Source of the DNA: Alphaproteobacteria bacterium
Lineage (GTDB): Bacteria > Pseudomonadota > Alphaproteobacteria > UBA2966
NCBI GenBank assembly: GCA_018650465.1
Contig: JABIFY010000149.1
Location: 1 to 40,544 of the forward strand
DNA: 40,544 bases
Direction: 5' to 3'
The translations under genes were made by a program, and so were the position numbers. The notes under the pieces are model-generated. The model saw only the letters and a program-made list of their open reading frames with translations, made no database searches and was not told the DNA's origin. Positions 1 through 40,544 of the stretch are shown piece by piece. Each line of letters starts with the position of its first letter. Position 1 is the first letter of the stretch.

Positions 1-383
1 CAAAGTGTTGAGACGATCGCCGGAGCGTTATTATCTGTGTAGGCAAATACCAGCGCGACAGTATTAGCTAAAAAGAGAATAAACCCGTACATCGTGAACA
101 AGTGCGAAATGCGTCGCATCGGATTGCAAAATTCGCCGGATGTCGCCACATCGACCAGGACTGTCTGGACGGCAATACCGACTTTCTCTCCCGCACCAAG
201 GTCACGTTTGCGCGAAGCTTTCGCTGCTTCGGCTTTGGCAAAAAAGTACTTGGCGCTCTTTTTGTGAATCATGTCGAAAATAGTGCCGCCGACAACAAAG
301 ATAACCATGAGGATGATAAAATACTGCATAACAGCGTAAGGAATGGACGCCGACAATTCGGCGAACGGATTATTGCTAAGCAT
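1..383 (-). CDS. Membrane protein, N-terminal part (cut by window edge)
   Basis: Reading leftwards from an ATG at 383 gives an open frame of 127 codons that runs off the window. A GGAGG ribosome binding site lies 8 nt upstream (392-396). The protein starts MLSNNPFAEL, has a hydrophobic segment near residues 17-36 (YAVMQYFIILMVIFVVGG), a basic, charged stretch, then RRISHLFTMYGF leading into a second hydrophobic segment. The histidine at the edge of a helix and this arrangement resemble membrane anchor subunits of quinone-linked redox complexes (QmoC/HdrE/AprM-like), but too little is visible to name it. The opposite-strand frame across this stretch has no ribosome binding site and is not credible. 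Confidence 0.75.
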   Translation of the reverse strand, partial: MLSNNPFAELSASIPYAVMQYFIILMVIFVVGGTIFDMIHKKSAKYFFAKAEAAKASRKRDLGAGEKVGIAVQTVLVDVATSGEFCNPMRRISHLFTMYGFILFLANTVALVFAYTDNNAPAIVSTL

Positions 384-689
384 TAAATTAACCTCCGATT
401 TGGAAAGCGATATTCAATCTGGAAGGGTGTTTCTACCAGCCAAAAATACAGATTTTCCACAAAATATTGAAATTGTCTAAATGGCACCTTCATCCCTGTA
501 GCCCACCCATCCTGACTAAATCCAAGCGCAAAGTCTGAGCGGCCTCTTGAAAGTCAGATTGCCAACATATTTGTGAATTAGCAATAACTAATGTTAAAAT
601 TTCTGATATTTCATACACCCGGGACGCTACCGCACCAGGTTAACAACAATTAGCCCTTCATACAAAAGGCGTTGTCACACTAACGGGCC
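384..689. other. Intergenic region, no gene seen
   Basis: AT-rich gap between the leftward membrane-protein gene and the decayed YkgJ-type gene. It must hold the promoter of the leftward gene. I see no convincing ORF, RNA gene, terminator or repeat. Confidence 0.5.
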
Positions 690-1028
690 AGTTTTTGTCA
701 AAAAGTGATAAAGTCCGGCAATGGCAAGGGGCCCTGCACCTTTGTCTCGGAAGAAGGTTGCAGCATCTATTATGAAGACCGCCCGGCAACCTGTCGGTAT
801 TACCCGCTGGGGTTTGGTCCCTTCAAGACCAAGGATGCTAACGACGTTGCTGATTTTCATTTCCTGATTAAAGAAGACCATTGCGAAGGCACGCTCGGAC
901 ATGGGCGCTACTTGACGACCATATTTGTTTTTCGCCAAAGATACCGAAGATACTGACTGTTTCCTTGCAACATTGATGAGCCCTATGGATACTGGCCGCT
1001 TCTCCAGCTGACGGGTGTTGAACAATGA
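690..1028 (+). pseudogene. Decayed YkgJ-family CxxCxxCC metal-binding protein
   Basis: The readable frame (GTG at 705) contains GPCTFVSEEGCSIYYEDRP followed by ATCRYYPLGFG, the hallmark of the YkgJ/CxxCxxCC zinc- or iron-chelating family (GPC-FL-GC-IY-RP-CR-YP). The N-terminal Cys cluster expected ahead of this is absent and a TAA stops the frame at 681-683. After HCEG the sequence becomes unusually basic and ends in a TGA at 954-956, which suggests a frameshift. Read past that TGA, the same frame continues (NIDEPYGYWPLLQ) to a TGA at 1026-1028 that overlaps the next gene's ATG by 4 nt, as in a once translationally coupled pair. I read this as a remnant; a sequencing error could also explain part of it. 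Confidence 0.55.
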
Positions 1029-2632
1029 TTCGCGACTCTATGAAATTTCCGGCTGACCTTGCTGCGGCGTACCTGGCGGATGGCCGCTGGACGACGGATA
1101 CGCTGGATAGCTTGCTGGCACGGGCCGTGACGACAAAACCTGATGGGCCTGCCCTCGATCATCCCGGCGGCATTATTACCTGGTCAGAGCTGTCAGATAT
1201 CGTCAGCCGAACGGCAGGGGCTTTGGCTGCAATGGGTCTGCAACAGGGCGACGTCATTACCACCCAGTTACCCAACACCGTTGAATTCCTGATCAGCCAT
1301 CTCGCCATTGGCCGCATCGGGGCTGTGCATCAAACCATTCACTTGCCATACGGTCCCAAGGATACAGAATTTCATCTGCACCACGCCAAAGCCAGGGCCG
1401 TTATTGCGCCGGCGATGTTGAAGGACACCGACATGGGGTCAGTTATGCTGGACCTGAAATCCCGATTGCCGGACCTGGAGCATGTTATTCTGGTGGGTGA
1501 CGCAGCCCAGGGCGCGGTCTCTTTTGACAGTTTGACAAGGTCGGTTGCACCGCCCATGACCGAAGGGCCATCCAGGGGTGAAGACCCTTGCATGCTGTTA
1601 TATACGTCCGGCACTACTTCCAGCCCCAAAGGTGTGCCACTGACATTTCAGATGTTGTTGTGCAATTCAAAGGCAGCGACCAAACGATTTGCCTTCACGC
1701 CCGATGACCGCATCTTGTCTGCCGCACCATTCAGTCATTTGTACGGTATCTTCAATTTCCATGCGGTGCTGGAGCTGGCGGCGACTTCGGTGCTGTTGCC
1801 AATTTTCACACCGCCGGACCTCGCCCAACGGGTCAGTGACGCCAAACCGAGTGTCATCTTTTCCGCCCCTGCCCATACAGCCGCCGTGATAGGCATGGGC
1901 CTGACGGATAAATTCGATTTTTCCTCTGTGCGCTTTACTGTTTTTTCCGGCGCGGCCTGTCCGGTTGAACTGCTGAAAGCATATCAGGACAAGGTGCCGT
2001 CCAGCACCGTTGCCCAATTATGGGGCATGACCGAAATTGTCGCGGGCTGTTTCACGCATCATGATGACATCCTGGAAGATGCCGCCAACACGGCAGGTCC
2101 TGCGGCCCCCGGCGATGAAGTCCGGGTCCTGAACGCTGACGGTGAGGCGTCACCTGTGGGTGAAGAAGGTGAACTACAGGTGAGAGGCAGTTCGGTCTTT
2201 GCCGGATATCTGGATAACGATGACGCCAACAATGCCGCTTTCAGCAGCGACGGCTGGTTCATTACCGGCGACCTCGCTATCATTGATGATCGTGGTTATG
2301 TCAAACTGACCGGCCGCAGCAAGGACATCATCAATCGCGGCGGCATCAAATATAACCCGTCGGATATCGAAGAATTGCTGTTGCTACATCCGGCCATCGA
2401 CCAGGCCGCCATCGTCCCCATGAAGGATGACGTGCTGGGCGAGCGCGCTTGTTGTTTCGCCGTTCTGAAAGCAGACGCCGAAGCCCCTGCCCTGGCAGAT
2501 ATCTGTGCGTATCTTGAAGACCACAACGTCTCCAAATACAAATGGCCCGAGCGTCTGGAGTTCGTGCCTGAAATGCCGCTGACCCCCACCCGCAAAATCA
2601 TCAAGGGCCGCCTGGCCGCCCTGCTGGACTAA
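1025..2632 (+). CDS. AMP-dependent acyl-CoA synthetase / ligase
   Basis: Product of 535 aa, normal for the ANL adenylating family, which activates a carboxylic acid to acyl-AMP and then acyl-CoA. The phosphate loop LLYTSGTTSSPKG lies near residues 190-202, the A5-type motif around QLWGMTE near 335, the hinge region GDLAIIDDRGYVKLTGRSKD near 418-437, and the catalytic lysine is in the C-terminal TRKIIKGRL. The start at 1025 overlaps the end of the decayed YkgJ frame (ATGA); an in-frame Met at 1040 is an alternative and neither has a strong ribosome binding site. Substrate cannot be told; it differs from the benzoate-CoA ligase later in the window. The antiporter gene starts 7 nt after its stop. 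Confidence 0.9.
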   Translation: MIRDSMKFPADLAAAYLADGRWTTDTLDSLLARAVTTKPDGPALDHPGGIITWSELSDIVSRTAGALAAMGLQQGDVITTQLPNTVEFLISHLAIGRIGAVHQTIHLPYGPKDTEFHLHHAKARAVIAPAMLKDTDMGSVMLDLKSRLPDLEHVILVGDAAQGAVSFDSLTRSVAPPMTEGPSRGEDPCMLLYTSGTTSSPKGVPLTFQMLLCNSKAATKRFAFTPDDRILSAAPFSHLYGIFNFHAVLELAATSVLLPIFTPPDLAQRVSDAKPSVIFSAPAHTAAVIGMGLTDKFDFSSVRFTVFSGAACPVELLKAYQDKVPSSTVAQLWGMTEIVAGCFTHHDDILEDAANTAGPAAPGDEVRVLNADGEASPVGEEGELQVRGSSVFAGYLDNDDANNAAFSSDGWFITGDLAIIDDRGYVKLTGRSKDIINRGGIKYNPSDIEELLLLHPAIDQAAIVPMKDDVLGERACCFAVLKADAEAPALADICAYLEDHNVSKYKWPERLEFVPEMPLTPTRKIIKGRLAALLD

Positions 2633-2639
2633 CAGGGCG

Positions 2640-4325
2640 ATGCCTGAAATTCTGGCGCTACTGGCGGCGGCGGTGGCTGCGGTGCTGGTCTTCAATCGGC
2701 TGGGACTGGGCTCGGTTTTGGGTTATCTGGTTGCCGGGGCGCTGATTGGACCGGCTGGTTTTTCACTGATCCACGATCCTGACAACATGCGCCACATCGG
2801 CGAGTTTGGTGTCGTTTTCCTGCTCTTTCTGATTGGTGTGGAGATTAACCCAAAACGCCTGTGGGTCATGCGCCGGATGGTTCTGGGACTGGGTGGATCG
2901 CAAGTGGTCCTGACCGGTCTGATCCTGACTGTTGTTATTCAATTCACTCTTCCCACGACCTGGCCACAATCCTTCATCATCGGTTTTGGTTTGGCCCTGT
3001 CGTCGACCGCCTTTGGCCTGCAGATCCTTGCCGACGAAAAACAGCTGATGGCCGGTTGGGGTCGCTCCAGTTTTGCCATCCTGTTGTTCCAGGACCTGGC
3101 CGTTGTTCCCCTGATCATCCTGATCCCCATCCTGGCCGCCGGTGGCACCAACTTCAGCGAATCCATGGGGCTTGCCGTGCTGGAATCAGCCGCTATTTTT
3201 GCTGCCGTGCTGGTCGGCGGTCGCTATGCCGTCAATCCATTGCTGACAGCCATTGCACGCAGTCGCAGCGCTGATGCCTTTGTCGCTGCCGCCCTGCTGC
3301 TGGTGCTAGGTTTCGCCTGGGCGCTGGATCAGATCGGCCTGTCCATGGCCATGGGCGCCTTTATTGCCGGTGTCCTGCTGGCTGAATCAGAATACCGCCA
3401 CCAGGTCGAGGCCGACATATTACCTTTCCGGGGTTTGTTTCTGGGCCTCTTTTTCATGAGTGTCGGCATGACACTGGACCCTTCCGCCCTTTCCGCCAGC
3501 TGGCAAATTGTCCTGGCCGGGACGGCGATCTTGCTGACGGTCAAAACCCTGCTGATTATTGCCTTGACCCGGCTGGCCGGACAGTCCCTTGCCGGGGCCA
3601 TGAAAACCGGGTTTCTGCTGTCGCAAGCAGGTGAATTCGGCTTTGTGTTGTTTTCCCTCGCCAGTGACCAGGGGTTGTTGGAACAGGACCTGGTCAATCC
3701 ACTGCTTTCGATCATCGTACTGTCCATGGCTGCCACCCCGATTATGGTCCTCATCGGCCGCAAACTGGCTGATCAACAGGCTGATGAAGGTGGTTTGGTC
3801 CCGGAAAATGAAGAAACCGAACAGACACATCCTGTCCTGATCGCAGGTTTTGGCCGGGTCGGCAAAACAGTGGCCAGCCTGCTGCAAACCTGCAATATCC
3901 CGTGCATCGCCATCGAACTTGATACCGAAGAGGTCCGCGAGGGTCGACGTCAGGGTTATGAGGTATTTTTTGGTGATGCCGGACGACCGGATGTCTTGCG
4001 GGCGGTCGGCGCCCGACATGCCCGGCTGATGGTCGTGACACTGGATGATCCGGTGCGGGCGGAACGACTGGTCCGCACCATGATCAGGCTGTATCCGGAC
4101 GTGCCGATCCATGCCCGGGCCCATGACTGGGATGCTGCCGACCGTTTCGAAGCTCTGGGTATTGCCCATTCTGTTCCGGATATGGTGGAATCCAGCCTCC
4201 GGCTTGCTGCCGCAACCCTGGAAGCTGCCGGCGTCAACGAAGATGACCGGCGGGCCATTTTCAGGGAACTGAGCGACGAAAACTTTGCCAAAATGCGTGC
4301 CCGGGAAGAGCTCAGCGACCAGTAG
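2640..4325 (+). CDS. CPA2-type cation:proton antiporter (KefB/KefC-like) with TrkA-N domain
   Basis: Product of 561 aa. The first about 370 residues are a series of hydrophobic segments of the sodium/hydrogen exchanger fold, starting directly in a membrane segment (MPEILALLAAAVAAVLVFNR). From about residue 398 a cytosolic RCK/TrkA-N nucleotide-binding domain follows, with the Rossmann motif GFGRVG and an acidic residue at the end of beta-2 (IELD). This is the architecture of glutathione-gated KefB/KefC potassium efflux systems and the related YbaL family. Only 7 nt separate it from the acyl-CoA ligase, so the two are probably co-transcribed, though no functional link is obvious. Which ion it moves and what gates it cannot be read from sequence. 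Confidence 0.9.
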   Translation: MPEILALLAAAVAAVLVFNRLGLGSVLGYLVAGALIGPAGFSLIHDPDNMRHIGEFGVVFLLFLIGVEINPKRLWVMRRMVLGLGGSQVVLTGLILTVVIQFTLPTTWPQSFIIGFGLALSSTAFGLQILADEKQLMAGWGRSSFAILLFQDLAVVPLIILIPILAAGGTNFSESMGLAVLESAAIFAAVLVGGRYAVNPLLTAIARSRSADAFVAAALLLVLGFAWALDQIGLSMAMGAFIAGVLLAESEYRHQVEADILPFRGLFLGLFFMSVGMTLDPSALSASWQIVLAGTAILLTVKTLLIIALTRLAGQSLAGAMKTGFLLSQAGEFGFVLFSLASDQGLLEQDLVNPLLSIIVLSMAATPIMVLIGRKLADQQADEGGLVPENEETEQTHPVLIAGFGRVGKTVASLLQTCNIPCIAIELDTEEVREGRRQGYEVFFGDAGRPDVLRAVGARHARLMVVTLDDPVRAERLVRTMIRLYPDVPIHARAHDWDAADRFEALGIAHSVPDMVESSLRLAAATLEAAGVNEDDRRAIFRELSDENFAKMRAREELSDQ

Positions 4326-4326
4326 A

Positions 4327-4351
4327 GCGTTTCCGCTCAAACCGGAATCGC
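4327..4351. repeat. Dispersed palindromic element, copy 1
   Basis: Imperfect inverted repeat GCGTTTCCG / CGGAATCGC with a short A-rich centre, starting 2 nt after the antiporter stop codon. It belongs to the same small family as the copies at 9657-9735, 9768-9790 and 19756-19782. It may also act as a weak transcription end, but there is no T tract. Confidence 0.6.
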
Positions 4352-4594
4352 CCTCGCCATCTGCACCCAATATTCTGCGAACCAGGCGATAGAGGCCTCA
4401 TGGGTGTACGGCCTGCCCCTCTCACTACCTTATGTGAGCCAATAAAAAATATTGTTTGCCCAAGAAACATTTTAAGTTTGAAATATTTTCTGATATTTGT
4501 TCTACTTTTTGATATAAGGGCTGATCACAGAACAAAATTGTGGTTATTATGCCCATATGAATTAAAAAGACTTGTGTCTGGGAGGACAAGCAAC

Positions 4595-5782
4595 ATGAAA
4601 AAAAGCCTTATAGGTCTGGTTTCAGCAGTCGCACTGCTGGCAACCCCCGCGGTTGCCGCGGACAAGGTCAAGATCGGATTTGTGACCACCATTACGACGC
4701 CTGCCGGTGCTATGGGCCGTGACATGGTCGACGGCGCAAACATCGCTCTTAAACACATCAACAATATGATGGGCGGCAAGCAGGTTGATTTTATTGTCGA
4801 AGATGATGGCTTCAAGCCTGAAATTGGCAAACAAAAAACTGACAAGCTTGTCAAACAGGACAAGGTTGACTTTGTCACAGGATATATCTGGTCCCATGTG
4901 CTGTTGGCATCGCGTAAATCTGCACTGGCCAATGACACCTTCATGATCAGTGCCAACGCTGGTCCGTCACCGGTTGCCGGCAAGCTTTGTCACAAGAACT
5001 TCTTCTCGTCATCCTGGCAGAACGACCAGAACCCGATGGCAACGGGCGAAGTAATGAACAAGGATGGTATCAAAAAAGCCTACCTGATGGCCCCCAACTA
5101 TGCCGCTGGTAAAAACATGACTGCCGGTGTTGCACGCACCTTCAAAGGCGAGATTGTTGGCAAGGACCTGACCAAATGGGGCAAGGACATGCAGCTGGAC
5201 TTCTCGGCTGAGCTTGCCAAAGCCAAGGCAGCTGGTGCCGAAGCCATCGCAATCTTCTATCCTGGTCCGGCCGGTCCTGCTTTTATCAAACAGTTCGATC
5301 AGGCAGGTCTTGGCAGTTCCATGAAGCTGTACACCATGTTTACAGTTGATGCCCTGGCCCTGCAGCGTCTGCAGAAAGCCAATCTGAAAGGTGTGCTGGG
5401 TTCATACAACACCATGTTCTGGGCGCCTGATCTGGACAATGCCGTCAACAAAAAGTTTGTGGCAGACTTCAAGGCCAAAACCGGTCGTTATCCGACCCAC
5501 TATGCTGCACAATCCTATGATGCGATCATGCTGATCAAATCCGGTGTTGATGCGGTTAACGGTGACCTGGACAACAAAGACGGCATCCGTGCCGGCATGA
5601 AGAAAGCCAACTTCCCGTCTGTTCGCGGGAAATTCCGTTATGGCAACAACCACTTCCCGATCCAGGACTTCCACCTGCGTCAGGTCAAGGCTGATGCCAA
5701 TGGCGACTGGTTCGTGTCATATGTTTCAACTGTGACCAAGGACCATCAGGACACCTACGCAAGCAAGTGCAAAATGAAGTAG
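4595..5782 (+). CDS. Branched-chain-type ABC transporter periplasmic substrate-binding protein
   Basis: Product of 395 aa. I start at 4595 rather than at upstream in-frame codons because GGAGG at 4581-4585 sits 9 nt before it and the product then begins with a clear signal peptide (MKKSLIGLVSAVALLATPAVAA, cleavage before DKVK). The mature part (KVKIGFVTTITTPAGAMGRDMVDGANIALKH) is the type I periplasmic binding fold of the LivJ/LivK family, which covers amino acids, amides, urea and aromatic acids. It is the first gene of a five-gene transporter; a strong hairpin follows its stop. The box cluster 10 kb away makes an aromatic acid such as benzoate a possible ligand, but this is inference only. 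Confidence 0.93.
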   Translation: MKKSLIGLVSAVALLATPAVAADKVKIGFVTTITTPAGAMGRDMVDGANIALKHINNMMGGKQVDFIVEDDGFKPEIGKQKTDKLVKQDKVDFVTGYIWSHVLLASRKSALANDTFMISANAGPSPVAGKLCHKNFFSSSWQNDQNPMATGEVMNKDGIKKAYLMAPNYAAGKNMTAGVARTFKGEIVGKDLTKWGKDMQLDFSAELAKAKAAGAEAIAIFYPGPAGPAFIKQFDQAGLGSSMKLYTMFTVDALALQRLQKANLKGVLGSYNTMFWAPDLDNAVNKKFVADFKAKTGRYPTHYAAQSYDAIMLIKSGVDAVNGDLDNKDGIRAGMKKANFPSVRGKFRYGNNHFPIQDFHLRQVKADANGDWFVSYVSTVTKDHQDTYASKCKMK

Positions 5783-5807
5783 GCGTTACCTGAAAGACGA
5801 TTGCATA

Positions 5808-5854
5808 CTGTGACCTGAAGGGAGGCGTTGTTATAGGCGCCTCCCTTCTCACAG
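5808..5854 (+). terminator. Strong hairpin between binding-protein and permease genes (attenuator or mRNA stabiliser)
   Basis: An 11-bp perfect stem (GAAGGGAGGCG at 5817-5827 with CGCCTCCCTTC at 5838-5848, 10-nt loop) is extended by an outer 6-bp stem CTGTGA/TCACAG across a 3-nt bulge. There is no T tract, so it is unlikely to be a complete intrinsic terminator. Hairpins at this place are known to keep binding-protein mRNA more abundant than that of the membrane subunits, by 3' protection or partial termination. Confidence 0.8.
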
Positions 5855-5929
5855 GATCAAAAAATAATCATTTGATATACCCTGGTGAAATATCCCGGCC
5901 CCTCAAGTAACCGGCAAAGCTACATTCAT

Positions 5930-6853
5930 ATGGATACGACCCTGCTCGCTGCCCAGCTGATCAATGGGCTTCAACTTGGAATTCTACTGTTCCTGCTGGC
6001 CTCAGGCCTGTCGCTGATTTTTGGCATCATGGATTTTGTCAATCTGGCGCATGGCTCGCTGTATATGGTTGGTGCCTTTTTCTGCGCCACCATCACGGAT
6101 TGGACGGATTCCTTCATCATTGGTGCTTTGCTGGCCATCCCGGCTACGGCTGTCATCGGCTTCCTGGTTGAGATCATTGTGGTGCGCAAGCTTTATCAGC
6201 GCGACCACCTTGACCATGTGCTGGCGACCTTCGGCCTTATCCTTGTGTTTGATACCACAACGCAAATGATCTGGGGTCCTGACGGCCTTGTTGTGCCCCT
6301 GCCCGCCTGGCTGGATACACGCGTTACACTGTTTTCCGATATTGTATTGCCGACCTACCGCATCGCCATCATCGGCGTTGGTCTGGCGGTTGCTGCTGGT
6401 CTCTGGCTGCTGGTGAGCAAAACCCGCCTCGGCATGCGTATTCGCGCCGGGGCCAGCAACCGCGACATGATCGGCGCCTTGGGCGTCGATATCAATCTGC
6501 TATTCACGCTTGTCTTTGCCCTTGGTGCCGTGCTGGCGGGTCTTGCCGGTATGATGATCGCCCCCATTACAGAAGCCTCGGTCGGCATGGGCAACGGCAT
6601 CATCATTGTCGCTTTTGTGGTCATCGTCATAGGCGGGATCGGCTCCATCAAGGGGGCCTTCGCCGCCGCCATGATTGTCGGGCTGATCGATACTATGGGA
6701 CGAAGTTATCTGGACAGTCTGTTCAAATTGTTCATGTCCAACCAGAATGCTGAAACATCGGCGCCGGCGATCTCGGCCATGCTGATCTATATCCTGATGG
6801 CCGCCATTCTTGCTTTCCGCCCGCAGGGGCTGTTTCCCCCGAAGGGTCGCTGA
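5930..6853 (+). CDS. livH: Branched-chain-type ABC transporter permease (LivH family)
   Basis: Product of 307 aa from the ATG at 5930 (MDTTLLAAQLINGLQLG), which matches the usual family N-terminus; the frame also opens at a GTG at 5885, but that would add an unlikely polar leader. Neither has a strong ribosome binding site. It is an integral membrane protein with about eight hydrophobic segments and the family motifs GLSLIFGIMDFVNLAHG near residue 30 and VVIVIGGIGSIKGAF near 240. It forms the translocation pore with the LivM-type subunit, whose gene starts 2 nt after its stop. Confidence 0.92.
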   Translation: MDTTLLAAQLINGLQLGILLFLLASGLSLIFGIMDFVNLAHGSLYMVGAFFCATITDWTDSFIIGALLAIPATAVIGFLVEIIVVRKLYQRDHLDHVLATFGLILVFDTTTQMIWGPDGLVVPLPAWLDTRVTLFSDIVLPTYRIAIIGVGLAVAAGLWLLVSKTRLGMRIRAGASNRDMIGALGVDINLLFTLVFALGAVLAGLAGMMIAPITEASVGMGNGIIIVAFVVIVIGGIGSIKGAFAAAMIVGLIDTMGRSYLDSLFKLFMSNQNAETSAPAISAMLIYILMAAILAFRPQGLFPPKGR

Positions 6854-6855
6854 CG

Positions 6856-7836
6856 ATGCTGAATATTTCCTCCTGGAACCTGCGCTCCTGGGTCAACATG
6901 ATCGTACTGGTATTGCTGGCTCTGGTCCCCGTCCTTGTGAGTTGGAGCGGCAACGAGTTCTATCTTGATATCGCCACTCGCTTGGTAATTCTGGCCATGG
7001 CGGCGGTCACCCTGAACCTGATCCTGGGTTATGGCGGCATGATCAGCTTTGGTCATGCCGGATTTCTCGGTATCGGTGCCTACGCCGTTGGCATTCCGGT
7101 TTACCACGAAATTTATGACGGTTTCCTGCATTTCCCCATTGCCATCATCGGTTCGGCCACCTTCGCCCTGATCACCGGCATGATCTGTTTGCGCACCAAG
7201 GGCGTTCATTTCATCATGATAACGATGGCCTTTTCTCAAATGGTCTTTTACGGCTTTGTCTCCATAGAAGATTATGGTGGTGACGATGGCCTGGTGATCG
7301 AAGCCCGCAGTGAATTTGGTGGCCTGTTTGATATGGAGAATAATACAACGCTGTATTATTTCTGTTTCATCTGCCTGCTGGCGACCATTTACATCGTGCG
7401 CCGTGTCGTCAATTCACGTTTTGGCATGGTCATCCAGGGTGCCAAAGGGAACGAACGTCGCCTGCAGTCCCTGGGCTTCAACACCTATCGCTATCAGCTG
7501 GCCTGTTATGTGCTGGCCGGTGCCATCTGCGGCTTTGCCGGTGCCCTGTTGGGCAACTTCACCAGCTTTATCAGCCCCGAGATGATGGACTGGAGTCGCT
7601 CGGGCGAATTGATCTTCATGGTCGTGCTGGGCGGCACGGCGACCCTGTTCGGCCCGCTGCTGGGTACGACAGCGTTCCTGCTGTTAGAAGAATACCTGCC
7701 GCATGTCATTGACCTGGTGTACAAGGGCGGCGGCGTTTATTGGCAACTGTATTTTGGAATCATCCTGATCCTGGTCGTGTTGTATATGAAGGGCGGCATC
7801 AACGGCTTCCTCTCTCGTCGCGAAGGGAGCAAATGA
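6856..7836 (+). CDS. livM: Branched-chain-type ABC transporter permease (LivM family)
   Basis: Product of 326 aa, an integral membrane protein. The LivM signature LNLILGYGGMISFGHAGFLGIG lies near residues 53-74, and the EAA-like loop contact region FMVVLGGTATLFGPLLGT near 255-272. It pairs with the LivH-type subunit and receives substrate from the binding protein. The gene is tightly packed between livH (2 nt) and livG (1 nt), so the permeases and ATPases are surely one transcript. Confidence 0.92.
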   Translation: MLNISSWNLRSWVNMIVLVLLALVPVLVSWSGNEFYLDIATRLVILAMAAVTLNLILGYGGMISFGHAGFLGIGAYAVGIPVYHEIYDGFLHFPIAIIGSATFALITGMICLRTKGVHFIMITMAFSQMVFYGFVSIEDYGGDDGLVIEARSEFGGLFDMENNTTLYYFCFICLLATIYIVRRVVNSRFGMVIQGAKGNERRLQSLGFNTYRYQLACYVLAGAICGFAGALLGNFTSFISPEMMDWSRSGELIFMVVLGGTATLFGPLLGTTAFLLLEEYLPHVIDLVYKGGGVYWQLYFGIILILVVLYMKGGINGFLSRREGSK

Positions 7837-7837
7837 T

Positions 7838-8590
7838 ATGGCCAATGTCATTCTGAAAGTTACAGACCTGTACAAATCCTTTGGCGGTGTTGCCGCCACT
7901 GACCACGTCAACCTGGATGTGATCGAAGGTGAAATTCATGCCGTCATCGGCCCCAATGGTGCAGGTAAAACGACATTGATTTCACAGTTGTCGGGCGATC
8001 TGGCCCCTGATGGTGGCCAGGTTGAATTCCAGGGCGAAGACATTACCCATGCTCCCGCATGGACACGGGCCCTGATGGGCCTGGCGCGATCTTTCCAGAT
8101 CACTTCCATTGTCCACGAGCTGACAATGATCGACAACGTCGCCCTGTCTGTCCAGGCCCATGCTGGCCATTCCTTCCGCTTCTGGCAACCTGCCCGCGAG
8201 GCCACTGAATTACAGGAACCGGCCTTGGCAGCGCTGCGCCAGGTCGGGCTGGAAGATCGCGCACATGTGGTTTCGCGCAATGTCAGTCACGGTGAACACC
8301 GCCAGCTGGAAATTGCCATGGCCCTGGCGGCCAACCCTTCCCTGCTGATGCTGGACGAACCCATGGCAGGCATGGGGTCGGACGAATCGGCCAAAATGGT
8401 CAATATTCTCTCTGGCCTGAAGGGGCAAAAATCCATGTTGTTGATCGAACACGACATGGATGCAGTCTTTGCCCTTGCAGACCGTATCACGGTGCTGGTT
8501 TATGGCCGGGCCATTGCCACGGGTACCCCGGAGGAAATTCGCGAAAACGAAGATGTGCGCAAGGCATATCTCGGGGATGAGGCTGCCTGA
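7838..8590 (+). CDS. livG: ABC transporter ATP-binding protein (LivG family)
   Basis: Product of 250 aa, an ABC-type ATPase. Walker A GPNGAGKTT is at residues 38-46, the ABC signature in the variant form VSHGEHRQLE near 149-158, Walker B LLMLDEP at 169-175 and the switch histidine (EHDMDAV) at 205. The C-terminal tail GRAIATGTPEEIRENEDVRKAYLG is typical of LivG. The start is preceded by a GGGAG ribosome binding site inside the end of livM. It works as a heterodimer with the LivF-type ATPase to power the two permeases. Confidence 0.93.
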   Translation: MANVILKVTDLYKSFGGVAATDHVNLDVIEGEIHAVIGPNGAGKTTLISQLSGDLAPDGGQVEFQGEDITHAPAWTRALMGLARSFQITSIVHELTMIDNVALSVQAHAGHSFRFWQPAREATELQEPALAALRQVGLEDRAHVVSRNVSHGEHRQLEIAMALAANPSLLMLDEPMAGMGSDESAKMVNILSGLKGQKSMLLIEHDMDAVFALADRITVLVYGRAIATGTPEEIRENEDVRKAYLGDEAA

Positions 8591-8591
8591 T

Positions 8592-9293
8592 ATGTTAAAA
8601 GTTGAAAACATCAACACAAGCTACGACGTCAGCCAGATTCTGTTCAACATGAGCCTGGAAGTGAACGATCATGAAGTTGTCACCCTGCTGGGCCGCAATG
8701 GTATGGGTAAAACCACAACGATTAAATCCATCATGGGATTGGTGCCACCAAAAAGCGGTGAAATTTCCTTTAACGGATCAGAAATTGCCCAGGCTGAATC
8801 GTTCAGGATTGCCCGCATGGGAATTGGCCTGGTGCCGGAAGGCCGCCAGGTTTTTCCCAACCTGACAGTTTCGGAAAACCTGATCGTCACCGCCAGTAAC
8901 CGCACCGGCAACCCAAACCCGTGGACAACAGAAAAGATCTTCGACATGTTCCCGGAAATTGCCCGTCGGGCCAATGCCATGGCGAACCTGTTATCCGGCG
9001 GCGAACAACAGATGCTGGCCATTGGCCGGGCCCTGATGACCAACCCGCGCCTGTTGATCCTGGACGAAGCCACAGAAGGCTTGGCTCCCCTGGTTCGGGA
9101 CGATATCTGGGCTTGTTTGTCGGCTTTGAAAAAGGACGGTCAATCCATCCTGGTGATCGACAAAAATGTCCGCGCCCTGACGGAAATTGCCGACCGGCAT
9201 TATCTCATCGAGAAGGGCCAGGTCGTCTGGACAGGCACCTCAGCAGAACTGACTGCCAACGAGGATGTCCAGCATCAGTATCTCGGGGTTTAG
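8592..9293 (+). CDS. livF: ABC transporter ATP-binding protein (LivF family)
   Basis: Product of 233 aa starting at ATG 8592 (MLKVENINTSYDVSQIL), 1 nt after the livG stop; the open frame extends upstream inside livG but the family start fits here. Walker A GRNGMGKTT is at residues 34-42, the canonical signature LSGGEQQ at 134-140 and Walker B LLILDEA at 154-160. The H-loop position reads VIDKNVRAL, without histidine, which is usual for LivF (commonly VEQN). The ending EDVQHQYLGV is characteristic. A receiver-domain gene begins 3 nt after its stop, an unusual companion. Confidence 0.93.
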   Translation: MLKVENINTSYDVSQILFNMSLEVNDHEVVTLLGRNGMGKTTTIKSIMGLVPPKSGEISFNGSEIAQAESFRIARMGIGLVPEGRQVFPNLTVSENLIVTASNRTGNPNPWTTEKIFDMFPEIARRANAMANLLSGGEQQMLAIGRALMTNPRLLILDEATEGLAPLVRDDIWACLSALKKDGQSILVIDKNVRALTEIADRHYLIEKGQVVWTGTSAELTANEDVQHQYLGV

Positions 9294-9296
9294 GAA

Positions 9297-9671
9297 ATGG
9301 CCAGGATTTTGATCGCGGATGACGATCCGATGATCCGAAGACTGTTGGAAGTAACCCTTGTCGCCGCTGGCCATACAGTAACCCTGGCTGAAGACGGACG
9401 CGAAGCTCTGGAACTGTTGGCACAGGAGCTGCCGGATATCTTTCTATTGGACGAGATGATGCCATATCTAACCGGTACGGAAGTCCTCCAGGTGCTTAAT
9501 ACCAATGGCGTGATAAAAAACCTGCCCGTCGTCCTGATGACAGCCCGTTCCCAGAGTGAAGACGTCGCCGAGGGTCTTGCATTGGGGGCCAGCGAGTATG
9601 TGGCAAAACCCTTTTCGCCAAAAGACATGGTCGCAGTCGTCAATCGTCTGACCAGTGCGATTCCTGCTTAA
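9297..9671 (+). CDS. Single-domain response regulator (CheY-like)
   Basis: Product of 124 aa consisting only of a receiver domain. The acidic cluster ADDD is at residues 7-10, the phosphoacceptor aspartate D52 in FLLDEMMP, the switch threonine T82 in LMTARS and the conserved lysine K104 in VAKPFSP. There is no output domain, so it must act through protein contacts or as a phosphorelay intermediate. It starts 3 nt after livF and is likely co-transcribed with the transporter. Its last codons and stop (9669-9671) lie inside the first copy of a tandem palindromic repeat, which therefore encodes the C-terminal Ile-Pro-Ala. Confidence 0.9.
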   Translation: MARILIADDDPMIRRLLEVTLVAAGHTVTLAEDGREALELLAQELPDIFLLDEMMPYLTGTEVLQVLNTNGVIKNLPVVLMTARSQSEDVAEGLALGASEYVAKPFSPKDMVAVVNRLTSAIPA

Positions 9672-9735
9672 ACGGAATCGCTTCAACTTCACCATGTCGA
9701 TTCCTGCTTAAACGGAATCGCTTCAGCTTCATATT
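9657..9735. repeat. Tandem pair of palindromic elements, 40-nt period (copies 2 and 3)
   Basis: Two near-identical units start CGATTCCTGCTTAAACGG at 9658 and 9698, each followed by AATCGCTTCA and then C- and T-rich spacer. Each unit is an imperfect inverted repeat CGATTCC/GGAATCG around a TTAA centre. The first unit overlaps the stop codon of the preceding response-regulator gene. Both match the element family at 4327 and 19756. Confidence 0.75.
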
Positions 9736-9767
9736 TCGTCACCTATCCAGGGTTTGAGACAACGCTA

Positions 9768-9790
9768 CGTTTCCGCGAAATCCGGAAACG
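9768..9790. repeat. Dispersed palindromic element, copy 4
   Basis: Perfect 8-bp inverted repeat CGTTTCCG / CGGAAACG with a 7-nt centre, about 35 nt beyond the tandem pair and 55 nt before the next receiver gene. It is the same type as the 19756-19782 copy. Confidence 0.65.
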
Positions 9791-9844
9791 GCCTGCCTGA
9801 ATTGACAGAACTGCAAAGCCACTTCATTCTGTATTCTGATTTTA

Positions 9845-10261
9845 ATGGCGCAGGGGAATCAGCCAATGGCTGACGGTGTGTTGAGCAAGATTTTGTACGT
9901 TGAAGATGAGCCTGACATTCAGGAAGTTGCCCGCATGGCGCTGGAAATGGTCGGTGGCTTTACGGTAACTATTTGCAGTTCCGGGGAAGAAGCCCTTGCC
10001 ACAGCACCCGAATTTGATCCAGACCTGTTGTTGCTGGACGTCATGATGCCAGGCATGGATGGCCCGACGACACTGGTCGAACTGCACAAAATCAGCGCAT
10101 TGGCAGCCAAGCCTGCCATCTTCATGACGGCAAAGGTTCAGCCCCACGAGGTCGCTGAATATAAGGAACTGGGCGCGATTGATGTCATTCCAAAACCCTT
10201 TGATCCCATGACACTGTCCGCTTCCATCCAGGAAATATGGGACGCCCATTTTGGCGGCTGA
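9845..10261 (+). CDS. Single-domain response regulator (CheY-like)
   Basis: Product of 138 aa; the ATG at 9866 (MADGVLSK) is an equally plausible start. Receiver motifs are complete: acidic pair ED/E near residues 20-22, phosphoacceptor D65 in LLLLDVMMPGMDG, T95 in FMTAKV and K117 in VIPKPFDP. No output domain is present. The following Hpt gene overlaps its end by 11 nt, so the two proteins are probably made together and exchange phosphate. It is separated from the first receiver gene by a 173-nt stretch holding three palindromic repeat copies. Confidence 0.9.
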   Translation: MAQGNQPMADGVLSKILYVEDEPDIQEVARMALEMVGGFTVTICSSGEEALATAPEFDPDLLLLDVMMPGMDGPTTLVELHKISALAAKPAIFMTAKVQPHEVAEYKELGAIDVIPKPFDPMTLSASIQEIWDAHFGG

Positions 10262-10598
10262 ATCTGAAGCCTTACAACTTATTGCGGACGAGTTCGTCAA
10301 CTCGTTACCAGAACGCATGACAGCAATTGAGATGGCATTTGATACCTTGGCCAAGGCACCGTCGGAAGCCGATTTATTAAATGACTTTTATCACAAGGTT
10401 CATAATCTGGCTGGCAGCAGTGGCACATTCGGCTTCAGCCAATTCAGCGAAATCGCACGAAAAATCCTGAACTTTCTGGAGCCATCAATAAAGGGATTAA
10501 GCCCGCTTACGGACGACGTCATCCGGATCGTTGATCCCGTTCTCCAGGAACTTATTCTCGAATCCAGGGCACCCGTACAACTCGAAGGCTGGCTATAA
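10251..10598 (+). CDS. Histidine phosphotransfer (Hpt) domain protein
   Basis: Product of 115 aa. The motif HKVHNLAGSSGTFGF at residues 48-62 is the Hpt signature, with H51 as the likely phosphorylated histidine. The only start codon that keeps the N-terminal helix is a TTG at 10251, overlapping the preceding receiver gene by 11 nt; the first in-frame ATG (10317) would remove about 22 residues of the four-helix bundle. The pairing suggests a receiver-Hpt phosphorelay. The partner kinase is not adjacent; the PAS histidine kinase at 25045 is one candidate but there is no direct evidence. Confidence 0.85.
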   Translation: MAAESEALQLIADEFVNSLPERMTAIEMAFDTLAKAPSEADLLNDFYHKVHNLAGSSGTFGFSQFSEIARKILNFLEPSIKGLSPLTDDVIRIVDPVLQELILESRAPVQLEGWL

Positions 10599-10611
10599 GC
10601 TGATAATAATT

Positions 10612-11349
10612 TCAGACCACGTCGACGCTGTTTATCAAGCGAGCCCCGCGCGAGGCCATGAAGTATAATCCCAAATAATGGGTTTCAGCTTGTGGGTGGG
10701 CAGCAGTAGCGCCATAGCCTAAATCCTCTGCGACACCGCGCGGCAGATCAAATGTTGAACAGCCTTTCTCGTAGACACAGATTTCTTCAAGTGGGGCCAC
10801 CATGCCGTGGTTGCGGGCGGACAAAAGCGTCAGAACAAAATCCATCACACAGATGTCGGTACATATGCCTACGACAATCAGGTCCTGCACCTTGTTGGCG
10901 GCAATCCAGTCAACAACAGCATTGTTACCGTCGGGACCAAAGGCGCCGATAAAGCCGTTGATGCAATCCTTGTTCATCAGGGTTGCACCAGCCTCATCTT
11001 CCAGCCAGGTCAATTCAGGTACCAACAGTTCCTCACCTGTACCTTGCTCACAGTGCGGCGGATAGGGCGGCTCACCCTTGCCAGGCTCATGACAATCCAG
11101 TGTGGCGAAGACCGGCAATCCCTTCTTCAGGAAAGTCCGTGCCAGGCGGTCTGTCTCGGCAACCATTTCGATGACCTGGGGATTGTCCACAGGTGGCGCC
11201 AGATTACCGGCACCCGTTGTGGCAAAGCCGTTCACCTCGTCAATGATCAGTAACCCGCAGCGGCGGTCACCAACCTTCATCGCATCAAATGCAATGGGCA
11301 TGGATTGCTCAAGCTGGTTCAGTAAAGAAGGAGCAGTATCATCCGACAT
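10612..11349 (-). CDS. Cysteine hydrolase, isochorismatase/nicotinamidase family
   Basis: Product of 245 aa. The catalytic triad of the family is visible: D37 in LLIIDEVNGF, K127 in LMNKDCINGF and the nucleophile C167 in GICTDICVMD. The metal/cofactor region PPYPPHCEQGTGEEL near residues 94-108 resembles nicotinamidase PncA, which deamidates nicotinamide to nicotinate for NAD salvage. It is somewhat longer than typical PncA (about 210 aa), so I leave the substrate open. It follows the metallo-hydrolase gene by 10 nt on the same strand and is convergent with the Hpt gene, 13 nt away. Confidence 0.88.
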   Translation of the reverse strand: MSDDTAPSLLNQLEQSMPIAFDAMKVGDRRCGLLIIDEVNGFATTGAGNLAPPVDNPQVIEMVAETDRLARTFLKKGLPVFATLDCHEPGKGEPPYPPHCEQGTGEELLVPELTWLEDEAGATLMNKDCINGFIGAFGPDGNNAVVDWIAANKVQDLIVVGICTDICVMDFVLTLLSARNHGMVAPLEEICVYEKGCSTFDLPRGVAEDLGYGATAAHPQAETHYLGLYFMASRGARLINSVDVV

Positions 11350-11359
11350 CAGTCTGTCT

Positions 11360-12184
11360 TTAGGCTAGCGTGAAACGCATGTGCTCGCGGGCCACAATTG
11401 CCCCGTCCCACATTTTGCGAGCCTGGGCTTCGATATCTTCCATGAACAGGTCTTCATGATCCGGGTCATGGTGGAAGATTGCCAGGTTTTTAACCCCCGC
11501 TTCCATCCCCAGTCGGATACCTTCTTGCCAAGTTGAATGACCCCAGCCAACTTTGCCAGGGAATTCTGCATCGGTATAAGTCGAATCGTAAATAACCAGG
11601 TCTGCGCCTTCAATCAATTTGAGAATAGCCTCGTCTGGTTTGCCAGGTACATGCTCTGTATCGGTCACATAACCCATGACTTTGCCCATATATTCGATGC
11701 GATAACCAATGGCCCCTTCCGGGTGATTGAGCATCGTCGTTCGGACTTTGATTTCGTTGCCAAAATCCAAAGAATCGCCGCAATTAAAATCTTCGAAGAT
11801 CAATTTGCCGCCCATAACTTCCAGCGGAACCGGAAAGGTTGGTTGAGACATCTGGCTGGCAAATACAGATTCAACACCGCCCTTGTCGCCTAAGTGACCG
11901 GCCATGATGCGGAAAGTATGTTCGGGACGAAAGGCTGGCGAGAAAAAGGGAAAACCATTGATGTGGTCCCAATGCGTATGGGACAGCAACAGGACTGCAT
12001 CGCTGACACGCTTTTTCATTAGCCAATGGCCAAGATTGCGAATCCCTGTCCCGGCATCAAGAATGATCCGCTGCCCACCCATGGCAACCTCAATACAGCT
12101 TGTATTACCGCCAAAGGCCATATGCCGCGGAGACGGGCAAGCAATGCTGCCACGCACGCCCCAAAACTTGACTTTAAAGCTCAT
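11360..12184 (-). CDS. Metallo-beta-lactamase-fold hydrolase
   Basis: Product of 274 aa. The zinc-binding motif SHTHWDH is at residues 68-74 (usual form HxHxDH), with further ligands likely in LNHPEG near 153, TDTEH near 174 and FHHDPDH near 238. The N-terminal pattern VKFWGVRGSIACPSPRH, followed by FGGNTSC, is found in cyclic-nucleotide phosphodiesterase-like and PhnP-like members of the fold. The exact substrate is unknown. It is the upstream gene of a two-gene unit with the cysteine hydrolase. Confidence 0.88.
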   Translation of the reverse strand: MSFKVKFWGVRGSIACPSPRHMAFGGNTSCIEVAMGGQRIILDAGTGIRNLGHWLMKKRVSDAVLLLSHTHWDHINGFPFFSPAFRPEHTFRIMAGHLGDKGGVESVFASQMSQPTFPVPLEVMGGKLIFEDFNCGDSLDFGNEIKVRTTMLNHPEGAIGYRIEYMGKVMGYVTDTEHVPGKPDEAILKLIEGADLVIYDSTYTDAEFPGKVGWGHSTWQEGIRLGMEAGVKNLAIFHHDPDHEDLFMEDIEAQARKMWDGAIVAREHMRFTLA

Positions 12185-12599
12185 TTATTCGAGCCACCCG
12201 TACTTAAAACCCTGCGATCATTCATACTGCATTTCCCTTAAGAGGGTACATGAAGGCACAACGGCCCCCAGCCACAGTTTTCCCGTTATTTCAAATACAG
12301 AAGCATAGCCAGCAAAAAAATACAAGACGACTGTAGTAATCTGTTGAATGCAAGTTACCCAACGATATCAAGCAAATAACAGTTGTTCCAAAGGGGGGAT
12401 CAACAGGTGAAATACACCTCTGTGGGGAAAATTGCCTGCCCCGGTGGAAATGCCAACTCATGCCGACAATAACCGGGCCTGAAATAGACAACAAGTTACA
12501 AAATCCCCCCCATTCAACTTGATCTTCGCCGCCCGGCCATTCGCATTGTGAAAGAGACGGTCGGGCCGCAAGTGAAATCACGTTTTTGTTATTCAGGTT
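12185..12599. other. Intergenic region with a hairpin downstream of the GST gene
   Basis: No credible gene: the frames here lack ribosome binding sites and family resemblance. The region holds the promoter of the metallo-hydrolase gene. A stem GCCCGGCC (12531-12538) / GGTCGGGC (12559-12566) with a 20-nt loop lies 33 nt beyond the glutathione transferase stop and may end that transcript, though no T tract follows it in the direction of transcription. Confidence 0.5.
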
Positions 12600-13238
12600 T
12601 CATTCAGCAGCCTGGGGTTTTGGCGGCATGGTGTTCTTGAAACAATCGTGGTCGCCAATGCGGGCTTTCCACTCGGCAATTTTGTTTTTACCGGCAAAAA
12701 GCTCATTACCCTCCGGTGATATGCCGACATAAAAGAAGATCGGTGCCAGGAAACAATCGGCCAAACTGAAGGTATCACCGGCAAGATAAAGCCTGTCGGC
12801 CAGGGCCTTGTCGATGATGTCAATGCGCTCACGCATGACCGGCAGGGTGGCTGCGATGATATCTTCATCTGCTTCACCACCGCGTGAAGGTGCGACGATG
12901 CGTTGCATGACAAACTGACGGATGAACGGGTCATAATAATAATCGTTTATTGCACTGATCCATTGTTCCATCTGTGCCCGCCCGGCCGCATTGTCGGGGC
13001 TGAGCGATGGGCCGTCGAAAGCATCATCGACATAGTGGCAAATGGCATTGCTTTCGAACAGCGTCAGATCACCATGTTGCATAACAGGCATTTTAACAAA
13101 AGGATGCATTGCCCGGTGGCCGTCTGAGCCAAAATCCAGCGGGATCAGTTCATAATCGACACCTTTGTGCTCCAGCGCCATGCTGACTGTGCGGGTGTAA
13201 CTGCTGGGGGCAAAGCCGTGAATGATTACCTTGGTCAT
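12600..13238 (-). CDS. Glutathione S-transferase family protein
   Basis: Product of 212 aa. The N-terminal thioredoxin-like domain starts VIIHGFAPSSYTRTVSMALEHKG with a serine/tyrosine in the catalytic position, and contains the cis-proline and glutathione-contact motif MPVMQHGDLTLFESNAI near residues 50-66. The all-alpha C-terminal domain includes FSLADCFLAPIFFY near 156-169, the N-capping motif of the fold. A GGGAG ribosome binding site precedes the ATG. GSTs often accompany aromatic catabolism, but nothing here fixes the substrate. Confidence 0.9.
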   Translation of the reverse strand: MTKVIIHGFAPSSYTRTVSMALEHKGVDYELIPLDFGSDGHRAMHPFVKMPVMQHGDLTLFESNAICHYVDDAFDGPSLSPDNAAGRAQMEQWISAINDYYYDPFIRQFVMQRIVAPSRGGEADEDIIAATLPVMRERIDIIDKALADRLYLAGDTFSLADCFLAPIFFYVGISPEGNELFAGKNKIAEWKARIGDHDCFKNTMPPKPQAAE

Positions 13239-13268
13239 GAGTGTCTCCCTTAAAAGTTTTCCTGGATA

Positions 13269-13736
13269 TTAAAGAATTTCTGCCAGATCGATAAAGGAAC
13301 TGGTCCAGCCATCACTGTGGTTCTTCGCCGATTCTTCGTCCGGCAAACGCGTGTGTGTCAGTTTCAGGCGGGTCATGCCGTCCAGGTCTTGCAGATCTAT
13401 GGTCACGTGGGTATCAACGCCACCGTTTGGTCCTTCCCCTTCCCACATCCAGGTGAAGGCCAGGCGGGTTGGTGGAGCAACATCTGTAAACTTTCCGCCG
13501 ACACAATATTGCTTGCCCGTCGGGGATTGCATGCACGTGCGCCAGGTGCCTCCAGGTGCCGGGTCCCAATCACAAACCGGACAGGTCATGCCTTGTGGGC
13601 CCCACCATTTGGCCAGCCGTTTGGGATCAGACCAGGCCGCATAAACGTCCTCAATCGTTGCTTTGAACACATGTTCGATTTCCAGCACGCAGCCTTCATC
13701 GTTACGCTCAATTTCAATCGTTGCTGCTTGGCTCAT
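13269..13736 (-). CDS. SRPBCC / AHSA1-family protein
   Basis: Product of 155 aa from the ATG at 13736 (MSQAATIEIERND), chosen over an upstream codon that would add a run of Lys/Arg read from the regulator's coding sequence; a GGAAGAGGA ribosome binding site precedes it. The motif VFKATIEDVYAAWSDPKRLAKWWGPQGMTC is the classic start of AHSA1/CalC-type START-like domains with a hydrophobic ligand pocket. It overlaps the end of the ArsR gene by 23 nt, the common regulator-SRPBCC pair. Function is unknown. Confidence 0.88.
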   Translation of the reverse strand: MSQAATIEIERNDEGCVLEIEHVFKATIEDVYAAWSDPKRLAKWWGPQGMTCPVCDWDPAPGGTWRTCMQSPTGKQYCVGGKFTDVAPPTRLAFTWMWEGEGPNGGVDTHVTIDLQDLDGMTRLKLTHTRLPDEESAKNHSDGWTSSFIDLAEIL

Positions 13737-14103
13737 TTTTTTTGTCCTCTTCCTTTTTCTTCTTTTGCTCAGTTTCAAGATAACGGGCTAGGGAACCCAG
13801 TTGGCCCTCCCAGAAATTTCGATAAGTTGATATCCAGTCGGATGCGGCCTGCATGGGCCCCGCATCCAGGTTGCACCGATGCACACGACCGTCCCGGGCG
13901 CGGATCAGAAATCCGGCTTTTTCCAGAACCTTGAGGTGTTTCGATACGGCAGGCAGAGACATTTCAAAGGGTGCCGCCAGTTCACCGGCGGTCGCCTCCC
14001 CTTCTGCCAGGCGCCCAAGGATGGCGCGACGGGTTGGGTCGGCCAACGCCTGGAACGTCAGATCAAGGGTGCTGTCTGCCTCGGATGCGCTATATTTAAC
14101 CAT
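13714..14103 (-). CDS. ArsR-family transcriptional regulator
   Basis: Product of 129 aa. The winged helix-turn-helix reads ALADPTRRAILGRLAEGEATAGELAAPFEMSLPAVSKHLKVLEKAGF (residues about 20-65), followed by the wing RARDGRVHRC. The C-terminus is a Lys/Glu-rich tail (EQKKKKEEDKKNE) that overlaps the SRPBCC coding sequence. No metal-binding ELCVCDL motif is present, so it is not a classic arsenic sensor. A perfect 11-bp inverted repeat covers its start codon (14091-14116), strongly suggesting autorepression of the regulator-SRPBCC operon. Confidence 0.92.
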   Translation of the reverse strand: MVKYSASEADSTLDLTFQALADPTRRAILGRLAEGEATAGELAAPFEMSLPAVSKHLKVLEKAGFLIRARDGRVHRCNLDAGPMQAASDWISTYRNFWEGQLGSLARYLETEQKKKKEEDKKNEPSSND

Positions 14104-14116
14104 AAGGTTAAATATA
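14091..14116 (-). promoter_or_regulatory. Probable ArsR operator palindrome over the regulator start codon
   Basis: Perfect 11-bp arms TATATTTAACC (14091-14101) and GGTTAAATATA (14106-14116) around ATAA. The regulator's ATG (14101-14103, minus strand) lies inside the repeat. TTAACC-N4-GGTTAA motifs are typical binding sites of SRPBCC-linked ArsR regulators, so binding here would block both transcription and the start region. Confidence 0.8.
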
Positions 14117-14164
14117 GGATCGAATCATCGTTCGTCAAGAATTTAGATTCAAAATATCAGGTTT

Positions 14165-14860
14165 TCAGTTTGTGAATTGGGAGAGAGCAATACCGGAAAG
14201 GTACTCATGGGCAGTCAAAAAGACGGCATAAAGTAACAGACCACCACCAATACGCATCAGGCCAATTTCCGCCAGCGAAAGCTTGTTCCGTCCCTGCAGG
14301 ATGGCCAGAAACGGCGTGATTGACGTCACGGCTGCCAGCCGTTCAAAGAAATCCGCATTACGGGCACGCAGTTTCCTGTCGATGGAGGCGGGGCCAAGAA
14401 CTGCGGTCAGCAGCAATCCACCAAAAAAGATCAGGGCGGAAAGTTCGCCTGCCACCAACATATGGGTTGCGGCAAAAATCGTAATTGCTGCCATCAGCGG
14501 GTGACGCGTAATCCGGAAAACACCCTTCGCCGGATCAACTTCCTTCAGGACTTTGCCTCCACCAATCCCGGTCGGGTTCGGCGATGAATAGGCGCAAACA
14601 TTCAGAATACAAGCCAGAGGCATCAGTAAAACCGGCAGCCACATGAAAGCCGGTACAAACCACAATTCCATCACCGGCGCGTTGCGATAAGCCGTGATCA
14701 TCCAGATCAGGATCAACACAGACGCCACGGAAAAAATGATCTGGAAGCCTTTTTCTGCCAGGCGATCAACCATTATTTGTCGCGCCGACCCGCCCGCAAT
14801 ACCGACATGCAGCCCAAAAAACAGCAAAGATGAAAGCGTGACTTCCCAATAGGCCATCAT
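14165..14860 (-). CDS. NnrU-family integral membrane protein
   Basis: Product of 231 aa with about six hydrophobic segments. It contains FRITRHPLMAAITIFAATHM near residues 114-133, the RHP motif shared by NnrU and isoprenylcysteine methyltransferase-like membrane proteins, which bind a cofactor or substrate at the membrane face. NnrU is associated with nitrogen oxide metabolism in some denitrifiers, but no such genes are seen here, so the role is open. A two-codon MM start is possible. The small gene upstream ends 5 nt before it. Confidence 0.85.
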   Translation of the reverse strand: MMAYWEVTLSSLLFFGLHVGIAGGSARQIMVDRLAEKGFQIIFSVASVLILIWMITAYRNAPVMELWFVPAFMWLPVLLMPLACILNVCAYSSPNPTGIGGGKVLKEVDPAKGVFRITRHPLMAAITIFAATHMLVAGELSALIFFGGLLLTAVLGPASIDRKLRARNADFFERLAAVTSITPFLAILQGRNKLSLAEIGLMRIGGGLLLYAVFLTAHEYLSGIALSQFTN

Positions 14861-14865
14861 GGTAA

Positions 14866-15117
14866 CTACGCGTCAGCCAGTTTGCGGCCAATATCCGTAA
14901 TTTTGCAGATCAGCCAGTCCGGTTTCATGGGATTGGCAAACCAGGGCTCGGCCCAGCCTGCCCGGATGCAGGCCTGAACGGTTTTGTCACCGACGCGCTG
15001 CCCCATTTCATCAAACAAGGGCAATTTGCCACCGGCCTGAGTCAATCCACGGCGCAGATATTTCAGCTGTGTTGACGTTGGTTTGTTTGATTTAGTGTCT
15101 TTTGCTTTTGTCGCCAC
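14866..15117 (-). CDS. Small conserved-looking hypothetical protein
   Basis: Product of 83 aa with a lysine/threonine-rich N-terminus (MATKAKDTKSNKPTST) and a compact body LKYLRRGLTQAGGKLPLFDE, then TVQACIRAGWAEPWF and a C-terminal ICKITDIGRKLADA. The alternation of helices and the ending GRKL resemble a small winged-helix domain, but I do not recognise the family. It is probably real because it sits 5 nt upstream of the NnrU-like gene on the same strand and no better frame exists there. Confidence 0.65.
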   Translation of the reverse strand: MATKAKDTKSNKPTSTQLKYLRRGLTQAGGKLPLFDEMGQRVGDKTVQACIRAGWAEPWFANPMKPDWLICKITDIGRKLADA

Positions 15118-15167
15118 GATCCCGCCATCCTTCGTGTCAGCCCAATAGGTCCGCAGAACCTGAAAAC

Positions 15168-15575
15168 TCAGTTTTCGTTTGTTATCCGCAAACGCTGCGC
15201 CAGTATCTTAAGCATAGATCGCACAAAAGGGTCAGATTTTTCCAACCTTCTTTCGAATTCCTGTCGTGTGATCAGAATACAGTTGGTCGCTTCAATTGCC
15301 CGAACACCTGCTGAACGCGGCGAATCTTCGATCAATGCCATTTCACCAAAGATCGCACCAGCTTCCAGCGTGCTGACAACAGTGCCGTCTTCCAACACCA
15401 CCTCTACTCTGCCCGACTGCAACAAATAAGCGTATCGCGGTGGGTCACCCGCCTTGAAAACCATTTGACCAACCGCAAATGGTTCCCGTGGTAAAACCGA
15501 ACGTGCCAATGCAATTCTCCCCTGTCCCCAGACTTCCCCCGATGCTGCTACACCAGTGCAGCTACACCAGTTCAA
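15168..15575 (-). CDS. Cyclic nucleotide-binding domain protein (Crp-type sensor domain only)
   Basis: Product of up to 135 aa. It has the cNMP-binding beta roll: FAVGQMVFKAGDPPRYAYLLQSGRVEV near residues 33-59, then the phosphate-binding cassette GAIFGEMALIEDSPRSAGVRA near 72-92 with the conserved G-E-A-L and R. No DNA-binding domain follows, so it is a stand-alone sensor. The N-terminus (MNWCSCTGVAA) is atypical and the true start may be further inside. It lies 50 nt upstream of the small hypothetical gene. Confidence 0.8.
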   Translation of the reverse strand: MNWCSCTGVAASGEVWGQGRIALARSVLPREPFAVGQMVFKAGDPPRYAYLLQSGRVEVVLEDGTVVSTLEAGAIFGEMALIEDSPRSAGVRAIEATNCILITRQEFERRLEKSDPFVRSMLKILAQRLRITNEN

Positions 15576-15616
15576 CTATACCGGCACACCGATGACCTGA
15601 CTATGAGAGAAATCGA

Positions 15617-16441
15617 TTATCTGCCCGAAGTTTTGGATTGGAGGGATTTTGGATTGGAAAGTGAAGGAATTGTTCGCGCCACAAATTCTGATATGGCCTG
15701 CAATGTCAAATCAGGCTGATCCCGATGGGGAGAATGGCCGCAATCATCAAGCATCTTTGTGGTGGCACTTATGCCAATATTGCGTTTGATGGAATCAATC
15801 TGGTCCGGTGTGCCATATTCATCATCAACCCCTTGCAGGGCCAATACAGGCACATCAATTTCTGAAAGGTATTGTTCGATATTCCAGTCACGAAATTCCG
15901 GATCGAGCCAGACCCCGTTCCAGCCCCAAAAGGCGCAATCAACATTATCACCGTGATGACGGGCAAGCTTTGTTGGCAGATCAGTGCTTTCAAACACAGT
16001 CTTGATCGCGGCAATCGATGTGACAGAAATATCTTCCACAAAAACATGGGCAGCCAGGGTGACAACGCCTTTTAAACCATCAGCAGCAGCACTACCGGCA
16101 TTGATTAATACGATGGAGCCGCCATCTGAATGGCCGACCAGGATATGGTCCCTTATCCCAAGGGCCTTGATCAATTGCGGCAATACTTGTTGGGCTTCAT
16201 GGTGCATGAATGACACCGGGCGCGGCAATTCACAGGCATCAGAGCCACCATATCCCTGGCGACTAAAGACAAGAACCCCGCAGCCCGAGGCACTCGCCAG
16301 TTTTTCCGGGAAGTCCCGCCACATGGCAACGCAGCCAAGCCCTTCGTGCAAGACTATAAGGGTCGGTGCCGCATCGGGCCGCGGCCCAAACCAGGCATAT
16401 TCCAGCTGGACCCCGCCAACGTCGACAAAGCTCACGGTCAT
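15617..16441 (-). CDS. Alpha/beta hydrolase linked to the box cluster
   Basis: Product of 274 aa. Catalytic residues are visible: nucleophile S105 in LVGHSDGGS, acid D206 or D207 in QGVDDEYGT and H236 in CGHSPHRDQP; HEGLG near 32-36 provides the oxyanion hole. Its start overlaps the benzoate-CoA ligase stop by 4 nt (ATGA), so it is translated from the ligase transcript. Hydrolases of this type are common in box gene clusters, possibly to clear inhibitory thioesters or lactones; the reaction is not established. Confidence 0.87.
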   Translation of the reverse strand: MTVSFVDVGGVQLEYAWFGPRPDAAPTLIVLHEGLGCVAMWRDFPEKLASASGCGVLVFSRQGYGGSDACELPRPVSFMHHEAQQVLPQLIKALGIRDHILVGHSDGGSIVLINAGSAAADGLKGVVTLAAHVFVEDISVTSIAAIKTVFESTDLPTKLARHHGDNVDCAFWGWNGVWLDPEFRDWNIEQYLSEIDVPVLALQGVDDEYGTPDQIDSIKRNIGISATTKMLDDCGHSPHRDQPDLTLQAISEFVARTIPSLSNPKSLQSKTSGR

Positions 16442-18039
16442 GCGCGCAATTTGAAACGCTGGATTTTGCCGGTTGCCGTCTTTGGCAACTCATCTACAAA
16501 TTCGATCCAGCGCGGGTACTTGTATAAAGCCAGGCGGTCTTTCACAAAGGCTTTCAATTCTTCAACCAGTTCATCACTGCCTTGCTGGCCTTCAACCAAG
16601 ACAATATGGGCTTGTGGTTTGATCAGGTCCTTGTCATCTGCCTTGCCAACAACCGCTACTTCCAGCACGGCTTCGTGGGCCAGCACCGCCGATTCGACTT
16701 CAAAGGGTGAGACCCAGATACCGCCCACTTTCAGCATGTCATCCGAGCGACCACTGTAGACAAAATAGCCGTCAGAATCCTGGGTATATTTATCGCCCGT
16801 GCGCGTCCAGGCCCCCTGAAAAGTTGCCGTGCTTTTGGCCCGGTTGTTGAAATAAACTGAAGCGGTCGTCGGCCCGCGCACCAACAACTCACCGATCTCG
16901 CCTTCTCCAACGGGTTGGTCATCTTCGTCGACCAACTTCAGATCATAGCCGGGCACAGCCTTGCCTGAGGTGCCATAACGCACGTCATCCGGCGCATTGG
17001 ATAAAAAGATATGCAGCATTTCGGTTGAACCCAGGCCATCCAGAATGTCCACCCCAAAGCGTTCCTTCCAGCGCCTGGCGATGTCTTCCGGCAAGGCTTC
17101 ACCGGCAGAAACACAGGCCCGCATGGCGTTGGAGCCATTTTCTGGCTTGCAGTTTTCATCGGCCAGCATGGCGCCGTACAGGGTCGGCACGCCGTAATAA
17201 ATTGTCGGGTTATGTTCTTTCAGTTGCGCCATGACTGATTCCGGCGTGGGACGTCCGGACATCAATACAGCTGTCGCGCCAATATGCAGCGGGAAGCTCA
17301 TGCCGTTACCAAGGCCATAGGCGAAAAACAGTTTGGCAGCAGAAAAAACGATATCGTCTTCCTTGATGCCCAGCACGCCTTCACCATACAGGACAGCAGA
17401 ATTCACCAGGTCGCTTTGTAAATGCACGGCCCCCTTGGGCGCACCGGTAGAGCCCGACGAATAGAGCCAGAAGCCCGCATCATCAGCGACGGTTGGCGCC
17501 ACATCCAGGTCGTCAGACGCTGCCGCCAGCAAATCATCAAGAACCAGATGGCCACCCTTTTTGGCAATGTCAGCAGCCCCCTGCCCGGCAATCACAACAT
17601 GATCCAGGAATGTTGCATCAGCCAACAGAGGCTGGAACTTTTCATAGAGCAAGTCACTGACCACCAGCACTTTAGCACGGCTATCGGTCAGCATGTAGTT
17701 ATAGTCATCAGTTGTCAGCAGGGTGTTGGTGGCAACTGGAACGATGCCTGCTTTCATGGCCCCAAAAAACACGGCCGGAAAATCGATGGTATCCAGCACA
17801 CACATCATGATGCGCTGTTCCATCACCGCACCCAGACCCAGCAAGGCATTGCCGGACCGGTTCACGCGGTTGGCCAGATCACCATAGGTGTGACTGCCGG
17901 TTTCATCCAGGATCGCGACCTTGTCCGACCTACCCTGTTCCAGATGCCGGTCAATAAAATCGACAGCCGCGTTATAGTCGCGCGGCACATCGACGGTGGG
18001 TGGGGTCGCGGAAAGATCAATTTTTGTATAGGCGGACAT
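16438..18039 (-). CDS. bclA: Benzoate-CoA ligase
   Basis: Product of 533 aa, matching the family of about 525-540 aa that converts benzoate, ATP and CoA to benzoyl-CoA, AMP and pyrophosphate. The phosphate loop YSSGSTGAPKG lies at residues 193-203; FFAYGLGNGMSFPL near 238-251 is characteristic of benzoate-CoA ligases; GLGSTEMLHIFLSN near 335-348 and GRSDDMLKVGGIWVSP near 428-443 are also typical; the catalytic lysine is K525 in TATGKIQRFKLR. Box neighbours make the assignment firm. It is co-transcribed with the hydrolase and probably with the DUF4863 gene upstream (86-nt gap). Confidence 0.95.
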   Translation of the reverse strand: MSAYTKIDLSATPPTVDVPRDYNAAVDFIDRHLEQGRSDKVAILDETGSHTYGDLANRVNRSGNALLGLGAVMEQRIMMCVLDTIDFPAVFFGAMKAGIVPVATNTLLTTDDYNYMLTDSRAKVLVVSDLLYEKFQPLLADATFLDHVVIAGQGAADIAKKGGHLVLDDLLAAASDDLDVAPTVADDAGFWLYSSGSTGAPKGAVHLQSDLVNSAVLYGEGVLGIKEDDIVFSAAKLFFAYGLGNGMSFPLHIGATAVLMSGRPTPESVMAQLKEHNPTIYYGVPTLYGAMLADENCKPENGSNAMRACVSAGEALPEDIARRWKERFGVDILDGLGSTEMLHIFLSNAPDDVRYGTSGKAVPGYDLKLVDEDDQPVGEGEIGELLVRGPTTASVYFNNRAKSTATFQGAWTRTGDKYTQDSDGYFVYSGRSDDMLKVGGIWVSPFEVESAVLAHEAVLEVAVVGKADDKDLIKPQAHIVLVEGQQGSDELVEELKAFVKDRLALYKYPRWIEFVDELPKTATGKIQRFKLRA

Positions 18040-18125
18040 CTTGTTTCTCCCTGGTCGCTATCATTTCAGGCCGGTATCGTTTCAAGTCGCTATCATTTCA
18101 GATTTGGGTCTAAAGTCTTCGCGGT

Positions 18126-18593
18126 TCAGTTCCGGGTAAAGTCGATGGCACCATCCGGCAGTAAATATAGCACCAGTGCTTCGCCGTCCGTCACGGTCGG
18201 GTGGTGGGCTGTATCCGGCCCATAAACCAGCCAGCCCTTGCCTGCACCATCGAATTTCGCAGCCGCATCAATCGGCATATTCATGTCGATTTCGCCATTG
18301 GGATGGGCATGGTGTGGCCCCTTGAGGTCTTTCATGCGCACGACATCGACGGAAAACCCGTGTGTGGCAGGTCCCTGCTTGATGGCCCGACCATAATCTA
18401 TGCCACCGGCGGAATGCTGACAAAGCCAGCCATCAGCGACGCCGACATGACAGGCATCCGTGATCTTCTGAAAAAGCGCGCCATCGCTCGGCACAACTTC
18501 ATCCAGGTATGCCGTCAGAGACGCGTCCACGTCGCGGCCCTGAAGCTTGTCTGTGACCTGCGCAATCAGGCCTTCGAATTCCTGTAGGTCCAT
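18126..18593 (-). CDS. DUF4863-family protein (4-hydroxylaminobenzoate lyase-like)
   Basis: Product of 155 aa from the ATG at 18593 (MDLQEFEGLIAQVTDKLQG), chosen because a purine-rich AAGGGGAAAAGG lies just upstream; an upstream in-frame ATG at 18650 falls inside a BoxR-type operator. The motif GPHHAHPNGEIDMNMPID near residues 91-108 and PDTAHHPTV near 127-135 suggest a cupin-like metal site. The family includes PnbB, 4-hydroxylaminobenzoate lyase, and DUF4863 members recur in box clusters, where their role is not known. It is divergent from boxR. Confidence 0.85.
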   Translation of the reverse strand: MDLQEFEGLIAQVTDKLQGRDVDASLTAYLDEVVPSDGALFQKITDACHVGVADGWLCQHSAGGIDYGRAIKQGPATHGFSVDVVRMKDLKGPHHAHPNGEIDMNMPIDAAAKFDGAGKGWLVYGPDTAHHPTVTDGEALVLYLLPDGAIDFTRN

Positions 18594-18633
18594 GACCTTT
18601 TCCCCTTGCCTTTGCCCCGTTAGAGTATGGCGG

Positions 18634-18651
18634 GATGCATTATTTTGCATC
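18634..18651. promoter_or_regulatory. Probable BoxR operator 1
   Basis: Perfect inverted repeat GATGCA-N6-TGCATC containing TGCA-N6-TGCA, the recognition pattern reported for BzdR/BoxR-type regulators in Azoarcus. It lies 40 nt upstream of the DUF4863 start, in the gap shared with boxR, and is placed to repress the leftward DUF4863-bclA operon. Confidence 0.75.
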
Positions 18652-18674
18652 TGTGCTTACTTTTTTGCTTTGAA

Positions 18675-18688
18675 CGCACTATAATGCA
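18675..18688. promoter_or_regulatory. Probable BoxR operator 2 overlapping a consensus -10 box of boxR
   Basis: CGCA-N6-TGCA, one base off the BoxR pattern, with the exact -10 hexamer TATAAT at 18680-18685 embedded in it. The -35 region is weak (TTACTT around 18657). The arrangement suggests autorepression of boxR, whose GTG start is 72 nt downstream of the -10 box. Confidence 0.6.
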
Positions 18689-18756
18689 TGTTACGTCAAA
18701 TGAACAAGTCTTCATTCCAGGCTCGCATATGAGCATCCATTGGGGGGATTGGACAC

Positions 18757-19641
18757 GTGACCGCCAGTACCAGTGAAACGGAAGAGACCACCAATTATCT
18801 GGCCGAACTGGGCAGTCGTGTGCGCAAGGCCCGCGCCCAGCGCGGTATGACACGTAAAGACCTGGCTCGTGATTCCGCCGTTTCCGAACGCTATCTGGCT
18901 CAACTGGAAAACGGCCAGGGTAATATTTCCATCGTTCTGCTGCGCCAGGTGGCCCATGCCATGAACGTCGATATTGCCGATCTGGTGCGCGAAGGCGAGG
19001 CCTGGCCGGGCGAACTTCATCTGATCATCGAACAACTTTCACAACTGGCCCCGGATGATCTGGATCGCGCCCACCGTATGGTCAGCGATCTCTTTGGTAC
19101 CCGCCAGGGACGTGCCCGGCGCATTGCCCTGATCGGCCTGCGGGGTTCAGGAAAAAGCACGCTGGGACGCCTGCTGGCTGATAATTTTTCTAATATATTC
19201 ATAGAGTTAGCAACGGAAATTGAACGTGACGCCGGGATCAGTGCCAACGAGATTTTTTCCCTGTCCGGGCAGGTCGGGTACCGGCGACAAGAACGCCGGG
19301 TGCTGGAAAAAATCTTGCAGGAGCAATCCTCTGTGGTGATCGAAACGGGTGGCGGTCTGGTGGCAGAAGCAGCGAATTATGACCTTTTGCTGGGGTCGTG
19401 TTATACGGTCTGGCTTCGGGCCTCACCGGCGGAACATATGGAGCGGGTCATGGCGCAGGGTGACACCCGCCCTATGGCCGATAACAAGGAAGCCATGCAG
19501 GACCTGCAACACATCCTGGAGGGGCGTGATGCCTTGTACCGCAAGGCAGACGCCATCGTTGACACCAGCGGTCGTGAGGTCGATGATTGCCTGGCGGAAC
19601 TGACAGCCATCTGCCAGCGCGCCCGCGCCGAGGGGCTTTGA
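18757..19641 (+). CDS. boxR: BoxR/BzdR-type transcriptional regulator: HTH fused to shikimate kinase-like domain
   Basis: Product of 294 aa from a GTG start with GGGGGG about 9 nt upstream; the nearby ATG at 18729 is out of frame. An XRE-type helix-turn-helix occupies residues about 18-78 (MTRKDLARDSAVSERYLAQLENGQGN). A linker leads to a shikimate kinase-like domain with P-loop GLRGSGKST at 127-135 and ETGGGLV near 196-202. In BzdR/BoxR this domain binds benzoyl-CoA and releases repression. The shikimate kinase substrate aspartate motif is replaced (FIELATEIE), consistent with a sensor. Location between divergent box operons supports the role. Confidence 0.95.
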   Translation: MTASTSETEETTNYLAELGSRVRKARAQRGMTRKDLARDSAVSERYLAQLENGQGNISIVLLRQVAHAMNVDIADLVREGEAWPGELHLIIEQLSQLAPDDLDRAHRMVSDLFGTRQGRARRIALIGLRGSGKSTLGRLLADNFSNIFIELATEIERDAGISANEIFSLSGQVGYRRQERRVLEKILQEQSSVVIETGGGLVAEAANYDLLLGSCYTVWLRASPAEHMERVMAQGDTRPMADNKEAMQDLQHILEGRDALYRKADAIVDTSGREVDDCLAELTAICQRARAEGL

Positions 19642-19710
19642 CGACCGCACGGCAACATTTTCAAATGACTTTGGTCAAGATGAAAAATAGTTCTTGTCAA
19701 ATTCTAAATA

Positions 19711-19724
19711 TGCATTATATTGCC
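19711..19724. promoter_or_regulatory. Probable BoxR operator 3 upstream of boxC
   Basis: TGCA-N6-TGCC, one base off the BoxR pattern, in an AT-rich stretch (ATATGCATTATATTGCC) that could also supply a -10 region. It lies about 180 nt upstream of the boxC start. Confidence 0.6.
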
Positions 19725-19755
19725 TGATATCAATTGGAACGTCTCCAGACTACAG

Positions 19756-19782
19756 AGCGTTTCCGCGCAAAACGGAAACGCT
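19756..19782. repeat. Dispersed palindromic element, copy 5
   Basis: Perfect 10-bp inverted repeat AGCGTTTCCG / CGGAAACGCT with a 7-nt centre, the best-preserved member of the family. It lies between the BoxR-type site and boxC, so it would be within the boxC leader if transcription starts near 19730. It is followed by TTTAAT but not a true T tract. Confidence 0.75.
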
Positions 19783-19902
19783 TTAATACTCAGGTCTGAA
19801 ACCGGTTTCTACGACACATAATGGTGGTGGTGTCGGGAATACACCGGAGCGAACCTCAAGATCGAAGACTTAAAGCGTTAAATATAAGGGAAGGCACACC
19901 TG

Positions 19903-21552
19903 ATGATCGACTTTCGTACCTCGCCAGAGCAATACAAGCACTGGAAACTATCCTTCGACGGCAACGTGGCCACACTGGCCATGGACGTTGACGAAGATGG
20001 GGGCCTGGTCCCCGGCTATCAGCTCAAGCTGAATTCCTATGACCTGAGCGTCGACATCGAACTGTTTGACGCCATCCAGCGCTTGCGCTTTGAGCACCCG
20101 GAAGTTGGTGCCGTTGTCATGACGTCTGCCAAGGACAACATCTTTTGTGCCGGTGCCAACATTAAAATGTTGGGGGCTTCAAGCCATGCCCACAAGGTGA
20201 ATTTCTGTAAATTCACCAACGAAACCCGCAATTCCATCGAAGATGCCAGCGATAATTCACATCAGCGTTATATCACAGCGGTGAACGGCCCCTGCGCCGG
20301 TGGCGGGTACGAGCTGGCCCTGGCCACCGATTACATCGTCATGGCCGACGACGGCAACACATCTGTATCCTTGCCCGAAGTTCCCCTGCTGGCCGTACTG
20401 CCCGGCACAGGTGGCCTGACCCGCGTGGTTGACAAGCGCATGGTACGCCGCGACCGGGCCGATTTCTTCTGCACCATTGAAGAAGGCATCAAGGGTCAGC
20501 GCGCCGTTGACTGGAAACTGATCGACGAAGTCGTGCCAAAGTCAAAACTGGCAGATCACGTCGCCGGCTTTGCCGCCGCTGAAGCGGGCAAGTCGGACCG
20601 TCCGGCTGGCGCCAAAGGCGTTGCCATGACCCCCTTCAATCGCACCATCGAAGGCGACAGTATTAAATATGACCTCGTGGACATCCAGATTGATCGCGAA
20701 AATCGCAGTGCCCACATTCTGGTAAAAGCCCCGGCTGAAGCCAGCCCGCAGGATGCCGCAGGCATTCTGGTGCAGGGTGCAGATTTCTGGCCTTTCAAAA
20801 TGGCCCGCGAACTGGACGATGCCATGTTGCACCTGCGTGCCAACGAAGCTGAAATCGGTACCTGGGTCCTGCGCACAGAGGGATCTTCTGAAAATGTCGC
20901 CTCAGCAGATGCCGCCCTTGCCGCCAATGCAGACGACTGGTTTGTGCGTGAAGTGACCTTGTTCCTGAAACGCACCATGAAGCGTCTGGACCTGTCGGCC
21001 CGTACCTTGATGGCCATGATTGAGCCTGCCAGTTGCTTTACCGGCACCTTGCTGGAGCTGGCCCTGACCACGGATCGTTCCTTCATGCTGGACGGCCAGT
21101 TCGAAGGCGACAACCGCCCGGCGGCCGTGCTGCAAATGACCGCAGCCAACTTTGGTCCCTACCCCATGTCCAATGGCCTCACTCGACTGGAAAGCCGTTT
21201 CCTGGGTGAAGAAGGCAAGGTCGCGGAACTGGAAGCCCTGATCGCCACCGACATCGACACCGAACAGGCCGATGATCTGGGACTGGTGACTTTCATTCCC
21301 GATGATATCGACTGGGAAGACGAAATTCGCATGGCCCTGGAAGAACGGGCCCGGTTCTCGCCCGACGCCCTGACCGGCATGGAAGCCAACTTGCGCTTTG
21401 TCGGACCGGAAACCATGGAAACAAAAATATTTGCACGATTGTCGGCATGGCAGAACTGGATTTTCCAGCGTCCCAACGCCGTCGGAGAAAAAGGTGCCCT
21501 CAGCCTGTTTGGCTCAGGGCAACGCGCTGAATTGAATAAAGGGAGGGTCTAG
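19903..21552 (+). CDS. boxC: 2,3-epoxybenzoyl-CoA dihydrolase BoxC
   Basis: Product of 549 aa, the usual size for BoxC, which opens the epoxide ring of 2,3-epoxybenzoyl-CoA with two water molecules, giving the dehydroadipyl semialdehyde-CoA and formate. It is a double-length crotonase-fold enzyme: FCAGANIKMLG near residues 84-94 is the first oxyanion-hole motif, GPCAGGGYELALATD near 129-143 the second, and a degenerate second crotonase unit follows. A GGGAAGG ribosome binding site precedes the ATG. boxB starts 4 nt after its stop. Confidence 0.96.
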   Translation: MIDFRTSPEQYKHWKLSFDGNVATLAMDVDEDGGLVPGYQLKLNSYDLSVDIELFDAIQRLRFEHPEVGAVVMTSAKDNIFCAGANIKMLGASSHAHKVNFCKFTNETRNSIEDASDNSHQRYITAVNGPCAGGGYELALATDYIVMADDGNTSVSLPEVPLLAVLPGTGGLTRVVDKRMVRRDRADFFCTIEEGIKGQRAVDWKLIDEVVPKSKLADHVAGFAAAEAGKSDRPAGAKGVAMTPFNRTIEGDSIKYDLVDIQIDRENRSAHILVKAPAEASPQDAAGILVQGADFWPFKMARELDDAMLHLRANEAEIGTWVLRTEGSSENVASADAALAANADDWFVREVTLFLKRTMKRLDLSARTLMAMIEPASCFTGTLLELALTTDRSFMLDGQFEGDNRPAAVLQMTAANFGPYPMSNGLTRLESRFLGEEGKVAELEALIATDIDTEQADDLGLVTFIPDDIDWEDEIRMALEERARFSPDALTGMEANLRFVGPETMETKIFARLSAWQNWIFQRPNAVGEKGALSLFGSGQRAELNKGRV

Positions 21553-21556
21553 ACCC

Positions 21557-22972
21557 ATGAGCATCGATTATAACGAACGTATTCCAAATAACGTTAACCT
21601 GTCTGACAACCGCCGCCTGCAACGGGCGCTGGAATCCTGGCAGCCCAAGTTCCAGGACTGGTGGTCAGAAATGGGTCCGGAAGGCTTTCAGGTTCAGGAC
21701 ATCTACCTGCGGACGGCCGTCAGTGTTGATGCCAAGGGTTGGGCCAACTTCGGCTATGTCAAAATGCCCGATTATCGTTGGGGCATTTTTCTGACCGAAC
21801 GCCAAGGCGAACGCCAGGTTAACTTTGGCGATCACAAAGGCGAAGCCGCCTGGCAGGAAGTTCCCGGTGAATACCGTTCAGTCCTGCGTCGTTTGATCGT
21901 GACCCAGGGCGATACCGAACCGGCATCTGTTGAACAACAACGCCAGCTGGGCGCAACCTGTCCGTCACAGTATGACCTGCGCAATCTTTTCCAGGTCAAC
22001 GTCGAAGAAGGACGTCACTTGTGGGCCATGGTTTATTTGCTGGACGCGCACTTCGGTCGTGATGGTCGTGAAGAAGCGGAAGCCCTGCTGGACCGTCGTT
22101 CCGGTGACAGTGACAAGCCCCGTATTCTGGAGGCTTTCAACGAAAAAACCCCTGATTGGCTGTCATTCTTCATGTTCACCTATTTCACGGATCGTGATGG
22201 CAAGTATCAGTTGGGCAGCCTGGCTGAATCCGGTTTTGATCCTTTGTCCCGTTCGTGTCAGTTCATGCTGACGGAAGAAGCTCACCATATGTTTGTGGGC
22301 GAATCAGGCGTCAACCGCGTCATTCGACGCGCCTGCGAATTGATGACGGAACATGACACCGATGATATTGCGAAATATGGCGGCATATCGCTGGACCTGA
22401 TCCAGAAACATGTCAACTTCCACTTCTCGGTTTCTGTTGACCTGTTTGGTCAGGAACTGTCGACCAATGCTGCGACCTATTACACCGCCGGTATCAAGGG
22501 TCGCTTTAATGAAACCAAGATCGACGACGACCACCTGTTGACCGATGCCAGCTATCCCATCCTCGAATTGCTGGGCGACAAGATCGTTGAGAAACGTGAA
22601 GCAGCCTTGAACGCTGTCAACGAACGCCTGCGCGACGAATATATTGTCGACTGTCAGCGTGGTGTGGATCGCTGGAACAAAAGCATCAAGGAAGCCGGCA
22701 TTGATTTTGAAATCAAACTGCCACACCGGGCCTTCCACCGTGGCATCGGTACGTTTTCGGAGGTCAAGGCGACACCTGAAGGCAAGATCATCACAGAAGC
22801 CGAGTGGAATACCCGTCACGCTGAATGGTTGCCGACCGAGGAAGATCGCGCCTTCGTTCAGTCCCTGATGGTGCCCGTTACCGAGCCCGGCAAATTTGCT
22901 GGCTGGATTGCTCCGCCTGCCCGCGGTATCAACCAGCAGCCGGTCGACTTCGAATACGTTCGCCTTACATAA
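21557..22972 (+). CDS. boxB: Benzoyl-CoA 2,3-epoxidase oxygenase subunit BoxB
   Basis: Product of 471 aa, the normal length of BoxB, the class I diiron protein that epoxidises benzoyl-CoA with oxygen and electrons from a reductase. Diiron ligand motifs are visible: VNVEEGRHLWAMVYLL with E150/E151 and H154, and LTEEAHHMFVGE with E240/E241 and H243/H244. Start at 21557 follows GGGAGG within the boxC 3' end. The gene is followed by an intrinsic terminator, so the reductase gene is not simply the next cistron of this transcript. Confidence 0.96.
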   Translation: MSIDYNERIPNNVNLSDNRRLQRALESWQPKFQDWWSEMGPEGFQVQDIYLRTAVSVDAKGWANFGYVKMPDYRWGIFLTERQGERQVNFGDHKGEAAWQEVPGEYRSVLRRLIVTQGDTEPASVEQQRQLGATCPSQYDLRNLFQVNVEEGRHLWAMVYLLDAHFGRDGREEAEALLDRRSGDSDKPRILEAFNEKTPDWLSFFMFTYFTDRDGKYQLGSLAESGFDPLSRSCQFMLTEEAHHMFVGESGVNRVIRRACELMTEHDTDDIAKYGGISLDLIQKHVNFHFSVSVDLFGQELSTNAATYYTAGIKGRFNETKIDDDHLLTDASYPILELLGDKIVEKREAALNAVNERLRDEYIVDCQRGVDRWNKSIKEAGIDFEIKLPHRAFHRGIGTFSEVKATPEGKIITEAEWNTRHAEWLPTEEDRAFVQSLMVPVTEPGKFAGWIAPPARGINQQPVDFEYVRLT

Positions 22973-22994
22973 AGTCAAGTTATACGCCGCAGCG

Positions 22995-23032
22995 AAAAAG
23001 GGGTCGACGCCAACAGTGTCGGCCCTTTTTTT
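22995..23032 (+). terminator. Intrinsic terminator after boxB
   Basis: GC-rich stem GGG(G)TCGACGC / GTGTCGGCCC (one bulged G, loop CAACA) flanked by AAAAA and a run of seven T. It begins 22 nt after the boxB stop and should end most boxC-boxB transcripts before the reductase gene. Confidence 0.88.
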
Positions 23033-23113
23033 GACAAGCCATTGCTTGCGCAGCAGGCATGAAGCACTTTATTAGTATTCTAATTTTCTAACATCATTCT
23101 CAGGAGCCAGATC

Positions 23114-24079
23114 GTGTCGGATCTCAGTCTCAAAATTGAAAAAATCAGCCAGCAAACCAGCAACGTCAAAGCCTATGTTCTGACAAGTTCGGACGGTGCG
23201 GCCTTGCCTGAATTCACAGCCGGTGCCCACATTGATGTCATGGTCGATCTGGAAGACGGCTCGACCGACAAGCGCTCTTATTCTCTGGCCAGCGACCCGA
23301 AAGATACCAGTGCTTACACCCTGGGCATTTTACGTGAAGTTGCCGGCAAAGGTGGCTCCGCCTTTATGCATGACAAGCTGGTTGAAGGGGCCGTCATTGA
23401 AGCCTCAAACCCCAAGAACCATTTCCCGCTGGATGATGAGGCCGAAGATAATTTATTGATCGCTGGTGGCATTGGTGTCACGCCGATCCTCGCCATGGCC
23501 CGGAGCCTGTCGGCGAGCGGTGCCAAATTCAACATGCACTATGCCGCCCGCGCCCCGGAAGAGATGGCCTTCAAGGCTGACGTCGAAGCCGTCTGTGGTG
23601 AAAACGGACACCTCTATTTTGACGGTGGTGATCCGGCCAAGGGCATTAACCTGAAAGAACTGCTGTCCAACCGACAGGGCGGTTTACATCTCTTTGTCTG
23701 TGGCCCCGCCGGTTTGATCGAAGCCGTGCGCACCATGGCCACCGAACAGGGCTGGCCTGAAAACACGGTCCATTACGAAGTCTTCAAGCCCGCCGAACTG
23801 GACGGTGAAGATACCGAGTTGGAAGTTGTGCTGACGGAAACCGGTGAAACAATTACCGTCCCGGCCGATCAAACCATCCTTGATGTCATGCTGGATAAGG
23901 GCATGGATATTGATTACGACTGCAAGATGGGCATTTGCGGCTTGTGTGCCGTCAAGGTCGTCGGCGGAGAGCCTGACCATCGCGATTTTGTTTTGACCGA
24001 AGACGAACGGGAAGACGAAAAACTGTTCTGCCCCTGCATCAGTCGCGCCAAAGGCGGCAGCATCACGCTTGAATCCTGA
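23114..24079 (+). CDS. FAD/NAD(P)H reductase with C-terminal 2Fe-2S domain (putative benzoyl-CoA epoxidase reductase)
   Basis: Product of 321 aa from a GTG with AGGAG 7 nt upstream. Domain order: FAD-binding barrel with RSYS at 54-57, nucleotide-binding domain with GGIGVTP at 118-124 and CGPAGL at 196-201, then a plant-type ferredoxin domain with C270, C275, C278 and C306/C308. This is the phthalate-dioxygenase-reductase/vanillate-demethylase layout. Canonical BoxA instead has two N-terminal 4Fe-4S clusters and about 410 aa. Its place after boxB suggests that it supplies electrons to BoxB, which is inference. It has its own upstream region after the boxB terminator. Confidence 0.9.
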   Translation: MSDLSLKIEKISQQTSNVKAYVLTSSDGAALPEFTAGAHIDVMVDLEDGSTDKRSYSLASDPKDTSAYTLGILREVAGKGGSAFMHDKLVEGAVIEASNPKNHFPLDDEAEDNLLIAGGIGVTPILAMARSLSASGAKFNMHYAARAPEEMAFKADVEAVCGENGHLYFDGGDPAKGINLKELLSNRQGGLHLFVCGPAGLIEAVRTMATEQGWPENTVHYEVFKPAELDGEDTELEVVLTETGETITVPADQTILDVMLDKGMDIDYDCKMGICGLCAVKVVGGEPDHRDFVLTEDEREDEKLFCPCISRAKGGSITLES

Positions 24080-24093
24080 GCCTGTCACAACTC

Positions 24094-24534
24094 ATGACAG
24101 TTCCATTTATTTATCAGCGCCAGATCCACTGGGGCGAAACGGATACTGCCGGTATCGTTTATACGGGCCAGTTTCTCGACTTCATGCTGGAGGCCGTTGA
24201 ATGCTGGTGGCGAGAAGTTGTCGGTCTCGACTGGTACCGCATGAACACCGAATTCCAGATGGGGTCGCCCATGGTCAGCACCCATATGGATTTCATCGCG
24301 CCAGTTTATGATGGCGACCTGCTGGACCTGGCGGTGATCGTTGAGCGTCTGGGTGGGGCCTCAATCAAGCATAAGATCGTTGGCACCGGACAAGATGGCG
24401 TCAAGCGCTTTGAAGGCTCGCTCACGGGCGCTATAGTGAACAACCAGATCATGAAAGCCGTCCGCATTCCCGATGACTGGCGGCAGAAAATAGCCGCCTA
24501 TAAAGCAGCTTGCGAAAGCGCCCCTAAAACATAA
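24094..24534 (+). CDS. Acyl-CoA thioesterase, 4-hydroxybenzoyl-CoA thioesterase family
   Basis: Product of 146 aa with a single hotdog fold. The N-terminal motif [23 protein letters not shown] carries D17, at the position of the catalytic aspartate of Pseudomonas 4-hydroxybenzoyl-CoA thioesterase. It begins 14 nt after the reductase stop and is probably co-transcribed. In box clusters a thioesterase can hydrolyse excess benzoyl-CoA or non-productive analogues to recover CoA; the substrate here is inferred from position only. Confidence 0.9.
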
Positions 24535-24550
24535 CAAGGACCATCAAACC

Positions 24551-25042
24551 ATGTCAGAACCCTCCACGTATATTCGTCACTTTCCCGTATCGTGGGGTGA
24601 ACTGCACCGTGATTCGCGCGCACTTGCCTGGCGTTTGATGGAGGCTGGTCCGTGGAAAGGAATAGTTGCCGTCACGCGAGGTGGCCTGGTGCCTGCCGCC
24701 ATTGTTGCCCGCGAGCTTGAAATTCGTCTTATTGATACTTTTTGCGTGGCCTCCTATGAAGGCGAGACCCAGGGCAAAACCAAAGTCCTGAAAGGCGTTG
24801 ATCTGGAAAATGGCGGCGAAGGCTGGTTGATCGTTGATGACCTGGTCGACACCGGGGCCACATTCCGGGTCATTCGCGAGCAATTACCCAACGCCCATTT
24901 TGCCACGGTGTATGCCAAGCCCATGGGTCATGAAACCGTCGACAGCTTCATTACGGAAGTCAGTCAGGACACCTGGATTTTATTTCCATGGGACCAGGGC
25001 CCGCAATTTGTTGAACCCATTGCCAACGTAAAACGGGACTGA
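24551..25042 (+). CDS. gpt: Xanthine(-guanine) phosphoribosyltransferase
   Basis: Product of 163 aa, close to the size of E. coli Gpt, a purine salvage enzyme transferring phosphoribose from PRPP to xanthine or guanine. The type I PRPP-binding motif [13 protein letters not shown] is at residues 92-104; [21 protein letters not shown] near 39-59 and the base-contact region [10 protein letters not shown] near the C-terminus also match. It lies 16 nt after the thioesterase and 2 nt before the histidine kinase, and is probably read from the same transcript, although unrelated in function. Confidence 0.93.
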
Positions 25043-25044
25043 GT

Positions 25045-26217
25045 TTGGACGACAAAAAAACCGAGTTCTTTGCCTATCTGGCGTCTGATGAATTTCAGGA
25101 GCACAAGGGAAATGTTCCTGATTTGCCCGTTGAAACGCTGTTGGAAGTGCTCAGCATTCTACCCATCGGTGTTGCACTGTATACGCCGGATCAACGTATG
25201 TGGGCCTGGAATAAAATTGCCGCTGAAGTCAGCAATTTGCCTGCCGAAGTCACGTTCCCGGGCATTCCGCTGGTCGATATTCTCAAGGCACACGCTGCCC
25301 GTGGAGACTATGGCGAGGGCGATATGGATCAGCTTGTGGCTGAACGGCTTGCGGCGGTTTACGATAACAGTATTCCCAATCGTGAACTGAAGCTGCCCAA
25401 TAGTCACGTTGGGGAATATGGCTCCCAAGTCCTGTCCGATGGGACCATGGTGGCCTTTGTTCAGGACATTACCGAACGTCGTCGGCAGGAAGACGAGATA
25501 CTGGCGCGCCAACGTGAGTTGGAAAATCTCAATAAACAAAAAGACGAACTCTTTGCCATTATCGCCCACGACTTGCGCAGTCCCCTGACGGCTGTGGTGG
25601 GTTTTTCGGAAATGATCGAGAACATGTCTGAAGAAGACATCGATCAGGAAAAGGCCAAGGCCTGGGCACAGAATGTCGGGGTTGGCGCACGGGGTCTGGC
25701 AGAACTGGTCGACAATCTCCTGAGTTGGGCCCGATTGCAAATGGATGACCACCAGTTTGCCCCCGGCAATTTTGATCTGTCGATTGCTCTGAAACAGGCG
25801 AGAGACCCACTCAGGTCCGTTGCCCGAAAGAAAAATATTTCCCATATCGACCAATCAACACATGTCAATGTTTCCGCAGACTTGAACATGATACGCACCG
25901 TATTGCGCAACCTGATCAACAATGGCATCAAATTTGTTGATCCCGGCGGCACTGTTACAACGGGTTGTCGCGATTTGGGGAATGGCAAGGTTGAAATCTT
26001 CGTGTCTGATACTGGCGTCGGCATGTCAGAAAAAATTGTCGCCAAACTTCTTGACGGTGCGCGTAACCAAACGACGCCTGGTACGGAGAACGAAACCGGG
26101 ACCGGTCTTGGCCTCAGGATTTGTCACAGTTTTCTGGCAACACACAATAGTTCGCTGAAAATCAGCAGCGACGTCGGCAAAGGATCAACCTTCAGCTTTC
26201 TTTTGGATAAAGCCTAG
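25045..26217 (+). CDS. PAS-domain sensor histidine kinase (soluble)
   Basis: Product of 390 aa starting at a TTG 2 nt after the gpt stop; no earlier or nearby ATG keeps the PAS domain. Residues about 33-145 form a PAS domain (LPIGVALYTPDQRMWAWN ... VAFVQDITERRRQED), followed by a coiled coil, then HisKA with H175 in AIIAHDLRSPLTAVVGF. The ATPase domain has N-box RNLINNGIKF at 288-297, G1 DTGVGM at 322-327 and G2 GTGLGL at 352-357. There are no membrane segments, so it senses an internal signal. No response regulator is adjacent. Confidence 0.93.
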   Translation: MDDKKTEFFAYLASDEFQEHKGNVPDLPVETLLEVLSILPIGVALYTPDQRMWAWNKIAAEVSNLPAEVTFPGIPLVDILKAHAARGDYGEGDMDQLVAERLAAVYDNSIPNRELKLPNSHVGEYGSQVLSDGTMVAFVQDITERRRQEDEILARQRELENLNKQKDELFAIIAHDLRSPLTAVVGFSEMIENMSEEDIDQEKAKAWAQNVGVGARGLAELVDNLLSWARLQMDDHQFAPGNFDLSIALKQARDPLRSVARKKNISHIDQSTHVNVSADLNMIRTVLRNLINNGIKFVDPGGTVTTGCRDLGNGKVEIFVSDTGVGMSEKIVAKLLDGARNQTTPGTENETGTGLGLRICHSFLATHNSSLKISSDVGKGSTFSFLLDKA

Positions 26218-27005
26218 ATATCAAAATCAGCCGATATGGGTGCGTGATCCGACGGCGTATCCCAGCCGCGCACATCATCCAGAATCGCCACGTCGGCTAA
26301 AGATTTTTTCAAATCCTTACCCATCCAGATATGGTCCAGCCGGCGACCCTTGTTGGCATTTTTCCAATCGCGTGAACGATAACTCCACCAGCTGTACAGC
26401 TCTTCGTCGTCACCAAAATGCTCACGCACGGCATCCAGCCAGTTACCGCTGGCCATAACTTTCGCCAGGGCATCTGTTTCCACTGGCGTATGGCTAACGA
26501 TTTTTAACAACTGTTTGTGGGACCAGACATCATGTTCCGAGGGGGCCACATTCAGGTCGCCCACAAGGATGGATTTTTTGATCGGATTCTTGATCGATGC
26601 CGACCAGGTGGACATGGCTTCCATGAAATCAAGTTTGTCGCGGAACTTGTCGTTCACCTCCGGGTCGGGCTCGTCACCGCCTGCCGGTACATAGAAGTTA
26701 AAAACCCGCACGCCATTTTCAAGTTTAGCCGCCACAAAGCGTGGCAGCATAAACGGCCCGATTTCCTTTTTGGGAACGGTGGTCAGTTTATGTGGTGAGG
26801 CAATGGCTACACCGTGGTAGGACTTCTGCCCCTGGAATATCACATTGCCATAGCCGACCTCTTCAAAAAACGAGAGGGGGAAATCTGCGTCCTGTACCTT
26901 GGTTTCCTGCAGGCAAATAACATCCGGCTTTTCCCGCAGCAGCAAGTCCTTCAACAGGTCGAGACGCTTGCGCACCGAATTAATATTCCAGGTGATGATT
27001 TTCAT
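26214..27005 (-). CDS. xth: Exodeoxyribonuclease III (AP endonuclease)
   Basis: Product of 263 aa of the EEP nuclease family. Motifs: MKIITWNINSVRKRLDLL at the N-terminus, CLQETKVQDADFP with the metal-binding glutamate near residue 34-37, GDLNVAPSEHD near 149-159, NKGRRLDHIW near 218-227 and the catalytic SDHAPISADFDI at the C-terminus. The enzyme cuts DNA at abasic sites and trims 3' ends in base excision repair. It is convergent with the histidine kinase gene, overlapping its 3' end by 4 nt. Confidence 0.95.
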   Translation of the reverse strand: MKIITWNINSVRKRLDLLKDLLLREKPDVICLQETKVQDADFPLSFFEEVGYGNVIFQGQKSYHGVAIASPHKLTTVPKKEIGPFMLPRFVAAKLENGVRVFNFYVPAGGDEPDPEVNDKFRDKLDFMEAMSTWSASIKNPIKKSILVGDLNVAPSEHDVWSHKQLLKIVSHTPVETDALAKVMASGNWLDAVREHFGDDEELYSWWSYRSRDWKNANKGRRLDHIWMGKDLKKSLADVAILDDVRGWDTPSDHAPISADFDI

Positions 27006-27049
27006 GGGGTTCTTTCAGATGTTATTGAACGCAAAAACTATGATTTCGT

Positions 27050-27074
27050 CATGCCCGGAGTTGATCCGGGTATG
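27050..27074. repeat. Palindromic repeat with TTGA loop (single hairpin)
   Basis: Stem CATGCCCGGA (27050-27059) / TCCGGGTATG (27065-27074), 10 bp with one G-T, loop GTTGA. It is of the same type as the paired hairpins at 32913-33007 and of the common alphaproteobacterial CGTCAT-CCGGA-CTTGA-TCCGG elements. It lies between xth and the lipoprotein gene. Confidence 0.7.
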
Positions 27075-27103
27075 GCGATTTGTGGAGAACCCGGTGTTTC
27101 TAC

Positions 27104-27748
27104 TCAGCCCCGATTCGCCTGGTCCGCCGTAATCAGGGTCCACTCAACGATGCGCTTCAGGACCTTGCCCAAGGCCTTGTCGAAGGCCTTGACGACGTCG
27201 CGCATGCCGGTGCTGTCGGCCCTGATTTTTCTTTCAAACGTCTTTGATGCGACGATCTGGCGTTTGGGTTGGCGGATAATTTTTGAGTTGACCCGCACCC
27301 GGATCACAGGTGCTGCACTTTCTTCATCATATTCGGCCTGAAATTCACGCAGATCACTTTTCAGGTTGAAGTCCGAGCGTAAACCAATGGCTTGCCTGCC
27401 CACGGCAATGATCTTGTTGGAATTCTCGAACGATTCGACCAACAAGGTCTGAACCATCTGTGGGGCATTCTCGGTCCAGCGCGCGCCACCGAAATATTCG
27501 ATCTGCACCGGATCATGGGTCAGGGCGATACGCTGGGTAGCAAGGGCACCGGATGTGGCCGGGTTTTCGACAACCAGCTGCCATTTCACGGTCGGTATCT
27601 CAGCTGAAAAGGAGCTTTTGGGTGACAGGGTATAAAAAGACGGTGGCGGTCCCCCACCCGGCAAAGCAACGGAGCAGCCCGACAGCACAAGCGCCAGAGT
27701 TGCAACAACGCCAGCTCGCAATCCCATATAGTTTTTTGTCGTCATCAT
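27104..27748 (-). CDS. ABC-type transport auxiliary lipoprotein (PqiC-like)
   Basis: Product of 214 aa. A signal peptide ends in the lipobox VLSGC with the lipidated cysteine at C25, so the mature protein is membrane-anchored in the periplasm. The body (PPPSFYTLSPKSSF ... LVVENPATSGALATQRIALTHDPVQIEYFGGARWTENAPQMVQTLLVESFE) matches the ABC_trans_aux/PqiC family that accompanies MCE transporters. It overlaps the MlaD-type gene by 4 nt and is the last gene of the lipid-transport operon. Confidence 0.9.
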   Translation of the reverse strand: MMTTKNYMGLRAGVVATLALVLSGCSVALPGGGPPPSFYTLSPKSSFSAEIPTVKWQLVVENPATSGALATQRIALTHDPVQIEYFGGARWTENAPQMVQTLLVESFENSNKIIAVGRQAIGLRSDFNLKSDLREFQAEYDEESAAPVIRVRVNSKIIRQPKRQIVASKTFERKIRADSTGMRDVVKAFDKALGKVLKRIVEWTLITADQANRG

Positions 27749-28764
27749 TCTGCCTTGAATCCTCTTTGTGAATTTCCAAACAGGAACTGCGCCGGATCGC
27801 TTTCGATGCGCGCTGTGACCCTGTTGAGATTATCGACCAGCAAACGCATTTCCCCCACCAGGCGGGTAAATTCAAACAGGCCATCACCAAAAAATCCGTT
27901 CAGGGCCTCACTATTGTCGGTTAACAATACATTGAATTGATCGCTGAGTTTTTCGATGGAAGCCGCCGTATTTTTTGTCTGGCTGAGCATGGGCTGGATA
28001 CTACGCTCCATGGTGTTGTCCAGACTGGAAAGTGTGCCGCGCATCATGGCGAGACTGACATCAGCACTTTCTGTCAGCTTGTCGGCGTCTTCTTCCAGGG
28101 CCTGCAAAAGCTGGCTGGCGGATGACACCGCCCCTTGCAATTCGCTGGTTGTTTTTGCGAAGTCTCGCAGGATACCATCCAGCTCGTCCGAGCGGCCGGA
28201 CACAGTGCCTGTGACCTCCTGCGCGTTGGCAAGGATTTCACTGATGGCTTTACGGTTGTCTTCGTCAAAGACTTTGGTGGCCTCACCAACCAGTTTGATG
28301 AAGCGGTTGATCAATTCCGGCGCCCCCGAAAATAGCTGATCAATTTGCGACGGTTGAGATTTTATGACAGGGCGTTCCTGACCGGACTTCAGGGTCAGGC
28401 CGGGGCTTTCCGGACTGCCGCCTGACAACTGCACATAGGACACGCCCGTAATGCCTTGCATTTCCAGCACGGCGACACTGTCTTCTTTCACCGGCGTAGA
28501 ACTGGCGACTTCGATGCCGACAATCACCTGGGCCGGATTTTTGGGATCAATGGCTATGGTCTGCACCACGCCCACGGGCACACCGTTATAGCGCACCTGT
28601 CCGGCTGGACTGAGGCCCGATACCGAGCCTTCAAAAACGATATTGTAATGATCAAATTCGCGGTCGATCTCAACCTTGGCCAGCCACATGACAAAGCTGA
28701 AGGCGGCGGCGACCATGCCCAGAACAAAGGTACCGATCAATAAATGGCTGGCGCGTGTTTCCAT
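27745..28764 (-). CDS. mlaD: MlaD-family MCE protein (lipid ABC transporter periplasmic subunit)
   Basis: Product of 339 aa. One N-terminal membrane segment (residues about 7-29) is followed by a single MCE domain (about 38-118: YNIVFEGSVSGLSPAGQVRYNGVPVGVV) and a long helical, coiled-coil region, ending in the conserved ARIESDPAQFLFG. MCE proteins form rings or tubes that carry phospholipids between inner and outer membranes. It is longer than E. coli MlaD (about 183 aa) because of the helical tail, as is usual in alphaproteobacteria. Confidence 0.92.
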   Translation of the reverse strand: METRASHLLIGTFVLGMVAAAFSFVMWLAKVEIDREFDHYNIVFEGSVSGLSPAGQVRYNGVPVGVVQTIAIDPKNPAQVIVGIEVASSTPVKEDSVAVLEMQGITGVSYVQLSGGSPESPGLTLKSGQERPVIKSQPSQIDQLFSGAPELINRFIKLVGEATKVFDEDNRKAISEILANAQEVTGTVSGRSDELDGILRDFAKTTSELQGAVSSASQLLQALEEDADKLTESADVSLAMMRGTLSSLDNTMERSIQPMLSQTKNTAASIEKLSDQFNVLLTDNSEALNGFFGDGLFEFTRLVGEMRLLVDNLNRVTARIESDPAQFLFGNSQRGFKAE

Positions 28765-28796
28765 ATCTCTAACCGTTCATCCCCATCACTTAATCT

Positions 28797-29600
28797 TCAA
28801 GCTTCTTTAGTTGCGATTGCGGCGCGGGCGCGGGGTCCATGAAAATATTCATGTATCCAGGGATGCGCCTGCTGCATCATTTCTGCCATGGTGCCGCAAA
28901 CAATAACACGTTTTTCCGCCAACACAGCAATGCGATCACAAATGGCATGCAGGCTGTCCAGATCATGCGTCACCATGAAAACCGTCATGCCCATGGCCGC
29001 ATGCAGGCGCAGGATCAGTTGATCAAATTCCGCCGCTCCAATGGGATCAAGCCCCGCCGTAGGTTCATCCAGAAAAACAATATCCGGGTCCAGCGCCAGA
29101 GCACGGGCAAGACCTGCCCGCTTGCGCATACCACCTGAGAGCTCCGACGGATATTTGTTGCCGGCTTCTGCCGGCAAGCCCACCATGGATATTTTCAGGG
29201 CGGCAATTTCGTCCAGCAAGACGTCCGACATTTCCGTATGTTCTTTTAGCGGCACCTGAATATTTTGCGCCACGGTCAGGGAACTGAACAAGGCGCCGTC
29301 CTGAAACAACACGCCCCAGCGCGCTTCGATCTCATGACGATCGTTTGGACCAAGGGCCGCCACATGTTCGCCCAGCACATCAATGCGACCCATCTGCGGT
29401 GTATTCAGGCCGATAATGGTACGCAGCAAAACGGACTTGCCCGTACCGGAACCGCCGACAATGCCGAGGATTTCGCCCCGCCGGACATCAAGGTCCAGAC
29501 TTTCATGAATGACCTGCGCCCCGAACTGGTTCTTCACCCCGCGCAACCGCATGGCCATGGCCGTCGTAGGTAGATCGTCGTTGATCACTTCCATCATCAT
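28797..29600 (-). CDS. mlaF: Lipid ABC transporter ATP-binding protein (MlaF family)
   Basis: Product of 267 aa. Walker A GGSGTGKSV is at residues 49-57, the Q-loop at Q100 (LFQDGALFSSLTV, typical of MlaF), signature LSGGM at 154-158, Walker B IVFLDEP at 174-180 and the switch histidine H212 in VTHDLDS. It drives the MlaE-type permease, whose gene overlaps its start by 4 nt. The first codons MMM leave the exact start open by one or two residues. Confidence 0.93.
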   Translation of the reverse strand: MMMEVINDDLPTTAMAMRLRGVKNQFGAQVIHESLDLDVRRGEILGIVGGSGTGKSVLLRTIIGLNTPQMGRIDVLGEHVAALGPNDRHEIEARWGVLFQDGALFSSLTVAQNIQVPLKEHTEMSDVLLDEIAALKISMVGLPAEAGNKYPSELSGGMRKRAGLARALALDPDIVFLDEPTAGLDPIGAAEFDQLILRLHAAMGMTVFMVTHDLDSLHAICDRIAVLAEKRVIVCGTMAEMMQQAHPWIHEYFHGPRARAAIATKEA

Positions 29601-30754
29601 ATCCCGATATAGGCAAAGAAGATGGAAAAGACCGCGTCGACAATCATCACGAGGAAGATCGATTCAACGACGGATCGGGTGGTGCGGCTGCCAACGCTTT
29701 CGGCTGAATTAGCCACCTGCAAGCCTTCGTAACAACCGACCAGGGCGATCAGCAAGCCAAAAACCGGCGCCTTGATGATACCGACCCAGAAGGTCCACAT
29801 GCCGATGCTGCCGTTCAGGCGTTCAATGAACTGGCCTGGCGAGACGTCGAGGACGCTCCAGGCCATCAGACCACCGCCCAGCAATCCCATAATGTCGGAG
29901 AAAAAGGCGAGCAACGGTAACATCAGCACCAGGGCCAGGGTGCGCGGAATGACCAGCACCTGGATGGGATCAAGGCCAAGGGTGCGCATGGCGTCGACTT
30001 CTTCATTGACTTTCATGCTGCCGATCTGGGCCGTGAAGGCACTACCGGATCGCCCGGCCACCACAATGGCCGTCAGCAGGATACCGATTTCACGCAAGAC
30101 CGAGACACCGATCAGATCAACAACAAAGACCTCAGCCCCGAACTTTTGCAACTGCGTCGCCCCCTGATAGGCCAGAACAACGCCAATCAGAAAGGAAATC
30201 AGGCCCACAATCGGCAGGGCATTCAACCCGACCTTTTCCATATGAAAAACCAGCGGCGTCAGGCGCAAACGCGAGGGGTGCAACAAGGTTCCCCCCAGGG
30301 TCTGCATGACCAGGCCCAGGAAGGCGATACCGTCGATCACCTCCCAAAATATTTCCTCAGTCGTTTCGCCCATATGGCGCACAACACGGATCAGCCCGTT
30401 TTCAACCGGGGGCGCTGCCGGATGCGGCACATCATTGGCCGCCATCTGATCCAGCATTTCCGCCACAGTCGGCGAAGCATTGACCAGGCGCGTTTCCAGC
30501 CCTTCCTCACGTAATCTTTTCAGGGTGCGATAAAGCAACCAGGCCCCGGTGGAATCAATGCCAGTAATTTCCGCGGCGTTCAGTTCAACAAGGCCACCCG
30601 ATGGGCCTTCCAGCATCTCCAGATCAACCTGCAACCGCACCGCACTGGCCATATTCCAGCGCCCACCTGCGGCCAGCACTAGCAACCGGTCCTGCACATC
30701 ACTGCGCAGCCAGGCACCTTGTGTTCCATCGGTTGATGAATCGATTGCCGTCAC
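29597..30754 (-). CDS. mlaE: Lipid ABC transporter permease (MlaE family) with N-terminal STAS domain
   Basis: Product of 385 aa from a GTG. Residues about 15-115 form a STAS-like domain (NAAEITGIDSTGAWLLYRTLKRL), which in E. coli is a separate protein, MlaB. The remainder is the MlaE permease fold with five to six membrane segments and the characteristic region REIGILLTAIVVAGRSGSAFTAQIGSMKVNEEVDAMRTLG near 222-260. It is the first gene of the mlaE-mlaF-mlaD-lipoprotein operon. No MlaC-type soluble carrier gene is present in this window. Confidence 0.93.
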   Translation of the reverse strand: MTAIDSSTDGTQGAWLRSDVQDRLLVLAAGGRWNMASAVRLQVDLEMLEGPSGGLVELNAAEITGIDSTGAWLLYRTLKRLREEGLETRLVNASPTVAEMLDQMAANDVPHPAAPPVENGLIRVVRHMGETTEEIFWEVIDGIAFLGLVMQTLGGTLLHPSRLRLTPLVFHMEKVGLNALPIVGLISFLIGVVLAYQGATQLQKFGAEVFVVDLIGVSVLREIGILLTAIVVAGRSGSAFTAQIGSMKVNEEVDAMRTLGLDPIQVLVIPRTLALVLMLPLLAFFSDIMGLLGGGLMAWSVLDVSPGQFIERLNGSIGMWTFWVGIIKAPVFGLLIALVGCYEGLQVANSAESVGSRTTRSVVESIFLVMIVDAVFSIFFAYIGI

Positions 30755-30915
30755 GTATCCCCGCTCCCCTTATTCAAGGCTCTATCCTGTCATGGGGAGT
30801 GGCGTTGGATCAAGCTAAGGGATTGAAAATAAGGATGATTGCAAGAGGACATTGCTTTGGCTAGTGTCGTGAAATGAATACTCTTTGCTTCAAGCCAATT
30901 AGTAAGGCTTTTCAA

Positions 30916-31107
30916 ATGAACCCGACGATGAAAAAGATCAGAACTGTTTCCGTTTGTGTGCTGCTGTCCTTTGGTGCCAGCGTCGCCCTGTCCGCCTGCT
31001 CGCCAGAAGTGGGCAGCAAGGAATGGTGTGAGAAGATGAAGGAAAAGCCCAAGGGTGACTGGTCAAGCAATGAGGCCGCTGACTTTGCCAAGAACTGTCT
31101 TATGTAG
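30916..31107 (+). CDS. Small DUF3012-type lipoprotein
   Basis: Product of about 63 aa from ATG 30916 (MNPTMKKIRTVSV); the ATG at 30928 is also possible and the one at 30874 would place extra residues before the signal peptide. The signal peptide ends in lipobox VALSAC, followed by SPEVGSKEWCEKMKEKPKGDWSSNEAADFAKNC, the recurring DUF3012 pattern with two cysteines. Function is unknown. It is divergent from mlaE and convergent with the FMN reductase gene. Confidence 0.82.
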   Translation: MNPTMKKIRTVSVCVLLSFGASVALSACSPEVGSKEWCEKMKEKPKGDWSSNEAADFAKNCLM

Positions 31108-31124
31108 GTCTGAGGTTCTCAAAC

Positions 31125-31157
31125 TCGTCGTGAGCGGCTCAAGCCCGGTCACGACGA
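31125..31157. terminator. Possible bidirectional hairpin between convergent genes
   Basis: Perfect 9-bp stem TCGTCGTGA / TCACGACGA with a 15-nt GC-rich loop that can pair further (GGCT/AGCC). It lies in the 66-nt gap between the DUF3012 lipoprotein and the FMN reductase, which face each other. There is no strong T tract on either side. Confidence 0.6.
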
Positions 31158-31173
31158 ATATAGACAGCTTGCT

Positions 31174-31704
31174 TCAAGCTTCTTCCAAAGACGCCAATGC
31201 CTGTTTGATCTTGATTGCCGTCTCAGTCTGATCTATTGCCTCGTCCGCGTTGCCCACGCTGACCTGTGCCACAACTTCTGTGCGCAAGATTTCCATCTGT
31301 TCAACGAGGCGCGGCAAGACCCGCTTGCCACCGCCGGCACCTGGGGATGCGGCCATGATTATCGCCTTCTTGCCTTCATAGGTCGCACGACCATCCAGCC
31401 CGCCGCCTGCACGGGAGCACCAGTCGAGGGTGTTTTTCAGCAAGCCGGGGAAAAAACCGTTATATTCCGGGGTTGAAATCACGAGGACGTCAGTTTCCGC
31501 AATCATCTGTTTCAGGCGCAGAACATCGTCGGGCAGACCGTCTTTATCTTCCTGGTCGCCGTCATAGATGGGCAGGTCAAAATCGCCGAGGTTAATCAAA
31601 TTCACCTCATGGCCTAGTTCCACAGCGATTTCATGGGCGAGGGTGATCAAGCGCAGATTAAGGGACGCAGCCCGGATACTACCGCTGAACATCAAAATTT
31701 TCAT
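31174..31704 (-). CDS. NAD(P)H-dependent FMN reductase
   Basis: Product of 176 aa with a flavodoxin-like fold. The FMN phosphate loop GSIRAASLNLRL is at residues 8-19, and STPEYNGFFPGLLKNTLDWCSR near 77-98 is the second flavin-binding signature of the NADPH:FMN/azoreductase/chromate reductase family. It lies 68 nt from the divergent selenocysteine-containing redoxin gene, so the two may share a control region and a redox function; this is inferred from position. Confidence 0.9.
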   Translation of the reverse strand: MKILMFSGSIRAASLNLRLITLAHEIAVELGHEVNLINLGDFDLPIYDGDQEDKDGLPDDVLRLKQMIAETDVLVISTPEYNGFFPGLLKNTLDWCSRAGGGLDGRATYEGKKAIIMAASPGAGGGKRVLPRLVEQMEILRTEVVAQVSVGNADEAIDQTETAIKIKQALASLEEA

Positions 31705-31772
31705 GAATGGTTACTCTTGCAGAGGAATATAAGTTAGAGTTTCACGAACTATAGATAAGGGGGATTTCAGAT

Positions 31773-32894
31773 ATGGCAACTGTGTTAACGGAACAAGGTC
31801 CGGTCGACGTGTCGGCAGGCCCGGGTTCCCAGGATCAACTCTGGCTGACACGCCCGGATGCGGATGCTGTATCGGGCTGGGCCATGAAGCCCGAAGGCTT
31901 GTGCAAGGGCGACATTTGTATGCCTGTGCCAGCTGACAAAGCCGACGACTATGTCCGCGATGATCACATCAATCTCGCGGCCTTCTGGGATCGCATGCAA
32001 AAACCCTCAGCCCACAGCCAAAATGGTGATGTCTGGGTTCTGGGTGAAAGTGCTGACGACCGCAGTGCCAGACTTCAGTCTCTCGAAGCACCTGATTTTT
32101 CCCTGCCCGATCTGGATGGCAAGTTCCACAGCCTGTCTGATTTCCGCGGCAAAAAAGTATTCCTGGCGACCTGGGCCAGCTGGTGAGGCTGTCGTGCAGA
32201 TCTGTCCGTGTGGCAGGCAATTTACGACGATTACCAGAACAATGACTTTGTAGTTATTGCCGTTGCCATGGACAACGACATCGAAGCCGCACGCCCCTGG
32301 ATTGAAGACGCCAAACCCACCTACCCCGTCCTGATCGACCGCTATCATCAGCTGGCGGATCTGTACAATATGGTCAATGTACCGCAGGCCGTGTGGATTG
32401 ATGAGGCTGGCCAGATTGTGCGTCCAACGGAAAATGCCGGGGCCTTTGAAGGATTTCGGGCCCTGGACTTTGAAAGCATGACCGTGCCGGACGACGTATC
32501 CGCAACGGTGCAGTCTTCAAAAAAGACCTATGTTGCGGCCATTCGTGACTGGGCCGAAAACGGCGTGGACAGTGTTCATGCCTTCACTCCCGATCAGGCC
32601 CAGGCCCATCTGGAAGCTCCGGATGACAATAAGGCCAAGGCACATGTCATGTTCCGCCTTGGTATGTATTTGCAGCAAACCGGCAACGACGCAGAAGCTG
32701 ACAGTTTGCTGGCACAGGCAGCTGACCTACATCCTGAATCCTGGACAATCTGGCGCCAGGCTGCGGACAAGCTGGAGAACGGCCTGGCCGCAGGCCCCGC
32801 CTTTTGGCAACGCGTCAATGCCCTGGGCGAGGATCATTATTACAAGCCGGTTGATATGGCTGGCATGCCGACAGAAGGACCGCCGAAGGGTTGA
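31773..32894 (+). CDS. Redoxin-family selenoprotein (TGA at 32184-32186 read as selenocysteine)
   Basis: Full product 373 aa with Sec138; GGGGG lies 9 nt before the ATG. Without recoding the frame stops after FLATWASW. Read through the TGA it continues in the same frame as GCRADLSVWQAIYDDY, completing a thioredoxin/AhpC-TSA fold (EAPDFSLPDLDGKFHSLSDFRGKKVFLATWASW-U-G-C), with VVIAVAMD and the cis-proline loop VNVPQAVWIDEAG in the right places. The Sec sits where redoxins have the active-site Cys, and C140 follows. Residues 1-90 form an extra N-terminal region (C44, C49) and about 280-350 look TPR-like. A hairpin fitting a bacterial SECIS is at 32201-32217. The GTG at 32208 is not a real start. 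Confidence 0.88.
32201..32217 (+). promoter_or_regulatory. Putative bacterial SECIS element of the redoxin gene
   Basis: Stem TCTGTC (32201-32206) / GGCAGG (32212-32217), 6 bp including two G-U pairs, loop CGTGT. The loop begins 20 nt after the TGA and has G in its second position, agreeing with the usual bacterial SECIS rule (loop 16-37 nt from UGA, G among the first two loop bases). It lies inside the coding sequence, as bacterial SECIS elements do. Confidence 0.65.
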
Positions 32895-32912
32895 TAAATT
32901 ACCACTTTTCCC

Positions 32913-33007
32913 CCGTCACCCCGCACTTGATGCGGGGTCTACGCCTCAGGATTCAGGGTATTCTCTCTGGCAAAGGCATGGATGCCGGATCAAGTCCGGC
33001 ATGACGG
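32913..33007. repeat. Double-hairpin palindromic element
   Basis: Outer arms CCGTCA (32913-32918) and TGACGG (33002-33007) enclose two perfect 8-bp hairpins: ACCCCGCA-CTTGA-TGCGGGGT (32918-32938) and ATGCCGGA-TCAAG-TCCGGCAT (32982-33002). The loops CTTGA and TCAAG are complementary, so the two halves are inverted copies of one unit. It lies between the redoxin and thioredoxin-fusion genes and is related to the single unit at 27050. Confidence 0.8.
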
Positions 33008-33068
33008 AGTGTTCTTGTGAAAGACAATCCGCATTTCAAGGAAGATAATAAGGAACACGTGTATACCC

Positions 33069-34508
33069 ATGAATAACTTATCCGACGGCTACGCCGTATT
33101 TGTAAAACGTGATTGCGCAACCTGCGTGCTTGTCTCGCCAGTATTGGCGGAGATACGGGCGGCGGGCCTGCCACTGACGATCTATACCCAGGATGATCCT
33201 ACCTTCCCCGATGGCATGGATGACATCACCAATGACCTGACGCTGGAAGCGGCTTATCACAACGATATCGAAACGGTGCCGACCCTGCTGCGCATTGAAG
33301 GCGGCAAGGAACAGGGCCGGGCTGTGGGTTGGGTCAAGGATGAGTGGCTGGACCTGAGCCAATTGCCAGACCTTGGCAAAGAGCTGCCCGCCATGCGACC
33401 GGGTTGCGGGTCGAAATCTGTTGAGCCTGGCATTGCCGAACGCCTGGCCGTGGAATTTGGCAATGTGCCAATCACCTCACGCCGCATCGAGATCAGCGAA
33501 ATCGAAGACGATGCTGAAGCCTGTTATGACCGGGGCTGGACTGATGGCCTGCCGGTGGTGCCCCCGACACGGGAACGGGTTTGGCGCATGTTGCAAGGCA
33601 CCAGCCGCGCACCGGACGAAGTTGTTGGCATCATGCCGCCGGACCTGGTGGAATGCACTGTGGAAAAGATCGCCATCAATGCCGTTATGGCAGGCTGTAA
33701 ACCTGAATATATGCCGCTGGTGCTGGCCGCCGTCGAAGGTGCATTGATCGACGAATTCTGCCTGCATGGCTTGTTGGCGACCACCTGGTTTTCCTCACCG
33801 GTGCTGGTGATTAATGGCCCACTCGCCCAAAGGGTTGGCATGAATGCAAAAGGCAATGCCATGGGCCAGGGCAATCGCGCCAATGCGACCATTGGCCGTG
33901 CCCTGCAATTGATCGTACGTAATGTGGGTGGTGGCAGGCCAGGTGAAGTGGACCGTTCCTGCCTTGGCCAGCCGGGAAAATACACCTTCTGTTTTGCCGA
34001 AGACGAAGAAGGGTCCTGCTGGGACAGCCTTGCGGTAGAGCGCGGGTTCGATGCCAACCAGTCTACCGTCACCCTGTTTGCCGGTGACGGTGTGCAGCCG
34101 ATCTTCGATCAGAAATCACGCACGCCGGAAGCGCTGGCGCGGACATTTTCTTTGACCCTGCGCAGCATTAATCACCCGGAAATGGTCATGATCGGCGACG
34201 CCATTCTGGTCGTCTCACCAGAACATGAGCGGGTGTTCCGCGATGCGGGCTGGGACAAGGACCGCTTGCGTCAGGAACTGGACGAGTTATTGTTGATGCC
34301 GGAAGCCAACAGTGACCCATCCCTGTCGCGCAAAGATATGGTGCTGCCACCGGTAGCCTCTAAAATGCGACCGGGTGGTTTGTTGATCGTGCGCGCCGGT
34401 GGCGGTGCCGGTATGTTTTCTGCCGTTATTGGCGGCTGGGTTGCCAGCGGCCCCAAGGGCAGTATTCCTGTGACAAAAGAAGTTTCATCAAGGGAGGTGC
34501 AAGAATGA
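33069..34508 (+). CDS. Thioredoxin-fused UGSC-partner protein of unknown function
   Basis: Product of 479 aa. Residues 1-95 are a thioredoxin-like domain with C16-A-T-C19 and the cis-proline loop ETVPTLL (P71). A linker with GCGS at 112-115 leads to a large domain that begins CYDRGWTDGLPVVPPTRERVW near 152-172 and includes VECTVEKIAINAVMAGCKPEYMPLVLAAVEGAL near 194-226 and glycine-rich segments GNAMGQGNRANATIGRA and NVGGGRPGEVD. I recognise this only as a protein that recurs beside UGSC-type genes; no reaction is known to me. Conserved-looking cysteines are C152, C196 and C210. Its stop overlaps the UGSC start by 4 nt (ATGA). Confidence 0.85.
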   Translation: MNNLSDGYAVFVKRDCATCVLVSPVLAEIRAAGLPLTIYTQDDPTFPDGMDDITNDLTLEAAYHNDIETVPTLLRIEGGKEQGRAVGWVKDEWLDLSQLPDLGKELPAMRPGCGSKSVEPGIAERLAVEFGNVPITSRRIEISEIEDDAEACYDRGWTDGLPVVPPTRERVWRMLQGTSRAPDEVVGIMPPDLVECTVEKIAINAVMAGCKPEYMPLVLAAVEGALIDEFCLHGLLATTWFSSPVLVINGPLAQRVGMNAKGNAMGQGNRANATIGRALQLIVRNVGGGRPGEVDRSCLGQPGKYTFCFAEDEEGSCWDSLAVERGFDANQSTVTLFAGDGVQPIFDQKSRTPEALARTFSLTLRSINHPEMVMIGDAILVVSPEHERVFRDAGWDKDRLRQELDELLLMPEANSDPSLSRKDMVLPPVASKMRPGGLLIVRAGGGAGMFSAVIGGWVASGPKGSIPVTKEVSSREVQE

Positions 34509-35032
34509 GTGATAATATGATCATGCTCGATCCGACATCCGAGCTGAACCCGGCACAACGGCAACGCCTGCCGCGCGCCGAAAGCTTGGACGGTCTGAAG
34601 GTCGGCCTGCTGGATATCTCGAAAGCCAGGGGTGATGTTTTTCTCGACCGCCTGGAAGAACTGTTCCAGGCCGATGGCATCGAAGTCAAACGCTATTCCA
34701 AACCAACCTTCGCCCGCCCTGCTCCGACCGACCTCGCGCAAACAATCGCTGCCGAAGTTGACGTCGTCGTCGAAGGCCTGGCCGACTGAGGATCGTGTAC
34801 CTCGTGCTGTATGCATGACATCACAAACCTTGAAGGCAGAGGCATTCCCGGCGTTGGCGTGGCATCAACCGAGTTCATTGAAGCGGCAGCGGCCCAGTCA
34901 AAATCCCTGGGCTTCGATCCGGCTATCGTCTTTGTGCAACACCCCATCCAGGACCGCACCGACGACGAAGTCCGGGCACTTGCTGACGAAGCCTTTCCAG
35001 GCATCGTGAAACAGATATCCATGAATGCCTAA
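34505..35032 (+). CDS. UGSC-family selenoprotein (TGA at 34787-34789 read as selenocysteine)
   Basis: Full product 175 aa with Sec95; GGGAGG lies about 6 nt upstream of the ATG. The frame stops at TGA after VDVVVEGLAD and then continues in the same frame as GSCTSCCMHDI, NLEGRGIPGVGVASTEF, to a TAA at 35030. U95-G-S-C98-T-S-C101 fits the UGSC family named from marine metagenome selenoprotein surveys, and also the U-x-x-C-x-x-C pattern of glycine reductase GrdB and proline reductase PrdB, where a ...E..GIP.V segment likewise follows. A SECIS-like hairpin is at 34802-34818. The ATG at 34811 is internal, not a gene start. Reaction unknown. Confidence 0.9.
34802..34818 (+). promoter_or_regulatory. 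Putative bacterial SECIS element of the UGSC gene
   Basis: Stem TCGTGC (34802-34807) / GCATGA (34813-34818), 6 bp with one G-U, loop TGTAT with G in second position. The loop begins 18 nt after the TGA. Stem length, loop size and spacing nearly equal those of the hairpin in the redoxin gene. Alternative foldings of this stretch exist (for example GTGTAC/GTATGC at 34795-34814), so the exact structure is not certain. Confidence 0.6.
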
Positions 35033-35057
35033 GCTTGAAGCGACCCAAGCGACGACC

Positions 35058-35090
35058 CGTGGGGACAGCTGCCTGATACCTGTCCCCACG
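35058..35090. terminator. Long perfect hairpin after the UGSC gene
   Basis: An 11-bp perfect stem CGTGGGGACAG / CTGTCCCCACG with an 11-nt loop, 26 nt beyond the UGSC stop and in the gap before the convergent phosphate operon. No T tract follows. It may stop transcription from both sides or be a REP-like repeat; GGGGACAG/CTGTCCCC palindromes are widespread repeats in bacteria. The rest of the gap to 35256 shows no gene. Confidence 0.6.
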
Positions 35091-35256
35091 AGACGATCCG
35101 GGTAAAACCGAATACGCTTTGATGCAAAGGTATCAGGTTCTGAGTGGGACCCGGACACGGTCGGAAACGCCCGGATGGATACGTTCCTTCGTAGCCATGT
35201 CTTCAGGCTTTAACTGCCATTTCAAAAGCTCTGTTGATTACGTTCCTGCAATCCTC

Positions 35257-37056
35257 TCATTCGTCCTTGGTATTCTCGACCAAATCCACACCATTGAGAC
35301 CTACCAGCGCTTCCGCGTCACCTTGTGCCGCGTCCTTTGAGCCATATAACAACATGCCAATATCGACCAGTGACCTGATCAAATCGCGGGTGTAACCGTG
35401 ATCGTTGAGGAGTGAGGTAGCCATTCCCGAAGTGATTTGGGATTTGCGGATAAGTCTGTCGATCCTGCCGTCCTCGACACTGGTTTTCTGCTCAATATTT
35501 GCTTTGTAAGTGTCCAGTTCCAGAACTTCGCGATCCTCTTCACTTAAGTTTCGAAGGTGATCTAAATCTCTCAACAGACAAGCAATCTGTAGTCGCAGCG
35601 CGTTATACTCATCGCGAATATGATGATTGTCCGACATGACATATAATTTCAGATTTTTTCTTAGATGTTTAACACCTTTGACACCTCGAACAATCAAGCG
35701 GTTTGCCTGCCGCAGGTTATAAAGTTGGCTTGAATATTCCGGCGGAATCTGCCCTTGCCCGCGGCTAATGAAATCAATGATTTCGTTAAAAAGCACCTTC
35801 ACTTTTCGTTCATAGATATCATCGAAATTAATCTCAAAAGCCTTCCGGTCATTCTTGATGAGTTCTTCAAGGTCTTTGCCTGAAAGAATTTCAGATCGAT
35901 GCAGATTGATCCCGTGGGCAATAATTTCGAAAGCATTCTCATAAAGATGAAAAGTCTCATTGCGGACTGCTTCCACCAAGGTTTCGGGGAAATCCAAAAC
36001 CGATGAGTTAAGATATTTTGTCCCGACAAGGTCGAGCGTTGGAGCAGGTAATACGCGTTCCAATGAGCGGACAAGGTGGTTTATGAAAGGGATCATGATA
36101 ATGACGCCCACAGCATTAAATATGGTGTGGAAAACTGCCAGTTTTAAGGTGTAATCATCTTCGGCAATACCAACATAATCCGCAATCACGTCAACCACTG
36201 TGACAAATTGATTGATCAAAATAATGGCAATAAGGCCGGTCACAAAATTAAAAACCAGATGTGCCCCTGCGAGCCGCTTACCTTGATAATTTGCGCTCAT
36301 GGAACCGATGATCGCCGTTATTGTGGTGCCAACATTCGCACCAATCGCAAGAGCCAAGGCGTTTTCATAGGTGATCTGTTGGGCGGCCAAAGCTGTAATG
36401 ATTAAGACCAGCGTAGCGTGACTTGATTGCATAACAACCGTCGCGAAAACTCCCATTGCTGTGAATAGAAATAGTCCCAAAACCCCCGAGACAGCAAATT
36501 CGGTGAGGTCGATTGTGTTTCGAAATGCTTCGAAGCCTTCTTTCATGTGATGTATGCCAAGGAACAAGAAACCTAACCCGGCAAGGATATATCCGACGCC
36601 TTTCAAGCTATTTGATTTTTGGAAAACCAAAATAATGCCGAACACAAGCATTGGCATGGCATAAGCTGATACATTCACTTTCATGCCCAGACCAGCGATT
36701 AACCAAGCCCCTGTTGTTGTTCCTATATTGGCCCCGAAAATAATCCCGATTCCAGAAGCCAATTCTATTAACCCGGCGCTTAAGAACGAAATTGTGATAA
36801 CGGAAACCAGTGAGCTGGATTGCATTATGGTTGTTGTAAAAATGCCGAAGCTTATGCTTTTCCATAACCTGTCGGTCGTGTTTCTCAAAATCTTTTCGAG
36901 TAGCCCACCGGTGAAAGTTCTAAAACCTTCCTCAAGGAACAGCATGCCGAACAGGAAAATGGCGACACCCGCGCTAATCTCTTTGAAATCCGGGCTGATC
37001 CAAAATCCGTATACTAGAACAACAAGAATTACCGGAAGTAATATCCTTCTGATCAA
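35257..37056 (-). CDS. Na+/phosphate cotransporter (NptA/YjbB family) with PhoU-like C-terminus
   Basis: Product of 599 aa. The first about 340 residues are hydrophobic and hold the paired QSS motifs of the family (MQSSSLVSVITISF and MQSSHATLVLIIT) and two GAN-GTT repeats (GANIGTTTGAW, GANVGTTITAI). The C-terminal about 230 residues are soluble and helical, matching the PhoU-like domain often fused to these carriers. It overlaps the PiT gene by 4 nt and is the last gene of the phosphate operon. The C-terminal residues (VGLNGVDLVENTKDE) run into the convergent intergenic region. Confidence 0.92.
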   Translation of the reverse strand: MIRRILLPVILVVLVYGFWISPDFKEISAGVAIFLFGMLFLEEGFRTFTGGLLEKILRNTTDRLWKSISFGIFTTTIMQSSSLVSVITISFLSAGLIELASGIGIIFGANIGTTTGAWLIAGLGMKVNVSAYAMPMLVFGIILVFQKSNSLKGVGYILAGLGFLFLGIHHMKEGFEAFRNTIDLTEFAVSGVLGLFLFTAMGVFATVVMQSSHATLVLIITALAAQQITYENALALAIGANVGTTITAIIGSMSANYQGKRLAGAHLVFNFVTGLIAIILINQFVTVVDVIADYVGIAEDDYTLKLAVFHTIFNAVGVIIMIPFINHLVRSLERVLPAPTLDLVGTKYLNSSVLDFPETLVEAVRNETFHLYENAFEIIAHGINLHRSEILSGKDLEELIKNDRKAFEINFDDIYERKVKVLFNEIIDFISRGQGQIPPEYSSQLYNLRQANRLIVRGVKGVKHLRKNLKLYVMSDNHHIRDEYNALRLQIACLLRDLDHLRNLSEEDREVLELDTYKANIEQKTSVEDGRIDRLIRKSQITSGMATSLLNDHGYTRDLIRSLVDIGMLLYGSKDAAQGDAEALVGLNGVDLVENTKDE

Positions 37057-38624
37057 GGTAACAACATCCCTCTAAACATGAAGTACAGTATTGCTGCCAT
37101 GAGCCCCGATACCGGAACGGTAATTATCCAGGCTGAGGCAATTTTGATGACCGCAGAACGTTTTACTAGTTCCTCACGATATTCGCGGCGCAGGTTTTTG
37201 CGATCTGCTTTACTTATTGTGACGACTCCCGGGCGTCGCTTCTTCAATTCACGTAGCATCTCGCCTTTTTCATCGAACGAAGCGGCATCGAATACCACAA
37301 GATAAGCCTTTACTTCTTCTTCATCGGTGTCGACGTGGTGAAGTTCAATATCTTTTATCACTTCAGCATAATTTGATTTGATGGCCTCTCTTAGGAAGCC
37401 AACGCCAAATATTGCACCGATCGCAACATGGGTAGAACTAACGGGCAAACCCAGTTGACTGGCAATAATGACCGTAATAGATGCCGCCATGGCGATGCAA
37501 AAAGCGCGAATTCGGTCCAGTTCAGTAATTTCTGAGCCGACCTTCCGAATGAGCTTAGGCCCATAAAGTGATAGACCGACGGTTATGCCGACGGCTCCAA
37601 CAACCATGATCCAAATCGGGATCGGAGCTTCAGTCGAAGCGTCGCCGGTTATGACGGCATCATAAATTGCTGCAAGAGGTCCAACGGCATTGGCAACATC
37701 GTTCGCGCCGTGAGAAAATGATAATAATGCCGCCGCGCAAATCAGCGGTATGGTAAACAGCGTATTCACACTTTCTTTGTCGCTTTTCAGTCCGTTCGCT
37801 GCTTTGCTGACCAGAGGCCTGGATATAAGATAGATCAGGAAAGCGATGCCAAAACCGGTCAGAGATGCGGAGAGAAAGTCGGCGTGCCAAATCTTCTTCA
37901 AGCCCTTTAAGATAAGATAGGTGGAAAAGGCCCAGGCCATGAGGCCAATCAAAATGGGCACCATCTTCTTGGCCGCGACAATTTTGTCTTTTTGATAAGT
38001 AATTGCGCGTTTAATAAAATACAGGAACAGGGCAGCAATTATCCCGCCCAAAACTGGCGAGAGGACCCAGCTGGCAGCGATCTCTGCCAACTTGCCCCAG
38101 TTGGCAATTTGCCAGCCACCGGCGGCAATTCCCGCCCCAAGAACACCGCCAACAATAGAGTGAGTGGTTGAGACCGGTAGTCCTTTTGCCGTTGCAATGT
38201 TCAACCACAGTGCGCCTGCGAGTAGCGCTGCCATCATGATCCAAACAAATGTCTGAAGATCTTTAACAATGTCTGGACTGATGATGCCCTTGCGAATCGT
38301 CGTTACAACATCGCCGCCGGCAATAATCGCCCCGGCAGATTCGAATATGGCCGCGATGACAATCGCCCCACCCAATGTAAGCGTTTTTGAACCAACGGCC
38401 GGACCAACATTGTTGGCAACGTCATTGGCGCCGATATTTATCGCCATGTAGCCGCCGATCACTGCAGCAGCTACCAACAAAAAGCTCCCCGGAACATTGT
38501 TGGCGTACACTCCAGCATAAAGCATCACCCCGACAATGAACAAAATAGCGACACCAAGACGCAGCATCTCGGTTCGACCCGCAATTGTTGCACCTTCAAT
38601 CTTATCTAAGGTTTTCAGTTCCAT
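37053..38624 (-). CDS. PiT-family inorganic phosphate transporter
   Basis: Product of 523 aa with about ten membrane segments. The PiT signature occurs twice, as in all family members: GANDVANNVGPAVGSKTL near residues 66-83 and HGANDVANAVGPLAAI near 305-320, each followed by a P-V-S-T/S-T-H motif (LPVSTTHSIVGG, LPVSSTHVAIGA). A cytosolic charged region near 440-490 (KKRRPGVVTISKADRKNLRREY) precedes a last membrane helix, an extension beyond the short bacterial PitA form. It lies 44 nt after ppk2 and overlaps the Na/Pi gene. Confidence 0.94.
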   Translation of the reverse strand: MELKTLDKIEGATIAGRTEMLRLGVAILFIVGVMLYAGVYANNVPGSFLLVAAAVIGGYMAINIGANDVANNVGPAVGSKTLTLGGAIVIAAIFESAGAIIAGGDVVTTIRKGIISPDIVKDLQTFVWIMMAALLAGALWLNIATAKGLPVSTTHSIVGGVLGAGIAAGGWQIANWGKLAEIAASWVLSPVLGGIIAALFLYFIKRAITYQKDKIVAAKKMVPILIGLMAWAFSTYLILKGLKKIWHADFLSASLTGFGIAFLIYLISRPLVSKAANGLKSDKESVNTLFTIPLICAAALLSFSHGANDVANAVGPLAAIYDAVITGDASTEAPIPIWIMVVGAVGITVGLSLYGPKLIRKVGSEITELDRIRAFCIAMAASITVIIASQLGLPVSSTHVAIGAIFGVGFLREAIKSNYAEVIKDIELHHVDTDEEEVKAYLVVFDAASFDEKGEMLRELKKRRPGVVTISKADRKNLRREYREELVKRSAVIKIASAWIITVPVSGLMAAILYFMFRGMLLP

Positions 38625-38668
38625 TTCGTTCTCAACCTTAATGGTTGCCTGGTTTGAGAGGCACGACC

Positions 38669-39559
38669 TTAGTAAATTTGAGGAATCAAGTTTTGTTCAT
38701 CCTTCGGCGGCCTGACATATCCTCTGGCGGCCGTTCGCTTCGGAAGTTTCATCACTTTCGGTGTGAGGTCTTCAAACGGTATGAGACTGAGGAGATGGTG
38801 TATACAGTTCAGCCTGGCGCTCTTTTTGACATCAGCCTCCACCACATACCAGGGTGCCTGCTTGATATCTGTATGGGAAAACATGGCGTCTTTAGCTTTT
38901 GAATAGTTGACCCATTTCTGGCGGGATTCCATATCCATCGGGCTCAGCTTCCAGCGTTTGGTTGGGTCCTTGATGCGTTTTTGAAAGCGACGTTCCTGCT
39001 CCCCATCGCTGACCGAGAACCAGTATTTGACCACCAAGATTCCTGAGCGAATAAGCATGCGTTCGAATTCCGGGCAAGACCTCAGAAACTCGCGGTATTC
39101 GTCCTCGCTACAAAAGCCCATGACCTGCTCGACACCAGCACGATTGTACCAACTGCGATCGAACAGAACCATTTCACCAGCAGCAGGGAGATGGGGAACA
39201 TACCGCTGGAAATACCATTGGCTCTTTTCCCGCTCAGTCGGTGTGCCAAGTGCAACGACTTTGCAAATACGAGGATTTAGCGACTGGGTAATGCGTTTTA
39301 TAGTCCCGCCTTTGCCTGCTGCATCGCGACCTTCGAACAGGACAACAACCTTAAGGCCCTTAATCCTGATCCACTCCTGTAGCTTGACCAGCTCGATTTG
39401 TAATTTAGCAAGCTCTTTCTCATATGCCTTATTTTTGAGCTTACGTGTTTCAGCTTTCTTATCCATCAAGATCAACTGAACATTATCTTTTTCGACGATC
39501 TTCCTTTCAGCTATTTTTGCCGTCTTTTTCGCTTCCTTTCGTTTTCCTTTTTTTGCCAC
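38669..39559 (-). CDS. ppk2: Polyphosphate kinase 2
   Basis: Product of 296 aa from a GTG with AAAGGA about 9 nt upstream. Walker A FEGRDAAGKGGT is at residues 75-86, Walker B MVLFDRSWYNRAGVE near 130-144, and the lid module KDPTKRWKLSPMD near 207-219. This is a one-domain PPK2, which transfers phosphate between polyphosphate and nucleoside (di)phosphates. The N-terminal 20 residues are lysine-rich. First gene of an operon with two phosphate importers, which suggests that imported phosphate is stored as, or recovered from, polyphosphate. Confidence 0.95.
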   Translation of the reverse strand: MAKKGKRKEAKKTAKIAERKIVEKDNVQLILMDKKAETRKLKNKAYEKELAKLQIELVKLQEWIRIKGLKVVVLFEGRDAAGKGGTIKRITQSLNPRICKVVALGTPTEREKSQWYFQRYVPHLPAAGEMVLFDRSWYNRAGVEQVMGFCSEDEYREFLRSCPEFERMLIRSGILVVKYWFSVSDGEQERRFQKRIKDPTKRWKLSPMDMESRQKWVNYSKAKDAMFSHTDIKQAPWYVVEADVKKSARLNCIHHLLSLIPFEDLTPKVMKLPKRTAARGYVRPPKDEQNLIPQIY

Positions 39560-39619
39560 CTTTTTTAATCCTTTTAATGATACTTCGGTTACTGATTTGT
39601 CCGCGCGAAAAGTTGTTCG

Positions 39620-39949
39620 TCATATTTTCTGTTGTTTTCCCGAACCATCAATAAATGACAGCAGAGGGCGCCAGACAGGTTTAAAATTGTCGCCCCGTTG
39701 GTTGTGAAAATCGAACAGGCTTAAGCCTTTTTCTGCCAGGGTAGGATAGATTTGCGTGTCCCGTGGACGCGTAAATCTTCGCAACTCCAACTCTCCCAAA
39801 AACTCATCCAGACGGTCAGCCATTCTCGTTCTACGGTGTATACGATTGCCGATGATACCAGGTGCTCGCTTCGATTTACGAACGGTTTCAGCCTTCTGAA
39901 ATTCCTTGATGAACGGCCTTATCGTCTGTTCGCCGAAGGTTGATGGCAA
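39620..39949 (-). CDS. Hypothetical protein, uncertain
   Basis: Open frame of 109 codons (MPSTFGEQTIRPFIKEFQKAETVRKSKRAPGI ... GLSLFDFHNQRGDNFKPVWRPLLSFIDGSGKQQ). It is rich in Arg and Lys and I do not recognise it. It lies upstream of ppk2 on the same strand with a 60-nt gap. No strong ribosome binding site is visible before the start, and it may be a remnant of a longer gene. No better gene is present in this stretch. Confidence 0.4.
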   Translation of the reverse strand: MPSTFGEQTIRPFIKEFQKAETVRKSKRAPGIIGNRIHRRTRMADRLDEFLGELELRRFTRPRDTQIYPTLAEKGLSLFDFHNQRGDNFKPVWRPLLSFIDGSGKQQKI

Positions 39950-39985
39950 AATGGTGTTGGCCCTTCGTGGACATGAGGGAGCATG

Positions 39986-40022
39986 AACAAGGGCGTCTTG
40001 TTTGCCGACAAAAGCCCTTGTT
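39986..40022 (-). terminator. Possible terminator hairpin after the lysine-rich gene
   Basis: Perfect 9-bp stem AACAAGGGC (39986-39994) / GCCCTTGTT (40014-40022) with a 19-nt loop, 14 nt beyond the stop of the leftward lysine-rich gene. No T tract follows in the direction of transcription. Confidence 0.5.
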
Positions 40023-40036
40023 ACGTTAGGCGTGGA

Positions 40037-40544
40037 CTATTTTTTCTTGCCCGATTTTTTGCTCGATTTCTTGGCCTTTTCTTTCTTTACTTTTTTGCTC
40101 TCTTTTTTGAGAATTTTTCTCATTTCTTCTTTTAGTTTCTTGATTTTCTTTTTCAGCTTTTTGATCTTGTCTTTTCCGTCTGATGTTGACATTTTTTTTC
40201 TCGTTTCTGATGCGTTAGTGGAAGGTTTTTTTGAAGTCTTGCGAATTGGTTTCGCTTTTGCTTTGTCCGTCGACGCTGCCTTTGTCTTGGCCTTTGCAGT
40301 GGTCGCTTTTGTCGCGACTTTCACGGCTGGCACAGCACGCCGTTTTTTCTTGGCCGTCGCTCTTGGTTTGGTCGTCGTTTTTTGAATGCTTGTTCCGGCC
40401 AATAGCAATTTTGCTGAAGCAATAACCTGAGGGGCGCTCTTTTCACTGATACCGGGCACAGACGCCAATCCCTTGGGTGTGGCGGCCGCAATTTTTGCAA
40501 TGGTGCGGTAGTTCGTCTTTACACACGCCGCTGCCAGTGAGGGA
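40037..40544 (-). CDS. Helix-hairpin-helix protein with long lysine/alanine-rich tail (start outside window)
   Basis: The frame runs in from the right edge: before the TTG at 40468 it continues upstream as VKTNYRTIAKIAAATPKG without a stop, so the true start is probably outside. The visible part begins with a helix-hairpin-helix-like segment (KGLASVPGISEKSAPQVIASA), a fold that binds DNA non-specifically. The last about 110 residues are Lys/Ala/Thr-rich, like histone H1-type tails, ending in heptad-like KIKKLKKKIKKLKEEMRKILKK and poly-lysine. A role as a nucleoid-associated protein is plausible. Its strong T- and A-bias on the DNA reflects the lysine codons. Confidence 0.75.
   Translation of the reverse strand, partial: PSLAAACVKTNYRTIAKIAAATPKGLASVPGISEKSAPQVIASAKLLLAGTSIQKTTTKPRATAKKKRRAVPAVKVATKATTAKAKTKAASTDKAKAKPIRKTSKKPSTNASETRKKMSTSDGKDKIKKLKKKIKKLKEEMRKILKKESKKVKKEKAKKSSKKSGKKK

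Follow-up and report, generated by a model that had tools for sequence, protein, structure and literature searches.

To our knowledge, the breaking of selenium-carbon bonds is rare and has so far been described in anaerobic amino-acid fermenters. Such a bond is broken by glycine and proline reductases (PMC10298544); in glycine reductase GrdB receives electrons from NADPH by a route that leads through thioredoxin reductase, thioredoxin and GrdA (PMC3091704). UGSC proteins, which according to the GOS selenoproteome paper (PMC2398784) belong to the most frequent selenoproteins in aquatic metagenomes and are likely thioredoxin-like (Trx-like) in fold, with no function given, are counted in a 2026 review (PMC13188914) among families with largely uncharacterised functions. 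Here, a UGSC gene and the gene preceding it (Table 1) were analysed in a window, that is, the whole stretch of 40,544 nucleotides under study, and the data suggest that UGSC is probably one half of an unrecognised thioredoxin-fed reductase of oxygen-respiring microbes.

Table 1. Features of the UGSC locus and their positions in the window.
Feature	Position	Strand	Remarks
Obligate partner gene	33069..34508	+	479 aa; N-terminal thioredoxin-like domain and ~335-aa domain of unlisted family
KRDCATC (CxxC) motif of the partner's thioredoxin-like domain	33105..33125	+	22 further loci have a KxDCxTC-type motif at the aligned position
Shine-Dalgarno-like GGAGGTG, 5' of the UGSC start codon	34492..34498 (approximate)	+	sequence
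UGSC-family selenoprotein gene	34505..35032	+	175 aa, Sec at codon 95; ATG 34505, stop TAA 35030-35032
TGA (UGA) read as selenocysteine	34787..34789	+	conserved at all but one place of the class sample; TGC/TGT in Cys-form homologues
Upper stem-loop of the bacterial SECIS element	34802..34818	+	nt 16-32 (counted from the U of UGA), with G34809-U34810 at the apex

The selenocysteine codon and its SECIS element

The UGSC product was matched over nearly its whole length by both family models, each above its curated cut-off (Pfam PF24696, UGSC: 147.9 bits, E = 4.2e-43, cut-off 25; NCBIfam NF041046, UGSC_fam: 157.7 bits, cut-off 125), which bears out the family assignment made in a preliminary description of this DNA. 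The family motif [UC]G[ST]C is present as U95-G-S-C98, in a host that decodes Sec, and with TGA translated as Sec the surrounding residues read ...EGLADUGSCTSCCMHDITNLEGRGIPGVGV... Within a sample of 289 genomes of the class (class sample), the family was found in 27 genomes at about 70 places, with up to eight per genome, and all places but one carried exactly one TGA, always at the same codon; the exception (G246) has TGC. The uninterrupted frame around the TGA was likewise as first described. Over the 77 codons 3' of it, the window gene and its congener (G194) differ at 26 nt, all 26 of them at third codon positions, indicating that the part behind the TGA has been selected as protein and excluding a chance ORF or a pseudogene. 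The gene is accordingly read, from its sequence, as encoding a genuine selenium-containing UGSC protein. On plasmid pFER4 of Paracoccus ferrooxidans, a UGSC gene (L157:8369-8938) sits between selA and selB and is annotated as two hypothetical ORFs divided at the Sec codon.

Downstream of the UGA, at a fixed spacing, lies a SECIS-like hairpin with a stem of 5-6 bp, in which nt 16-21, counted from the U of UGA, are paired with nt 27-32. Because Rfam gave no SECIS match in the window, this hairpin was assessed by scripted folding and pairing tests. An apical GU was present in 68 of 68 sequences (G23-U24 in 57, and one base earlier in 11 of the third class), the pair 21-27 covaried (C-G in 45 and G-C in 12 sequences), and offsetting the pairing partners by one base abolished pairing. 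The median folding z at the site was -2.2, compared with -0.4 to +0.1 at shifted offsets. The full hairpin was found in 54 of 68 Sec loci versus 6 of 27 Cys homologues (MFE -9.0 versus -3.3), a decay that points to more than codon constraint, with the caveat that the Sec and Cys sets also differ in lineage. In the preliminary description, this hairpin was the second of two, the other lying in a redoxin selenoprotein gene (31773-32894; ASWUGC, TGA 32184) that scored 281.6 bits with the WAxxUGC_long model, just below the cut-off of 300. The hairpin of the UGSC gene withstood the tests; that of the redoxin gene, with its GU two bases later, also folds, at a folding z close to zero.

The Sec machinery that remained to be checked proved to be complete in the host genome (G000): a tRNA-Sec gene (ARAGORN) lies at C147 beside selA (TIGR00474, 600 bits) and selB (TIGR00475, 468 bits), and selD (428 bits) is located away from this site. 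Extra matches to the tRNA-Sec model at C145 and C90 were tRNA-Ser. The host, which had been taken for an aerobe, has three COX1 matches over the cut-off and appears able to respire oxygen.

The upstream gene as an obligate partner

The gene directly upstream, missed in the preliminary description, shares the 4 nt ATGA with the start of the UGSC gene and, judged by its distribution, is the obligate second half of the system. It had no Pfam, NCBIfam or PDB match and is labelled hypothetical in plasmid records. A partner profile search returned the same 27 of 289 genomes as UGSC, and in 63 of 66 loci of the class sample the partner was found within 6 kb of UGSC, either adjacent or fused in frame, with the two sharing one reading frame at 13 places; among the three loci with no partner nearby, one lies near a contig start and one belongs to a genome with the partner on another contig. 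The partner also stood beside the Cys form of UGSC in 26 of 26 loci from haloarchaea, actinobacteria, proteobacteria and methanogen MAGs, including Natrinema, Streptomyces and Candidimonas (the contig scan behind this set used back-translated Cys and hence covers Cys forms only). Loci of the UGSCSSW class often have two copies of the partner, and on one contig (L063) a UGACTSC-class and a UGSCTPA-class UGSC paralogue occur together with three partner copies.

Invariant residues of the partner include D159, G160, P166, R277 and E311, and C210 is almost invariant. A relationship of the partner to UGSC or to the GrdB/PrdB family (GRDB) was rejected (hhalign scores of 15.9 and 17.7, respectively). 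Structural searches gave a best Foldseek E of 0.008 with a TM of about 0.2 and a best VIA-align 2 Z of 6.1, mainly over residues ~240-463; the weak Foldseek matches, to class I fumarate hydratase and cyclic amide hydrolases, were not significant, and the partner was placed in no fold family.

The N-terminal domain of the partner matched a thioredoxin HMM weakly (E = 0.008) and was modelled with low confidence, so that its designation as Trx-like rests mainly on the conserved CxxC; this CxxC domain forms part of the partner in the window and in 22 further loci. Types without the fused domain often have a trxB-like gene (CxxCDG) nearby; of 92 loci, 16 had such a gene at a distance of up to 6 kb. 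The gene order is trxB-trxA-partner-UGSC in Arthrobacter and partner-UGSC-trxB in Roseovarius. The trxB-like neighbours of class loci share only ~30% identity with annotated TrxB. Where the fused domain is absent, the neighbour family met most often was Pyr_redox_2, which was not among the neighbour families listed for the types that have the domain. The fused domain and a nearby trxB-like gene seem to replace each other, and these thioredoxin links would fit a reductive enzyme.

Remote homology to GrdB and PrdB and predicted fold

When the UGSC profile was aligned with 16 selenoproteins of the GRDB family, all from the host's class, hhalign returned an E-value of 1.7e-6 (90%, 116 columns) with Sec placed on Sec, and the alignment extended past Sec via the E..GIP segment to an HP/PLG strand. 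With the motif masked the E-value was 1.1e-5, and with the motif deleted 3.6e-5 (all being values of single-pair comparisons, not database searches). The true pair scored 50, against at most 20 for a reversed profile and 60 shuffles and at most 25 for 16 real families. The kinship with GrdB and PrdB suspected in the preliminary description thus reaches beyond the short motif, since the similarity survives both motif removal and the controls. GrdB/PrdB-type models were matched by many of 53 UGSC proteins (TIGR01917 by 23, best 6.6e-5; NF040794 by 18; TIGR01918 by 11; NF040795 by 10; TIGR04483 by 9), no unrelated NCBIfam family recurred among the matches of these proteins, and in the reverse search the UGSC model matched one GRDB protein (E = 0.0039). 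PDB sequence searches with UGSC, the partner and GRDB yielded nothing useful. Membership of UGSC in the GRDB family itself was rejected because its scores are far below the cut-offs: the window protein reached 15.2 bits with TIGR01917 (cut-off 602) and did not match PF07355, and none of the sampled UGSC proteins attained a GRDB cut-off. The motif U-x-x-C-x-x-C had initially been likened as a whole to that of GrdB and PrdB. What the two families appear to have in common is U-x-x-C; the third Cys is present in the window gene and in 36 of 53 UGSC proteins, but in none of the 16 sampled GRDB-family proteins. Taken together, UGSC appears to be a remote but real homologue of the C-terminal, Sec-bearing lobe of GrdB/PrdB. 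Neither PF04723 (GrdA) nor PF09338 (Gly_reductase, the pyruvoyl subunit) was matched in any of 16 UGSC genomes, in a search in which no control genome matched either model.

The AF2 model of UGSC (pLDDT 93, pTM 0.86) consists of five alternating beta-alpha units and places residue 95 where a helix begins after the third strand. Its structural matches were flavodoxin-, receiver- and PurE-like proteins, and the predicted fold is flavodoxin-like; on this model a thioredoxin fold is rejected, at odds with the likely Trx-like fold of PMC2398784. Flavodoxin-like folds are very common, and the fold alone is no proof. The best match was PDB 8s7v chain H (Z 12.0, 131 residues, rmsd 3.0; runner-up Z 9.9), which belongs as a subunit to the methyl-CoM reductase activation complex and resembles the UGSC model in fold, without a sequence match.

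Proposed enzyme and alternative explanations

Based on sequence and on analogy with GrdB, we propose, with a probability of roughly 0.6, that the two genes encode a two-subunit, thioredoxin-fed selenoenzyme with GrdB-like selenium chemistry. The small subunit, UGSC, would present Sec95 at a helix N-terminus within its flavodoxin-like fold, with Cys98 three residues on, and in the unfused forms would associate physically with the partner. The latter, as the large subunit, most likely binds the substrate and would stand where glycine and proline reductase have their pyruvoyl subunit. On this analogy, the Sec95 selenolate would attack the substrate at an activated carbon or heteroatom, Cys98 would resolve the Se-substrate adduct to form a Se-S bond, and this bond would be reduced by the thioredoxin system, the thioredoxin of the window type being built into the large subunit.

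UGSC types other than that of the window lie near genes for CoA transferases, luciferase-like monooxygenases, amidohydrolases, tripartite carboxylate and TRAP transporters and LysR regulators. These neighbourhoods suggest catabolism, and the substrate at such loci is probably a small carboxylate or a CoA-type metabolite. At window-type loci no clear pattern was seen, the commonest neighbours being short-chain dehydrogenases (6 of 92 proteins). The redoxin selenoprotein and FMN reductase genes that adjoin the UGSC pair in the window were rejected as parts of the system, as they are conserved in the congener only (1 of 92 loci). In haloarchaea and actinobacteria, the neighbourhood of Cys-form UGSC repeatedly contains a phosphosulfolactate synthase gene, identified by annotation or by similarity (L151, L154, L127, L128, L143 and L146), which may hint at sulfonate chemistry.

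The lack of a strongly recurrent neighbour family at window-type loci would also agree with UGSC being a thiol or selenol peroxidase, or a general disulfide-type oxidoreductase, whose Sec/Cys pair reduces peroxides or disulfides, whose partner merely recruits thioredoxin and which serves detoxification rather than cleavage of a metabolite. Although this explanation could draw on the adjoining redoxin and FMN reductase genes and on a paper on GrdB peroxidase activity that is cited in PMC3091704, we regard it as unlikely: the two neighbours go no further than the congener, an obligate 335-aa partner with many invariant non-Cys residues exceeds what a peroxidase needs, and the up to eight paralogues per genome, many of them near CoA transferase, amidohydrolase, luciferase-like monooxygenase and carboxylate transporter genes, suggest substrate-specific metabolism.

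A further complication is a variant in which the UGSC-partner fusion carries DMGTSS in place of DUGSC and stands beside aconitase X and DUF126 (L156:8281-10005 and L158:8323-10008; Sporomusa termitida and Vibrio europaeus plasmids). It indicates that the scaffold needs neither Sec nor Cys to work, which would be an ill fit to an invariant reductive mechanism; the paired scaffold is broader than the redox chemistry, and the reaction proposed here is one that we infer. As this variant retains the partner residues beside those two genes, it lends some weight to a reading in which catalysis lies with the partner, acting as a lyase, hydratase or isomerase, as its weak Foldseek matches might suggest, and UGSC is a regulatory or structural redox switch. 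We consider this less probable still than a peroxidase, because those fold matches lack significance and because the retention of Sec at nearly all places of the class sample, and of Cys elsewhere, argues for catalysis by UGSC. That TGA 34787 is a true stop, leaving a 94-aa pseudogene or two ORFs in keeping with the deposited annotation of the Paracoccus homologue, has next to no probability in view of the third-position-only divergence, the conserved UGA, the SECIS covariation and the complete Sec machinery.

Comparison with known systems

In its whole-length family match, its Sec motif and its size, the window protein corresponds to UGSC as modelled in PF24696 and NF041046 and described in PMC2398784. 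The fusion of UGSC to a domain Unknown_1 mentioned in that paper may involve the partner found here. Neither an obligate partner nor a relation to GRDB is stated in the passages of the family literature that were covered, and the openly available papers mentioning both UGSC and GrdB draw no connection between them in the passages covered. With its homology to GrdB/PrdB as an anchor, its obligate partner and a likely donor of electrons, this orphan family becomes a testable enzyme, and if its chemistry is GrdB-like, selenium-carbon bond breaking would extend to respiring bacteria and archaea. More tentatively, UGSC and its partner may form a widespread third branch of Sec/Cys reductases beside glycine and proline reductase, one that is thioredoxin-fed, occurs in respiring bacteria and archaea and has diversified into up to eight substrate-specialised paralogues per genome.

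The same genomes also contain GRDB-like UPxC selenoproteins with the same lobe and Sec as UGSC. One of these, in the host genome (C147, L113:1453-2691), lies near the selA-selB-tRNA-Sec site and has UPxC relatives in other genomes of the class; it differs from UGSC in its UPFC motif, its length of 413 aa and its score of 119 bits with the PrdB model. GrdB and PrdB themselves (GRDB, PF07355, TIGR01917, TIGR04483) share with UGSC a Sec-x-x-Cys before a helix, followed by E..G.P and a strand, and glycine reductase is linked to thioredoxin, as are the UGSC loci. In contrast to GrdB, UGSC is without the N-terminal half, and the partner that accompanies it is unrelated in sequence to GRDB.
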